From contig CANQBA010000031.1 in NCBI GenBank assembly GCA_947589545.1, positions 1 to 43,192 on the forward strand: a stretch of 43,192 nucleotides of DNA. Reading direction: 5' to 3'. The translations under genes were made by a program, and so were the position numbers. This DNA comes from an uncultured Oscillospiraceae bacterium (lineage in GTDB: Bacteria; Bacillota; Clostridia; Oscillospirales; Oscillospiraceae). A model generated the notes under the pieces. The model ran no database searches. It saw only the letters and a program-made list of their open reading frames with translations, and was not told the DNA's origin. Below are positions 1 through 43,192 of the stretch, piece after piece; positions within the stretch are counted from its first letter, which is position 1; the number at the start of each line of letters is the position of its first letter.

Positions 1-92
1 TCGGGCTCGTCAGCCTTCTTCTTTTTCTTCGACTTCTTCTCTTCGCTGTTGGGGTAGACCTTCTTGATGTCTTTCAGGGTAAGGCTCGCCAT
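1..92 (-). CDS. Sugar ABC transporter ATP-binding protein (MsmX/UgpC type), N-terminus only
   Basis: This is the start of a minus-strand gene that runs off the left edge; 30 codons are visible from the ATG at 92-90. The first residues, MASLTLKDIKKVYPNSEE, match the opening beta-strand of the MsmX/UgpC/MalK ATPases that energise carbohydrate ABC importers. In the ordinary family the Val-Tyr-Pro segment is followed at once by the strand leading to Walker A. Here it runs into a Lys-rich stretch (residues 19-27, mostly K with S and E), which I take to be a lineage-specific insertion. Walker A lies outside the window, so the family call rests on the N-terminus alone. The nearest GGAGG (116-120 in plus coordinates) is about 24 nt from the ATG, further than usual. 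A strong promoter lies at 299-327. Confidence 0.7.
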   Translation of the reverse strand, partial: MASLTLKDIKKVYPNSEEKKSKKKKKADEP

Positions 93-298
93 AGTTTTTC
101 TGCTCTGACACAGGAGCCTCCGCTGGCCTGTGCCTCACGTCCGTCGCGATAGGCGGTCCGTATATACGACAGGTCTCCACACTGCCGCACCGTGAGCAAA
201 CGGTTTTTTCCTCCTTTTTTCGGGCTCACCGGCGCTATGTTGTGGAGTAGCGCCGCCGGCCTTAATTAAAGTGTGAGGCAAAAACTACCTCGTCTATC
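93..298 (-). promoter_or_regulatory. Long structured 5' leader of the ABC ATPase gene
   Basis: About 200 nt separate the predicted transcription start (near 292) from the ATG. Read on the minus strand, the leader first forms a GGCGCTA/TAGCGCC hairpin. It then forms a GTGAGC/GCTCAC hairpin whose A-rich loop contains an unused GGAGG. No ORF was seen in it. It could be a regulatory leader; I cannot assign it to a known riboswitch class. Confidence 0.4.
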
Positions 299-327
299 AT
301 TTTAAACTTATTGCCCGTGAGTGTCAA
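299..327 (-). promoter_or_regulatory. Sigma-A promoter for the ABC ATPase gene
   Basis: On the minus strand TTGACA (327-322) is followed by a 17-nt spacer and TAAAAT (304-299). The -35 is perfect and the -10 has one mismatch. Confidence 0.8.
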
Positions 328-402
328 TAAAATTTTTGGGGTTTTTCATAAAAATTTTGCCCTTTTCATGCCCTCCGCCCCACCCCGGCGGCGCGCCGGC
401 TC

Positions 403-431
403 TTGTAATTTCGGGAAAGCTTTGGTATACT
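403..431 (+). promoter_or_regulatory. Sigma-A promoter for the GH27 operon
   Basis: TTGTAA (403-408), 17-nt spacer, TATACT (426-431). The start codon is 28 nt further on, with an AAAGGGGGTG ribosome site between. Confidence 0.75.
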
Positions 432-458
432 GTCCCATAGACGAAAGGGGGTGCTCCT

Positions 459-1712
459 ATGGAGCCAAAAAGCGCCGCGCCCAGGCCGCCCATGGGCTGG
501 AACAGCTACGATTACTACGACACGGCGGTCACCGAGGCGGACGTGCGGAAAAACGCCGAGGTCCTGGCCTCGCGCCTGAAGCCGTTCGGCTGGGAGTATG
601 TGGTGGTGGATATCCAGTGGTATGCCCACCGGCCCGACAGGATGCGGGAGCGGTACCAATATATCCCCTTCAACACTCTCCACACGGACGGCTTTTCCCG
701 CCTGATCCCCGACCCAGAGCGCTTTCCCTCCTCCGCGGGTGGGGCGGGCTTCAAGCCTCTGGCGGACTTTGTTCACGGCCTGGGGCTGAAATTTGGCATC
801 CACATCATGCGCGGCATCCCCAGGGCCGCCGCCCAGGCCCACAGCCCCGTCCTGGGGACGGCGCTCACCGCCGGTGAGATCGCCGACCCCGCCGACGTGT
901 GCCGCTGGAACCCAGATATGTACGGCGTCCGGGACACCGAGGCCGGTCAGGCGTATTACGACAGTCTCCTGGCCCTGTACGCCTCCTGGGGCGTGGATCT
1001 TATCAAATGCGACGACATCTGCAACACCGACAACTGGGAAGATCCGTCGGAGCGGGCCAGGGCGGGGCGGCATGAGATGCGTATGCTCCGCCGCGCCATC
1101 GACAGATGCGGCCGTCCCATCGTCCTGTCCCTGTCCCCGGGGCCGGCGCTTTTGGATATGGCGGAGGAATACGCCCGGTGCGCCAACATGTGGCGGATCA
1201 CCGACGACATGTGGGACCGGTGGGAGCATGTGGAGAATATGTTCCGGCGGTGCCGCCTCTGGCAGGGCGTGGGCCGCGCCGGGGCCTACCCCGACTGCGA
1301 TATGCTTCCCCTGGGCGTCATCGGCGGGAAATTCCGGGACGAGCGCCCCACGCGGCTGACCCGGGACGAACAGCGCACGGTGGTGACCCTCTGGTGCGTC
1401 TTCGGCTCGCCGCTGATGCTGGGCGCGGAGCTGACGAAGCTGGACGCCTGGACGCTGTCGCTGCTGACCAACCGGGAGGTGCTGGCCCTTCTGGATCCAG
1501 CCAACACCCGGCGGGAGCTTACCCACGACGGCGATCGGGTGGTCTGGGAGCTGACGACGCCGGGCGGGAGCCGTTATCTGGCGGTCTTCAATCTGTCCGG
1601 CAAACCGATGGAGGCGGGGCTTGACCTTGCCGGCGCTGTGGACGTGTGGACGGGGGCCCGGGCGGATCCGCGCCTTCCGCCCCACGGGTGCGGACTTTAT
1701 AAAATGGCCTGA
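459..1712 (+). CDS. GH27 alpha-galactosidase (melibiase)
   Basis: A 417-residue glycoside hydrolase of family GH27, which cleaves terminal alpha-galactosyl residues (melibiose, raffinose-type sugars, galactolipid or glycan ends) with retention. The hallmark PPMGWNSYDYY lies at residues 10-20. The nucleophile is in the K-C-D-D-I-C segment (D185, aligned with the K-Y-D-N-C motif of plant enzymes). The acid/base is in W-R-I-T-D-D-M (D250). The length fits the (beta/alpha)8 barrel plus a C-terminal beta domain. There is no signal peptide, so it probably acts in the cytoplasm on imported oligosaccharides. The ATG follows an AAAGGGGGTG site. It heads a tightly spaced gene series running to 5311. 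The neighbouring sugar-type ABC ATPase across the divergent gap fits an uptake-and-hydrolysis role. The exact substrate is not readable from the sequence. Confidence 0.88.
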   Translation: MEPKSAAPRPPMGWNSYDYYDTAVTEADVRKNAEVLASRLKPFGWEYVVVDIQWYAHRPDRMRERYQYIPFNTLHTDGFSRLIPDPERFPSSAGGAGFKPLADFVHGLGLKFGIHIMRGIPRAAAQAHSPVLGTALTAGEIADPADVCRWNPDMYGVRDTEAGQAYYDSLLALYASWGVDLIKCDDICNTDNWEDPSERARAGRHEMRMLRRAIDRCGRPIVLSLSPGPALLDMAEEYARCANMWRITDDMWDRWEHVENMFRRCRLWQGVGRAGAYPDCDMLPLGVIGGKFRDERPTRLTRDEQRTVVTLWCVFGSPLMLGAELTKLDAWTLSLLTNREVLALLDPANTRRELTHDGDRVVWELTTPGGSRYLAVFNLSGKPMEAGLDLAGAVDVWTGARADPRLPPHGCGLYKMA

Positions 1713-1738
1713 GAAAAGCCGTTATCGGGGGGAGAAAG

Positions 1739-3022
1739 ATGGAAAAGAGAGAGCTTTGGCGGCTCTATGAAAGTATTCTGAAAAGCGAGCTGGCGCCCGC
1801 CATGGGCTGTACGGAGCCCGTGGCCGTGGCCCTGGCCGGGGCGCTGGCCAGGCAGGCCCTGGGCGCTCTGCCGGAGCGGGTGGAGCTTTTGGTATCGGGG
1901 AACATCATCAAGAACGTCAAGAGCGTCATCGTGCCCCACACCGGGGGCCGCCGGGGCCTGCGCACCGCCGTGGCGGCGGGGATCGTCTGCGGCGACGCCT
2001 CCGCCGGCCTGGAGGTGCTGTCCGCCGTCACGCCGGAGGGCCTGGAGGCGCTGGACGCCTATCTGGATACGGCCCGGATCGATGTGGAAAAATCCGCCGC
2101 CCGGAACCCCTTTGACATCCAGGTACGGCTCTACGCCGGCGCGGACACCGCCTATGTGCGCATCTTCGGCAGCCACACCAACGTGGTGCGGGTGGAGAAA
2201 AACGGCGCGGCCACGGTGGACGTGCCCTTTACCGACAGCCCCGCGCCGACCTCGGAGGGGAAGAAGGCGCTGACCATCCGGGACATCGTGGAGTACGCGG
2301 AGAACGCCGATCTGGAGGCCGTCCGGCCCACTCTGGCCCGGCAGATGGAGTACAACATGGCCATCGCCCAGGAGGGCCTTTCCGGAGCCTGGGGGGCGCA
2401 GATCGGCAGAACGCTGCTGCACGCCTACGGCGGAACCGTTTGGAACCGGGCCAAGGCCATGGCCGCCGCCGGCTCCGACGCGCGGATGAACGGCTGTGAG
2501 CTGCCGGTCATCATCAACTCCGGCTCCGGCAACCAGGGCATCACTGCCAGTGTGCCGGTGATTGTCTACGCCCGCCATCTGGGCGTGTCCGAGGAGGAGC
2601 TTCTGCGGGCGCTTCTGGTGTCCAACCTGATCACCGTCCACCTGAAGGACGGCATCGGTTCCCTCTCGGCCTACTGCGGCGCCACCAGCGCCGGGGCCGG
2701 TGCGGGCGCGGGCATCTGCTGGCTCTACGGCGGCCGGTACGAGGAGATCGCCCACACGGTAGTCAACGCCCTGGCCATCAACTCCGGCATGATTTGCGAC
2801 GGGGCCAAGGCCAGCTGCGCCGCCAAGATCGCCTCCGCCGTGGAGGCGGGCCTTCTGGGCTGGCAGATGAACGTGGGCGGCAGTGAGTTCACCGGCGGCG
2901 ACGGCATCGTCATCAAGGGCGTGGAGAACACCATCGACGCCGTCTCCCGTCTTGCCCGGGACGGAATGCGGGAGACGGACAATGAGATCCTGCGGCTGAT
3001 GCTGGGAGAGGAGAGTCTATGA
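1739..3022 (+). CDS. cyuA: UPF0597/CyuA-family L-cysteine desulfidase
   Basis: A 427-residue member of the UPF0597 family (E. coli YhaM/CyuA; archaeal L-cysteine desulfidase), [4Fe-4S] enzymes that break L-cysteine down to pyruvate, ammonia and sulfide. The family signature A-M-G-C-T-E-P is at residues 21-27 (C24). Two more conserved cysteines occur in C353-DGAKAS-C360. These are candidate cluster ligands, as in the related serine dehydratase alpha chains. Glycine-rich segments N-S-G-S-G-N-Q-G (about 257-264) and G-G-S-E-F-T-G-G near the end also fit. It is cytoplasmic. It starts 26 nt after the GH27 stop, and its last codons overlap the next start in an ATGA arrangement (3019-3022), implying translational coupling. 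Why a cysteine desulfidase sits in a glycosidase operon is unclear. A serine or threonine dehydratase activity cannot be excluded. Confidence 0.85.
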   Translation: MEKRELWRLYESILKSELAPAMGCTEPVAVALAGALARQALGALPERVELLVSGNIIKNVKSVIVPHTGGRRGLRTAVAAGIVCGDASAGLEVLSAVTPEGLEALDAYLDTARIDVEKSAARNPFDIQVRLYAGADTAYVRIFGSHTNVVRVEKNGAATVDVPFTDSPAPTSEGKKALTIRDIVEYAENADLEAVRPTLARQMEYNMAIAQEGLSGAWGAQIGRTLLHAYGGTVWNRAKAMAAAGSDARMNGCELPVIINSGSGNQGITASVPVIVYARHLGVSEEELLRALLVSNLITVHLKDGIGSLSAYCGATSAGAGAGAGICWLYGGRYEEIAHTVVNALAINSGMICDGAKASCAAKIASAVEAGLLGWQMNVGGSEFTGGDGIVIKGVENTIDAVSRLARDGMRETDNEILRLMLGEESL

Positions 3023-4199
3023 GCCTTCGTGAGAAAAATGCCCCCGCCATCGCCCGCCGGGACTTCAGCTGCCGGCGGGACGGCCTTACTATCCGGGGCC
3101 TGGAATTCCGGGGGCCGGGGGAAAATCTGCCCATCGCCGTGGTCAGCCACGGCTTTCTGGCCAATTACGAGACGACAAAGGGCTATGCCGCCGAGCTGGC
3201 CCGGTGGGGATACGCGGCCTACTGCTTTGATTTCTGCGGCGGGTGCGTGATCGGACGCAGCGACGGCAGGACGGAGGACATGACCGTTTTGACGGAGGTG
3301 GAGGATCTGCTGGCCGTCATCGGCTATGCCAAAACCGTCCCCGGCAACGATGCCGCCCGTCTCTCCCTGGTGGGGTGCAGTCAGGGGGGCCTTGTCAGCG
3401 CCCTGGCCGCCGCGCGGCTGGGGGAGCGGGTGGAGCGGCTGGCGCTCTTTTATCCCGCCCTGTGCATCCCCGACGACGCCAGGGCCGGGAAAATGATGTT
3501 TTACAAATTCGACCCCGCCGACCGCCGGAGACGCTGACCGGCGGCCCCATCCGGCTGGGCCGCGACTACGCCCTGTCGGTGCGGGATCTGGACGTGATGA
3601 CAGAGATTGCCAAATACCCCGGCCCGGTGCTGATCCTCCACGGGACGAAGGATGGCATCGTGGCCCCCGCCTACGCCGTGCGCGCCCGGGACGCCTGCAA
3701 CGCCGCCGTTCCCCGGCGCTGTCAGCTGGCGCTCCTGGAGGGGGCGTACCACGGCTTTGACCGCCGCGCGGACGGCTTGGCCCTGGACATCCTGCGCCCC
3801 TTTATGGAGGGCATGAGCCTTATTTTAGAGGTGGACGTCAAGCTCTCGGAGCATACCGGCTTTGCGTGGACGCCCCTGGAGCACACCCGTATCCTGCCCT
3901 TCACCGGCGCCTGCGCCACCGGCTGGTTCACGGGGGCGGTGAAGTCCGGCGCAAAAGACGTGCAGACGAGGCGTCTGGGCGGACGCGTGCATTTTTGCGC
4001 CGAGTACGACCTGGCGGGCGCGGACTACACGGGTGAGCCCTGCACCGTCCATGTGAAAAACGAAAGCTTCGGCGCAGGCTGGAGCCCCACGCTCCTCACC
4101 GACAGCCCCGCCCTGAACTTTTTGAACACCGCCCCCGCCAGGACGGCGGTGGAGCCGCGGCCCGGCGGCGTCCTGGTGCGGATCTTCGCGGAGGCCTGA
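3019..4199 (+). pseudogene. Alpha/beta hydrolase with C-terminal DUF3237-like domain, broken by a frameshift
   Basis: The gene starts at ATG 3019, overlapping cyuA by 4 nt. The first frame gives a normal alpha/beta-hydrolase N-terminus: H-G-F oxyanion segment (about residue 45) and nucleophile elbow G-C-S-Q-G-G (about residues 118-123). It stops at 3535-3537 after the F-D-P-A-D segment. The rest of the fold continues in the frame ending at 4199: P-E-T-L-T-G-G-P, the strand P-V-L-I-L-H-G-T-K-D-G-I with the acid residue, and G-A-Y-H-G-F with the catalytic His. The frames join if one base is missing at about 3510-3530. Downstream of ATG 3813, still in frame, about 129 residues look like a DUF3237 domain (R-I-L-P-F-T-G, S-P-A-L-N-F-L-N-T, V-L-V-R-I-F). 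The intact protein would be about 394 residues. It may be a real pseudogene or a sequencing error. Confidence 0.75.
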
Positions 4200-4201
4200 C
4201 C

Positions 4202-5311
4202 ATGAAGAAGAAAGTACTGGCTTTTTTCAAGGAGGAGACGGTCCTGTGCGTCTCGGCGGCGCTGGCGCTGATCTCCTGCCTCCTCGTCCCGCCGGACAGG
4301 GGGTACGCCGCCTACATCAACTGGGACACCGTCGTGGTGCTCTTCTGCCTGATGACCGTCACGGCGGGCCTTTCGGAGCTGGGCGTCTTCCGCGTCCTGG
4401 CCGAGACCCTGCTCCGCCGCCTCAAAAGCCGCCGGATGCTGACCCTGACCCTGACGGCCCTGTGCTTTTTCGGCTCCATGCTGATCACCAACGACGTGGC
4501 CCTCATCACCTTCGTCCCCCTGGCGCTGCTGATAGCGGAGCTGGAGGGCGGCGACGACAGCCTTTGCCTCACCGTGACGCTGATGACCGTCGCCGCCAAC
4601 CTGGGCAGTATGCTGACGCCCATCGGCAACCCGCAAAATCTGTACATCTACTCCGTCTCCGGCCTGAGCCTGGGCGAATTTACGGCCACGGTGGCCCCCT
4701 ACGCCCTGCTCTCCGCCGTCCTTTTGGCCGCCGCGGCCCTGGGGCGGAGGGACGCCCCCGTGAAGGTAGAGCTCTCCGGAGGAAAAAAGGAGCTTGAGCG
4801 CTTCGACCTTGTCTATTTCCTGTTCCTGTTCGCCGGGTGCATCCTGGCCGTGGCCAAGCTTCTCAGTATCTGGACGCTCCTGCCTGTGGTGATCGTCGCC
4901 GTGGCGGTCAAAAACTGGCGGCTCCTGCTTAAGGCCGATTACAGTCTGTTGGCCACGTTCCTGTGCTTTTTCGTCTTCATCGGCAATATGGGCCGCTTTG
5001 AGCCCTTTAAAAACGCCGTCCTGTCGGTGCTGGAGGGGCATGTGCTCCCTGTCTCCGCCGCTCTCAGCCAGGTCATCAGCAACGTCCCCGCCGCCCTCCT
5101 TCTGGGGGGCTTCACCACACAGTGGCGGGAGCTTCTCGTGGGCGTCAACATTGGCGGCCTCGGCACGCTCATCGCCTCCATGGCCAGCCTCATCTCCTAC
5201 AAGCACCTGGCCCGCCGCGCGCCCGCGCTGAAGGGCCGGTATTTCCGTACCTTCACCCTCTGGAATTTGGGCTTTCTGGCGGCCCTGCTCCTGCTGGCGT
5301 GGATCCTTTAA
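4202..5311 (+). CDS. SLC13/ArsB-type anion permease (citrate transporter-like)
   Basis: A 369-residue integral membrane protein of the ion-transporter superfamily that includes CitM, ArsB/NhaD and SLC13 (CitMHS domain). About ten hydrophobic segments are visible. Family features are T-N-D-V-A-L-I-T-F-V-P near residues 99-109 and T-P-I-G-N-P-Q-N-L-Y-I-Y near 139-150, the paired substrate/cation-binding hairpins. A second N-rich pair, S-N-V-P-A-A-L-L-L, is near 297-305. It would move an organic or inorganic anion across the cytoplasmic membrane; the substrate cannot be read. It starts 2 nt after the preceding stop and ends just before a strong terminator, so it is the last gene of the GH27-cyuA-hydrolase operon. 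Confidence 0.75.
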   Translation: MKKKVLAFFKEETVLCVSAALALISCLLVPPDRGYAAYINWDTVVVLFCLMTVTAGLSELGVFRVLAETLLRRLKSRRMLTLTLTALCFFGSMLITNDVALITFVPLALLIAELEGGDDSLCLTVTLMTVAANLGSMLTPIGNPQNLYIYSVSGLSLGEFTATVAPYALLSAVLLAAAALGRRDAPVKVELSGGKKELERFDLVYFLFLFAGCILAVAKLLSIWTLLPVVIVAVAVKNWRLLLKADYSLLATFLCFFVFIGNMGRFEPFKNAVLSVLEGHVLPVSAALSQVISNVPAALLLGGFTTQWRELLVGVNIGGLGTLIASMASLISYKHLARRAPALKGRYFRTFTLWNLGFLAALLLLAWIL

Positions 5312-5315
5312 AAAC

Positions 5316-5347
5316 TGGCGAAAAAGCCCTGACGGGCTTTTCCGCCA
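5316..5347 (+). terminator. Intrinsic terminator; single-hairpin member of the dispersed repeat family
   Basis: Stem GGCGAAAAAGCCC/GGGCTTTTCCGCC with a 4-nt loop. The same A-rich/T-rich hairpin recurs at 7669-7702, 16401-16432, 17252-17283 and 18834-18862. Confidence 0.75.
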
Positions 5348-5378
5348 ATTTGTCAAACTGCCGTAAAGGGGGCATTTT

Positions 5379-7367
5379 ATGTATTTTGAGGTCAGAGAAA
5401 ACGCCCTCCTGTGCCGGGAGGGGAACGAGACGATCCTCCTGGAGCCCTGGGGCGTTTCCGCCCTGCGGGTCAGGGCTACCAAAAACGCCCGCTTCACCGG
5501 GGAGGATCACGCCCTGGAGAAGCCGGCGGAGCGGACGTGCCGGATTGACCTTACGGACGAGGGCGCCACGGTGGAAAACGGCAAGCTCCGGGCCTTCGTC
5601 TCCCGCCGGGGCTGGATGGAGTTTTATAACCGGGGCCGGCTCGTTTTGAAGGAGCATCACCGCAATTTTCGCGGCGCCAACGACCACAGCCCCAGCATGA
5701 AGCTGGAGGCCCGGAGCTACGCGCCCGCCGCCGGGGACGACTACGCCGTGACCCTGCGCTTTGAGGCCAACCCCGGGGAGAAGCTCTTCGGCATGGGCCA
5801 GTACCAACAGTCCAACTTCGACCTGAAGGGCTGTGTGCTGGAGCTGGCCCAGCGCAACTCCCAGGTCAGCGTCCCCTTCTGCCTGTCCAACCTGGGGTAC
5901 GGCTTCCTCTGGAACAACCCCGGCGTGGGCTCCGCCACTTTCGGGGCCAACGAGACGGTCTGGCACGCCCGCCTGACCCCCGAGCTGGATTTCTGGCTCA
6001 CCGCCGGGGACACGCCCCGGGAGATTTTGGAAAATTATACCGCCGTCACGGGCCGCGCCCCGGAGTTCCCCGAGAACGCTTTAGGGCTCTGGCAGTCGAA
6101 GCTCCGCTACCGCACCCAGGAGGAGGTTCTGGCGGTGGCGGAGGAGTACCACCGGCGGGGCATCCCCCTGGATGTGATCGTCATCGACTTCTTCCACTGG
6201 GTGCGCCAGGGGGACTGGCGCTTCGACCCGGTCTACTGGCCCGACCCGGCGGCCATGGTGCGCAAGCTTCGCGCCTACGGGACGCGGTGCATGGTGTCCG
6301 TCTGGCCCACGGTGGACAAAAAGAGCGTCCATTACGCCGAGATGACCGAGCGGGGCCTGGTGATCCGCACCGAGCGGGGAAGCGTCCAGTGCTTTGATTT
6401 CCAGGGCGACACCGTGATCTACGACGCGGAGAACCCCGCCGCCCGGGACTACATCTGGGAAAAATGCCGGGAGTCCTACTACAGCGCCGGCATCGATATG
6501 TTCTGGCTGGACGAGGCGGAGCCCGAGTATTCCGCCTATGACTTCGAGCATTTCCGCCACTACACGGGCCCTGCCCTGCGGGTGGGGTGCCGCTACCCCC
6601 GCGATCACGCCATGGCCTTTTACGAGGGCATGAGCCGGGAGGGCCAGCGGGACATCGTGAATCTGGTGCGGTCGGCCTGGGTGGGCAGTCAAAAATACGC
6701 CGCCCTGGTCTGGTCCGGGGACATCCCCTCCACCTTCGCCGCCCTGCGGGATCAGCTTGCCGCCGGCCTCCATATGGGCCTGGCCGGCATCCCCTGGTGG
6801 ACCAGCGACACCGGCGGCTTTTTCGGGGACGTCCGCGTCCCCGGCTTCAACGAGCTCCTTATCCGCTGGTTCCAGTTCTCCGCCTTCTGCCCCGTCCTGC
6901 GTATGCACGGCGACCGGGGCCCCCACGATATTCCCCGTCTCAGCGACCTGGATTACGGCGGCGGCTTCTCCGAAACGGGCCGCCCCAACGAGCTGTGGAG
7001 CTACGGGGAGGAGATCTTCGCCATCCTCAAAAAGACGCTGGGCATCCGCCTTGCCCTGAAGCCGTATATCAGATCCGTGTTTGCCCAGGCCAGCCGCGAC
7101 GGCTCCCCCGTCATCCGCCCCCTGTTCTACGAGTTCCCGGAGGACGGGCGCTGTTGGGAGATTGGCGACGAATACATGTTCGGCCCGGACTATCTGGTGG
7201 CCCCGGTGCTTTACGAGGGCGTCCGGGAACGGCAGGTCTACCTCCCCCGGGGCGTCTGGCGGAGCCTCTACGGCGGCGCGCCCCTCACCGGCCCCGTCAC
7301 CCTCGCCGCCCTCGCGCCTCTGGACACGATCCCGGTATACGTAAGGGAAGAATATTACGACAAATAA
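5379..7367 (+). CDS. GH31 family alpha-glycosidase (alpha-xylosidase/alpha-glucosidase type)
   Basis: A 662-residue GH31 enzyme. The N-terminal beta-sandwich covers roughly residues 1-230, the catalytic barrel follows, and C-terminal beta domains begin near 570. The retaining nucleophile is in F-W-L-D-E-A-E-P (D378) and the acid/base in V-W-S-G-D-I-P-S (D448). M-H-G-D-R-G-P near residue 509 is the +1-side loop typical of the family. No signal peptide is seen, so it is probably cytoplasmic. Members cleave alpha-xylosyl, alpha-glucosyl or alpha-galactosyl ends; the overall architecture recalls YicI-type xylosidases, but specificity cannot be set. The ATG is preceded by AAAGGGGG at 8-nt spacing. 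No promoter is visible between the upstream terminator and this gene, so it may depend on readthrough from the GH27 operon. Confidence 0.85.
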   Translation: MYFEVRENALLCREGNETILLEPWGVSALRVRATKNARFTGEDHALEKPAERTCRIDLTDEGATVENGKLRAFVSRRGWMEFYNRGRLVLKEHHRNFRGANDHSPSMKLEARSYAPAAGDDYAVTLRFEANPGEKLFGMGQYQQSNFDLKGCVLELAQRNSQVSVPFCLSNLGYGFLWNNPGVGSATFGANETVWHARLTPELDFWLTAGDTPREILENYTAVTGRAPEFPENALGLWQSKLRYRTQEEVLAVAEEYHRRGIPLDVIVIDFFHWVRQGDWRFDPVYWPDPAAMVRKLRAYGTRCMVSVWPTVDKKSVHYAEMTERGLVIRTERGSVQCFDFQGDTVIYDAENPAARDYIWEKCRESYYSAGIDMFWLDEAEPEYSAYDFEHFRHYTGPALRVGCRYPRDHAMAFYEGMSREGQRDIVNLVRSAWVGSQKYAALVWSGDIPSTFAALRDQLAAGLHMGLAGIPWWTSDTGGFFGDVRVPGFNELLIRWFQFSAFCPVLRMHGDRGPHDIPRLSDLDYGGGFSETGRPNELWSYGEEIFAILKKTLGIRLALKPYIRSVFAQASRDGSPVIRPLFYEFPEDGRCWEIGDEYMFGPDYLVAPVLYEGVRERQVYLPRGVWRSLYGGAPLTGPVTLAALAPLDTIPVYVREEYYDK

Positions 7368-7371
7368 ACGC

Positions 7372-7401
7372 ATGACCGCCGGCCCTCAGACCGGCGGTCA
7401 T
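7372..7401 (+). terminator. Hairpin after the GH31 gene
   Basis: A perfect 11-bp stem, ATGACCGCCGG/CCGGCGGTCAT, with an 8-nt loop begins 5 nt after the stop codon. The T-run is weak (TTTA), so termination may rely on the following repeat. Confidence 0.5.
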
Positions 7402-7403
7402 TT

Positions 7404-7702
7404 AGCTTATCAAAAACTCAAATTCAATATTTTTCCCGGCGACATGTGCGTCGGGAAAAATCCCTTTTGTCACGCAAGTGTGTTCATGGGGATCCATCCG
7501 GGCTGTCGCCCGGATGGGAGAGGACGTCCGACGCCTGCGCCTGAGCCCGAATACTTGGAGGGCGAGGTTAAGCGGCGTCGGTTAGGACGAGGGTGCGCGC
7601 GGCGTGACGGCAGGGTAATTTTCTCTGAATTTCGCAAAATTCAGAGAAAATTGCCCGCACGTTCCCTTTGTCGGAAAAAGCCCGTCAGGGCTTTTTCCGA
7701 CA
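7404..7702 (+). repeat. Composite multi-hairpin repeat, copy A (with embedded RNA-like module)
   Basis: Fills the gap between the GH31 gene and the convergent gene at 7709. In order it contains an AGCTTATCAAAAA start, a TTTTTCCCG/CGGGAAAAA hairpin (about 7429-7460), the module at 7469-7608, a near-perfect hairpin of about 20 bp around AATTTTCTCTGAATTT (about 7612-7655), and the GTCGGAAAAAGCCC/GGGCTTTTTCCGAC hairpin (7670-7701). Copies B (17080-17283) and C (16400-16508, inverted) share the outer parts with high identity. No ORF is credible. The outer hairpins can terminate transcription from both sides. Confidence 0.85.
7469..7608 (+). ncRNA. Candidate structured RNA module (copy 1)
   Basis: A domain bounded by GTCACGC/GCGTGAC. 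Inside are P1 (CCATCCGGGC/GCCCGGATGG, 4-nt loop), then GGACG, then P2 (CCGACGCC/GGCGTCGG) enclosing GCGCCTGAG, P3 (GCCC/GGGC) with loop GAATACTTGGA, and GAGGTTAAGC. The copy at 38358-38488 keeps the loop and junction sequences, while all three helices change on both strands so that pairing is retained. That pattern supports a selected fold. The strand is set from agreement with the orientation of copy 2. I do not recognise the class. Confidence 0.6.
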
Positions 7703-7708
7703 GTTACA

Positions 7709-8167
7709 TCAGTAGACGATCCTGGCGATGATATTTCTCAGCGCCTCCGCGTGGCGCAGGCTCACCGTGGGAAGCTCCGGCAGGGGCGGAAGAGGCAGAC
7801 GCGCCCGGGCCAGCTCCCGCCGCGCCTGGTCGCTCAAAGCGCGCAGCAGATACGGCGCGCTGGGGTGGGAGGGCGTGACGGCGTGGGTGTCGCCGGTCAG
7901 GATCAGATGATCCGCCTGCAGCTTCCGCTCCAGCTCCTTTTCCTCCGCCGCCAGCCTTTTCAGCACCCGCTCATGGGGCGAGCCGCGAAGCTTGAGGGCC
8001 AGAAGCTCGTACAGCGCGGCGCCGTCTGCGGCCTCATCGATGAGGCGGCACAGCGTCTCCTCCCCGCCGGGGGAGGGGGCCGGCGGCGCGTCCCCCCGGG
8101 TCACCCGCTCATAGACGGCGTTGAGATCCCGGAGCTCTTTACCGGACGGAAACTCTCTTGTCTCCAT
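7709..8167 (-). CDS. Small helical protein, possibly ferritin-like
   Basis: A 152-residue, mostly alpha-helical cytoplasmic protein. Residues 35-95 and 105-125 look like degenerate ferritin/rubrerythrin-type helices (repeated A-A-L-Y-E-L-L-A and L-A-A-E-E-K-E-L patterns, then L-I-L-T-G-D). The full set of metal ligands (E-x-x-H pairs) is not evident, so iron binding is doubtful. It is transcribed away from the feoAB operon, which fits an iron-related role but does not prove it. A weak AAGGA precedes the ATG at 8167. Its 3' end faces repeat A. The gene itself is well supported by its frame and codon use; the family call is tentative. Confidence 0.6.
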   Translation of the reverse strand: METREFPSGKELRDLNAVYERVTRGDAPPAPSPGGEETLCRLIDEAADGAALYELLALKLRGSPHERVLKRLAAEEKELERKLQADHLILTGDTHAVTPSHPSAPYLLRALSDQARRELARARLPLPPLPELPTVSLRHAEALRNIIARIVY

Positions 8168-8319
8168 TTCTCACATTCCTTTTGGCGGTATTCCGCGGTA
8201 CAGTCTATGCCGCCCCGCCGCGAAAGGCCAATCCCCCCTTCCGCGGCGGAGTGTAGCGCCGGCCCTTTTGTGGCATAGAATGGTACGACAAGACACTGTC
8301 GGAAAGGAACATACATCGT

Positions 8320-8550
8320 ATGGATACATCGCTTTTCCTCCTGCCGGAGGGGGAGACGGGGGTCGTGGAGGAGGTCTTCCTCCCCTGGGAGACGCGGCGC
8401 AGGCTCCTGGATCTGGGGCTGACGCCGGGGGCCAGGGTCGCGTGCCTCTTCTCCGCGCCCTCGGGGGATCCCAGGGCCTATATGGTGCGGGGCTCGGTGA
8501 TCGCGCTCCGGCGCGAGGACGCCGACCGCGTGGCCCTTTGCCGGGGATAG
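8320..8550 (+). CDS. feoA: Ferrous iron transport protein A
   Basis: A 76-residue SH3-like FeoA, the small cytoplasmic partner of FeoB. The core pattern R-R-R-L-L-D-L-G-L-T-P-G (about residues 25-36) followed by R-G-S-V-I-A-L-R-R-E-D-A (57-68) is typical of the family. It is placed 9 nt before feoB. An AAGGA lies 13 nt from the ATG. No clear Fur or DtxR box was found in the short upstream gap (8168-8319), and no convincing -35/-10 pair either. Confidence 0.9.
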   Translation: MDTSLFLLPEGETGVVEEVFLPWETRRRLLDLGLTPGARVACLFSAPSGDPRAYMVRGSVIALRREDADRVALCRG

Positions 8551-8559
8551 GAGGGGCCA

Positions 8560-10671
8560 ATGGGACTTACCTTGCGTTCCGTAGGCAAAAACGCCTCGGA
8601 TACCCTTAACATAGAGGCCGGGGCCTTCCGCACGGCGGCCCTGGCCGGAAATCCCAACGTGGGCAAGAGCACCGTCTTCAACGGCCTCACCGGCCTTCAT
8701 CAGCACACCGGCAACTGGTCGGGCAAGACCGTCCTCACCGCCGCCGGGAGCTTCCGGCTGGACGGGCGTACCTACGCCCTGGTGGATATACCGGGTACCT
8801 ACTCCCTCCGGGCCGGCTCAGCCGAGGAGGAGGCCGCCCGGGACTATATCGCCTTTGGCGGCGCGGATCTGATCGTCGTGGTCTGCGACGCCGGGGCCCT
8901 GGAACGGAATCTCAACCTGGCCCTGCAGATTCTGGAGGTCACCCCCAACGTCATCCTGGCGGTGAATCTGATGGACGAGGCGAAAAAGCGGGGCATCGCC
9001 GTGGACACAGGCCGCCTCTCCGCCCTTCTGGGCGTGCCGGTGATCCCTATGGCGGCCCGGCGGAAAAAGGGCCTTGAGGAGCTGAAACGGGCCGTGGCGG
9101 ACTTCGCCCCGCCCGCCTACGCCTACACGGCGCGATATGAGGAGAGCGTCGAAAACGCCGTGAATCTGCTGGAAATGCCCCTGGAGAACCTGCTGGACGG
9201 GCGGCTCAACGCCCGCTTCGCCGCCCTGCGGCTGTTGGAGGGGGATCGGGGGATGCTGGCCCGAATGGACGAATATTTGGGCTTTTCCCTGGCCGGACAC
9301 CCCGCCGTAGCGCCGGCCCTGGCCCGGGCCGGGGAGCTGCTGCGCAAGGCCGGCATCCGCTCCGGCGCCGTGGGGGATACGCTCATCGCCGGGATCTACA
9401 AAAGCGCCGGGGAGATCTGCCGCCAGTGCGTCAGCGGCCCCGCCGGCTACGGGGAGCGTCAGCTGAAGATCGACCGGCTCCTGACCCGCCGGCTCACGGG
9501 GATCCCGGTGATGCTGGCCCTGCTGGCCCTCATTTTCTTCATCACCATCAAAGGGGCCAACGGGCCGTCCGATCTGCTCTACGCCCTTTTCGAGCGGATC
9601 GGGGGGCTTCTGGAGCGGGGCCTTGCCGCGCTGGGCGCGCCGGAGAAGCTTACGGAGGCGCTGGTTTTCGGCGTCTGGCGGGTGCTGGGGTATGTGGTCA
9701 GCGTGATGCTGCCGCCGATGGCCATCTTCTTCCCGCTGTTCACGCTGCTCGAGGATCTGGGCTATCTGCCGCGGGTGGCCTTTGACCTGGACGCCGGCTT
9801 CCGCAAGGCCGGGGCCTGTGGAAAGCAGTGTCTGACCATGGCCATGGGCTTCGGCTGCAACGCCGCCGGGGTGGTGGGGTGCCGGATCATCGATTCCGAG
9901 CGGGAGCGGATCATCGCCACGGTCACCAACGCCCTGGTGCCCTGCAACGGCCGCTTTCCCATCCTGATCGCCCTTATCTCCATGTTCCTCATCAGCTCCG
10001 GCGGGACGGGCGCGTCGCTGCTGGCCGCCCTGGCCCTCACCGGCTTTATCGTGGCGGGTGTCGCGGCCACGCTTCTGGCCTCGCGCCTTTTGAGCCGCAC
10101 GGTGCTGAAGGGCCGCCCCTCCTCGCCCACCCTGGAGCTGCCGCCCTTCCGGATCCCCAAGGTGGGGGAGGTGGTGGTACGATCCCTCTTCGACCGCACG
10201 CTGTTCGTCCTGGGCCGGGCCGCCGCCGTGGCCGCCCCGGCGGGCCTGCTCATCTGGCTTGCCGCCAATCTCCGGGTGGGGGACGCCACCGTCCTGGGCC
10301 TTGTCACCGGGGCGCTGGAGCCCGTGGGGCGGTTCCTGGGGATGGACGGGGTGATCCTCACCGCCTTCCTGCTGGGCCTGCCGGCCAACGAGACGGTGGT
10401 GCCCATTATGATCATGGCCTACGCGGCCTCCGGCACCTTCCAGGGGTATGAGGATCTGGGCGCCCTGCGCGGCCTCCTGGTGGACAACGGCTGGACGGCG
10501 GTGACCGCCGTGTGTACGGCCCTGTTCACCGTCCTCCACTGGCCCTGCACCACCACGCTCCTGACCGTCAAGAAGGAGACGGGGAGCGTCAAATGGACGG
10601 TTCTGGCCGCCCTTCTGCCCACAGCCATGGGCGCCGCCGTCTGCGCGCTCATCGCCCATATTTTTGGATAA
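8560..10671 (+). CDS. feoB: Ferrous iron transporter B
   Basis: A 703-residue FeoB that imports Fe(II) across the cytoplasmic membrane. The N-terminal GTPase domain has G1 GNPNVGKST at residues 30-38, G3 D-I-P-G (about 72-75) and G4 N-L-M-D (about 138-141). A helical GDI-like region follows, and the membrane part begins near residue 315. It contains two Gate motifs, with the conserved cysteine segments G-F-G-C-N-A-A-G-V (about 429) and L-P-A-N-E (about 607). It lies in an operon with feoA and ends 45 nt before a terminator hairpin. The GGAGG site at 8550-8554 overlaps the feoA stop, implying coupled translation. Confidence 0.95.
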   Translation: MGLTLRSVGKNASDTLNIEAGAFRTAALAGNPNVGKSTVFNGLTGLHQHTGNWSGKTVLTAAGSFRLDGRTYALVDIPGTYSLRAGSAEEEAARDYIAFGGADLIVVVCDAGALERNLNLALQILEVTPNVILAVNLMDEAKKRGIAVDTGRLSALLGVPVIPMAARRKKGLEELKRAVADFAPPAYAYTARYEESVENAVNLLEMPLENLLDGRLNARFAALRLLEGDRGMLARMDEYLGFSLAGHPAVAPALARAGELLRKAGIRSGAVGDTLIAGIYKSAGEICRQCVSGPAGYGERQLKIDRLLTRRLTGIPVMLALLALIFFITIKGANGPSDLLYALFERIGGLLERGLAALGAPEKLTEALVFGVWRVLGYVVSVMLPPMAIFFPLFTLLEDLGYLPRVAFDLDAGFRKAGACGKQCLTMAMGFGCNAAGVVGCRIIDSERERIIATVTNALVPCNGRFPILIALISMFLISSGGTGASLLAALALTGFIVAGVAATLLASRLLSRTVLKGRPSSPTLELPPFRIPKVGEVVVRSLFDRTLFVLGRAAAVAAPAGLLIWLAANLRVGDATVLGLVTGALEPVGRFLGMDGVILTAFLLGLPANETVVPIMIMAYAASGTFQGYEDLGALRGLLVDNGWTAVTAVCTALFTVLHWPCTTTLLTVKKETGSVKWTVLAALLPTAMGAAVCALIAHIFG

Positions 10672-10715
10672 ACAGGCTACCGCTTTGGTTGATTCGAGCC
10701 GGGACAGCGGACAGG

Positions 10716-10747
10716 AACGCTCCGACGGAACCGCCGGGGCGTTTTTC
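10716..10747 (+). terminator. Terminator of feoAB
   Basis: AACGCTCC (10716-10723) pairs with GGGGCGTT (10736-10743), followed by a T-run (10742-10746). Confidence 0.65.
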
Positions 10748-10759
10748 TGTTGGATCCGG

Positions 10760-10788
10760 TAGATTTTTTCCCGTTTAAGTGGTATACT
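10760..10788 (+). promoter_or_regulatory. Promoter of the GNAT gene
   Basis: TAGATT (10760-10765), 17-nt spacer, extended -10 TGGTATACT (core 10783-10788). The weak -35 is offset by the TG extension. Confidence 0.6.
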
Positions 10789-10843
10789 GTTCCATATTGA
10801 GCGGGCCGCCGTTTGGTAAAGCGTGATTCGAGGAGGCGAGGAT

Positions 10844-11374
10844 ATGATCGAGATAAAGACTGTTGACCCGGCCCACAAACAGGATATAGGCATTCCCAAC
10901 GAACCGTTTCGGCTGTGGGGGCGGATGATCCCTTCCTATGTAAAGGGGATGTGGCATTATACTGTGGAGGAGTTTGCCCCGGGGGATATCGGCGAGATGT
11001 GTTTTCCCGATGAGCATTACGATTACGACAGCCTTGCCCGCGACCATGTTTTTGTGGGCGCATACGAGGGGGATACCTGTATCGGGCTGGCCGTTTTAGC
11101 GGACGACTGGTACAAATATATGTATTTGGACGACCTCAAGGTTTGCCGGCCTTACAGAAGACAGGGGGTCGGAAAAGCGCTGGTGGACAAGGCGCTGGAG
11201 ATCGCGCACGGCAGGAATTACAACGGCCTTTATACCATCGGACAGGATAATAACCTGAGCGCGTGCCTGTTCTATCTGAAAATGGGGTTTGTGATCGGTG
11301 GATTTGACAATCACATCTATGCCGGCACACCGCAGGAGAACAAAGCGAATATACTCTTTTATCTGGATCGTTAA
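10844..11374 (+). CDS. GNAT N-acetyltransferase, streptothricin acetyltransferase-like
   Basis: A 176-residue GNAT-fold enzyme that transfers acetyl from acetyl-CoA. The acetyl-CoA loop is R-P-Y-R-R-Q-G-V-G-K-A-L (about residues 99-110), followed by Q-D-N-N-L-S-A-C-L-F-Y-L-K-M-G-F. The N-terminal P-N-E-P-F motif and the D-D-W-Y-K-Y-M-Y-L-D-D-L-K-V segment resemble the Sat-4/SatA streptothricin acetyltransferases. Whether it confers resistance is not knowable from the sequence. The ATG at 10844 is preferred over an upstream in-frame GTG (10823) because GAGGAGG at 10830-10836 is correctly spaced. The gene is visibly less GC-rich than its neighbours and has its own promoter and terminator, which hints at acquisition. 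Confidence 0.82.
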   Translation: MIEIKTVDPAHKQDIGIPNEPFRLWGRMIPSYVKGMWHYTVEEFAPGDIGEMCFPDEHYDYDSLARDHVFVGAYEGDTCIGLAVLADDWYKYMYLDDLKVCRPYRRQGVGKALVDKALEIAHGRNYNGLYTIGQDNNLSACLFYLKMGFVIGGFDNHIYAGTPQENKANILFYLDR

Positions 11375-11395
11375 ATTCATATTTGCCGGCAGCTT

Positions 11396-11428
11396 AAAAG
11401 GGAACCTCCCGGCGAAGCCCCCTTTTTG
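11396..11428 (+). terminator. Terminator of the GNAT gene
   Basis: AAAAGGG (11396-11402) pairs with CCCTTTT (11420-11426), followed by one further T; the loop is 17 nt. Confidence 0.6.
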
Positions 11429-11437
11429 TAATTTTTC

Positions 11438-11466
11438 TTGCGTTTTCCGGGATCCGGCGGTATACT
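11438..11466 (+). promoter_or_regulatory. Promoter of the YitT-family gene
   Basis: TTGCGT (11438-11443), 17-nt spacer, TATACT (11461-11466). Confidence 0.7.
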
Positions 11467-11500
11467 TGTCTCACGCAGACCAACGAAAGAGGGGCTTTTT

Positions 11501-12361
11501 ATGGTAAAAAAGACGCCCAAACAGCGGGCGGTCTGGTTCCTCATCCTGAACGCCGGACTGATCGCCACGGCGGCGGGCATCTCCCTTTTTAAAACGCCCA
11601 ACCACTTCGCCATGGGCGGCACCTCCGGCCTTGCCGTGATCATGTCGGCCCTGTGGCCGGGCCTCAACGTGTCCGGGGCCATGTTCATCATCAACGCCGC
11701 GCTGATCGTGGTGGGCTTTATCTTCCTGGGCAAGGGCTTCGGCTGGGGCACCATCTACGCCTCCGTGGCGCTGTCGGTGTACGTGGCCGTTTTTGAGGGG
11801 CTGTTCCCGCTCTCCGCGCCTCTGACCGACGACAAGCTTCTGGAGGTCATCTGGGCCGTGATCCTGCCCGCCGTGGGCTCCGGCATGGTGTTCAACATCG
11901 GCGCCTCCACCGGCGGCACGGACATCATCGCCATGATTCTCTCCAAGCACACCTCCTTAGAGGTGGGCAAGGCGCTGCTCATCCCCGACTTTGTCATCAC
12001 CGCCTGCACGTTTTTCATTTTCGACGTCAAGACGGCCCTGTACAGCCTGACGGGCCTTCTTATGAAGACCTTCCTGGTGGACATCGTCATCGACGGGATC
12101 AACTCCCGCAAGTACTGCACCATCATCTCCACCCACCCCCAGGAGGTCAAGGAATATATCCTCACGAAGCTGGGGCGCGGCGCCACCATCACCCGGGCGG
12201 TGGGGGCGTTCTCCGGCAAGGCGGAGGTCATGATCACCACGGTCCTCACCCGGCGGCAGGCGGTGTATCTGCGCAACTTTATCCGCTCCATAGACGCCCA
12301 CGCCTTCATCACCATGGTCAACTCGTCCCAGATCATCGGCAAGGGCTTCCGGGAGATATAA
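11501..12361 (+). CDS. YitT family membrane protein
   Basis: A 286-residue YitT-family protein with about five to six membrane segments in residues 10-185 and a soluble C-terminal DUF2179 domain (about 200-280, T-T-V-L-T-R-R-Q...). The G-G-T-S-G-L-A-V and S-T-G-G-T-D-I-I-A segments are the repeated membrane signature. Function is not established in most species. ATG 11501 is chosen because AAAGAGGGG precedes it and the promoter sits only 35 nt upstream; an in-frame extension to 11438 would start inside the promoter. A weak hairpin follows the stop. Confidence 0.88.
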   Translation: MVKKTPKQRAVWFLILNAGLIATAAGISLFKTPNHFAMGGTSGLAVIMSALWPGLNVSGAMFIINAALIVVGFIFLGKGFGWGTIYASVALSVYVAVFEGLFPLSAPLTDDKLLEVIWAVILPAVGSGMVFNIGASTGGTDIIAMILSKHTSLEVGKALLIPDFVITACTFFIFDVKTALYSLTGLLMKTFLVDIVIDGINSRKYCTIISTHPQEVKEYILTKLGRGATITRAVGAFSGKAEVMITTVLTRRQAVYLRNFIRSIDAHAFITMVNSSQIIGKGFREI

Positions 12362-12452
12362 ACGAAAAACCCGCGCTTTCGGCTTGAAAGCCGGGCGACC
12401 CGCTTTTCACATCCGGGTAAAATCACGAAAACATCTCAAGGGAGGCGCTCAA

Positions 12453-12845
12453 ATGGATCCTACGCAGGTGGTGGCCGCGCTCATCTGGAGGGACGGCCGG
12501 TTCCTCATATGCCGCCGCCCGCCCCACAAGACGAGGGGCGGACTGTACGAATTTGTGGGCGGCAAGGTGGAGCCCGGGGAGACGAAGGAGGCCGCCCTCG
12601 CCCGGGAGTGCCGGGAGGAGCTGGACGTGACGGTGCAGGCCGGCTCCGTCTATATGGAGCTGACCCACGAATACCCGGATATGACCGTGGATCTGACGCT
12701 CTTCAACGCCACGCTCACGGAGGGGGAGCCGAAGCTTTTGGAGCACACCGATATGCGCTGGATCACCCCCGCCCAGATCCCGGACTTCGCGTTTGCCCCG
12801 GCGGATCGGGAAATCTTGAAAAAGCTGATGGGGGAGGCCCGGTGA
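12453..12845 (+). CDS. mutT: MutT-type Nudix (d)NTP pyrophosphohydrolase
   Basis: A 130-residue Nudix hydrolase of the MutT/8-oxo-dGTP diphosphatase type, which hydrolyses damaged nucleoside triphosphates to protect DNA. The Nudix box runs from G37 to V59 (G-x5-E43-x7-R51-E52-x2-E55-E56). The usual Gly near its end is Asp here (E-E-L-D-V), a tolerated variation. The ATG at 12453 follows AAGGGAGG; a longer in-frame extension to 12384 lacks a ribosome site. The gene stands alone between yitT and blaI. Confidence 0.85.
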   Translation: MDPTQVVAALIWRDGRFLICRRPPHKTRGGLYEFVGGKVEPGETKEAALARECREELDVTVQAGSVYMELTHEYPDMTVDLTLFNATLTEGEPKLLEHTDMRWITPAQIPDFAFAPADREILKKLMGEAR

Positions 12846-12880
12846 CGGGTTGAAGGGCGGATTTTGTAACCATTTGTAAC

Positions 12881-12932
12881 TTGCCTTTTTGTTATACGGC
12901 TGTATAATAAAGCTATATTATACAATCGTATA
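12881..12932 (+). promoter_or_regulatory. blaI promoter with two BlaI/MecI-type dyad operators
   Basis: TTGCCT (12881-12886), 16-nt spacer, TATAAT (12903-12908). Two 14-bp dyads of the same shape, TATACGGCTGTATA (12893-12906) and TATACAATCGTATA (12919-12932), share TATAC/GTATA half-sites and are 26 bp apart. The first covers the -10 and the second lies downstream of it. Occupancy should block transcription, so autorepression by the adjacent BlaI-like protein is the natural reading. Confidence 0.8.
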
Positions 12933-12946
12933 AGGAGGACTGCTCT

Positions 12947-13318
12947 ATGAAAAAGCTGGGTGACGCGGAGCTGGAGATCATGCTGACGGTCTGGGCGGCG
13001 GAGGAACCGGTGACCTCGGGGGTCGTCAGCGACGCGCTGAAGGGCCGTCGGGACTGGGCGCTGCCGGCGGTGGTGACCAGCCTCAACCGGCTTACGGAGA
13101 AGGGCTTTTTGCGGTGTGAGAAGCAGGGGCGGACAAATCTCTACTCCCCTCTCATCTCCGAGCGCGACTACAAGGCTTCGGAGAGCCGGGGGATCCTCAC
13201 CAGGCTCTTCGGCGGGAGCGTCTCGGGTCTGGCTGCGGCGCTTTACGACGGCAAGGCCATGGGAGAGAAGGAGATCCGCGAGCTGCGGGCGTTTCTTGAT
13301 CAGCTGGAGGGAAAATGA
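12947..13318 (+). CDS. BlaI/MecI/CopY family transcriptional repressor
   Basis: A 123-residue winged-helix repressor. The N-terminal L-G-D-A-E-L-E-I-M-L-T-V-W-A matches the family opening. The recognition region V-V-T-S-L-N-R-L-T-E-K-G-F-L (about 45-58) and the wing K-Q-G-R-T-N-L-Y-S-P follow. The C-terminal dimerisation helices end at residue 123. Relatives are cleaved or released when a cognate M56 membrane protease senses a signal. The gene overlaps its sensor partner by 4 nt (ATGATG at 13315) and sits behind a promoter carrying two dyad operators, so it probably controls its own operon. Confidence 0.9.
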   Translation: MKKLGDAELEIMLTVWAAEEPVTSGVVSDALKGRRDWALPAVVTSLNRLTEKGFLRCEKQGRTNLYSPLISERDYKASESRGILTRLFGGSVSGLAAALYDGKAMGEKEIRELRAFLDQLEGK

Positions 13319-16300
13319 TGGAGCTTATATTGCGTGTACTCAAGTGGAGCGTCCTGGTGGGGGCGGCAACGGCTCTTGTGACGGCGTTGAAGCCCCTTTT
13401 GGACAGGCGTTTCACACCCCGGTGGCGGTATTGGCTGTGGCTGGCGCTGGCTGCGGCCCTGCTCCTGGCCCCCCTGCCGCTGGATTCCCTGTTCCCGGCC
13501 CTCCCGGAGCCGGCCGTCACGGTTACGGCCCCGGAAATCCGCGTCCCCGCGCCGGCGGTAAGCCGTCCCGCGCGGGACATTCCCGCGACATCGGATCGTC
13601 CCGCAGTACCTGACATCCCAGTAACGCCTGACGTTCCCACAATGCCGGATCGTCCCGTAACGCCGGGGGATCCCACGGTTTCCGGGACGCCCGTGACGCC
13701 GGGTACGACCCACACCGGCGCGGCGGAGCGCCGGACGGTGGCGCTCTCCACTCTCCTGACGGCGGTGTGGCTTCTGGGCGCGGCGGCGTTCGCGCTGTGG
13801 TATATGGCGGGGACGGCGCTCCTGGAACGGCGGCTCCGGCGGTGGAGCGTGCCGGCCGGCGGGGAGATCGTCTCCCTGTGTCAGACTCTTTCTGAGGAGC
13901 TGGGCCTTTCAAAAATACCTAAGACCGGCGTCAGCCGGGGCCTTGCCTCCCCCCTGGTGGCGGGCCTCTGGCGGCCACGGCTGTGGCTGCCGGACCGGGC
14001 CTGGGAGGGCCGGGAGCTGGAGCTTGTCCTGCGCCACGAGCTGACGCACATCAAGCGCCGGGATCTGGGGTACAAGGCCCTGCTGCTGGCGGCCAACGCC
14101 CTGCACTGGTTCGATCCGCTCATCTGGCTTATGCGCCGGGAGGCGGGGGAGACGGTGGAGCTTCTGTGCGACGCCCAGGCCCTTCGGGACGCGGATCAGG
14201 ATACCCGGCGGGCATACTGCGAGGCGCTTTTGGCCAACATCCGCCGCATACGCGGCGCGGCGCTGACCACCTATTTCTACAGCGGGAAGAATTCCGTGAA
14301 GGCCCGTTTTAAAAATCTGCTCTCCGGCCATAAGCGCCGCTTCGGCTGGGCGGCCCTGGCCTTCTGCGTGCTGGCGGTGACCGTGACGGCCTGCAACCTG
14401 GGCGTCGGGGCGTCCACCGCCGTCGCACCGGAGGAATTTGACGGAGCCTACACGGCCAGCTGCTTTCAAGATGTCTTCCTCCGGGACGAAAATGACCGGC
14501 GCATCCAAGACAAGGCGGTGCTGATTAACTCCCTTGACCAGCTTGATAAGCTCCGCCGGGACAGCGGCATCGAGCCCCTGGACGAGGGCTATAGGGTCAT
14601 CAACGGCGAGCTTGTGGAGCAGCTGGACGCCTACACCAGGGACTATTTTCGCGAAAACGTCCTGGTCGTGCTCATCCGCGAGATGGGCTCAGGCTCCTTT
14701 GACCTGTCGGTAAAGGGCGTGGCGCTGGACGGGGACGCGCTGAAGGTCACCCTGGCCGCCTATAACCCCACGGCCCCCACGCAGACGATGGATCTGTGCC
14801 AGTGGTGCGTCCTGGTGGAGTGCAAACGCGTGGAGGGCGTCGCCGCGGTACAGTGTGACGTTGAAACGGAGGATCGGCGGGACGACAGCACACCGGACGC
14901 CGTCGCCGGCGCCCTGACCGCCGCAGGGAACGGGTTCGTGGCCCGCGTCGCCGCCGCGTTGGAGGAGCAGGTGGGCGCGCGGGTGCAGGCCAATTTCCCC
15001 CAGGACTATTATCAGTTTGCGGAGCTAGCTTACAACGGGGCCCTCTACCGGGTCTACACCTGGCAGTACAGCCTCACCGTTACGGATCCGGTCTACAATT
15101 ACGACAGTCTGCGGTTTACTCTGGATTCCGGGGAGACCATCTGTCTGCGGAGAAGCGCCTGGTACTCCTACAGCGAGGAGCTGCCCAGCGCCTTTGCCGT
15201 TCGGATAAACGAGAACCTGTCCGGCGAACCGGAGATTTTGGACACGCTGACCGCCGCCGGACTCGACGCCCACAGGCGCGACTGGACGGGGTATCTCTCG
15301 GAGCTCTCCGGGAAGACGGCGCCTCATGAGCCCACCATAGCGGATCGGGCGGAGCTCATCGGCCGTCAGCTTGTCTGGGGGGAGTTCGGGGGCGTTGTGA
15401 AGGTAAAAGAGGCGGAGGAGGTCTCCGGCTTCGTCCTATCCCGGGAGGATCTGGCCGATGTGCGGGAGGCGCTCACGGGTCTTCACTGGGGGCCCAGCTC
15501 CGTGTCCTCCCGCTCCTGGAGGAACGACGACATGTGGATCCTGGCGGAGAGCGGCGACGGGCGGTACGCCGTGCGCCTGGGGCTGGCCTACGGGCCTGTG
15601 GAGCTGACGGCGGAGGGGTCATACGCGCTCTTTGAGCTCCCGGAGGCGGAGTACACGGAGCTTTGGCGGCGGCTTTTCCAGGCGGCCCAGCGCGCAACCG
15701 AGGACGCCGTCTTTTCCGGCGTCAGCGCCGACAGATCCCTCTCCATGGACGAGGCGGCCGCGGCCATCGGGGAGGGGATCGCCGCCGCCATCCGTTCCCT
15801 GCCGGAATGGGTGGCGTGGAAGCCGCTGGACGCGCGGTTTACCGGCGCTTCCGTGTTTGACGCGTACCGGGGGGAGCCCGAGAATTTCTGCGCCGGCGTG
15901 AGCATCGCCCTGAAGCTGGCCTCCGACGACCCGGAGGACACGGGCCGGAGCTTCTGGGAGGCCGGTTCGGGCCTGCCGGAGGAGCCCCTCGGCGGCGACC
16001 TGGCCGGATATTACGCGTGGGAGCGGGAGATCTGCGTCTGCCGGGACAAGGCGGGACAGTGGGTGCTCACCGGAATAAACACCGGCGATTCAATGGTGTT
16101 CGTCCCCGGCTGGACGTACGCCTCGGATGGGGAGAACTCCTTTGAGCGGGCGTCCGTGGAGGATCTTCTGCGCTTCTATACCCTCTCCGGCGGCGATTTC
16201 CGCGAGTATATCGTGGCGCTCCTGTGCCGAAAGACCCCCCGGGAGCTGGAGAACATCGACTCCGCCCTGGCCGCGCTGTCCCCCGGGGAGCTCCGGGAGC

Positions 16301-16398
16301 TCTCCGAACAGGTACGAAACTTTATCCGCTGGAACGGCGGCATTCCCACCGCCTCCCAGGCCCTTCTCTCCGACACCCTGCGGGCCATGACGGAATGA
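13315..16398 (+). CDS. BlaR1/MecR1-like M56 metalloprotease sensor with a long non-penicillin-binding C-terminal domain
   Basis: A 1,027-residue membrane protein. Membrane segments appear at about 8-28, 38-56, 145-166 and 341-361. The cytoplasmic gluzincin loop carries the M56 zinc motif R-H-E-L-T-H (H241, E242, H245) and, further on, E-x-x-C-D-A-x-A. Residues about 73-135 form a Pro/Thr/Asp-rich low-complexity linker (repeated V-P-x-x-P-D and V-T-P-G units) between the second and third helices. The region after 361 (about 660 residues), which should be extracytoplasmic, lacks the S-x-x-K, S-x-N and K-T/S-G motifs of the OXA-like sensor in true BlaR1, so beta-lactam binding is unlikely. It is translationally coupled to the BlaI-like repressor. 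The signal is unknown. Confidence 0.85.
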   Translation: MMELILRVLKWSVLVGAATALVTALKPLLDRRFTPRWRYWLWLALAAALLLAPLPLDSLFPALPEPAVTVTAPEIRVPAPAVSRPARDIPATSDRPAVPDIPVTPDVPTMPDRPVTPGDPTVSGTPVTPGTTHTGAAERRTVALSTLLTAVWLLGAAAFALWYMAGTALLERRLRRWSVPAGGEIVSLCQTLSEELGLSKIPKTGVSRGLASPLVAGLWRPRLWLPDRAWEGRELELVLRHELTHIKRRDLGYKALLLAANALHWFDPLIWLMRREAGETVELLCDAQALRDADQDTRRAYCEALLANIRRIRGAALTTYFYSGKNSVKARFKNLLSGHKRRFGWAALAFCVLAVTVTACNLGVGASTAVAPEEFDGAYTASCFQDVFLRDENDRRIQDKAVLINSLDQLDKLRRDSGIEPLDEGYRVINGELVEQLDAYTRDYFRENVLVVLIREMGSGSFDLSVKGVALDGDALKVTLAAYNPTAPTQTMDLCQWCVLVECKRVEGVAAVQCDVETEDRRDDSTPDAVAGALTAAGNGFVARVAAALEEQVGARVQANFPQDYYQFAELAYNGALYRVYTWQYSLTVTDPVYNYDSLRFTLDSGETICLRRSAWYSYSEELPSAFAVRINENLSGEPEILDTLTAAGLDAHRRDWTGYLSELSGKTAPHEPTIADRAELIGRQLVWGEFGGVVKVKEAEEVSGFVLSREDLADVREALTGLHWGPSSVSSRSWRNDDMWILAESGDGRYAVRLGLAYGPVELTAEGSYALFELPEAEYTELWRRLFQAAQRATEDAVFSGVSADRSLSMDEAAAAIGEGIAAAIRSLPEWVAWKPLDARFTGASVFDAYRGEPENFCAGVSIALKLASDDPEDTGRSFWEAGSGLPEEPLGGDLAGYYAWEREICVCRDKAGQWVLTGINTGDSMVFVPGWTYASDGENSFERASVEDLLRFYTLSGGDFREYIVALLCRKTPRELENIDSALAALSPGELRELSEQVRNFIRWNGGIPTASQALLSDTLRAMTE

Positions 16399-16399
16399 C

Positions 16400-16508
16400 T
16401 GTCGGAAAAAGCCCGGACGGGCTTTTTCCGGCAAGGGGGAACGTGCGGGATTTTTCCCGACGCGCATGTCGCCGGGAAAAAGTTTGAATTTGAGTTTTTT
16501 GATAAGCT
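16400..16508 (-). repeat. Multi-hairpin repeat, copy C (short, inverted)
   Basis: In the opposite orientation to copies A and B. It carries the GTCGGAAAAAGCCC-type hairpin (16401-16432), GGAACGTGCGGG, the CCCGACGCGCATGTCGCCGGG hairpin arms (about 16449-16482) and the AACTC...TTATCAAAAA end. The central hairpins are absent. It begins 2 nt after the stop of the sensor gene and can terminate transcription from both sides. Confidence 0.8.
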
Positions 16509-16510
16509 GA

Positions 16511-16543
16511 CGCTGGCCGGCGAAATGCCGGCCAGCGTTTTTT
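16511..16543 (+). terminator. Terminator of the blaI-sensor operon
   Basis: A perfect 11-bp stem, CGCTGGCCGGC/GCCGGCCAGCG, is followed by TTTTTTA. It reaches the end of the convergent tspO gene. Confidence 0.8.
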
Positions 16544-17015
16544 ATTTGTTAAGAAGATAAACGCCCAGGTTCAGATACCCCGCGAAGGTCACCCACAGGA
16601 GGTACGGGAGGAGGAGCTTGCCGGCTGTTTTGTCCAGCTTGTGAAAGAAAGCGAAGGTTGCCAGCACCGCCAGCCACAGGGCGATGAGCCAGAAGAAGGC
16701 GAAGAGATAGAGCGCGAAGCGGAAAAAGAGGATGGGCCAGAAGAAGTTGAGGGCCAGCTGACAGGCGTAGACCGTCAGAGCCGCCGAGACGGCGTCCCGG
16801 GGCATGCCCGCTTCACTGACCAGGTACGACGCCAGGCCCATCATCAGATAGAGCGCCGTCCAGACCACCGGAAACACCCAGGCGGGCGGCGTCAGCGGCG
16901 GCTTCTCCAGCGCGGCAAAGGCCCTCATCCCGGACATGGACAGCACCGCCGCAAGGCCCCCCACCGCCAGGGGGACAGCCAGACAGACGATCAGCTTTTT
17001 CGGTTTGATGTTCAT
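16542..17015 (-). CDS. tspO: TspO/MBR family protein (tryptophan-rich sensory protein)
   Basis: A 157-residue membrane protein with five predicted helices. It matches the TspO/MBR (peripheral benzodiazepine receptor) family, which binds porphyrins and related ligands. Signature features are P-P-L-T-P-P-A-W-V-F-P-V-V-W-T-A-L-Y near residues 39-56, the A-x-x-L-N-F-F-W-P-I-L-F-F segment near 88-99 and L-L-P-Y-L-L-W-V-T-F-A-G-Y-L-N near 136-150. The ATG at 17015 is preceded by AGAGGTGA. Upstream sequence (17016-17076) includes one copy of a 34-bp direct repeat. No clear -35/-10 was assigned. Confidence 0.88.
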   Translation of the reverse strand: MNIKPKKLIVCLAVPLAVGGLAAVLSMSGMRAFAALEKPPLTPPAWVFPVVWTALYLMMGLASYLVSEAGMPRDAVSAALTVYACQLALNFFWPILFFRFALYLFAFFWLIALWLAVLATFAFFHKLDKTAGKLLLPYLLWVTFAGYLNLGVYLLNK

Positions 17016-17042
17016 ATTCCGTCACCTCTTTGGTCAAACTCT

Positions 17043-17076
17043 ATTCCCGGTTTCCGGCAAATATGCGTACATAAAA
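17043..17076. repeat. 34-bp direct repeat, left copy
   Basis: Identical to 17289-17322. It contains AAATATGCGTACATAAA. The two copies bracket repeat B, 212 bp apart. Confidence 0.9.
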
Positions 17077-17079
17077 GGC

Positions 17080-17283
17080 AGCTTGTCAAAAAACTCAAAT
17101 TCAATATTTTTCCCGGCGACATGCGCGTCGGGAAAAATCCCTTTTGTTTTGCGGAGTGTGCGGCCCTGCGGGCCGTGCGCGGAGCAAAACGGCAGGGTAA
17201 TTTTCTCTGAATTTCGCAAAATTCAGAAAAAATTACCCGCACGTTCCCTTTTGTCGGAAAAGCCCGTCAGGGCTTTTTCGACA
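17080..17283 (+). repeat. Multi-hairpin repeat, copy B
   Basis: Same order as copy A, but the 140-nt module is replaced by one hairpin, GTTTTGC...GCAAAAC with inner GGCCC/GGGCC (about 17145-17188). The outer stem differs from copy A (GTCACGC/GCGTGAC) on both sides. The AATTTTCTCTGAATTT hairpin and the GTCGGAAAAGCCC hairpin (17252-17283) follow. No coding potential. Confidence 0.85.
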
Positions 17284-17288
17284 GTCTC

Positions 17289-17322
17289 ATTCCCGGTTTC
17301 CGGCAAATATGCGTACATAAAA
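17289..17322. repeat. 34-bp direct repeat, right copy
   Basis: Second identical copy of the 34-bp sequence at 17043-17076. It lies 41 bp before the small coat-like gene. Confidence 0.9.
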
Positions 17323-17362
17323 AGCCTTCCGCCGGGGAACCATAACCGTGAGGTGATCAAAC

Positions 17363-17536
17363 ATGAGTTCCAAGGAGCTTCTTTACGTCGAGGACGCCCT
17401 GGGCCACGCTGAATTTCTTGTCAAGCAGTGCCAGGACGCCGTGAACACCCTGCAGGACGCCGGGCTGAAGGCCCAGGCCCAGCAGTGGGTGGACAAAAAC
17501 CGCCAGATCTTTGGCAAGTTCTACGCGCTTGTATAA
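17363..17536 (+). CDS. Small CotF-associated protein
   Basis: A 57-residue ORF starting MSSKELLYVEDALGHAEFL and ending G-K-F-Y-A-L-V. It is a single amphipathic helical unit with a GTGAGGTGA ribosome site ahead of ATG 17363. It ends 12 nt before a CotF-like gene, and its ending includes that gene's ribosome site (TAAGGAGG). Codon use matches the neighbours, and such short partners next to CotF-like genes are common in Clostridia, so I take it as real. A role in the spore coat is inferred from the neighbour only. Confidence 0.75.
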   Translation: MSSKELLYVEDALGHAEFLVKQCQDAVNTLQDAGLKAQAQQWVDKNRQIFGKFYALV

Positions 17537-17548
17537 GGAGGAAGGAAA

Positions 17549-17797
17549 ATGGACGACAAGACCATCATGGAGAATATTCTCCTGACCACCAAGGGCGTGT
17601 GCGACCTCTATATGCACGGCGCCATCGAGTCCGCCACCGAGAACGTCAACTGCGCCTTCAAATCCGCGCTCACCGACACGCTGGGGATGCAGGACGCCAT
17701 CTACAAGCAGATGACCCAGAAGGGCTGGTACTCCACCGAGACGGTGCCCCAGTCGAAAATCGACCAGGTCAAGCAGAAATACGCATCCGCAAACTGA
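17549..17797 (+). CDS. CotF-like spore coat protein
   Basis: An 82-residue protein with the Coat_F pattern. M-D-D-K-T-I-M-E-N-I-L-L-T-T-K-G begins the first helix, C-D-L-Y-M-H-G-A-I-E-S-A-T follows, then F-x-x-A-L-T-D-T-L-G-M-Q-D-A-I-Y, then Q-K-G-W-Y. The fold is ferritin-like helical. Relatives are spore-coat or spore-associated proteins. GGAGGA lies 6 nt upstream of the ATG, and a strong terminator follows. It forms a two-gene unit with the 57-residue ORF upstream. It supports the idea that the host forms spores. Confidence 0.85.
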   Translation: MDDKTIMENILLTTKGVCDLYMHGAIESATENVNCAFKSALTDTLGMQDAIYKQMTQKGWYSTETVPQSKIDQVKQKYASAN

Positions 17798-17802
17798 CGG
17801 GG

Positions 17803-17840
17803 AAAATACGGGAGGATTTTTTCTTCCCGTATTTTTATTT
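17803..17840 (+). terminator. Terminator of the CotF-like unit
   Basis: AAAATACGGGA (17803-17813) pairs with TCCCGTATTTT (17825-17835), followed by TATTTT. The A-tract makes it usable from both sides. Confidence 0.8.
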
Positions 17841-17879
17841 TTTATGCAAAGAAGATACCAATTCTTTGCAAGCCTGTGT

Positions 17880-17885
17880 TATAAT
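17880..17885 (+). promoter_or_regulatory. Extended -10 of the C39-like peptidase gene
   Basis: TGTTATAAT gives a consensus -10 (17880-17885) with TG extension, 35 nt before the ATG. No good -35 is present. Confidence 0.5.
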
Positions 17886-17919
17886 GGTTTTATAGTTGAA
17901 AGCAAGGGAGATCACGGGC

Positions 17920-18798
17920 ATGTATCAGCCGGAGACATCATTCAGAACGCAGGGACGGACGAAAAAGCGGCGCGGAGGCGTCACCTTTTTATTGCGGCTT
18001 TTGGAGATCGTTCCGGCCGCCGCGCTCCTGATCGCCGCGTTTTTCATCCTTTTCCCCTCCTCTGACGGGAAGGGGGACGGGGACACGACGCCGCCCCCCG
18101 CCACGGACGCGGATGTGCCGGCGGATCCCGGCACGGAGGACACCGCCGCCCAGACGGAGGAGCCCACCGAGCCGCCCTATACCGATCAATACACCCCCGC
18201 CCTGCTGGAGCTTGCGGAGAAAAACCCGGAGGCCGCGGGCTTTGTGGCGGCGTATGCCGGGGCGACGCCGGCAAACCTGAAAATGGATCTGACGGAGGAG
18301 CTCTCCCCCGGCCAGTTCCCCTACTTTACCCAGTGGGACAGCCGCTGGGGCTACAACATCTACGGCTCCGGCCTCATGGGCTGGACGGGCTGCGGCCCCA
18401 CGGTGCTGTCCATGGTGGCGGTGGGCCTCACCGGGGACGGCACGCTGACGCCGGCCTTTGTGGCGGATATGGCCGTCCGGGACGGCTACTGCGTGGAGGG
18501 CAACGGCACCGCCTGGACGCTCTTTTCCCAGGGCTCCAAAAAGCTGGGCCTCACCCCCAAGGAGCTGCCCCTGTGGGAACCCACGGTGCGGGCGGAGCTG
18601 GAAGCGGGACGCCCGGTGGTCTGCATCGTGGGGCCGGGTCATTTCACCGAAAACGGCCATTACATACTCCTGACAAAGGCCGACGGGGAGGGCTACCACG
18701 TCCTGGATCCCTTCCGCCCCTCCAACTGCCACGCCTGGAGCTGGGACGATTTTTCCGGGGAGATCAAAAACCTCTGGTCGTTCACCGTTTCCGAATAA
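17920..18798 (+). CDS. Membrane-anchored C39-like cysteine peptidase
   Basis: A 292-residue protein. It has a short cytoplasmic N-terminus rich in K/R (about 14-21), one membrane helix (about 22-44), and a Pro/Thr/Asp/Glu-rich linker (about 48-95). From about 135 comes a papain-like C39_2 domain: W-D-S-R-W-G-Y then G-W-T-G-C-G-P-T, with catalytic Cys near 159. G-H-Y-I-L-L-T holds the catalytic His near 246, and V-L-D-P-F follows. The active domain should face outward. C39_2 proteins act on peptides or cell-surface substrates; the target is unknown. ATG 17920 is favoured by AAGGGAG upstream; an in-frame TTG at 17896 is less likely. Confidence 0.8.
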   Translation: MYQPETSFRTQGRTKKRRGGVTFLLRLLEIVPAAALLIAAFFILFPSSDGKGDGDTTPPPATDADVPADPGTEDTAAQTEEPTEPPYTDQYTPALLELAEKNPEAAGFVAAYAGATPANLKMDLTEELSPGQFPYFTQWDSRWGYNIYGSGLMGWTGCGPTVLSMVAVGLTGDGTLTPAFVADMAVRDGYCVEGNGTAWTLFSQGSKKLGLTPKELPLWEPTVRAELEAGRPVVCIVGPGHFTENGHYILLTKADGEGYHVLDPFRPSNCHAWSWDDFSGEIKNLWSFTVSE

Positions 18799-18804
18799 AC
18801 AGAG

Positions 18805-18862
18805 AAAAGGGGCCGCGCAGGCCCCTTTGGTTTGCCGAAAAAGCCCGTCGGGGCTTTTTTCG
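18805..18862. terminator. Back-to-back terminators between the peptidase gene and trxA
   Basis: AAAGGGGCC/GGCCCCTTT (18806-18828) ends the plus-strand gene. GCCGAAAAAGCCC with GGGGCTTTTTTCG (18834-18862), a member of the dispersed hairpin family, serves the minus-strand trxA. The second is usable from both directions. Confidence 0.8.
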
Positions 18863-18868
18863 ATAAGG

Positions 18869-19171
18869 TTACGCGATAAACGCCTCCAGCTCCTCCTTGG
18901 GGACAAGGCCGATGCTGGTGCCGGCAGGCTGGCCGTCCACGAATTTCATCAGCGTGGGGACGCTCATGACGCCGTAACGCATGGCCAGCTCCGGGGACTG
19001 GTCGATATCCACCTTCACAAAGCCGATCTCCGGGTGCGCCGCCTCCACCTCCTCCAGGATAGGCGCCAGCATCCGGCAGGGGCCGCACCAGGTGGCAAAA
19101 AAGTCCACCACGGTGACGCCGCCGCCCAGTACCTTCTCCTCAAACAGGTCGTTGTTGATGATTTCCGCCAT
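18869..19171 (-). CDS. trxA: Thioredoxin
   Basis: A 100-residue thioredoxin with active site W28-C29-G30-P31-C32, the conserved D-F-F-A-T before it and cis-proline in S-V-P-T-L-M. It is a cytoplasmic disulfide reductant, recharged by thioredoxin reductase. A GGAGGTCA site precedes the ATG at 19171. It is transcribed divergently from trxB, and the two promoters share their -35 region, suggesting joint control of the pair. Confidence 0.95.
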   Translation of the reverse strand: MAEIINNDLFEEKVLGGGVTVVDFFATWCGPCRMLAPILEEVEAAHPEIGFVKVDIDQSPELAMRYGVMSVPTLMKFVDGQPAGTSIGLVPKEELEAFIA

Positions 19172-19205
19172 TAAAATGACCTCCTTTGTTTATTTTCCTG
19201 CTGCT

Positions 19206-19234
19206 ATTATAATTCCCCAAAAGGGGGATGTCAA
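19206..19234 (-). promoter_or_regulatory. trxA promoter
   Basis: Minus strand: TTGACA (19234-19229), 17-nt spacer, TATAAT (19211-19206), both perfect. The spacer contains a CCCC-TTTT-GGGG dyad that could be a regulator site. Confidence 0.85.
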
Positions 19235-19257
19235 TTTATTTAAGATTGTGGTATACT
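19229..19257 (+). promoter_or_regulatory. trxB promoter
   Basis: Extended -10 TGGTATACT (core 19252-19257). The matching -35 position, 17 nt upstream, is TGTCAA (19229-19234), the exact complement of the trxA -35. Confidence 0.65.
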
Positions 19258-19285
19258 GTAATTATTCTGATACACGGAGGTATGT

Positions 19286-20203
19286 ATGTACGATCTGATC
19301 ATCATCGGCGGCGGGCCGGCGGGGCTGACAGCCGCGGTCTACGCCCGCAGAGCGGGCCTTTCCACCCTGCTCCTGGAGATCACCGTCTGCGGCGGGCAGA
19401 TCATCAACTCCCAGAACGTGGAGAATTTCCCCGCCATCCCCCAGATCGAGGGCTGGCGGCTGGCGGATACCTGGCAAAAGCAGGCCCAGGCCCTGGGAAC
19501 CGAAATCAAAACAGCCGCCGTCACGGGCATCGAGCTCCACGGCGGCAGCAGGCTCGTCCACACCGCCAAGGGGGATTTTGAGGCGACAGCCGTCATCATC
19601 GCCACGGGCGCGGGGCACCGGAAGCTGGACTGCCCCGGTGGGGCGGAGCTTTCGGGCCGGGGCGTCTCCACCTGCGCCTCCTGCGACGGGGCCTTTTTCC
19701 GGGGCCGCCCGGTGGCCGTGGTGGGCGGCGGCAACACGGCCTTTGAGGACGCGCTGTATTTAAGCTCCCTCTGCGAAAAGGTCTACATCGTCCACCGCCG
19801 CCGGGAGTTCCGGGCGGAACGGCATCTGGTGGAAGCCGCCAAAGCCAGGCCGAATGTGGAATTTTTGACGCCCTGCGTCCCCTCTGAGGTGGTCGCCGGG
19901 GAGAACGGCCGCGTGGCCGCCCTGCGGGTGAGGAATGTGGAGACGAACGAGGAGCGCACGCTGGACACCCCCGGCGTCTTTACCGCCATCGGCATGATCC
20001 CCAACAACGCCGCCTTCGCCAATGTGCTGAAGCTGGACGAGGCCGGCTACGCCATCGCCGGGGAGGACTGCGCGTCCGGCACGCCCGGTATCTGGGTGGC
20101 CGGGGACGGGCGGCAAAAGTCCCTGCGGCAGCTGATCACCGCCGCCGCCGACGGCGCGGTGGCCGCCACGGCGGCGGCCCGATATGTAAACGAAAGGAAA
20201 TGA
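19286..20203 (+). CDS. trxB: Thioredoxin reductase
   Basis: A 305-residue low-molecular-weight flavoprotein that passes electrons from NADPH to thioredoxin. The FAD-binding G-G-G-P-A-G begins near residue 9. The redox pair is in C-A-S-C-D-G (about 130-135). The NADPH-binding G-G-G-N-T-A and H-R-R-R motifs follow (about 149 and 171). The second FAD motif, near the C-terminus, reads G-I-W-V-A-G-D-G, where the usual residue after G-D is Cys or Val. GGAGG lies 5 nt before the ATG at 19286. It is only 4 nt from dut, so the two are probably co-transcribed. Confidence 0.95.
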   Translation: MYDLIIIGGGPAGLTAAVYARRAGLSTLLLEITVCGGQIINSQNVENFPAIPQIEGWRLADTWQKQAQALGTEIKTAAVTGIELHGGSRLVHTAKGDFEATAVIIATGAGHRKLDCPGGAELSGRGVSTCASCDGAFFRGRPVAVVGGGNTAFEDALYLSSLCEKVYIVHRRREFRAERHLVEAAKARPNVEFLTPCVPSEVVAGENGRVAALRVRNVETNEERTLDTPGVFTAIGMIPNNAAFANVLKLDEAGYAIAGEDCASGTPGIWVAGDGRQKSLRQLITAAADGAVAATAAARYVNERK

Positions 20204-20207
20204 TCGT

Positions 20208-20651
20208 ATGGAACCCATTGCCGTCAAAGTCAAAAAGCTGGATCCCCGCGCCGTGCTCCCCTCCCGCGGCTCCCCCTTCTCCGCCGGGGCCGATCTGCGG
20301 GCCTGCATGGACGGGCCGGTGACCGTGGAGCCGGGACAGACCGTCTTCTTCCATACGGGCCTCACCGCCGAGATCCCCGAGGGGTACGCCGGCTTCGTCT
20401 TTGCCCGTTCGGGGCTCGCCTCCAAGTCGGGCCTCGCCCCGGCCAACAAGGTGGGCGTTGTGGATTCGGACTACCGGGGGGAGTACATGGTTGCCCTCTA
20501 TAACCACTCCCAAGCGCCCGTCACCGTCAATCCCGGCGACCGGATCGCCCAGATGGTGGTCATGCCCGTGGCGTTCACGGAGTTTATCGAGGCGGACGAG
20601 CTGTCCGAGACGGAGCGCGGAGCCGGCGGCTTCGGGTCTACGGGAAAGTGA
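20208..20651 (+). CDS. dut: dUTP diphosphatase
   Basis: A 147-residue trimeric dUTPase that hydrolyses dUTP to dUMP and pyrophosphate, keeping uracil out of DNA and feeding dTMP synthesis. All five motifs are present: S-A-G-A-D-L (25-30), A-R-S-G-L-A-S-K-S-G-L (about 66-76), G-V-V-D-S-D-Y-R-G-E (about 83-92), G-D-R-I-A-Q-M-V-V (about 109-117) and R-G-A-G-G-F-G-S-T-G near the end. The start lies 4 nt after trxB, with GAAAGGAAA as ribosome site. Confidence 0.95.
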   Translation: MEPIAVKVKKLDPRAVLPSRGSPFSAGADLRACMDGPVTVEPGQTVFFHTGLTAEIPEGYAGFVFARSGLASKSGLAPANKVGVVDSDYRGEYMVALYNHSQAPVTVNPGDRIAQMVVMPVAFTEFIEADELSETERGAGGFGSTGK

Positions 20652-20716
20652 ATCGTAAAATATTTAATGTTTATCGTTAAATAATAGTTGACAAACATAC
20701 ATATCCGTGGTATACT
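20652..20716 (+). promoter_or_regulatory. Promoter and probable operator of the DUF2975-YozG operon
   Basis: Promoter TTGACA (20688-20693), 17-nt spacer, TATACT (20711-20716). Just upstream are two direct copies of an ATCG(T/A)AAATA-like element at 20652 and 20673, 21 bp apart, and a TATTTAA/TTAAATA inverted repeat (about 20661-20683). These AT-rich repeats are a plausible site for the YozG-like regulator encoded in the same operon. Confidence 0.7.
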
Positions 20717-20746
20717 GTGCCCAACTTCAAATAGGAGGACACAGAT

Positions 20747-21364
20747 ATGGAAAAGCTCAAAAGAACAGCCCGCGTGCTGGACAGGTTCGCCAAAATATTC
20801 CGCGTGATCTTCATCGCCGCCGCCATCTTCCTGTTCGCGGGCCTCATCATCACCTCGGTGTACTACCTGTCCATCCGGGACTACGACACGGTGGCCGTGC
20901 TGGTGGGCGGGGATTTGCACCTGACTCTGGGAAATGTGCGGCTGAATCTTGCCCATCTTGTTCCGGGCACCACACGGCCCCTGGTGCCGGTGGCGGTGAT
21001 GATGCTGGCGGGCGCCCTGATGCTGGCCATCGCCGCGGTGGAGGCGGGCATCCTCCATCGGATCCTGGCACCCATGGTGGAGGGGCGGCCCTTCGACTCA
21101 GCGGTGTCGGAGAATCTCAGGAAGCTGGGTTGGATGACTCTGGTGCAGGCGGCTGTCTACAGTGTGGCGGAATTTCTGATCTTCACCATGGAGCTGCGGC
21201 TTTTTGAGTTCGGATATTTCCTGAACCAGGAGTATGTGAAGAGCTACACGGTGAATTTCCGCCTGGAGCTTTCCCGTTTCCTCATTCCGGCGGCGCTGTT
21301 TTTCCTCTCCTGGATCTTCCGTTACGGGGAGGAGCTCCAGCGCCAGTCCGACGAAACGCTCTGA
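20747..21364 (+). CDS. DUF2975 family membrane protein
   Basis: A 205-residue protein with four membrane helices (about 18-41, 82-103, 124-146, 175-194). The pattern of four helices followed immediately by a YozG-type HTH gene is the standard DUF2975-yozG arrangement in Firmicutes. Function is unknown; in such pairs the membrane protein may tether or modulate the regulator. A GGAGGA site precedes the ATG, and the next gene starts 9 nt after the stop. Confidence 0.85.
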   Translation: MEKLKRTARVLDRFAKIFRVIFIAAAIFLFAGLIITSVYYLSIRDYDTVAVLVGGDLHLTLGNVRLNLAHLVPGTTRPLVPVAVMMLAGALMLAIAAVEAGILHRILAPMVEGRPFDSAVSENLRKLGWMTLVQAAVYSVAEFLIFTMELRLFEFGYFLNQEYVKSYTVNFRLELSRFLIPAALFFLSWIFRYGEELQRQSDETL

Positions 21365-21373
21365 GGTGATCGT

Positions 21374-21583
21374 ATGCCCATTATTTTACGTCTTGACCGG
21401 GTCATGGCGGATCGAAAAATGTCCCTGAATGCCCTTGCGGAGAAGGTGGGCATCGCCAACGTGAATCTGTCCAAGATCAAAACCGGCAAGGTCAGCGCCA
21501 TCCGCTTCTCCACCCTGGAGGCCATCTGCGAAGCGCTCCAATGTCAGCCCGGGGACATTCTGGAGTACCAAAAGGGTGAATAA
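21374..21583 (+). CDS. YozG family HTH regulator
   Basis: A 69-residue one-domain HTH protein of the YozG/YdaS-like Cro/C1 group. It shows L-N-A-L-A-E-K-V-G-I-A-N-V-N-L-S-K-I-K (about 19-37) as the HTH and F-S-T-L-E-A-I-C-E-A-L-Q-C-Q-P-G-D-I-L-E-Y at the end, a classic ending of the family. The GAGGTGA site overlaps the stop of the DUF2975 gene. It probably controls its own operon through the AT-rich repeats at 20652-20684. Confidence 0.9.
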   Translation: MPIILRLDRVMADRKMSLNALAEKVGIANVNLSKIKTGKVSAIRFSTLEAICEALQCQPGDILEYQKGE

Positions 21584-21587
21584 CGAA

Positions 21588-21621
21588 AAAATCCCCTGTG
21601 CCTGACGCACAGGGGATTTTC
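21588..21621. terminator. Bidirectional terminator
   Basis: A 13-bp stem, AAAATCCCCTGTG/CACAGGGGATTTT, lies between convergent genes. Confidence 0.9.
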
Positions 21622-21631
21622 TTGGCAGTTT

Positions 21632-21829
21632 TCATATATCCGCGAAGCACTCCCGCTCCTCGTCGGTGAAATCCGGCTCCGGGGCGGCGGGGGTTTGGGC
21701 TTTTTTGAGCTTGGCGGAGAGAGCGGCGAAGAACGCCGCGATCTGCTCATGAAAGAGGACGACGGCCGTTACGGCGGCGGCGACAGCGGCGATGGCCGAC
21801 AGGAGGACGGCGATTTTTTTCCTGCTCAT
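21632..21829 (-). CDS. Small single-pass membrane protein
   Basis: A 65-residue protein. After M-S-R-K-K comes an Ala/Val-rich hydrophobic helix (about residues 5-26), then a short basic segment and an acidic tail, P-D-F-T-D-E-E-R-E-C-F-A-D-I. I do not recognise the family. The ATG at 21829 has a GGAGGG site 6 nt upstream; a TTG two codons earlier is less likely. It has its own promoter at 21881-21909 and shares a terminator with the YozG gene. Confidence 0.7.
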   Translation of the reverse strand: MSRKKIAVLLSAIAAVAAAVTAVVLFHEQIAAFFAALSAKLKKAQTPAAPEPDFTDEERECFADI

Positions 21830-21880
21830 TTTCAACCCTCCGTGAAATCGTTTGAGATGACAGGGCGATATACGCTTCTT

Positions 21881-21909
21881 ATTTTACACTACCTTCGCTG
21901 TTTTTTCAA
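21881..21909 (-). promoter_or_regulatory. Promoter of the small membrane protein gene
   Basis: Minus strand: TTGAAA (21909-21904), 17-nt spacer, TAAAAT (21886-21881). Confidence 0.7.
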
Positions 21910-21951
21910 TACCCGCGCGCAACTTTATCAAAAAATCGTGGAATTGCCATC

Positions 21952-21980
21952 TTGTATACGGGCCGGTAATGTATTATAAT
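21952..21980 (+). promoter_or_regulatory. Promoter of asp23-fakA
   Basis: TTGTAT (21952-21957), 17-nt spacer, TATAAT (21975-21980). A leader of about 70 nt follows with ATATGCGC and TACGCATAT half-sites. Confidence 0.75.
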
Positions 21981-22056
21981 GATATTTGTGTGAATATGCG
22001 CACGGATAGGTACGCATATATCTTTTCTGGATCTGAACTCAAAAAGGGGTGCTCAT

Positions 22057-22407
22057 ATGGTAAGATTCAAAACGAGTCTCGGCGTCATCTCCATCTCGCC
22101 CGATGTCATTACCACCCTGGTGGGCGACGCGGCCACCAGCTGTTTTGGCGTCAAGGGAATGGCTATGCGCTCCGTCACCGACGGACTTGTCCATCTCCTG
22201 AAGCCCGAGGCCATGGGCAAGGGCGTTCATATCGCCTACGGGGAGGACTACATTCTCATCGATCTCCACATCATTGTGGATCACGGCGTCAACATCCCCG
22301 TGCTGTGCAGCAGCATTATCAACGAAGTCAAATACAAGGTCACGGAGGCCACCGGCATCGAAGTCCGCTCCGTGGACGTGTTTGTAGACTCGATAAGTCT
22401 TGATTGA
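22057..22407 (+). CDS. Asp23/Gls24 family envelope stress protein (YloU-like)
   Basis: A 116-residue Asp23/Gls24 protein, the YloU branch that precedes fakA in Firmicutes. It starts F-K-T-S-L-G-V-I-S-I-S-P-D-V-I and ends V-E-V-R-S-V-D-V-F-V-D-S-type strands. Members are cytoplasmic, often membrane-associated, and linked to cell-envelope stress. GGGGTG precedes the ATG, and fakA begins 15 nt after the stop, so the pair forms an operon. Confidence 0.9.
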   Translation: MVRFKTSLGVISISPDVITTLVGDAATSCFGVKGMAMRSVTDGLVHLLKPEAMGKGVHIAYGEDYILIDLHIIVDHGVNIPVLCSSIINEVKYKVTEATGIEVRSVDVFVDSISLD

Positions 22408-22422
22408 TGGAGGACGAAAGCC

Positions 22423-24114
22423 TTGATACAGTCGATAGATGCCGCGCTGTTCAAATCCATGATCATCTCCGGCGCGGCCCTTTTGGAACAGAACAAACAG
22501 CAGATCAATGAACTGAACGTGTTCCCCGTCCCCGACGGCGACACGGGCACCAACATGAGCCTGACCATGGGCTCCGGCGTCACCGCCCTGAAAAGCGGTG
22601 ACTTCAACACCGTCACCGCCTGCGCCGACGCCGTGGCCAGCGCGCTCCTGCGGGGCGCCCGGGGGAACTCCGGCGTCATCCTCTCCCTCCTTTTCCGGGG
22701 CATCGGCAAGAGTCTGAAGGAGAAGCGCTCCTGCAACGCCTCCGAGCTGGCCGCCGCCTTCCAGCGCGGCGTGGATGCCGCCTACAAGGCCGTCATGCGG
22801 CCCACGGAGGGCACCATCCTCACCGTCTCCCGCATCGCCGCCGAGGCCGCCAGGACCTACGCGGAGACGGGCGCGGATCTGGAGGAGATGCTGGACAGGA
22901 TGATCGCCGCCGGGGACGTGGCCCTGGCCGGCACCACCGGGCAAAACCCCGTCCTCAAGAAGGCCGGCGTTGTGGATGCCGGCGGCAAGGGGTATCTGTG
23001 CATCCTGCGCGGTATGCTCTCCGCCCTCCGTGGTCAGCCCATCGAGCATGTGACCGTGGAGGAGACGGAAAACCAGGGCGCGGACTTCGCCGGTCTTTCC
23101 GACGAGGAGATCACCTTCGCCTTCGACACCGTCTTTATCGTCCGCAAGAAGGATCCCGACGTGGATCTGGATCCCTTCCGGGAATACCTCGGCTCCATCG
23201 GCGACAGCCTGGTCATCGGCGAGGACGACGACGCCTTCAAGGTGCACGTCCACACCAACACCCCCGGCGACGCCCTGAACGCCGCCCAGCAGTACGGCGT
23301 CCTGGAGCTGGCGAAAATCGAGAACATGGTCACCCAGCGGGACGACCTGGCCGCCGGCCGGAAGGCCCAGTCCACCGACGACCTGCAGGCCGTGGAAAAA
23401 GAGCTGGAGGCCATGGAGGAGCAGGCCAAGGCCGAGCCCGTGGACGTGCCGCCGGAGAAAAAATACGGGCTTGTCTCCGTCTGCGCCGGCCAGGGCATGG
23501 AGGCTGTGTTCAAAAATCTGGGCGTGGACGCCCTGGTCACCGGCGGGCAGACCATGAACCCCTCCACCGAGGACATCCTGCGGGCCGTCCAGTCCGTCCC
23601 GGCGGAGACGGTGTTCGTCCTGCCCAACAACAAGAACATCATCATGGCCGCCCAGCAGTGCGACCGGCTCACCGATAAAAACGTGGTGGTCATCCCCTCC
23701 AAGACCGTCCCCCAGGGCATCTCCGCGCTGGTGTGCTTTGACGACTCCCTGGAGCCGGACGATCTTACCGACGCCATGACCGACGCCTGCGGCGCCGTCC
23801 ACACCGCCTTCGTTACATACGCGGCGCGGGATTCGGAGTTTGACGGCACCCACATCAAGTCCGGCGAGTATCTGGCCCTGCTGGAAAATCAGCTGCTCGC
23901 CAGCACCTCGGATCTGGCGGAGCTGATCGGCGGAATCGCCGACGCGGTGCGGGATTTCGACCCGGAGGTGCTGACCATCTTCTACGGCGAGGACGTCACC
24001 GAGGAGGCGGCCAAAGCGGTGGAGGAAAAGCTGGCCCTCCGCTTCCCCGACGCCGATATCCAGCTCATCTCCGGCGGCCAGCCCGTGTACTACTACATGA
24101 TCTCCGCCGAGTGA
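22423..24114 (+). CDS. fakA: DAK2-domain fatty acid kinase subunit (FakA/YloV)
   Basis: A 563-residue protein with an N-terminal DhaL/DAK2 kinase domain (D38-G-D40-T-G-T-N44 binds Mg-ATP; G-A-R-G-N-S-G-V-I near 80) and a C-terminal FakA-specific region. FakA phosphorylates fatty acids carried by FakB (DegV-family) proteins, feeding exogenous fatty acids into phospholipid synthesis. A DegV-family protein is also encoded in this window (38548-39420), a possible FakB partner. The start is TTG at 22423: GGAGG lies 9 nt upstream and the conserved N-terminus begins there. A strong terminator follows. Confidence 0.92.
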   Translation: MIQSIDAALFKSMIISGAALLEQNKQQINELNVFPVPDGDTGTNMSLTMGSGVTALKSGDFNTVTACADAVASALLRGARGNSGVILSLLFRGIGKSLKEKRSCNASELAAAFQRGVDAAYKAVMRPTEGTILTVSRIAAEAARTYAETGADLEEMLDRMIAAGDVALAGTTGQNPVLKKAGVVDAGGKGYLCILRGMLSALRGQPIEHVTVEETENQGADFAGLSDEEITFAFDTVFIVRKKDPDVDLDPFREYLGSIGDSLVIGEDDDAFKVHVHTNTPGDALNAAQQYGVLELAKIENMVTQRDDLAAGRKAQSTDDLQAVEKELEAMEEQAKAEPVDVPPEKKYGLVSVCAGQGMEAVFKNLGVDALVTGGQTMNPSTEDILRAVQSVPAETVFVLPNNKNIIMAAQQCDRLTDKNVVVIPSKTVPQGISALVCFDDSLEPDDLTDAMTDACGAVHTAFVTYAARDSEFDGTHIKSGEYLALLENQLLASTSDLAELIGGIADAVRDFDPEVLTIFYGEDVTEEAAKAVEEKLALRFPDADIQLISGGQPVYYYMISAE

Positions 24115-24129
24115 TCCCAAATCAAACAC

Positions 24130-24168
24130 ATCCCCCGGGGAAGCCGCCGCCTCCCCGGGGGATTTTTT
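24130..24168 (+). terminator. Terminator of asp23-fakA
   Basis: ATCCCCCGGGGA/TCCCCGGGGGAT stem, 10-nt loop, then TTTTT. Confidence 0.9.
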
Positions 24169-24229
24169 GCCCCAAAAGCTACTCTCGCCGCGCTCTGTGC
24201 ACCGGCGGCAAGTTCACAAATATCGCCTA

Positions 24230-24258
24230 TTGTGAAATACGATTTTATGTTGTATGAT
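24230..24258 (+). promoter_or_regulatory. Promoter of the frameshifted gene
   Basis: TTGTGA (24230-24235), 17-nt spacer, TATGAT (24253-24258). Confidence 0.6.
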
Positions 24259-24333
24259 GTACATGTGGAGAATCCGGATAAAACTCAATTCCCGAAAAGC
24301 GGGCAGACTGCGAAAAGTGAAAGGGGCGGAGAC

Positions 24334-24835
24334 ATGGAATTTGAGGAGCTTGACCGGATCATCGGCGACCACGCGCCTTTTTTGATATCTCTGTCGGACG
24401 GATCGCAAGAGGAACTGCGCCTTGTGATCGCCGCGGCGGAGGGGTGGGGAATTGGGCGCTAATGTCCCTGATTTTTCGGATACCGATGAAGCCGCAAAAA
24501 AATCCTTGCAAGAAATCCTCGCAAAGACCCGGCCAATCGAGATCAACGCACGGCGGCAATATGAAATATGCTTTCAGAGTTACATCCTTTATCAAATCAG
24601 GAACGAGTCCTTCTGCTCGTTCGACCCGAAAGAGATCCGTCACGGGCGTTATCTTATGACCTTTGAAGGCTCAAAGCTGCTCTCCTATCTGAGCGGCGTT
24701 ACCGATGTGGGGCAGTTCGGCGACGGATCATTTTACCCCGGCAAGTGGACGCACTACGGCATTTACACGCAAAACCATGTGATCGACGTGATCTCCCACA
24801 TTCCGCCGGTGATATCGGCCTGTGAAGAGGAGTGA
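24334..24835 (+). pseudogene. Unknown protein interrupted by a one-base insertion
   Basis: ATG 24334 (after AAAGGGGCGGAG) opens a frame that gives MEFEELDRIIGDHAPFLI and so on but stops at 24460-24462. A second frame continues to 24835 with G-A-N-V-P-D-F-S-D and an ordinary-looking protein ending V-I-S-A-C-E-E-E. Removing one G from the GGGG-T-GGGG run (24440-24450) joins them as A-E-G-G-E-L-G-A-N-V, about 166 residues in all. I do not recognise the family. The second half contains S-F-C-S-F-D-P-K-E-I-R-H-G-R-Y and G-K-W-T-H-Y-G-I-Y. The region is less GC-rich than its neighbours and has its own promoter, which suggests acquisition. It is either a recent pseudogene or a homopolymer sequencing error. 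Confidence 0.7.
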
Positions 24836-24947
24836 CCTCGGTTTGTGAAGGGCGCGTGATCTCCCCGTTCCATGAGGCTGACTGTTTGCCGCCTAAAGGG
24901 AAAACCGCGTCAATAGAGGCTTATCGGGCCATTCTACTGTCTATCGG

Positions 24948-24976
24948 TTGACGGTTTCCGGGGGCGCGGCTATACT
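24948..24976 (+). promoter_or_regulatory. Promoter of the XRE-membrane regulator
   Basis: TTGACG (24948-24953), 17-nt spacer, TATACT (24971-24976). The gap 24836-24947 shows nothing else recognisable. Confidence 0.75.
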
Positions 24977-25005
24977 GGAGGCATCCGAAAGAAGGAGGGA
25001 CAGCT

Positions 25006-25779
25006 ATGTTCCAGATCGATAAGTCAGAATTTGGGGCGTTTATCGCGGCTCTGCGCCGGGAGCGGGGCATGACTCAGAGGGAGCTGGCGGAGAAGCTGAA
25101 CGTATCGGACAAGGCCGTGTCCAAGTGGGAGACGGGAGTCAGTCTCCCGGACATAACCCTGCTGCCGCCCCTGGGGGAGGAGCTGGGGGTGACGGTGACG
25201 GAGCTGCTCAACGCCCGGCGGATGGACAGCGGCGAGACGCTGCGGCCCCAGGAGACGGACGAGCTTCTCCGGCGGGCCATGGAGCTTGCGCCGGAGCCGG
25301 GGCGCGGCCGGCCGGCCTTAAAAAACATCCTGGCGTTTCTGCTCTGCGCGGGGATTTGCGCCCTGGAGCTCCTGCTGCTGATGGGCCCGCTGGACTGGAG
25401 ACCCGCAGCCGGCACGGCGGCGATGCTCTGGGTCACGGCAGCCCTTGGGGCGGTCTTCGGGGCATACTTCTTCCTGGCGGTGAAGATGAGGCTTCCCGGA
25501 TTCTATGACGAGAACAGGATCGGCTATGTCATTGACGGCTTCTTGCGGATCCATATGAGCGGCATCAGCATCAACAACACAAACTGGCCTTATATGGTCA
25601 AGGCGTTTCGCGGCTGGTCAGCGGCGGTATTGACGCTCGGTCCCGTGACTGTTTACGCCCTGGATCGCCTGACGCCCGCCGGAAGCCCCTGGCGGATGAT
25701 CGTTTTTTTCGCCCTCTTCCTGGGCGGCCTCTTTATCCCTGCCTACGCCGCCGCCATAAAGCATAAAAGCAGCCGGTAA
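25006..25779 (+). CDS. XRE family regulator with C-terminal membrane domain
   Basis: A 257-residue protein. Residues 7-65 are a Cro/C1 HTH (M-T-Q-R-E-L-A-E-K-L-N-V-S-D-K-A-V-S-K-W-E-T-G). Four hydrophobic helices follow at about 107-124, 133-157, 200-221 and 230-249. The layout is that of one-protein membrane-tethered regulators common in Firmicutes. The signal and targets are unknown. GAAGGAGGG precedes the ATG. It faces tuf across a bidirectional terminator. Confidence 0.85.
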   Translation: MFQIDKSEFGAFIAALRRERGMTQRELAEKLNVSDKAVSKWETGVSLPDITLLPPLGEELGVTVTELLNARRMDSGETLRPQETDELLRRAMELAPEPGRGRPALKNILAFLLCAGICALELLLLMGPLDWRPAAGTAAMLWVTAALGAVFGAYFFLAVKMRLPGFYDENRIGYVIDGFLRIHMSGISINNTNWPYMVKAFRGWSAAVLTLGPVTVYALDRLTPAGSPWRMIVFFALFLGGLFIPAYAAAIKHKSSR

Positions 25780-25794
25780 TGTCCGGCCGCACAC

Positions 25795-25830
25795 AAAAAA
25801 CAAAGCCCGCCGAAGCGGGCTTTGTTTTTT
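25795..25830. terminator. Bidirectional terminator between the XRE gene and tuf
   Basis: A 16-bp stem, AAAAAACAAAGCCCGC/GCGGGCTTTGTTTTTT, with a CGAA loop. Confidence 0.92.
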
Positions 25831-25841
25831 GGCGAGATCGA

Positions 25842-27050
<1,209 letters not shown>

Positions 27051-27106
27051 TGGTAATTATCCTCCTTAAGAATGATTGGGAAAAAGGTTTCGTTTTTCTG
27101 AGTTGT

Positions 27107-27135
27107 ATTCTAATACATTCTCAGCATTTTTGCAA
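27107..27135 (-). promoter_or_regulatory. Internal tuf promoter
   Basis: Minus strand: TTGCAA (27135-27130), 17-nt spacer, TAGAAT (27112-27107). Confidence 0.7.
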
Positions 27136-27157
27136 CTGTTTTTATGGTTTATCCGGG

Positions 27158-29236
27158 TTATTTTGCCCCGTGCGTCCGGACGATCTCCTCCCGGAGGCTT
27201 CTGGGCAGCTCAATGAAATGGCTGGGCTCCATGGAGTAGTTGGCGCGGCCCTGGGTCTTGGAGCGAAGGTCGGTGGAGTAGCCGAACATGGTGGAGAGCG
27301 GTACGTCGCAGGTGACACGGACGGAGCCGTTCTGGATATCGGTGGCGGTAACGCTCCCGCGGCGGGAGTTGATATCGCCGATGATATCGCCCATATACTC
27401 GTCCGGCCCGATGACCGTGACCTTCATGATGGGCTCCAGGATGGTGGGATCGGCCTTGGCCATAGCCTCCTTGAAGGCCATGGAGCCGGCGATCTTGAAG
27501 GCCATCTCCGAGGAGTCCACCTCGTGGAAGGAGCCGTCGTACAGGTGGACCTTCACGTCCACCACGGGGAAGCCGGCGACCACGCCGGAGAGCATGGCGC
27601 CCTGGATACCGGCGTCTACCGCGGGGATAAACTCCTTGGGGATCGCGCCGCCGGTGATCTCGTTGAGGAACTCGTAGCCCTTGCCGGACTCGTTGGGCTC
27701 GATGCGGATCTTCACGTGGCCGTACTGGCCCTTGCCGCCGGACTGACGGGCGTACTTGCAGTCCACATCCGCCGTGCCCTTGATGGTCTCCTTATAGGAC
27801 ACCTGGGGACGGCCCACCTTGGCCTCCACCTTGAACTCGCGTAGAAGCCGGTCCACGATGATCTCCAGATGGAGCTCGCCCATACCGGCGATGATGGTCT
27901 GACCCGTCTCCTCGTCGGTGTAGGTCTTGAAGGTGGGATCCTCCTCCGCCAGCTTCTGCAGGGCGATGGCCATCTTCTCCTGGCCGGCCTTGGTGCGGGG
28001 CTCGATGGCCACGCGGATGACCGGCTCGGGGAATTCCATGGATTCCAGAATGATCTGGTGGTCGGCGTCGCACAGGGTATCGCCGGTGGTGGTATTTTTC
28101 AGGCCCACGGCGGCGGCGATGTCGCCGGTGTAGACCTTGTCGATGTCCTCCCGGTGGTTGGCGTGCATCTGCAGGATGCGGCCAAGCCGTTCACGCTGGC
28201 GCTTCACGGGGTTGATCACCGTAGCGCCCGCCTCCGCCGTGCCGGAATACACCCGGAAGAAGCTGAGACGCCCCACGTAGGGATCGGTCATGATCTTGAA
28301 CGCCAGAGCGGAGAAGGGGGCGTTGTCGTCGGCGGGGCGCTCCTCCTCCTCGCCGGTCTTGGGATCCGTGCCCTTGATGGGCGGGATGTCCAGGGGCGAG
28401 GGCATGAAATCCACAATGGCGTCGATGAGCTTCTGAACGCCCTTGTTGCGGTAGGAGGTGCCGCACACCACAGGCACCATCTCGTTGGCGATGGTGGCCT
28501 TGCGGATGGCCGCCTTGATGGCGTCGGAGCTGACGGGCTCCCCCTCCAGGTACTTCTCCATGATCTCGTCGTCGAAGTCCGAAACGGCCTCCAGGAGCTT
28601 CATCCTGTACTCCTCGGCAAGCTCGCGCATGTCCTCGGGGATGGGTTCCACGCGCATGTCCTGGCCCAGCTCGTCGTAGTAGACGTCCGCGTTCATCTCG
28701 ATAAGGTCGATGATGCCGCGGAAATCCGCTTCCTTGCCGATGGGCAGCTGGATGGGGACGGCGTTGGCCTTGAGCCGCTCATGGACCATGTTGATGACGT
28801 TGAAGAAGTCCGCGCCCATGATGTCCATCTTATTGACGTAGATCATGCGGGGGACATGGTAGGTGTCGGCCTGACGCCACACCGTCTCGGACTGGGGCTC
28901 CACGCCGCCCTTGGCGCACATCACCGTGACGGAACCGTCCAGCACCCGCAGGGAGCGCTCCACCTCCACGGTGAAGTCCACGTGGCCCGGGGTGTCGATG
29001 ATGTTGATGCGTGTTCCCTTCCAGAAGCAGGTGGTGGCGGCGCTGGTGATGGTGATGCCGCGCTCCTGCTCCTGCACCATCCAGTCCATGGTGGCGGCTC
29101 CCTCGTGCACCTCGCCCAGCTTGTGGGTGCGGCCCGTGTAGAAAAGGATACGCTCCGTGGTAGTGGTCTTTCCGGCGTCGATGTGGGCCATGATGCCGAT
29201 GTTTCTTGTTTTCTCTAAGGAATATTGTCTGGGCAT
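27158..29236 (-). CDS. fusA: Elongation factor G
   Basis: A 692-residue EF-G, the translocation GTPase of the ribosome. A17-HIDAGKT24 (P-loop), D-T-P-G-H and N-K-M-D motifs are present, as are domains II-V. AGGAGA precedes ATG 29236. The gene lies between rpsG and tuf in the conserved str order and is full length. Confidence 0.98.
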
Positions 29237-29323
29237 AAAAAACTCTTTCTCCTGATGCGCTCAGAGCTCCGACGGCCCTGAACCATACTCAAAAATAGAA
29301 ACGCGAAATTGCCGCCGGGACGA

Positions 29324-29794
29324 TCACCAACGGAAGTGCGCGAACGCCTTGTTGGCGTCGGCCATCTTGTGGACGTCCTCACGCTTTTTCACAGAGGAGC
29401 CGGTGTTGTTGGCGGCGTCCATGATCTCGCCGGCCAGCTTCTCGCGCATGGTCTTCTCGCCGCGGGCGCGGGTGTAGGTGGTCAGCCAGCGAAGACCGAG
29501 GGTCTGACGGCGGGCGGGACGGACTTCCATGGGAACCTGATAGGTGGAGCCGCCCACACGGCGGGACTTCGTCTCCACGGAAGGCATGATGTTTTCAAGA
29601 GCGGCCTGGAAAACCTCCAGAGGCTCCTTGCCGGTCTTTTCCTTGACGATATCGAAGGCGCCGTAGACCACCTTCTGGGCCACGCCCTTCTTGCCGTCAA
29701 GCATGATGGAGTTTACAAGCTTAGTGACGAGCACGGAGTTGTAAACAGGATCGGGCAAAATTTCTCTTTTGGGAACATTACCTCTTCTGGGCAC
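29324..29794 (-). CDS. rpsG: 30S ribosomal protein S7
   Basis: A 156-residue S7, a primary 16S rRNA binder that organises the 30S head. It begins [10 protein letters not shown] and contains the conserved [13 protein letters not shown] and [10 protein letters not shown] segments. The start codon is GTG (29794) with GAAGGAGGG upstream. The rpsL-rpsG gap (29795-29914) holds a small CTCGGC/GCCGAG hairpin. Confidence 0.97.
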
Positions 29795-29914
29795 TTTGCT
29801 TCCCTCCTTCTTAATAAGAATTCACAGGTACTCTCGGCCACAAAAGCCGAGTTTGCGCCCCGAGGTGTCTATACAAACGATAAACAACAACGAGGACGCT
29901 GTTGGGGATTGGCA

Positions 29915-30340
29915 TTACTTCTTCTTGCCGGCCTTGGGTCTCTTGGCGCCGTACTTGGAGCGGGCCTGCATACGGCCGTTGACGCCCTGGGTATCGAGGG
30001 TGCCGCGGATGATGTGGTAACGCACACCGGGCAGATCCTTGACACGGCCGCCGCGGATCATGACAACGGAGTGCTCCTGCAGATTGTGACCGACGCCGGG
30101 GATGTAGGCGGTGACCTCGAAGCCGTTGGTCAGACGCACACGGGCGATCTTACGGAGAGCGGAGTTGGGCTTTTTCGGGGTCATGGTTCTGACCGCGGTG
30201 CAAACGCCGCGCTTCTGGGGGGAGCTCAGATCGGTGGCACGATTCTTCAGGGTGTTCAGACCCTTCTGGAGAGCCGGGGAGGTGGACTTGTAGACAGACG
30301 TCTCGCGTCCCTTCCTGACGAGCTGGTTAATTGTGGGCAT
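29915..30340 (-). CDS. rpsL: 30S ribosomal protein S12
   Basis: A 141-residue S12, the decoding-centre protein where streptomycin-resistance changes arise. The conserved [11 protein letters not shown] (about 41-51, with the Lys at the classic site) and [11 protein letters not shown] segments are intact and look wild type. It is the first gene of the str operon, with GGAAGGAGG before ATG 30340. Confidence 0.97.
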
Positions 30341-30425
30341 TGTGTTCCTCCTTCCTTAAAAAATAACGTTTTCGCGTATGGATAGTGTACCCATAAATGG
30401 GCGCAAAAACCCCACGCAGACAGGT

Positions 30426-30454
30426 ATTTTAGCATATTTCCCCGGGAAAGTCAA
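30426..30454 (-). promoter_or_regulatory. str operon promoter
   Basis: Minus strand: TTGACT (30454-30449), 17-nt spacer, TAAAAT (30431-30426), about 85 nt before rpsL. The spacer contains a TTTCCCGGGGAAA dyad. Confidence 0.8.
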
Positions 30455-30587
30455 CACTTTTTTCCCTTCCCCAGGAAAGATTCAGTCGGTAATTGAAACA
30501 AAAATTTCAAAAAAGAAAAAGGTATTTTGGTTTTTACGGCGTATAAAGATAGCAACGGGTCAAGTTAAGGCTGAAGGAGGGAGGAAA

Positions 30588-31601
30588 ATGCCGAACATTC
30601 GGGAAAAGCGCGAGGCGCTGGAGACGCTTCTGGTCAGCAACGCCGGCGTCCGCGCCGCCGCCTCCACCGGCAGGCCCCGGCCGGAGCCGGAGGACGAGGT
30701 ACGCACCTGCTTCCAGCGGGATATCGACAGGATCACCCACTCCAAGGCCTTCCGCCGCTTAAAGCAGAAGACCCAGGTGTTTTTGGAGCCGGAGGGCGAC
30801 CACTACCGCACGCGCCTGACGCACACCCTGGAGGTCACCCGCATCGCCCGCACCATCGCCAGGGCCCTGAGCCTCAACGAGGATTTGACGGAGGCCATCG
30901 GCCTGGGCCACGATTTGGGCCACACGCCCTTCGGTCACGCCGGGGAGCGGGCCCTCAACGAGCTTCTGGCCGGCGAGGGCGGCTTCCGCCACTATGAGCA
31001 GAGCCTCCGGGTGGTGGATATCATTGAAAAAGAGGGGCGGGGCCTCAACCTGACAAACGAGGTGCGCGAGGGCATCCTCCGCCACACCTGCGACCCCCTG
31101 AGCGCCACGCTGGAGGGCCAGACCGTCCGTCTGGCCGACAAGATCGCCTACATAAACCACGACGTGGACGACGCCATCCGTTCCGGCACCCTCAGCGGGG
31201 ACGACATCCCGGCCATCGTCCGGGACACCCTGGGCCACCGGTACAGCGCCCGGATAAACACCATCGTGGAGGACATCATCGCCCAGGGAACCGACGCCGG
31301 CGTCGTGCGTATGAGCGCCAGGGTGGAACAGGCGGTGAACGTCTTTTCCGATTTCCTCTATGAGCGGGTCTATCGGAATCCCGTCGTAAAAGGGGAGGAA
31401 CGGAAGGTTCAGGGCCTGCTTTCCGGGATTTTTGATTATTTCGCGGCAAATCCGGCAAAAATGTCGGCAGAATACCTGACTATCGCGGAACGGGACGGCG
31501 TGCGCCGCGCCGCCGCGGATTATGTGGCGGGCATGACCGACCCCTACGCCATCGAGATCCACAACAGCATCTTCGTCCCCATGGCCTGGACGGTAAAATA
31601 A
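30588..31601 (+). CDS. dgt: dGTPase-like deoxynucleotide triphosphohydrolase
   Basis: A 337-residue HD-domain protein of the Dgt family, which removes triphosphate from dGTP (or other dNTPs). The HD motifs are H-S-K-A-F-R-R-L-K-Q-K-T-Q-V-F with R-L-T-H-T-L-E-V, and G-L-G-H-D-L-G-H-T-P-F-G-H-A-G-E. A-D-K-I-A-Y-I-N-H-D-V-D-D completes the metal site. ATG 30588 follows GAAGGAGGGAGG. It diverges from the str operon and precedes dnaG, the usual order in Clostridia. Confidence 0.9.
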   Translation: MPNIREKREALETLLVSNAGVRAAASTGRPRPEPEDEVRTCFQRDIDRITHSKAFRRLKQKTQVFLEPEGDHYRTRLTHTLEVTRIARTIARALSLNEDLTEAIGLGHDLGHTPFGHAGERALNELLAGEGGFRHYEQSLRVVDIIEKEGRGLNLTNEVREGILRHTCDPLSATLEGQTVRLADKIAYINHDVDDAIRSGTLSGDDIPAIVRDTLGHRYSARINTIVEDIIAQGTDAGVVRMSARVEQAVNVFSDFLYERVYRNPVVKGEERKVQGLLSGIFDYFAANPAKMSAEYLTIAERDGVRRAAADYVAGMTDPYAIEIHNSIFVPMAWTVK

Positions 31602-31781
31602 ACCGGCTTGAAAGGGCCGGCGAAAGGCGGCGCGGACGCGCCTTGCTTTTTCCATCCTCCTCGCATGAGCTTATTATAACGTAATAAGAAGTATATGTCA
31701 AGGGGAAATTTAAATATTTTTAATTCATTTTATGCATAAATAGATCTGTTCAGGGAACACTTTACGCAGGGAGGTGAAAGC

Positions 31782-33530
31782 GTGGCCATACCGGAGAGCT
31801 TTATCGAGGAGGTCATCGCCCGCAACGACATTGTGGACGTGGTTTCGGAATATGTGCATCTGACAAAGCGCAGCGGGGCCAACCAGTTCGGCCTCTGCCC
31901 CTTCCACTCGGAGAAGACGCCCTCCTTCTCCGTGGCGCCGGACAAACAGATCTACCACTGCTTCGGCTGCGGCAAGGGCGGGAACGTCATCGGCTTCATC
32001 ATGGAGGTGGAGAACCTGACCTTCCGGGACGCGGTGGCGTTTCTGGCCCGCAGGGCCCACATGGAGATGCCGGAGGACGGCGAGGACCGCCAGGTCCGGG
32101 ACCGGCGGGCACGGATCTTTGAGCTGAACCGCCAGGCCGCCCGGTGGTTTTACGAGAATCTCTCCAAGCCGGAGGGGGCCCCGGCGGTGGACTATATCCG
32201 CAAGCGCGCCCTGTCCAAAAGGACGGTGACCAGCTTCGGCCTGGGCGCGGCGCCGGACGACTGGTACGCGCTGACCAACGAGATGCGCCGCCGGGGGTAC
32301 TCCGACGCGGAGCTCATCGAGGCGGGGCTTGCCAAAAAGGGCCGGAACGGCGGGGCCTACGACGTGTTCCGCAACCGCCTTGTCTTCCCGGTGATCGACG
32401 TGCGCGGCAATGTGGTGGCCTTTTCGGGGCGGATCCTTGGCGACGACGGGGGGCCGAAATACCTGAACACCCCTGACACGCCCGTCTACGCCAAGAGCCG
32501 GAACCTGTTCGCGCTGAATCTGGCCAAGCGCTCCAAGCGGGACATGTTCATCCTGGCCGAGGGCAATGTGGACGTGGTGATGCTCCATCAGGCGGGCTTT
32601 GACTGCGCGGTGGCCTCCCTGGGCACGGCCCTCACCGCCGAGCAGGCGCGGCTCATGAAGACTTATAAGGAGAAGGTGGTCGTCGCCTACGACTCCGACG
32701 GCGCCGGTTTGAAGGCGGCCCAGCGGGCCATCGGCATCCTGGAGCCGGCGGGCCTGCAGGTGCGCGTCCTGCGGATGGAGGGGGCCAAGGATCCGGACGA
32801 ATTCATCAAGTCCCGGGGGCCGGACGCCTTCCAGGTGCTCTTAGAGCAGAGCGCCAACCACGTGGAGTACAGAATACTGGCGGCGAAATCGAAATACGAT
32901 ATGGATACGGACGACGGGCGTCTGGGCTTCCTGCGGGAGGCGGTGGAGATCCTTGCGGAGAATCCCAACCGGGTAGAGCGGGAGCTCTATACCGCCCGGG
33001 TGGCCAATATGGTGGGCGTCTCCAGGGAGGCGGCCCGTGTGGAGGTGGAGAAGGCCGTAAAAAGCCGGGCCTACGCCCAAAAGCGCCAGCGGGAGCGGCA
33101 GGCGATGCGTTTAGACGCCGGGCTGCAGCCCCGGGACCGGAAGAGCCGGTACGAAAATCTCCCCTCCGCCAGGGCGGAGGAGGGGGTCATCCGCCTGCTG
33201 ATGGCCGATCCGGAGCTGGCCCGGTACACCGGCGGCCTGACCAGCGCCGAGTTTACCGCGCCCTTTCTGGGCCGCATCTACGACAAGATCCTGAAGCGGG
33301 CCGAAAGCCACGAGAGCGTCAGCCCCGCGGTGATCGCCGCCGGGCTGGAGCCGGGGGAGGCGGCCCAGTTTACGGAGCTTCTGCGGGAGCCGGAGGAGCT
33401 TTCCACCGCCCGGGAGGCCCTGGCCAATTACATAGACAAGATCAGAGAGAGCGGACTCTACAGCAGAACGAGCAGGGATGTGGGCGCCCTCTATGAGATG
33501 AGAAAAAAGAAAATGGGTAATGGAGGATAA
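31782..33530 (+). CDS. dnaG: DNA primase
   Basis: A 582-residue primase that lays RNA primers at replication forks. The N-terminal CHC2 zinc finger uses C39, H42, C60 and C63. The catalytic core and Toprim domain follow (A-E-G-N-V-D-V-V about 258, Y-D-S-D-G-A-G about 304), then a C-terminal helicase-binding domain. The start is GTG 31782 with GGGAGGTGAAA upstream. The 180-nt gap before it (31602-31781) is AT-rich at its end, but I could not fix a promoter there. The last codons contain the rpoD ribosome site. Confidence 0.96.
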
Positions 33531-33534
33531 AGAC

Positions 33535-34701
<1,167 letters not shown>

Positions 34702-34713
34702 GGAGACGGGCCC

Positions 34714-35784
34714 ATGAGGTCGGAACCCGTTGCGGGCTTTTCCACCCGCGATACGAATACCGTCAAATGCGTCGCCGTGATCCTGCTCCTGACGCACCAC
34801 CTGTATATGGGCGTCCTGCCCACCCCCATCGACCTTAAGGGCTCCGCGCCCCACGTGGTGCTGGCGACGCTGGGCAAGGTGTGCGTGGCCGTCTTTGTGA
34901 TGCTCTCCGGCTACGGGCTGTCCGTCAGCTTTGAGCGCCGGGGCGGGCGGAACCCGGTGCGCTTCACCGTGGATCACACCCTGAAGCTCATGTGGAGCTA
35001 CTGGCTGGTCTACGTGATCTTCACCCTGGGCGGCATCTTTTTCGCAAGGCCCGAGTTTACCCCCCAGGCGGTGTACGGCGCCGGCCTTCACGGCGCGTGG
35101 CAGGCGCTGGTGGAGTTTCTGGCCCTCCGGCCCCTTCTGCGCACCGCCTCCTACAACCAGACCTGGTGGTACATGGAGGCGGCGCTGGCGCTGTACGTCA
35201 CCTTCCCCCTGATGTACAGGGCGGTGAAGAAGATCCCCTGGTTGATCCTGCCGGCCACCGCCGTGCCGCTGGCGCTTTACTACTTCTGCGGCAACGACGT
35301 CTGGGATACCTGCCGGGAGATCTACTGGTTCTTCCCCTTCGCCGTGGGCGTCTTCCTGGCCCAGAGGGGGCTTCTGGAGCGGTTCGCGGGGCTTTTGAAG
35401 GGCGGGCGCGGCTGGGCCGTCACCGCCGCCGTCACCGTGGCGTTCCTTCTGTTTGCCTACATCCGCTCCCTCATCGGGCTGGCCTTCGACACCTTCTTCG
35501 CCCTCTCCCTCATTCTCTTCCTGCGGGCCACCCTCTGCCGGATACCGGTCCTCAGCGGGGCGGCGGCCTACGTGGGGAGCAGGAGCGGCGACGTGTTCCT
35601 TGTCCACTCCTTCCTCTACGGCTACTATGTCACCCAGTATCATTTCACGAGGCTGCTGTGGAGCTCAAACCCCTGGGCGGTGTTCTCGGCCCTGCCGGCC
35701 CTGCTGGTTCTCAGCCTCGTATGCGCGGAGCTTCTGCGGCTCCTGCGCCGGGTGGTGGTGTTCCAGCTGCCGGAGTGGAAATAA
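34714..35784 (+). CDS. Acyltransferase family 3 membrane protein
   Basis: A 356-residue multi-pass protein (about ten helices) of the acyltransferase 3 family, which transfers acyl groups to extracellular or cell-wall sugars and lipids. The N-terminal [14 protein letters not shown] segment supplies the family His residues (H28-H29). [10 protein letters not shown] is the second signature. It starts 12 nt after rpoD with GAGGAG, so it probably shares the rpoD transcript. The substrate is unknown. Confidence 0.82.
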
Positions 35785-35810
35785 CCGACATTTTTCCTAA
35801 CATAAACCTG

Positions 35811-35840
35811 CCCCGGGGGGAATATGCTCTCCCGGGGTGA
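35811..35840 (+). promoter_or_regulatory. Hairpin overlapping the ylmC ribosome site
   Basis: CCCCGGG (35811-35817) pairs with CCCGGGG (35831-35837), and the Shine-Dalgarno GGGGTGA (35834-35840) lies in the 3' arm. The following T-run is short (TGATTTT). It could act as a terminator for the acyltransferase transcript or occlude ylmC initiation. Confidence 0.6.
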
Positions 35841-35844
35841 TTTT

Positions 35845-36195
35845 ATGGATTGCAGGATCGGCGACCTCCGCTACAAGGAGGTCATCAACGTGAATACCGG
35901 CCTGAGACTGGGCTATGTGTCCGACGGCATTTTTGACGTGAAAACGGGCCGGATGCGGGCCCTGGTGGTGCCGGGGGGCTACCGGGTGATGGGCATACTC
36001 GGCCGGAACGACGACTACGTCATCCCCTGGGAGGCCATACGGCGCATCGGGGACGACATCATCCTGGTGGAGGACAGCCGTCTGGAGACCCGGGAGCGCA
36101 AGCGCAGAAAGTGGCCGGAGGCGGCCGCCCCCTGCCCGGAGCGCCGGGAGAAGGAGCCGCCGCGCCAGGAAGGCGAAAAAAGCACGTATTCCTGA
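35845..36195 (+). CDS. YlmC/YmxH family PRC-barrel protein
   Basis: A 116-residue protein. The first 80 residues are a PRC-barrel of the YlmC/YmxH group (L-R-Y-K-E-V-I-N-V-N-T-G-x-R-L-G, then I-P-W-E-A-I-R-R-I-G-D-D-I-I-L-V). The tail is basic and low complexity. YmxH is linked to sporulation in Bacillus, and its true role is unclear. ATG 35845 is chosen because the GGGGTGA site lies 4 nt upstream; an in-frame ATG at 35824 sits inside the hairpin loop and has no site. Confidence 0.85.
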   Translation: MDCRIGDLRYKEVINVNTGLRLGYVSDGIFDVKTGRMRALVVPGGYRVMGILGRNDDYVIPWEAIRRIGDDIILVEDSRLETRERKRRKWPEAAAPCPERREKEPPRQEGEKSTYS

Positions 36196-36226
36196 GAAGT
36201 TTTTTGAAAAAGGGGCAAAATAAGGG

Positions 36227-36255
36227 TTGCAATTTGAAATTTGCTCTGGTATAAT
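36227..36255 (+). promoter_or_regulatory. rpsB-tsf promoter
   Basis: TTGCAA (36227-36232), 17-nt spacer, TATAAT (36250-36255) with TG extension. Confidence 0.85.
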
Positions 36256-36264
36256 ATCTAAGCC

Positions 36265-36360
36265 CTGAAAAAGGGATTACGCACACGCGGGGATGCCGGG
36301 TCATGTGCCGCGAGGTTGGCACGGCAGGGGATCTGCGTGGAGGGTAAAAACTAAATTTAA
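36265..36360 (+). promoter_or_regulatory. Structured rpsB leader, possible S2 autoregulatory site
   Basis: About 110 nt between the promoter and rpsB fold into a CACGC/GCGTG outer stem (about 36282-36341) with GTGCC/GGCAC inside. Leader-mediated autocontrol by S2 is known in other bacteria. I cannot match this fold to a described motif from memory. Confidence 0.5.
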
Positions 36361-36376
36361 AAAGGAGAACACAAAA

Positions 36377-37120
36377 ATGGCAGTCGTATCCATGAAGCAG
36401 CTGCTGGAGGCCGGCGTACATTTCGGCCACCAGACCCGCAGATGGAATCCCAAGATGGCGCCCTACATCTACATGGAGCGCAATGGGATCTACATCATCG
36501 ACCTTTCCAAGACCGTAAAGAAGCTGGAGGAGGCCTACAACTTCGTCCGTGAGCTTAGCGAGAACGGCGGCACCCTTCTGTTCGTGGGCACCAAGAAGCA
36601 GGCCCAGGACGCCATGCGCGAGGAGGCCGAGCGCGTGGGCATGTACTACGTCAACGCCCGGTGGCTGGGCGGTATGCTCACCAACTTCAAGACCATGCGC
36701 ACCCGCGTGGACCGTCTGGCCCAGCTCAAGCGCATGCAGGAGGACGGCACCTTTGACATGCTCCCCAAGAAGGAAGTCATGAAGCACCTGGGCGAGATGG
36801 CGAAGCTGGAGAAATATCTGGGCGGCGTCAAGGAGATGAACAAGCTCCCCTCCGCGCTCTTTATCGTGGATCCCCGCAAGGAGCGCAACGCCATCGCCGA
36901 AGCCCGCCGTCTGGGCATCCCCATTGTGGCCATCGTGGACACCAACTGCGACCCCGACGAGGTCGATTACGTGATCCCCGGCAACGACGACGCTATCCGC
37001 GCCATCCGTCTGATCGCCTCCACCATGGCCAACGCCATCCAGGAGGGCCGTCAGGGCGAGGACGCCGCCGAGGCCAAGGCCGAGGCTGAGGCTGCCGCCG
37101 AGGCCCCCGCCGCAGAGTAA
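36377..37120 (+). CDS. rpsB: 30S ribosomal protein S2
   Basis: A 247-residue S2. It starts [25 protein letters not shown] and ends in an Ala/Glu-rich tail. F-V-G-T-K-K-Q-A and R-W-L-G-G-M-L-T-N are conserved. AAAGGAGAA precedes ATG 36377; an apparent extension to 36293 covers only the structured leader. The operon continues to tsf, 18 nt downstream. Confidence 0.97.
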
Positions 37121-37138
37121 GACAGGAGGACAAATGAT

Positions 37139-38053
37139 ATGGCTATTACCGCCGCAGATGTAAAGAACCTTCGCGAGATGACCGGCGTCGGCATGATGGA
37201 CTGCAAGAAAGCCCTGGCCGCCACCGACGGAGATATTGACAAGGCCGTGGAATGGCTGCGCGAGAAGGGCCTTGCGGCCGCCCAGAAGAAGGCCGGCCGC
37301 ATCGCCGCCGAGGGCGTGGCGTACGCCGCCGTCATTGACGGCGTGGGCGTGTGCGTGGAGGTCAACGCCGAGTCCGACTTCGTGGCTAAGAACGACGTGT
37401 TCGTGGACTATGTCCATCAGGTGGCCGCCGTGGTTGCCAAGGACGCCCCCGCGGATCTTGACGCCCTGATGGCCTGCAAATATCCCGGCTCCGAGCTTAC
37501 CGTCAAGGAGGCGCAGAACGAGAAGGTGCTGGTGATCGGCGAGAACATCAACGTCCGCCGCTTCGCCCGCTTCGACACCGGCGTTTCCGTGGCCTATGTC
37601 CACATGGGCGGCAAGATCGGCGTCATCGTCAATCTGGACACCGACCTGCCCGCTGAGAAGGTGGAGGCCGTGGGCAAGGACGCCGCCATGCAGATCGCGG
37701 CCCTGAATCCCCGCTTCTGGGACAAGTCCCAGGTCACCCAGGACGTGCTGGACGAGGAGAAGAAGATCATGATGGCCCAGATGGCCAACGATCCCTCCAT
37801 GGCCAGCAAGCCCGAGCAGGTGCGCGAGCGCATCGTCATGGGCAAGCTCAACAAGTTCTACGCCGAGAACTGCCTTCTCCAGCAGGAGTTCGTGAAGGAC
37901 AATTCCGTGTCCGTGGAGAAGTATATCGCCAACACCGCCAAGGCCCTGGGCGGCTCCATCACCTTTGCCGGCGCCGTCCGCTTTGAGAAGGGCGAGGGCA
38001 TCGAGAAGCGCCAGGACGACCTGGCCGCCGAGGTCGCCAAGCTGGTCAAATAA
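37139..38053 (+). CDS. tsf: Elongation factor Ts
   Basis: A 304-residue EF-Ts, the nucleotide exchange factor for EF-Tu. The UBA-like N-terminus V-K-N-L-R-E-M-T-G-V-G-M-M-D-C-K-K-A-L and the contact motif S-D-F-V-A-K-N are present. GACAGGAGGA precedes the ATG. A clear terminator follows the stop, so rpsB-tsf is a closed operon. Confidence 0.97.
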   Translation: MAITAADVKNLREMTGVGMMDCKKALAATDGDIDKAVEWLREKGLAAAQKKAGRIAAEGVAYAAVIDGVGVCVEVNAESDFVAKNDVFVDYVHQVAAVVAKDAPADLDALMACKYPGSELTVKEAQNEKVLVIGENINVRRFARFDTGVSVAYVHMGGKIGVIVNLDTDLPAEKVEAVGKDAAMQIAALNPRFWDKSQVTQDVLDEEKKIMMAQMANDPSMASKPEQVRERIVMGKLNKFYAENCLLQQEFVKDNSVSVEKYIANTAKALGGSITFAGAVRFEKGEGIEKRQDDLAAEVAKLVK

Positions 38054-38069
38054 GTTAAATCCCCTATCG

Positions 38070-38101
38070 ATCCCCGGAGAGAAATTTCCGGGGATTTTTT
38101 T
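38070..38101 (+). terminator. Terminator of rpsB-tsf
   Basis: ATCCCCGGA/TTCCGGGGAT stem followed by TTTTTTT. Confidence 0.9.
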
Positions 38102-38129
38102 AATTTTACAGATCCTTGCTATTTTGTAC

Positions 38130-38157
38130 TCGACAGGGCGGGAAAAAATGCTATAAT
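38130..38157 (+). promoter_or_regulatory. Promoter directly before the inverted-repeat element
   Basis: TCGACA (38130-38135), 16-nt spacer, TATAAT (38152-38157). The inverted repeat starts 2 nt after the -10, so the transcript would begin within the first bases of the element. Confidence 0.7.
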
Positions 38158-38158
38158 A

Positions 38159-38515
38159 TAGCTGACGGGAGTCGAACCCACGTCGGTTTTCGCCGGCTGA
38201 TTTGCGCCAGTACTTTGTCAAAAGCCTTGACAATACACAAAGTATTCTCTGTGGCATTTTCCGCGTCCTGACGCAAATCAGCTCGCCGAAAACTGCGTAG
38301 CACTCCACGGGTCGCCATTTTCGAGGGATTTTCCGTGCGGAGGGCGAGGCAAAGCGACTCACGCAAAAACGGGGCCCCCATCGGGCCGTTGCCCGATGGG
38401 GAAAGGACGATGCGAGCCAGCGCCTGAGGGCGAATACTTGGAAGCCCGAGGTTAAGCGGCTCGCGTGAGGACGCGGGCCCGCGTGGAGCGACGTGGGTTC
38501 GACTCCCGTCAGCTA
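38159..38515 (+). ncRNA. Candidate structured RNA/mobile element closed by a perfect 27-bp inverted repeat
   Basis: A 357-bp non-coding element between a promoter and degV. It is closed by identical 27-bp inverted arms (38159-38185 and 38489-38515). Inside are arm 1 (38186-38293; about 20-bp stem with GCTGATTTGCG/CGCAAATCAGC and an inner GTCAA/TTGAC loop region), arm 2 (38294-38357; CTCC..ACGG/CCGT..GGAG) and the module at 38358-38488. It reads as a junction of arms closed by one long stem. The right arm contains TGGGTTCGACTCCC, which resembles a tmRNA/tRNA T-arm. It may be a mobile palindromic element, a degV leader, or an independent RNA. Confidence 0.65.
38358..38488 (+). ncRNA. Candidate structured RNA module (copy 2)
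   Basis: Counterpart of 7469-7608. P1 is CCCATCGGGC/GCCCGATGGG, P2 is TGCGAGCC/GGCTCGCG and P3 is GGGC/GCCC. GCGCCTGAG, GAATACTTGGA, GAGGTTAAGC and AGGACG are conserved. It ends directly against the right 27-bp arm. Confidence 0.6.
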
Positions 38516-38547
38516 CAAAACAATTTACCCGGAAAGAGGTCAACGCG

Positions 38548-39420
38548 ATGAACGACTACATTCTTCTCACCGATTCCTCCTGCGATCTGCCGCCGCAGCT
38601 GGCGGAGGAGCTGGATATACAGGTGCTGCCCCTGAAGGTGAACCTGAACGGCAGGGAATTTCGCAACTATCTGGACGAGCGGGAGATCTCGTCCGGGGAA
38701 TTTTACGCGGCCCTGCGCGCCGGCGGCGCCGCCTCCACCAGCGCCGTGAACCCCAGCGAATTTGTGGAGCTGATGACCCCCTATCTGGAGCGCGGCCTGG
38801 ACATTCTCTACGTGGGCTTCGCCACGGCCCTGTCCAGCACCTGCCAGAACGGCGCCATCGCCGCCCAGGAGCTGAAGGAGAAATACCCGGAGCGGAAGAT
38901 TTACGTGGTGGACTCCAAGTGCGCCTCCATGGGGCAGGGGCTCCTGGTGTACCTGACGGCGCTGAAAAAGCGGGAGGGCGCGGACATCGAGGCCCTGCGG
39001 GACTTCGCCGCCGCCACCGCCCCCCGGGTGGTGCACTGGTTCACCGTGGACGATCTCTACTTCCTAAAGCGCGGAGGCCGCGTCAGCGCCGCTACCGCCG
39101 CCGTGGGGACGCTTTTGAACATCAAGCCCGTCCTCCACGTGGACGACGAGGGGCGGCTCATCAACATGGCCAAGGCCAAGGGCCGGAAGGCCTCCATCAA
39201 GGCCATTTACGACAAGTGCGCCAAGACCGGCGACGATATCGCCCACCAGCACGTTTTCATCAGCCACGGCGACTGCCTGGAGGACGCCCGGCTTCTGGCG
39301 TCCATGGTGGAGGAGAACCTGCATCCCTTAGATGTGACCATCAGCCCCGTGGGCCCCGTCATCGGAGCCCACTCCGGCCCCGGCACCCTGGCCCTGTTCT
39401 TCCTGGGCGACGTGAGATAA
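38548..39420 (+). CDS. DegV family fatty-acid-binding protein (possible FakB)
   Basis: A 290-residue DegV protein. It begins Y-I-L-L-T-D-S-S-C-D-L-P, has T-S-A-V-N-P in the loop that contacts the ligand carboxylate, and S-S-T-C-Q-N in the second loop. K-R-G-G-R-V-S and H-S-G-P-G-T-L-A are in the C-terminal lobe. DegV/FakB proteins hold a fatty acid for phosphorylation by FakA, which is encoded at 22423-24114. GAAAGAGG lies upstream of the ATG. The transcript probably starts inside the inverted-repeat element. Ligand specificity cannot be read. Confidence 0.9.
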   Translation: MNDYILLTDSSCDLPPQLAEELDIQVLPLKVNLNGREFRNYLDEREISSGEFYAALRAGGAASTSAVNPSEFVELMTPYLERGLDILYVGFATALSSTCQNGAIAAQELKEKYPERKIYVVDSKCASMGQGLLVYLTALKKREGADIEALRDFAAATAPRVVHWFTVDDLYFLKRGGRVSAATAAVGTLLNIKPVLHVDDEGRLINMAKAKGRKASIKAIYDKCAKTGDDIAHQHVFISHGDCLEDARLLASMVEENLHPLDVTISPVGPVIGAHSGPGTLALFFLGDVR

Positions 39421-39467
39421 TCCCGGCAAACGCCTCTCCCCTCCCCCGCCCCGACCGCCGGGGAGAC

Positions 39468-39502
39468 TGTGGGAAAAAGGAACGTGCGGGAAAAATCCTG
39501 TA
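39468..39502 (-). repeat. Degenerate fragment of the multi-hairpin repeat (copy D)
   Basis: GGGAAAAA then GGAACGTGCGGG and AAAAATCC match the order of copy C with the central hairpin lost. Confidence 0.5.
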
Positions 39503-39523
39503 TCTGCGTTTTTTACTAAACTG

Positions 39524-39557
39524 AAAAGCCGCCCGGACAGCTCCGGGCGGCTTTTTT
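39524..39557. terminator. Bidirectional terminator between degV and the PBP gene
   Basis: AAAAGCCGCCCGG/CCGGGCGGCTTTT stem followed by TT, 6-nt loop. Confidence 0.9.
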
Positions 39558-39585
39558 GCTGTAGATCTGTAGATCAGATCTGAGG

Positions 39586-41982
39586 TTATCCCTCCGGGGA
39601 GGGGCCGGGGGCGTCTGTCTCCGGGGGGGTCGTCTCCGGCGGGGTAGTATCCGGCGGAGTCGTCTCCGGCGGCGTGGTATCCGGCGGAGTCGTGGCGTCT
39701 GTCGTATCCTCCGTTTCCGGTGTGGTGTCGGGCGGAGGGGCCACGGGGGTATAATAGAACTCGGCCACGTTGTCCTCCGGCTCCTGGCTGATGGTCAGCG
39801 TCACGGTGGCGGGGCCGGTGAGGATATAGCCCTCCACGGTGGGCGCGGTGACGGTGATCTCACGGCCCACGGTGCTGGTGCCCTCCTCCCGCTCATAGAG
39901 GATATTGACTCCGCCGTATCCGTTGACGGCAATGCCGCGGGCGTAATAGCTCATGGGCTCCACGCCGGGGACAGGCGTCTGGTAGGTGTTGGCGGGGACG
40001 GAGAAGTCCTTGATGGGCAGATCCTCGTGGATGGACGACATGAGGGCCTGGAAGATGGTGGCCGCCGGGTTGCCGCTGACGGAGATGGGCTTGGGGTAGG
40101 GGTAGCCGGTCCAGATGGCGGCCACGTAGTAGGGGGTGAAGCCCACGAACCAGCGATCCTTCCGGCTGTCGGTGGTGCCGGTCTTGCCGCCAAAGGGCAT
40201 CCGGCCCGCCTTGGTGTTGACCCTGATGCTGATGGTGCCGATGGTGGGGGCATCCTTGAGCATATCCGTCATCCAATAGGCGGTGACGGGGCTGATGACG
40301 CCCTCGGTCTCCGGGACGTTCTCGTAGATGAGATTCCACTCGGAGTCGTAGATCTGGGTGAAGGTGCGCGTCTCGATGAACTGGCCCTCGTTGGGGAAGA
40401 TGCCGAAGGCCTGGGCCATCTCCCGCACCGTGGCGCCGTAGGTCAGCTGGCCCAGGCACAGGGGGGCGTAGTCCATATCCCTGGGATCCAGTTCCATATG
40501 CAGCTTCTCCGTGAGGAAGGCGTAGGAGGAGGCGGGGGTCAGCATATCCAGCACCTGGGCGGAGACGCGGTTGTAGGACTTGGACAGACCCCGGCGGATG
40601 GTGACGATGCCGTGGGTATCGTTATCGTCGTTCTTGGGCATCCAGCCGGGCTTGCCCTTAAGCTCCGTGGCGCCGTCGTCGATGAGCGTGTCGGGGGTGA
40701 TGAGGCCGTAATCCATGGCCGGGGCGTACACCGCGATGGGCTTGAGGGAGGAGCCGGGGGGCCGGCGGGTTTCGGTGGCCATATTGAGCCACAGGTTGCC
40801 GGTCTTCTCCCCCGCCTGGCCGGCCAGGGCCACGATGTTGCCGGTGTAGGGATCGGTAATGACCACGGCGGACTGGAACTGCTGGCTCCCGTCGCCCTTG
40901 GCCTTCAGACTGTCGATATACTCCCGGTTGCCGTAATACTGATCCACCTTGGCCTGAACCTCCGGATCCATGGTGGAGTAGATCTTGAAGCCGCCGGTAG
41001 CCAGCAGGGTCTTGGCCGCCTTGACGGTGACGCCCCTCTGCTCGGCCAGATACTCCGCCACGTCCTGGCGCACCGTCTCGTCGAACCAGGAGTAGATGGC
41101 GTCGGTCCGGCCTTCGGTGTCGCCGTTGACGAAGTGGAGCTCCTCGGCCTTGGCCGTCTCGTACTGCTCCTTATCGATGTACCCCTGGCGGTACATCTCG
41201 TAGAGGATCGTCTCCTGGCGCTTCTTGTTGGCCTGGGGGTGTAAATAGGGGTTGTACATGGAGGGGTTGTTGGTGATGCCGACGATGCAGCAGATCTCGG
41301 CCAGGGACAGATTCTTGACCTCCTTGTCGAAATAGTACCGGGCGGCGTCGCCGATGCCTCTGGATTCCCCGTGGCCGAAGTTGACCACGTTCAGGTACCA
41401 CTCGATGATCTCCCACTTGTCGTATTCCTTCTCCAGCTGGAGGGCGGCGAAGATTTCCGTCAGCTTCCGGCGCACGGTGTTTTCGTTCTCGCCGGTGACG
41501 TTCTTGCGAAGCTGCTGGGTGATGGTGGAGCCGCCGAAGGTGCTGTTCCCCAGGAACATGTGGAGGAAGGCGTTGGCGGTGCGGGCCCAGTCCACGCCGT
41601 GGTGCTTGTAGAAGCGCTGATCCTCGATGGCCACCAGCGCGTGCTCCATGTCCTTGGGGATCTCGTCGTAGGGCACCCAGTACATGAAGCCGTCGTCGCT
41701 GAAAATGGAGGCGGATTCCACCCAGCTGTCCGTTCCCTTGTCGTAGTAGTAGATAATGCTCGTCTCGTTGAGCTGGTACTCCTCCAGGGAGACGCCCAGA
41801 TCCTCGCTGGCCAGGTTCGTCTTGATGTAGATGGCGAAGATGCAGGCGAAGATGGCGCCGGTGGTGATGAAGATGAGCAGGAGGATCCCCACCGTCCTCA
41901 GCGCCAGAGCAACGGTGCTGTAAACCGCGTTCACGCCCGCCTTGGCGGTCTTTTTCAGGGCGCGTTTCGTCTTATATTTCAA
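39586..41982 (-). CDS. Class A penicillin-binding protein (PBP1a type)
   Basis: A 798-residue bifunctional peptidoglycan synthase. A cytoplasmic basic N-terminus and one membrane helix (about 25-50) are followed by a GT51 glycosyltransferase (E-D-Q-R-F-Y-K-H-H-G-V-D-W about 118-130; G-G-S-T-I-T-Q-Q-L) and a transpeptidase. The transpeptidase motifs are S-S-L-K (active Ser), S-Y-N and K-T-G-T-T. A fibronectin-like module follows, then a Pro/Thr tail (last 60 or so residues) built from repeats of P-P-[D/E]-T-T. It acts at the outer face of the membrane. GAGGTG lies upstream of ATG 41982. A -10 TAGAAT with TG extension is at 42043-42038; no good -35 was found. Confidence 0.93.
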   Translation of the reverse strand: MKYKTKRALKKTAKAGVNAVYSTVALALRTVGILLLIFITTGAIFACIFAIYIKTNLASEDLGVSLEEYQLNETSIIYYYDKGTDSWVESASIFSDDGFMYWVPYDEIPKDMEHALVAIEDQRFYKHHGVDWARTANAFLHMFLGNSTFGGSTITQQLRKNVTGENENTVRRKLTEIFAALQLEKEYDKWEIIEWYLNVVNFGHGESRGIGDAARYYFDKEVKNLSLAEICCIVGITNNPSMYNPYLHPQANKKRQETILYEMYRQGYIDKEQYETAKAEELHFVNGDTEGRTDAIYSWFDETVRQDVAEYLAEQRGVTVKAAKTLLATGGFKIYSTMDPEVQAKVDQYYGNREYIDSLKAKGDGSQQFQSAVVITDPYTGNIVALAGQAGEKTGNLWLNMATETRRPPGSSLKPIAVYAPAMDYGLITPDTLIDDGATELKGKPGWMPKNDDNDTHGIVTIRRGLSKSYNRVSAQVLDMLTPASSYAFLTEKLHMELDPRDMDYAPLCLGQLTYGATVREMAQAFGIFPNEGQFIETRTFTQIYDSEWNLIYENVPETEGVISPVTAYWMTDMLKDAPTIGTISIRVNTKAGRMPFGGKTGTTDSRKDRWFVGFTPYYVAAIWTGYPYPKPISVSGNPAATIFQALMSSIHEDLPIKDFSVPANTYQTPVPGVEPMSYYARGIAVNGYGGVNILYEREEGTSTVGREITVTAPTVEGYILTGPATVTLTISQEPEDNVAEFYYTPVAPPPDTTPETEDTTDATTPPDTTPPETTPPDTTPPETTPPETDAPGPSPEG

Positions 41983-42141
41983 GCTGACACCTCACGATCC
42001 GGTGAAACCCGCAAATAGCTGCACTTTTGATTTTCTTATTCTACCACAATGAGGTGTAAATTTGTAGCTTTTATTTGAACATTTAATAAATTTTCTCAAA
42101 ACCGGGCAAAATAGAAGTATTCTTAAGAGGAGGACGATCCC

Positions 42142-42456
42142 ATGAAAAGCAGACTGTGGATATTGCTGCTGGCGCTGGCGCTGGCGGCGGCAACGGGCGT
42201 GGCGTCCATCGCCGCCCTGGCCAATTTTGAGGCCGGGACAGCGGCGGGCGTCCGTGAGGAGATGCTGGAAAAGGGCGGCTACACCCTGGCCGCGTACAAC
42301 GGCGTCATCGGCGTCTTTGAGGGGGATACGCTCCTGATGACCGCCGACGTGCCCCTGGAGGGCCTGCGGGCGGTGGACAGGGAGCAGATCGCCCGGGGCA
42401 TCGCCGTGGACACCTGGGAGGAGGCCGTTAAGCTTCTGGAGGATTTCGGGTCGTAA
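42142..42456 (+). CDS. Small exported protein with BofC-like C-terminal region
   Basis: A 104-residue protein with an N-terminal signal or anchor (M-K-S-R-L-W-I-L-L-L-A-L-A-L-A-A-A-T). The rest, G-Y-T-L-A-A-Y-N-G-V-I-G-V-F-E-G and G-I-A-V-D-T-W-E-E-A-V-K-L-L-E-D-F, resembles the C-terminal domain of BofC, a forespore regulator of sigma-K processing. The match is by pattern only. AGGAGGA precedes the ATG. The surrounding gap is AT-rich, but no sigma-A promoter is clear; a sporulation promoter is possible. Confidence 0.6.
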   Translation: MKSRLWILLLALALAAATGVASIAALANFEAGTAAGVREEMLEKGGYTLAAYNGVIGVFEGDTLLMTADVPLEGLRAVDREQIARGIAVDTWEEAVKLLEDFGS

Positions 42457-42510
42457 AGGCGGGGGATCCCTTTCCGTCTATGACGATTTTACCCAAAGCA
42501 AAAATTTCCC

Positions 42511-42539
42511 TTGATTTATGGGCCGGGATACGCTATAAT
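42511..42539 (+). promoter_or_regulatory. Promoter of the DUF1292 gene
   Basis: TTGATT (42511-42516), 17-nt spacer, TATAAT (42534-42539). Confidence 0.85.
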
Positions 42540-42574
42540 GAGGACAACAAAGAGAAGACGGAAGGGTGCGGCCA

Positions 42575-42865
42575 ATGAGTGAGGAATACAGCGGCAACAT
42601 CATCTCCATCAGCGATGAGGAGGGCAACAACTACGAGCTGGAGCACCTGGACACCATCGAGATGGACGGGGTCTACTATCTGGCGTTCCTGCCGGTGAAC
42701 GACGGCAAGGGGGACGAGGATCTGGGCATGGTCATCCTGAAGACCGAGCGGGGCGAGGACGGCGACGACTATCTGGTAGTCCCCACGGACGAGGAGATCG
42801 ACAGGGCCTACGACCTCTTTATGGAGGAGCTTTTCTCCGACGAGGAGGACGGCGCCCAGGAGTGA
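42575..42865 (+). CDS. DUF1292 (YrzB-like) protein
   Basis: A 96-residue acidic cytoplasmic protein of the DUF1292 family (Bacillus YrzB). It contains I-S-D-E-E-G-N-N-Y-E-L-E-H-L-D-T-I-E, Y-Y-L-A-F-L-P and an acidic end (D-E-E-I-D-R-A-Y-D-L-F). Function is unknown; it is usually encoded near alaS-ireB-ruvX, which are not seen here. ATG 42575 is chosen over GTG 42566 because GAAGGG lies upstream. Confidence 0.88.
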   Translation: MSEEYSGNIISISDEEGNNYELEHLDTIEMDGVYYLAFLPVNDGKGDEDLGMVILKTERGEDGDDYLVVPTDEEIDRAYDLFMEELFSDEEDGAQE

Positions 42866-42891
42866 CCCTATAAAATCATACGGAACCTGAT

Positions 42892-43077
42892 CTGTGGAGT
42901 GAGGGGCGGGTCTGTTTAAACCCACATCTCTTATAAGGGATGCCCACCTCTGATGCCGGTTCGCAGGCCTCCCGCTTGCCGTTCGCGAGTGGAAGTTGGA
43001 AGCGGTTAAGGACTCAGGGAGCAACCCACCTGCATATATTGTGCAGGTTATAAATGGGCCCGCCCCTCACTTCACAG
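42892..43077 (+). ncRNA. ssrS: 6S-like RNA
   Basis: A 186-nt region. Its ends, CTGTGGAGTGAGGGGCGGG and CCCGCCCCTCACTTCACAG, pair over about 20 bp with two wobble pairs. The middle is a large open region with a small hairpin on each strand (CATC..GATG on the 5' side, ACCTGCA/TGCAGGT on the 3' side) and a terminal imperfect stem. This layout is that of 6S RNA, which binds sigma-A RNA polymerase in stationary phase. The assignment rests on shape; a covariance search would confirm it. Confidence 0.6.
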
Positions 43078-43083
43078 GAAAAA

Positions 43084-43120
43084 AGACGGACAAAGGCCGT
43101 TTGGCCTTTGTCCGTCTCAG
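43084..43120 (+). terminator. Terminator after the 6S-like RNA
   Basis: A perfect 15-bp stem, AGACGGACAAAGGCC/GGCCTTTGTCCGTCT. T-run is poor. Confidence 0.75.
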
Positions 43121-43132
43121 TCTGTCAAAAAA

Positions 43133-43168
43133 CCACCTCACGCCCAGCGTAAGCGGGCGTATGGGTGG
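43133..43168 (+). other. Unassigned hairpin at the right edge
   Basis: CCACC-TCA-CGCCC pairs with GGGCG-TAT-GGGTGG around an internal loop. It could be the start of another structured leader cut by the window edge. Confidence 0.4.
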
Positions 43169-43192
43169 CCGAAAATAGAAAATATGGTAGTG

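Follow-up and report, generated by a model that had tools for sequence, protein, structure and literature searches.

A folded module that occurs twice in a 43,192-nt stretch of DNA from an uncultured Oscillospiraceae bacterium (contig CANQBA010000031.1; the whole stretch is referred to here as the window) is probably the body of a small nonautonomous mobile element of about 107 to 114 bases, which has relatives over the Clostridia and has multiplied strongly within the genus of its host. Copies are dispersed to unrelated sites, filled sites have empty counterparts, elements nest within each other and form tandem arrays, insertion into a gene has occurred in frame, and the fold is preserved by compensated change. 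The original prediction had described an unrecognized structured RNA conserved between the two window copies; it did not foresee a dispersed element that has tens of copies in a genome and relatives throughout the class. Below, G-numbers denote genomes, with G000 being the genome of the window, and L-numbers denote loci.

Structure of the two window copies

Direct reading of the sequence shows that both predicted modules (7469 to 7608 and 38358 to 38488) exist and that their spacing of about 31 kb was given correctly. They have GCGCCTGAG, GAATACTTGGA, GAGGTTAAGC, and AGGACG in common, and their three helices change sequence while keeping their pairing, as had been claimed. P1 is formed by CCATCCGGGC/GCCCGGATGG in copy 1 and by CCCATCGGGC/GCCCGATGGG in copy 2; P2 is formed by CCGACGCC/GGCGTCGG and TGCGAGCC/GGCTCGCG, respectively, with one T.G end pair; and P3 is GCCC/GGGC in copy 1 and GGGC/GCCC in copy 2. 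The span 7469 to 7608 does contain the module but also takes in arms of the host hairpin (about 7469 to 7482 and 7595 to 7608), and the conserved unit is shorter (Table 1). The further claim that fixed loops and changing stems mark a selected fold stands for the stems, where compensated change keeps the fold, but the shared loops partly reflect common descent by recent copying, and the GAATACTTGGA loop differs in other species. Folding is above chance: with flanks included, fold energies lie below those of shuffled sequences, with a z-score of -3.7 for both copies, and when the stretch taken for copy 1 was somewhat longer the z-score was -2.8.

Table 1. Coordinates of the folded element, its helices, and its carriers in the window
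Feature	Position	Strand	Remarks
Folded element, copy 1	7488..7594	+	Covariance-model match over 107 positions, E 2.9e-23, 127.2 bits
Copy 1, P1 hairpin	7493..7518	+	Arms 7493-7503 and 7508-7518
Copy 1, tandem G.A segment, 5' strand	7523..7527	+	Family consensus GA-S-GA; alignment positions 36-40
Copy 1, tandem G.A segment, 3' strand	7583..7587	+	Alignment positions 96-100
Copy 1, P2 arm with P3 inside	7528..7581	+	Strands 7528-7535 and 7574-7581
Copy 1, P3	7545..7563	+	Strands 7545-7548 and 7560-7563; loop GAATACTTGGA 7549-7559
Folded element, copy 2	38371..38478	+	Covariance-model match, E 1.8e-21, 118.7 bits
Copy 2, P1 hairpin	38376..38401	+	Arms 38376-38386 and 38391-38401
Copy 2, P2 arm	38411..38465	+	Strands 38411-38418 and 38458-38465
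Copy 2, P3	38428-38431 and 38444-38447	+	Inside P2 arm
Carrier A with copy 1 at its central hairpin tip	7404..7703 (ends approximate)	+	Multi-hairpin repeat
Carrier A with plain hairpin tip	17080..17285 (wider limits 17065-17300)	+	Full repeat
Carrier A, shortened repeat	16380-16520		
TATAAT, putative promoter box of the downstream gene	38152..38157	+	By eye; carrier B starts one base after
Carrier B holding copy 2	38159..38515	+	About 357 bases; inverted terminal arms 38159-38197/38477-38515

Covariation across the family

Searching the source genome for an exact core pattern gave 11 occurrences, against 0 for its reversed form, and our first covariance model was built from 9 of these 11 copies, leaving out two that are chimeric. 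Among the nine, six make at least 25 of the 26 pairs in the first model; the other three lack 2, 3, and 9 pairs, the nine being partly due to a one-base shift in P1. The covariance-model search of relatives that the original prediction had proposed yielded further copies, and in 102 distinct sequences (of 115 matches) two-sided changes were found in 23 of 27 pairs, a number reached by 0 of 500 shuffles. In the same sequences, 98.1% of cells were paired (77.0% in shuffles), 465 cells carried a two-sided change (118 in shuffles), and five covariation measures each exceeded all 500 shuffles, although fitting the alignment to that first model makes it lean toward the model's structure, and related copies inflate the contrasts with shuffles. 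Shifting the partner by 1 to 3 columns reduced the pairing score from 0.50 to below 0.08. The fold is real and is preserved by compensated change.

Counts over 98 distinct full-length rows out of the 115 added four tandem G.A steps to the fold. Two of them flank pair 38:98, which was unpaired in the first model and, among 97 sequences, is G-C 58 times and C-G 35 times. On one side of this pair, 36.100 is G.A in 93/97 and 37.99 is A.G in 95/97; on the other, 39.97 is G.A or A.G in 92/98 and 40.96 is A.G in 81/98. The third step (56.78/57.77) is kept in 95/97 and 94/96 sequences and the fourth (62.72/63.71) in 84/86 and 74/85, while pair 55:79 is U.G in 85/96. Overall, G.A pairs are retained in 83 to 99% of sequences with letters present on both sides; by eye, the second step has become Watson-Crick pairs in L033, L048, and L252.

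Counted across the 11 pairs of P1, there are 46 cases of G.T and 2 of A.C, and the folding strand is therefore the strand as read here. This strand could be RNA or single-stranded DNA; its fold consists of the P1 hairpin, a short linker rich in A, and a long arm of P2 and P3 that contains the tandem G.A pairs. Among the family-wide pairs, none joins the two ends of the element to each other; closing helices, where present, come from flanking sequence.

Copy number and distribution

In the source genome, the covariance model matches 55 sites at E<=1 and 46 at E<=0.001, the latter including both window copies. Of 60 relatives searched with the first model, 24 of 34 genomes of the genus were positive, with up to 66 matches per genome, and 0 of 26 genomes of other genera were positive, although the refined model later found the element in two of these 26 (G034 and G048). 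The negative members of the genus look like a separate branch, because the EF-Ts of 7 of the 10 (those where it was found) is 76 to 81% identical to that of the window, compared to at least 85% in those positive members that yielded an EF-Ts.

The refined model was positive in 84 of 250 genomes and 49 of 106 genera at the family level (E<=0.001, own genus counted; 4 of the 84 genomes belong to the genus of the window) and in 16 of 291 genomes at the class level (E<=1e-4, own genome included). Both sets of counts are probably underestimates because strict filters left only 13 to 15 candidates to be scored per genome. Matches at these levels are our weakest identifications, with those across the class having E values of 1e-9 to 1e-5. 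DNA similar to one refined-model copy, used as the query, was present in 3 of 50,697 phage records and 1 of 72,556 plasmid records. Many copies are degenerate, which weighs against taking the family to be active at present. A search for an autonomous version with a long internal insert returned 13 of 124 distinct five-prime halves without the 3' tag pattern, and we rejected this candidate, since inspection by eye of these 13 showed tags of variant form, tandem copies, or 3' halves close to normal and in no case a long insert.

Carriers, hairpin tips, and nesting

Copies occupy several unrelated carriers. The covariance model finds no folded element in the full-length plain-tipped carrier A of the window (Table 1), and the tip is also plain in L084, L088, L092, and L099. 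It holds the element in the window copy at 7488 and in L017, L024, L028, L047, L049, and L069; in L116 the element is reversed (model match on the minus strand, E 9.6e-15). Carrier B has ends resembling a tRNA T-arm (GGGTTCGACTCCC) and is often flanked by TA, as judged by eye. Its relatives lie at L013, L014, L068, L081, L085, L092, L098, and L099, and also at L110, which is without the folded element. Terminator-like hairpins hold the element in their loop in L021, L026, L027, and L029 (by eye). When 111 copies were compared to all fetched DNA, about 5 to 12 nt replaced the element at many sites among the matches listed. Complementarity of the flanks, a sign of a hairpin tip, averaged -20.1 versus -16.6 kcal/mol for copies within the genus (p=4e-5); outside the genus it was not significant (p=0.06), nor was it by a cut of -12 kcal/mol (0.80 versus 0.79).

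The element also enters itself, the P3 loop being the site of nested elements. L042 and L065 each contain a whole element inside the P3 loop of an outer copy that in turn occupies a terminator-like hairpin, and nesting looks three deep in L018; at these three loci the outer elements were read by eye, as the model scores well only the inner ones. Nesting also occurs in L014 and L008/L032. Among tRNA genes of several species (L031, L236, L058, and L240), elements are antisense where oriented, and in L031, L236, and L240 they form tandem units with AT-rich spacers between the tRNA genes. The chimeric copies L010/L020, whose P2 halves are mismatched, show recombination, and recombination between repeats could explain part of the spread.

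Two further observations concern the flanks. Direct repeats of 19 nt (one mismatch) and 12 nt flank the element in L056 and L044, and by eye these copy the 3' part of a terminator-like hairpin. In L293 and L245, from two hosts, the element has opposite orientations within similar flanking sequence.

Empty and filled insertion sites

Comparison of orthologous sites shows the element present in some genomes and missing in others. The insert formed by copy 2 and carrier B has no counterpart at the same place in G011, G018, and G001, where the model has no match; this tsf-locus comparison covers 28 of 30 loci, two being without a readable end, and L130 was read in the wrong frame. Likewise, at L168 (G000 C13), the element and a carrier-B-like remnant alter the end of a sugar nucleotidyltransferase-like gene, and this insert is missing in G011, G018, and G001 (16 of 30 loci compared).

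At the end of aroF (27 of 30 loci compared), the element lies in reverse orientation in G000, G011, G018, and G005, the covariance model has no match in G001 and G004, and G033 has a degraded remnant (E 1.4e-5); the site in G009 looks like a loss. In the four filled genomes (L138, L139, L140, and L148), the last residue of AroF and its stop codon come from the reverse strand of the element, so that the C terminus reads VVAEQA in place of VVAEQK. The insert is bordered by an 11-nt repeat that is exact in G000, G011, and G005 and diverged in G018. This repeat is identical to the element's own P2 3' strand, and the target therefore resembled the element's 3' arm. Guide-directed insertion via the P2 strand was considered and rejected, as it fits aroF alone and not the phage or plasmid-gene sites.

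Two further inserts have empty counterparts in a phage and in a plasmid. In L277 and L286, the element lies between two phage genes, and phage PV036457, about 74% identical, has the empty site. In L257, a 114-nt, 38-codon in-frame insert is the element; L264 is similar, both belonging to one gene family. The gap is 0 nt at this position in plasmid OY725840, and L304 is empty. By eye, a hairpin ends 3 nt ahead of the L257 insert. The gene has a hit to a conjugative plasmid, and a Pfam scan of the product found no family. We take it to be a gene of conjugative elements.

Target duplication is inconsistent, with no clear case at the phage site or in the plasmid gene. A scan for repeats shared by the 3' arm and the 5' flank gave a score of 9 or more in 12 of 91 copies compared to 3.1% in a control, and several of these 12 are carrier repeats. 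A general target duplication is not established.

Proposed movement of the element

We propose that the fold would be kept since a mobilizing machinery recognizes the folded single strand, whether DNA or RNA, in trans. New copies may enter at exposed hairpin loops and, at aroF, at exposed sequence that resembles the 3' arm of the element. A stronger version of this proposal, which we advance tentatively and hold to be possible rather than probable, is that the family represents a new minimal class of mobile element whose content is the fold alone: a strand-specific, two-armed, tandem-G.A structure. Machinery that belongs to none of the Y1, IS110, and reverse-transcriptase families would recognize this structure as a folded single strand and place it in hairpin loops, those of the element among them.

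Alternatively, the module might be a passive passenger that owes its spread solely to recombination, gene conversion, and template switching between hairpin repeats, such that tips are swapped and stems are kept by quasi-palindrome correction during replication, with no selection on the fold. The chimeric copies L010/L020 and L008/L032, the recurrence of similar tips in different carriers, the reversed element of L116, and the coexistence of plain and filled carriers would all fit. However, template-switch correction would convert G.A mismatches to Watson-Crick pairs, and the family retains its G.A pairs at the high frequencies given above. In addition, inserts lie outside these carriers, between phage genes and inside a gene, though the latter has the hairpin just ahead of it. 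We consider a passive origin improbable.

Gene orientation and neighbors

The orientation of copies relative to neighboring genes bears on whether the module is a cis-acting RNA, such as a riboswitch, leader, or stability or terminator element, serving the adjacent genes. Of 103 genus copies, 12 without both flanks and 2 inside predicted genes were set aside, and genes were called with a home-made codon-usage finder. The remaining 89 comprise 26 sense, 27 antisense, 34 convergent, and 2 divergent copies. The near equality of sense and antisense copies and the 34 convergent ones speak against a regulator of neighboring genes and for an element tolerated at gene ends. A cis-acting role would agree with the strong conservation of the structure, the excess of convergent over divergent copies near gene ends, and the position of copy 2 between the putative promoter box and the downstream gene start. 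It is very unlikely given that sense and antisense orientations are equal, that the neighbors are unrelated, and that presence at a site varies between close relatives.

Among the neighbors listed, the genes are unrelated to each other. Ten hand-picked neighbor proteins that were scanned include phage capsid, tail, terminase, HNH, recombinase, and IS110 proteins, together with a chromosomal ParB and a sigma-like protein. No replication-strand bias was apparent from GC skew (47 versus 54), although this is a weak test.

Candidate mobilizing enzymes

We searched the genus genomes for three enzyme families and detected Y1_Tnp in 18, the IS110 Transposase_20 in 17, and the reverse transcriptase RVT_1 in 15 of 34. 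G005, a draft that is 97% complete and has 50 copies of the element, had no match to any of the three. Y1_Tnp was unmatched in the drafts G004, G005, G010, G014, G016, and G003 (49, 50, 23, 29, 54, and 6 copies, respectively), Transposase_20 in the drafts G005, G014, G017, and G030, and RVT_1 in the drafts G005, G010, G016, G019, and G024. Because the genomes are drafts, these absences are not proof.

These results weigh on the idea that the element is REP-like and moved by a Y1 (RAYT/IS200-type) transposase or is a relic of an IS110 element or group II intron. In the available part of one survey (PMC3733652), some REPs lie inside palindromes and the CGTC-tagged kind is without a dedicated transposase; the 3' end of our element, GACG, is the reverse complement of CGTC, and one copy (L261) lies near an IS110 gene. 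With each enzyme undetected in several element-rich drafts, and with a size and two-armed fold unlike REPs of 20 to 40 bp, we give this idea very little weight.

Comparison to known small repeats

The family is a real one of small folded mobile elements that works in the manner of Rickettsia palindromic elements (RPEs) and miniature inverted-repeat transposable elements (MITEs) but is set apart by its fold and by its tendency to enter the tips of hairpins. RPEs, as far as the available part of PMC2229807 describes them, are 105 to 146 bp long, have intergenic and in-frame intragenic copies, and yield a foldable transcript; RPE-4 and RPE-6 fall among the CGTC repeats without a dedicated transposase in the accessible part of PMC3733652. 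Our element falls within this size range (107 model positions; 114 nt in L257) and also inserts in frame in a protein gene, in the one family of L257 and L264. It differs, by description rather than by comparison to RPE unit sequences, in that RPEs are long stem-loops closed by terminal inverted repeats, whereas the element has two arms and unpaired ends, conserved tandem G.A steps, a position at hairpin tips, self-nesting, and clostridial hosts.

REPs (GTAG/CGTC-tagged) and their RAYTs share with the element, in what is available of PMC3733652, high copy number, location near gene 3' ends, and occurrence inside hairpins or palindromes, but REPs are single hairpins rather than a 107-nt two-armed fold, and several element-rich genomes are without a detected Y1 transposase. 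Bacterial MITEs (Correia/NEMIS, ERIC, and the Caulobacter CIR) are about 100 to 200 bp with foldable transcripts in the available part of PMC2229807, where CIR, like our element, has two arms and a linker. In contrast to MITEs, the element is without terminal inverted repeats of its own (carrier B does have inverted ends) or a fixed target duplication, and its fold is strand specific with conserved non-Watson-Crick pairs. IS110/bridge RNA systems and group II introns or retroelements differ in that the IS110 recombinase and the reverse transcriptase, respectively, are undetected in the drafts named above.

No account of the folded element was recognized among the PMC papers covered by our search. 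Fremin and Bhatt (2021; PMC8040213) reported 3161 candidate structured-RNA motifs from gut metagenomes, a list that could contain it; the available portion of the main text has no mention of mobile, copies, transpos-, Oscillospir-, or Faecalibacterium and uses "repeat" 6 times in other senses. Small folded repeats without a known transposase, such as RPEs and CGTC-REPs, are a standing puzzle, and the sharper fold, clear empty sites, self-nesting, and phage-adjacent copies of this family make the movement of such sequences testable. The element inserts into leaders and gene ends and, preserving the reading frame, into a protein gene, and in doing so reshapes the genes of gut bacteria.

Rfam search and rejected identities

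The description of the module as unrecognized was borne out by Rfam 15, in which no family reaches its gathering score over the module for either copy or for distant relatives. Weak hits (E up to 10) are mainly microRNA and small RNA hairpin models adjoining the module and tmRNA pieces on the T-arm-like ends of carrier B. Two resemblances that we had assumed were rejected: GGTTAAGC and GGGAGAGG, which we had likened to 5S rRNA, have no 5S match listed in the Rfam search, and GTTAAGC, presumed to be like integron attC, varies between copies (GTAAAGC, GCAAAGC, and CATCGC). The sole gathering-level Rfam match within the window is a malK-I RNA (RF03069; 87 to 265, minus strand, 127.5 bits), which is unrelated to the folded element.
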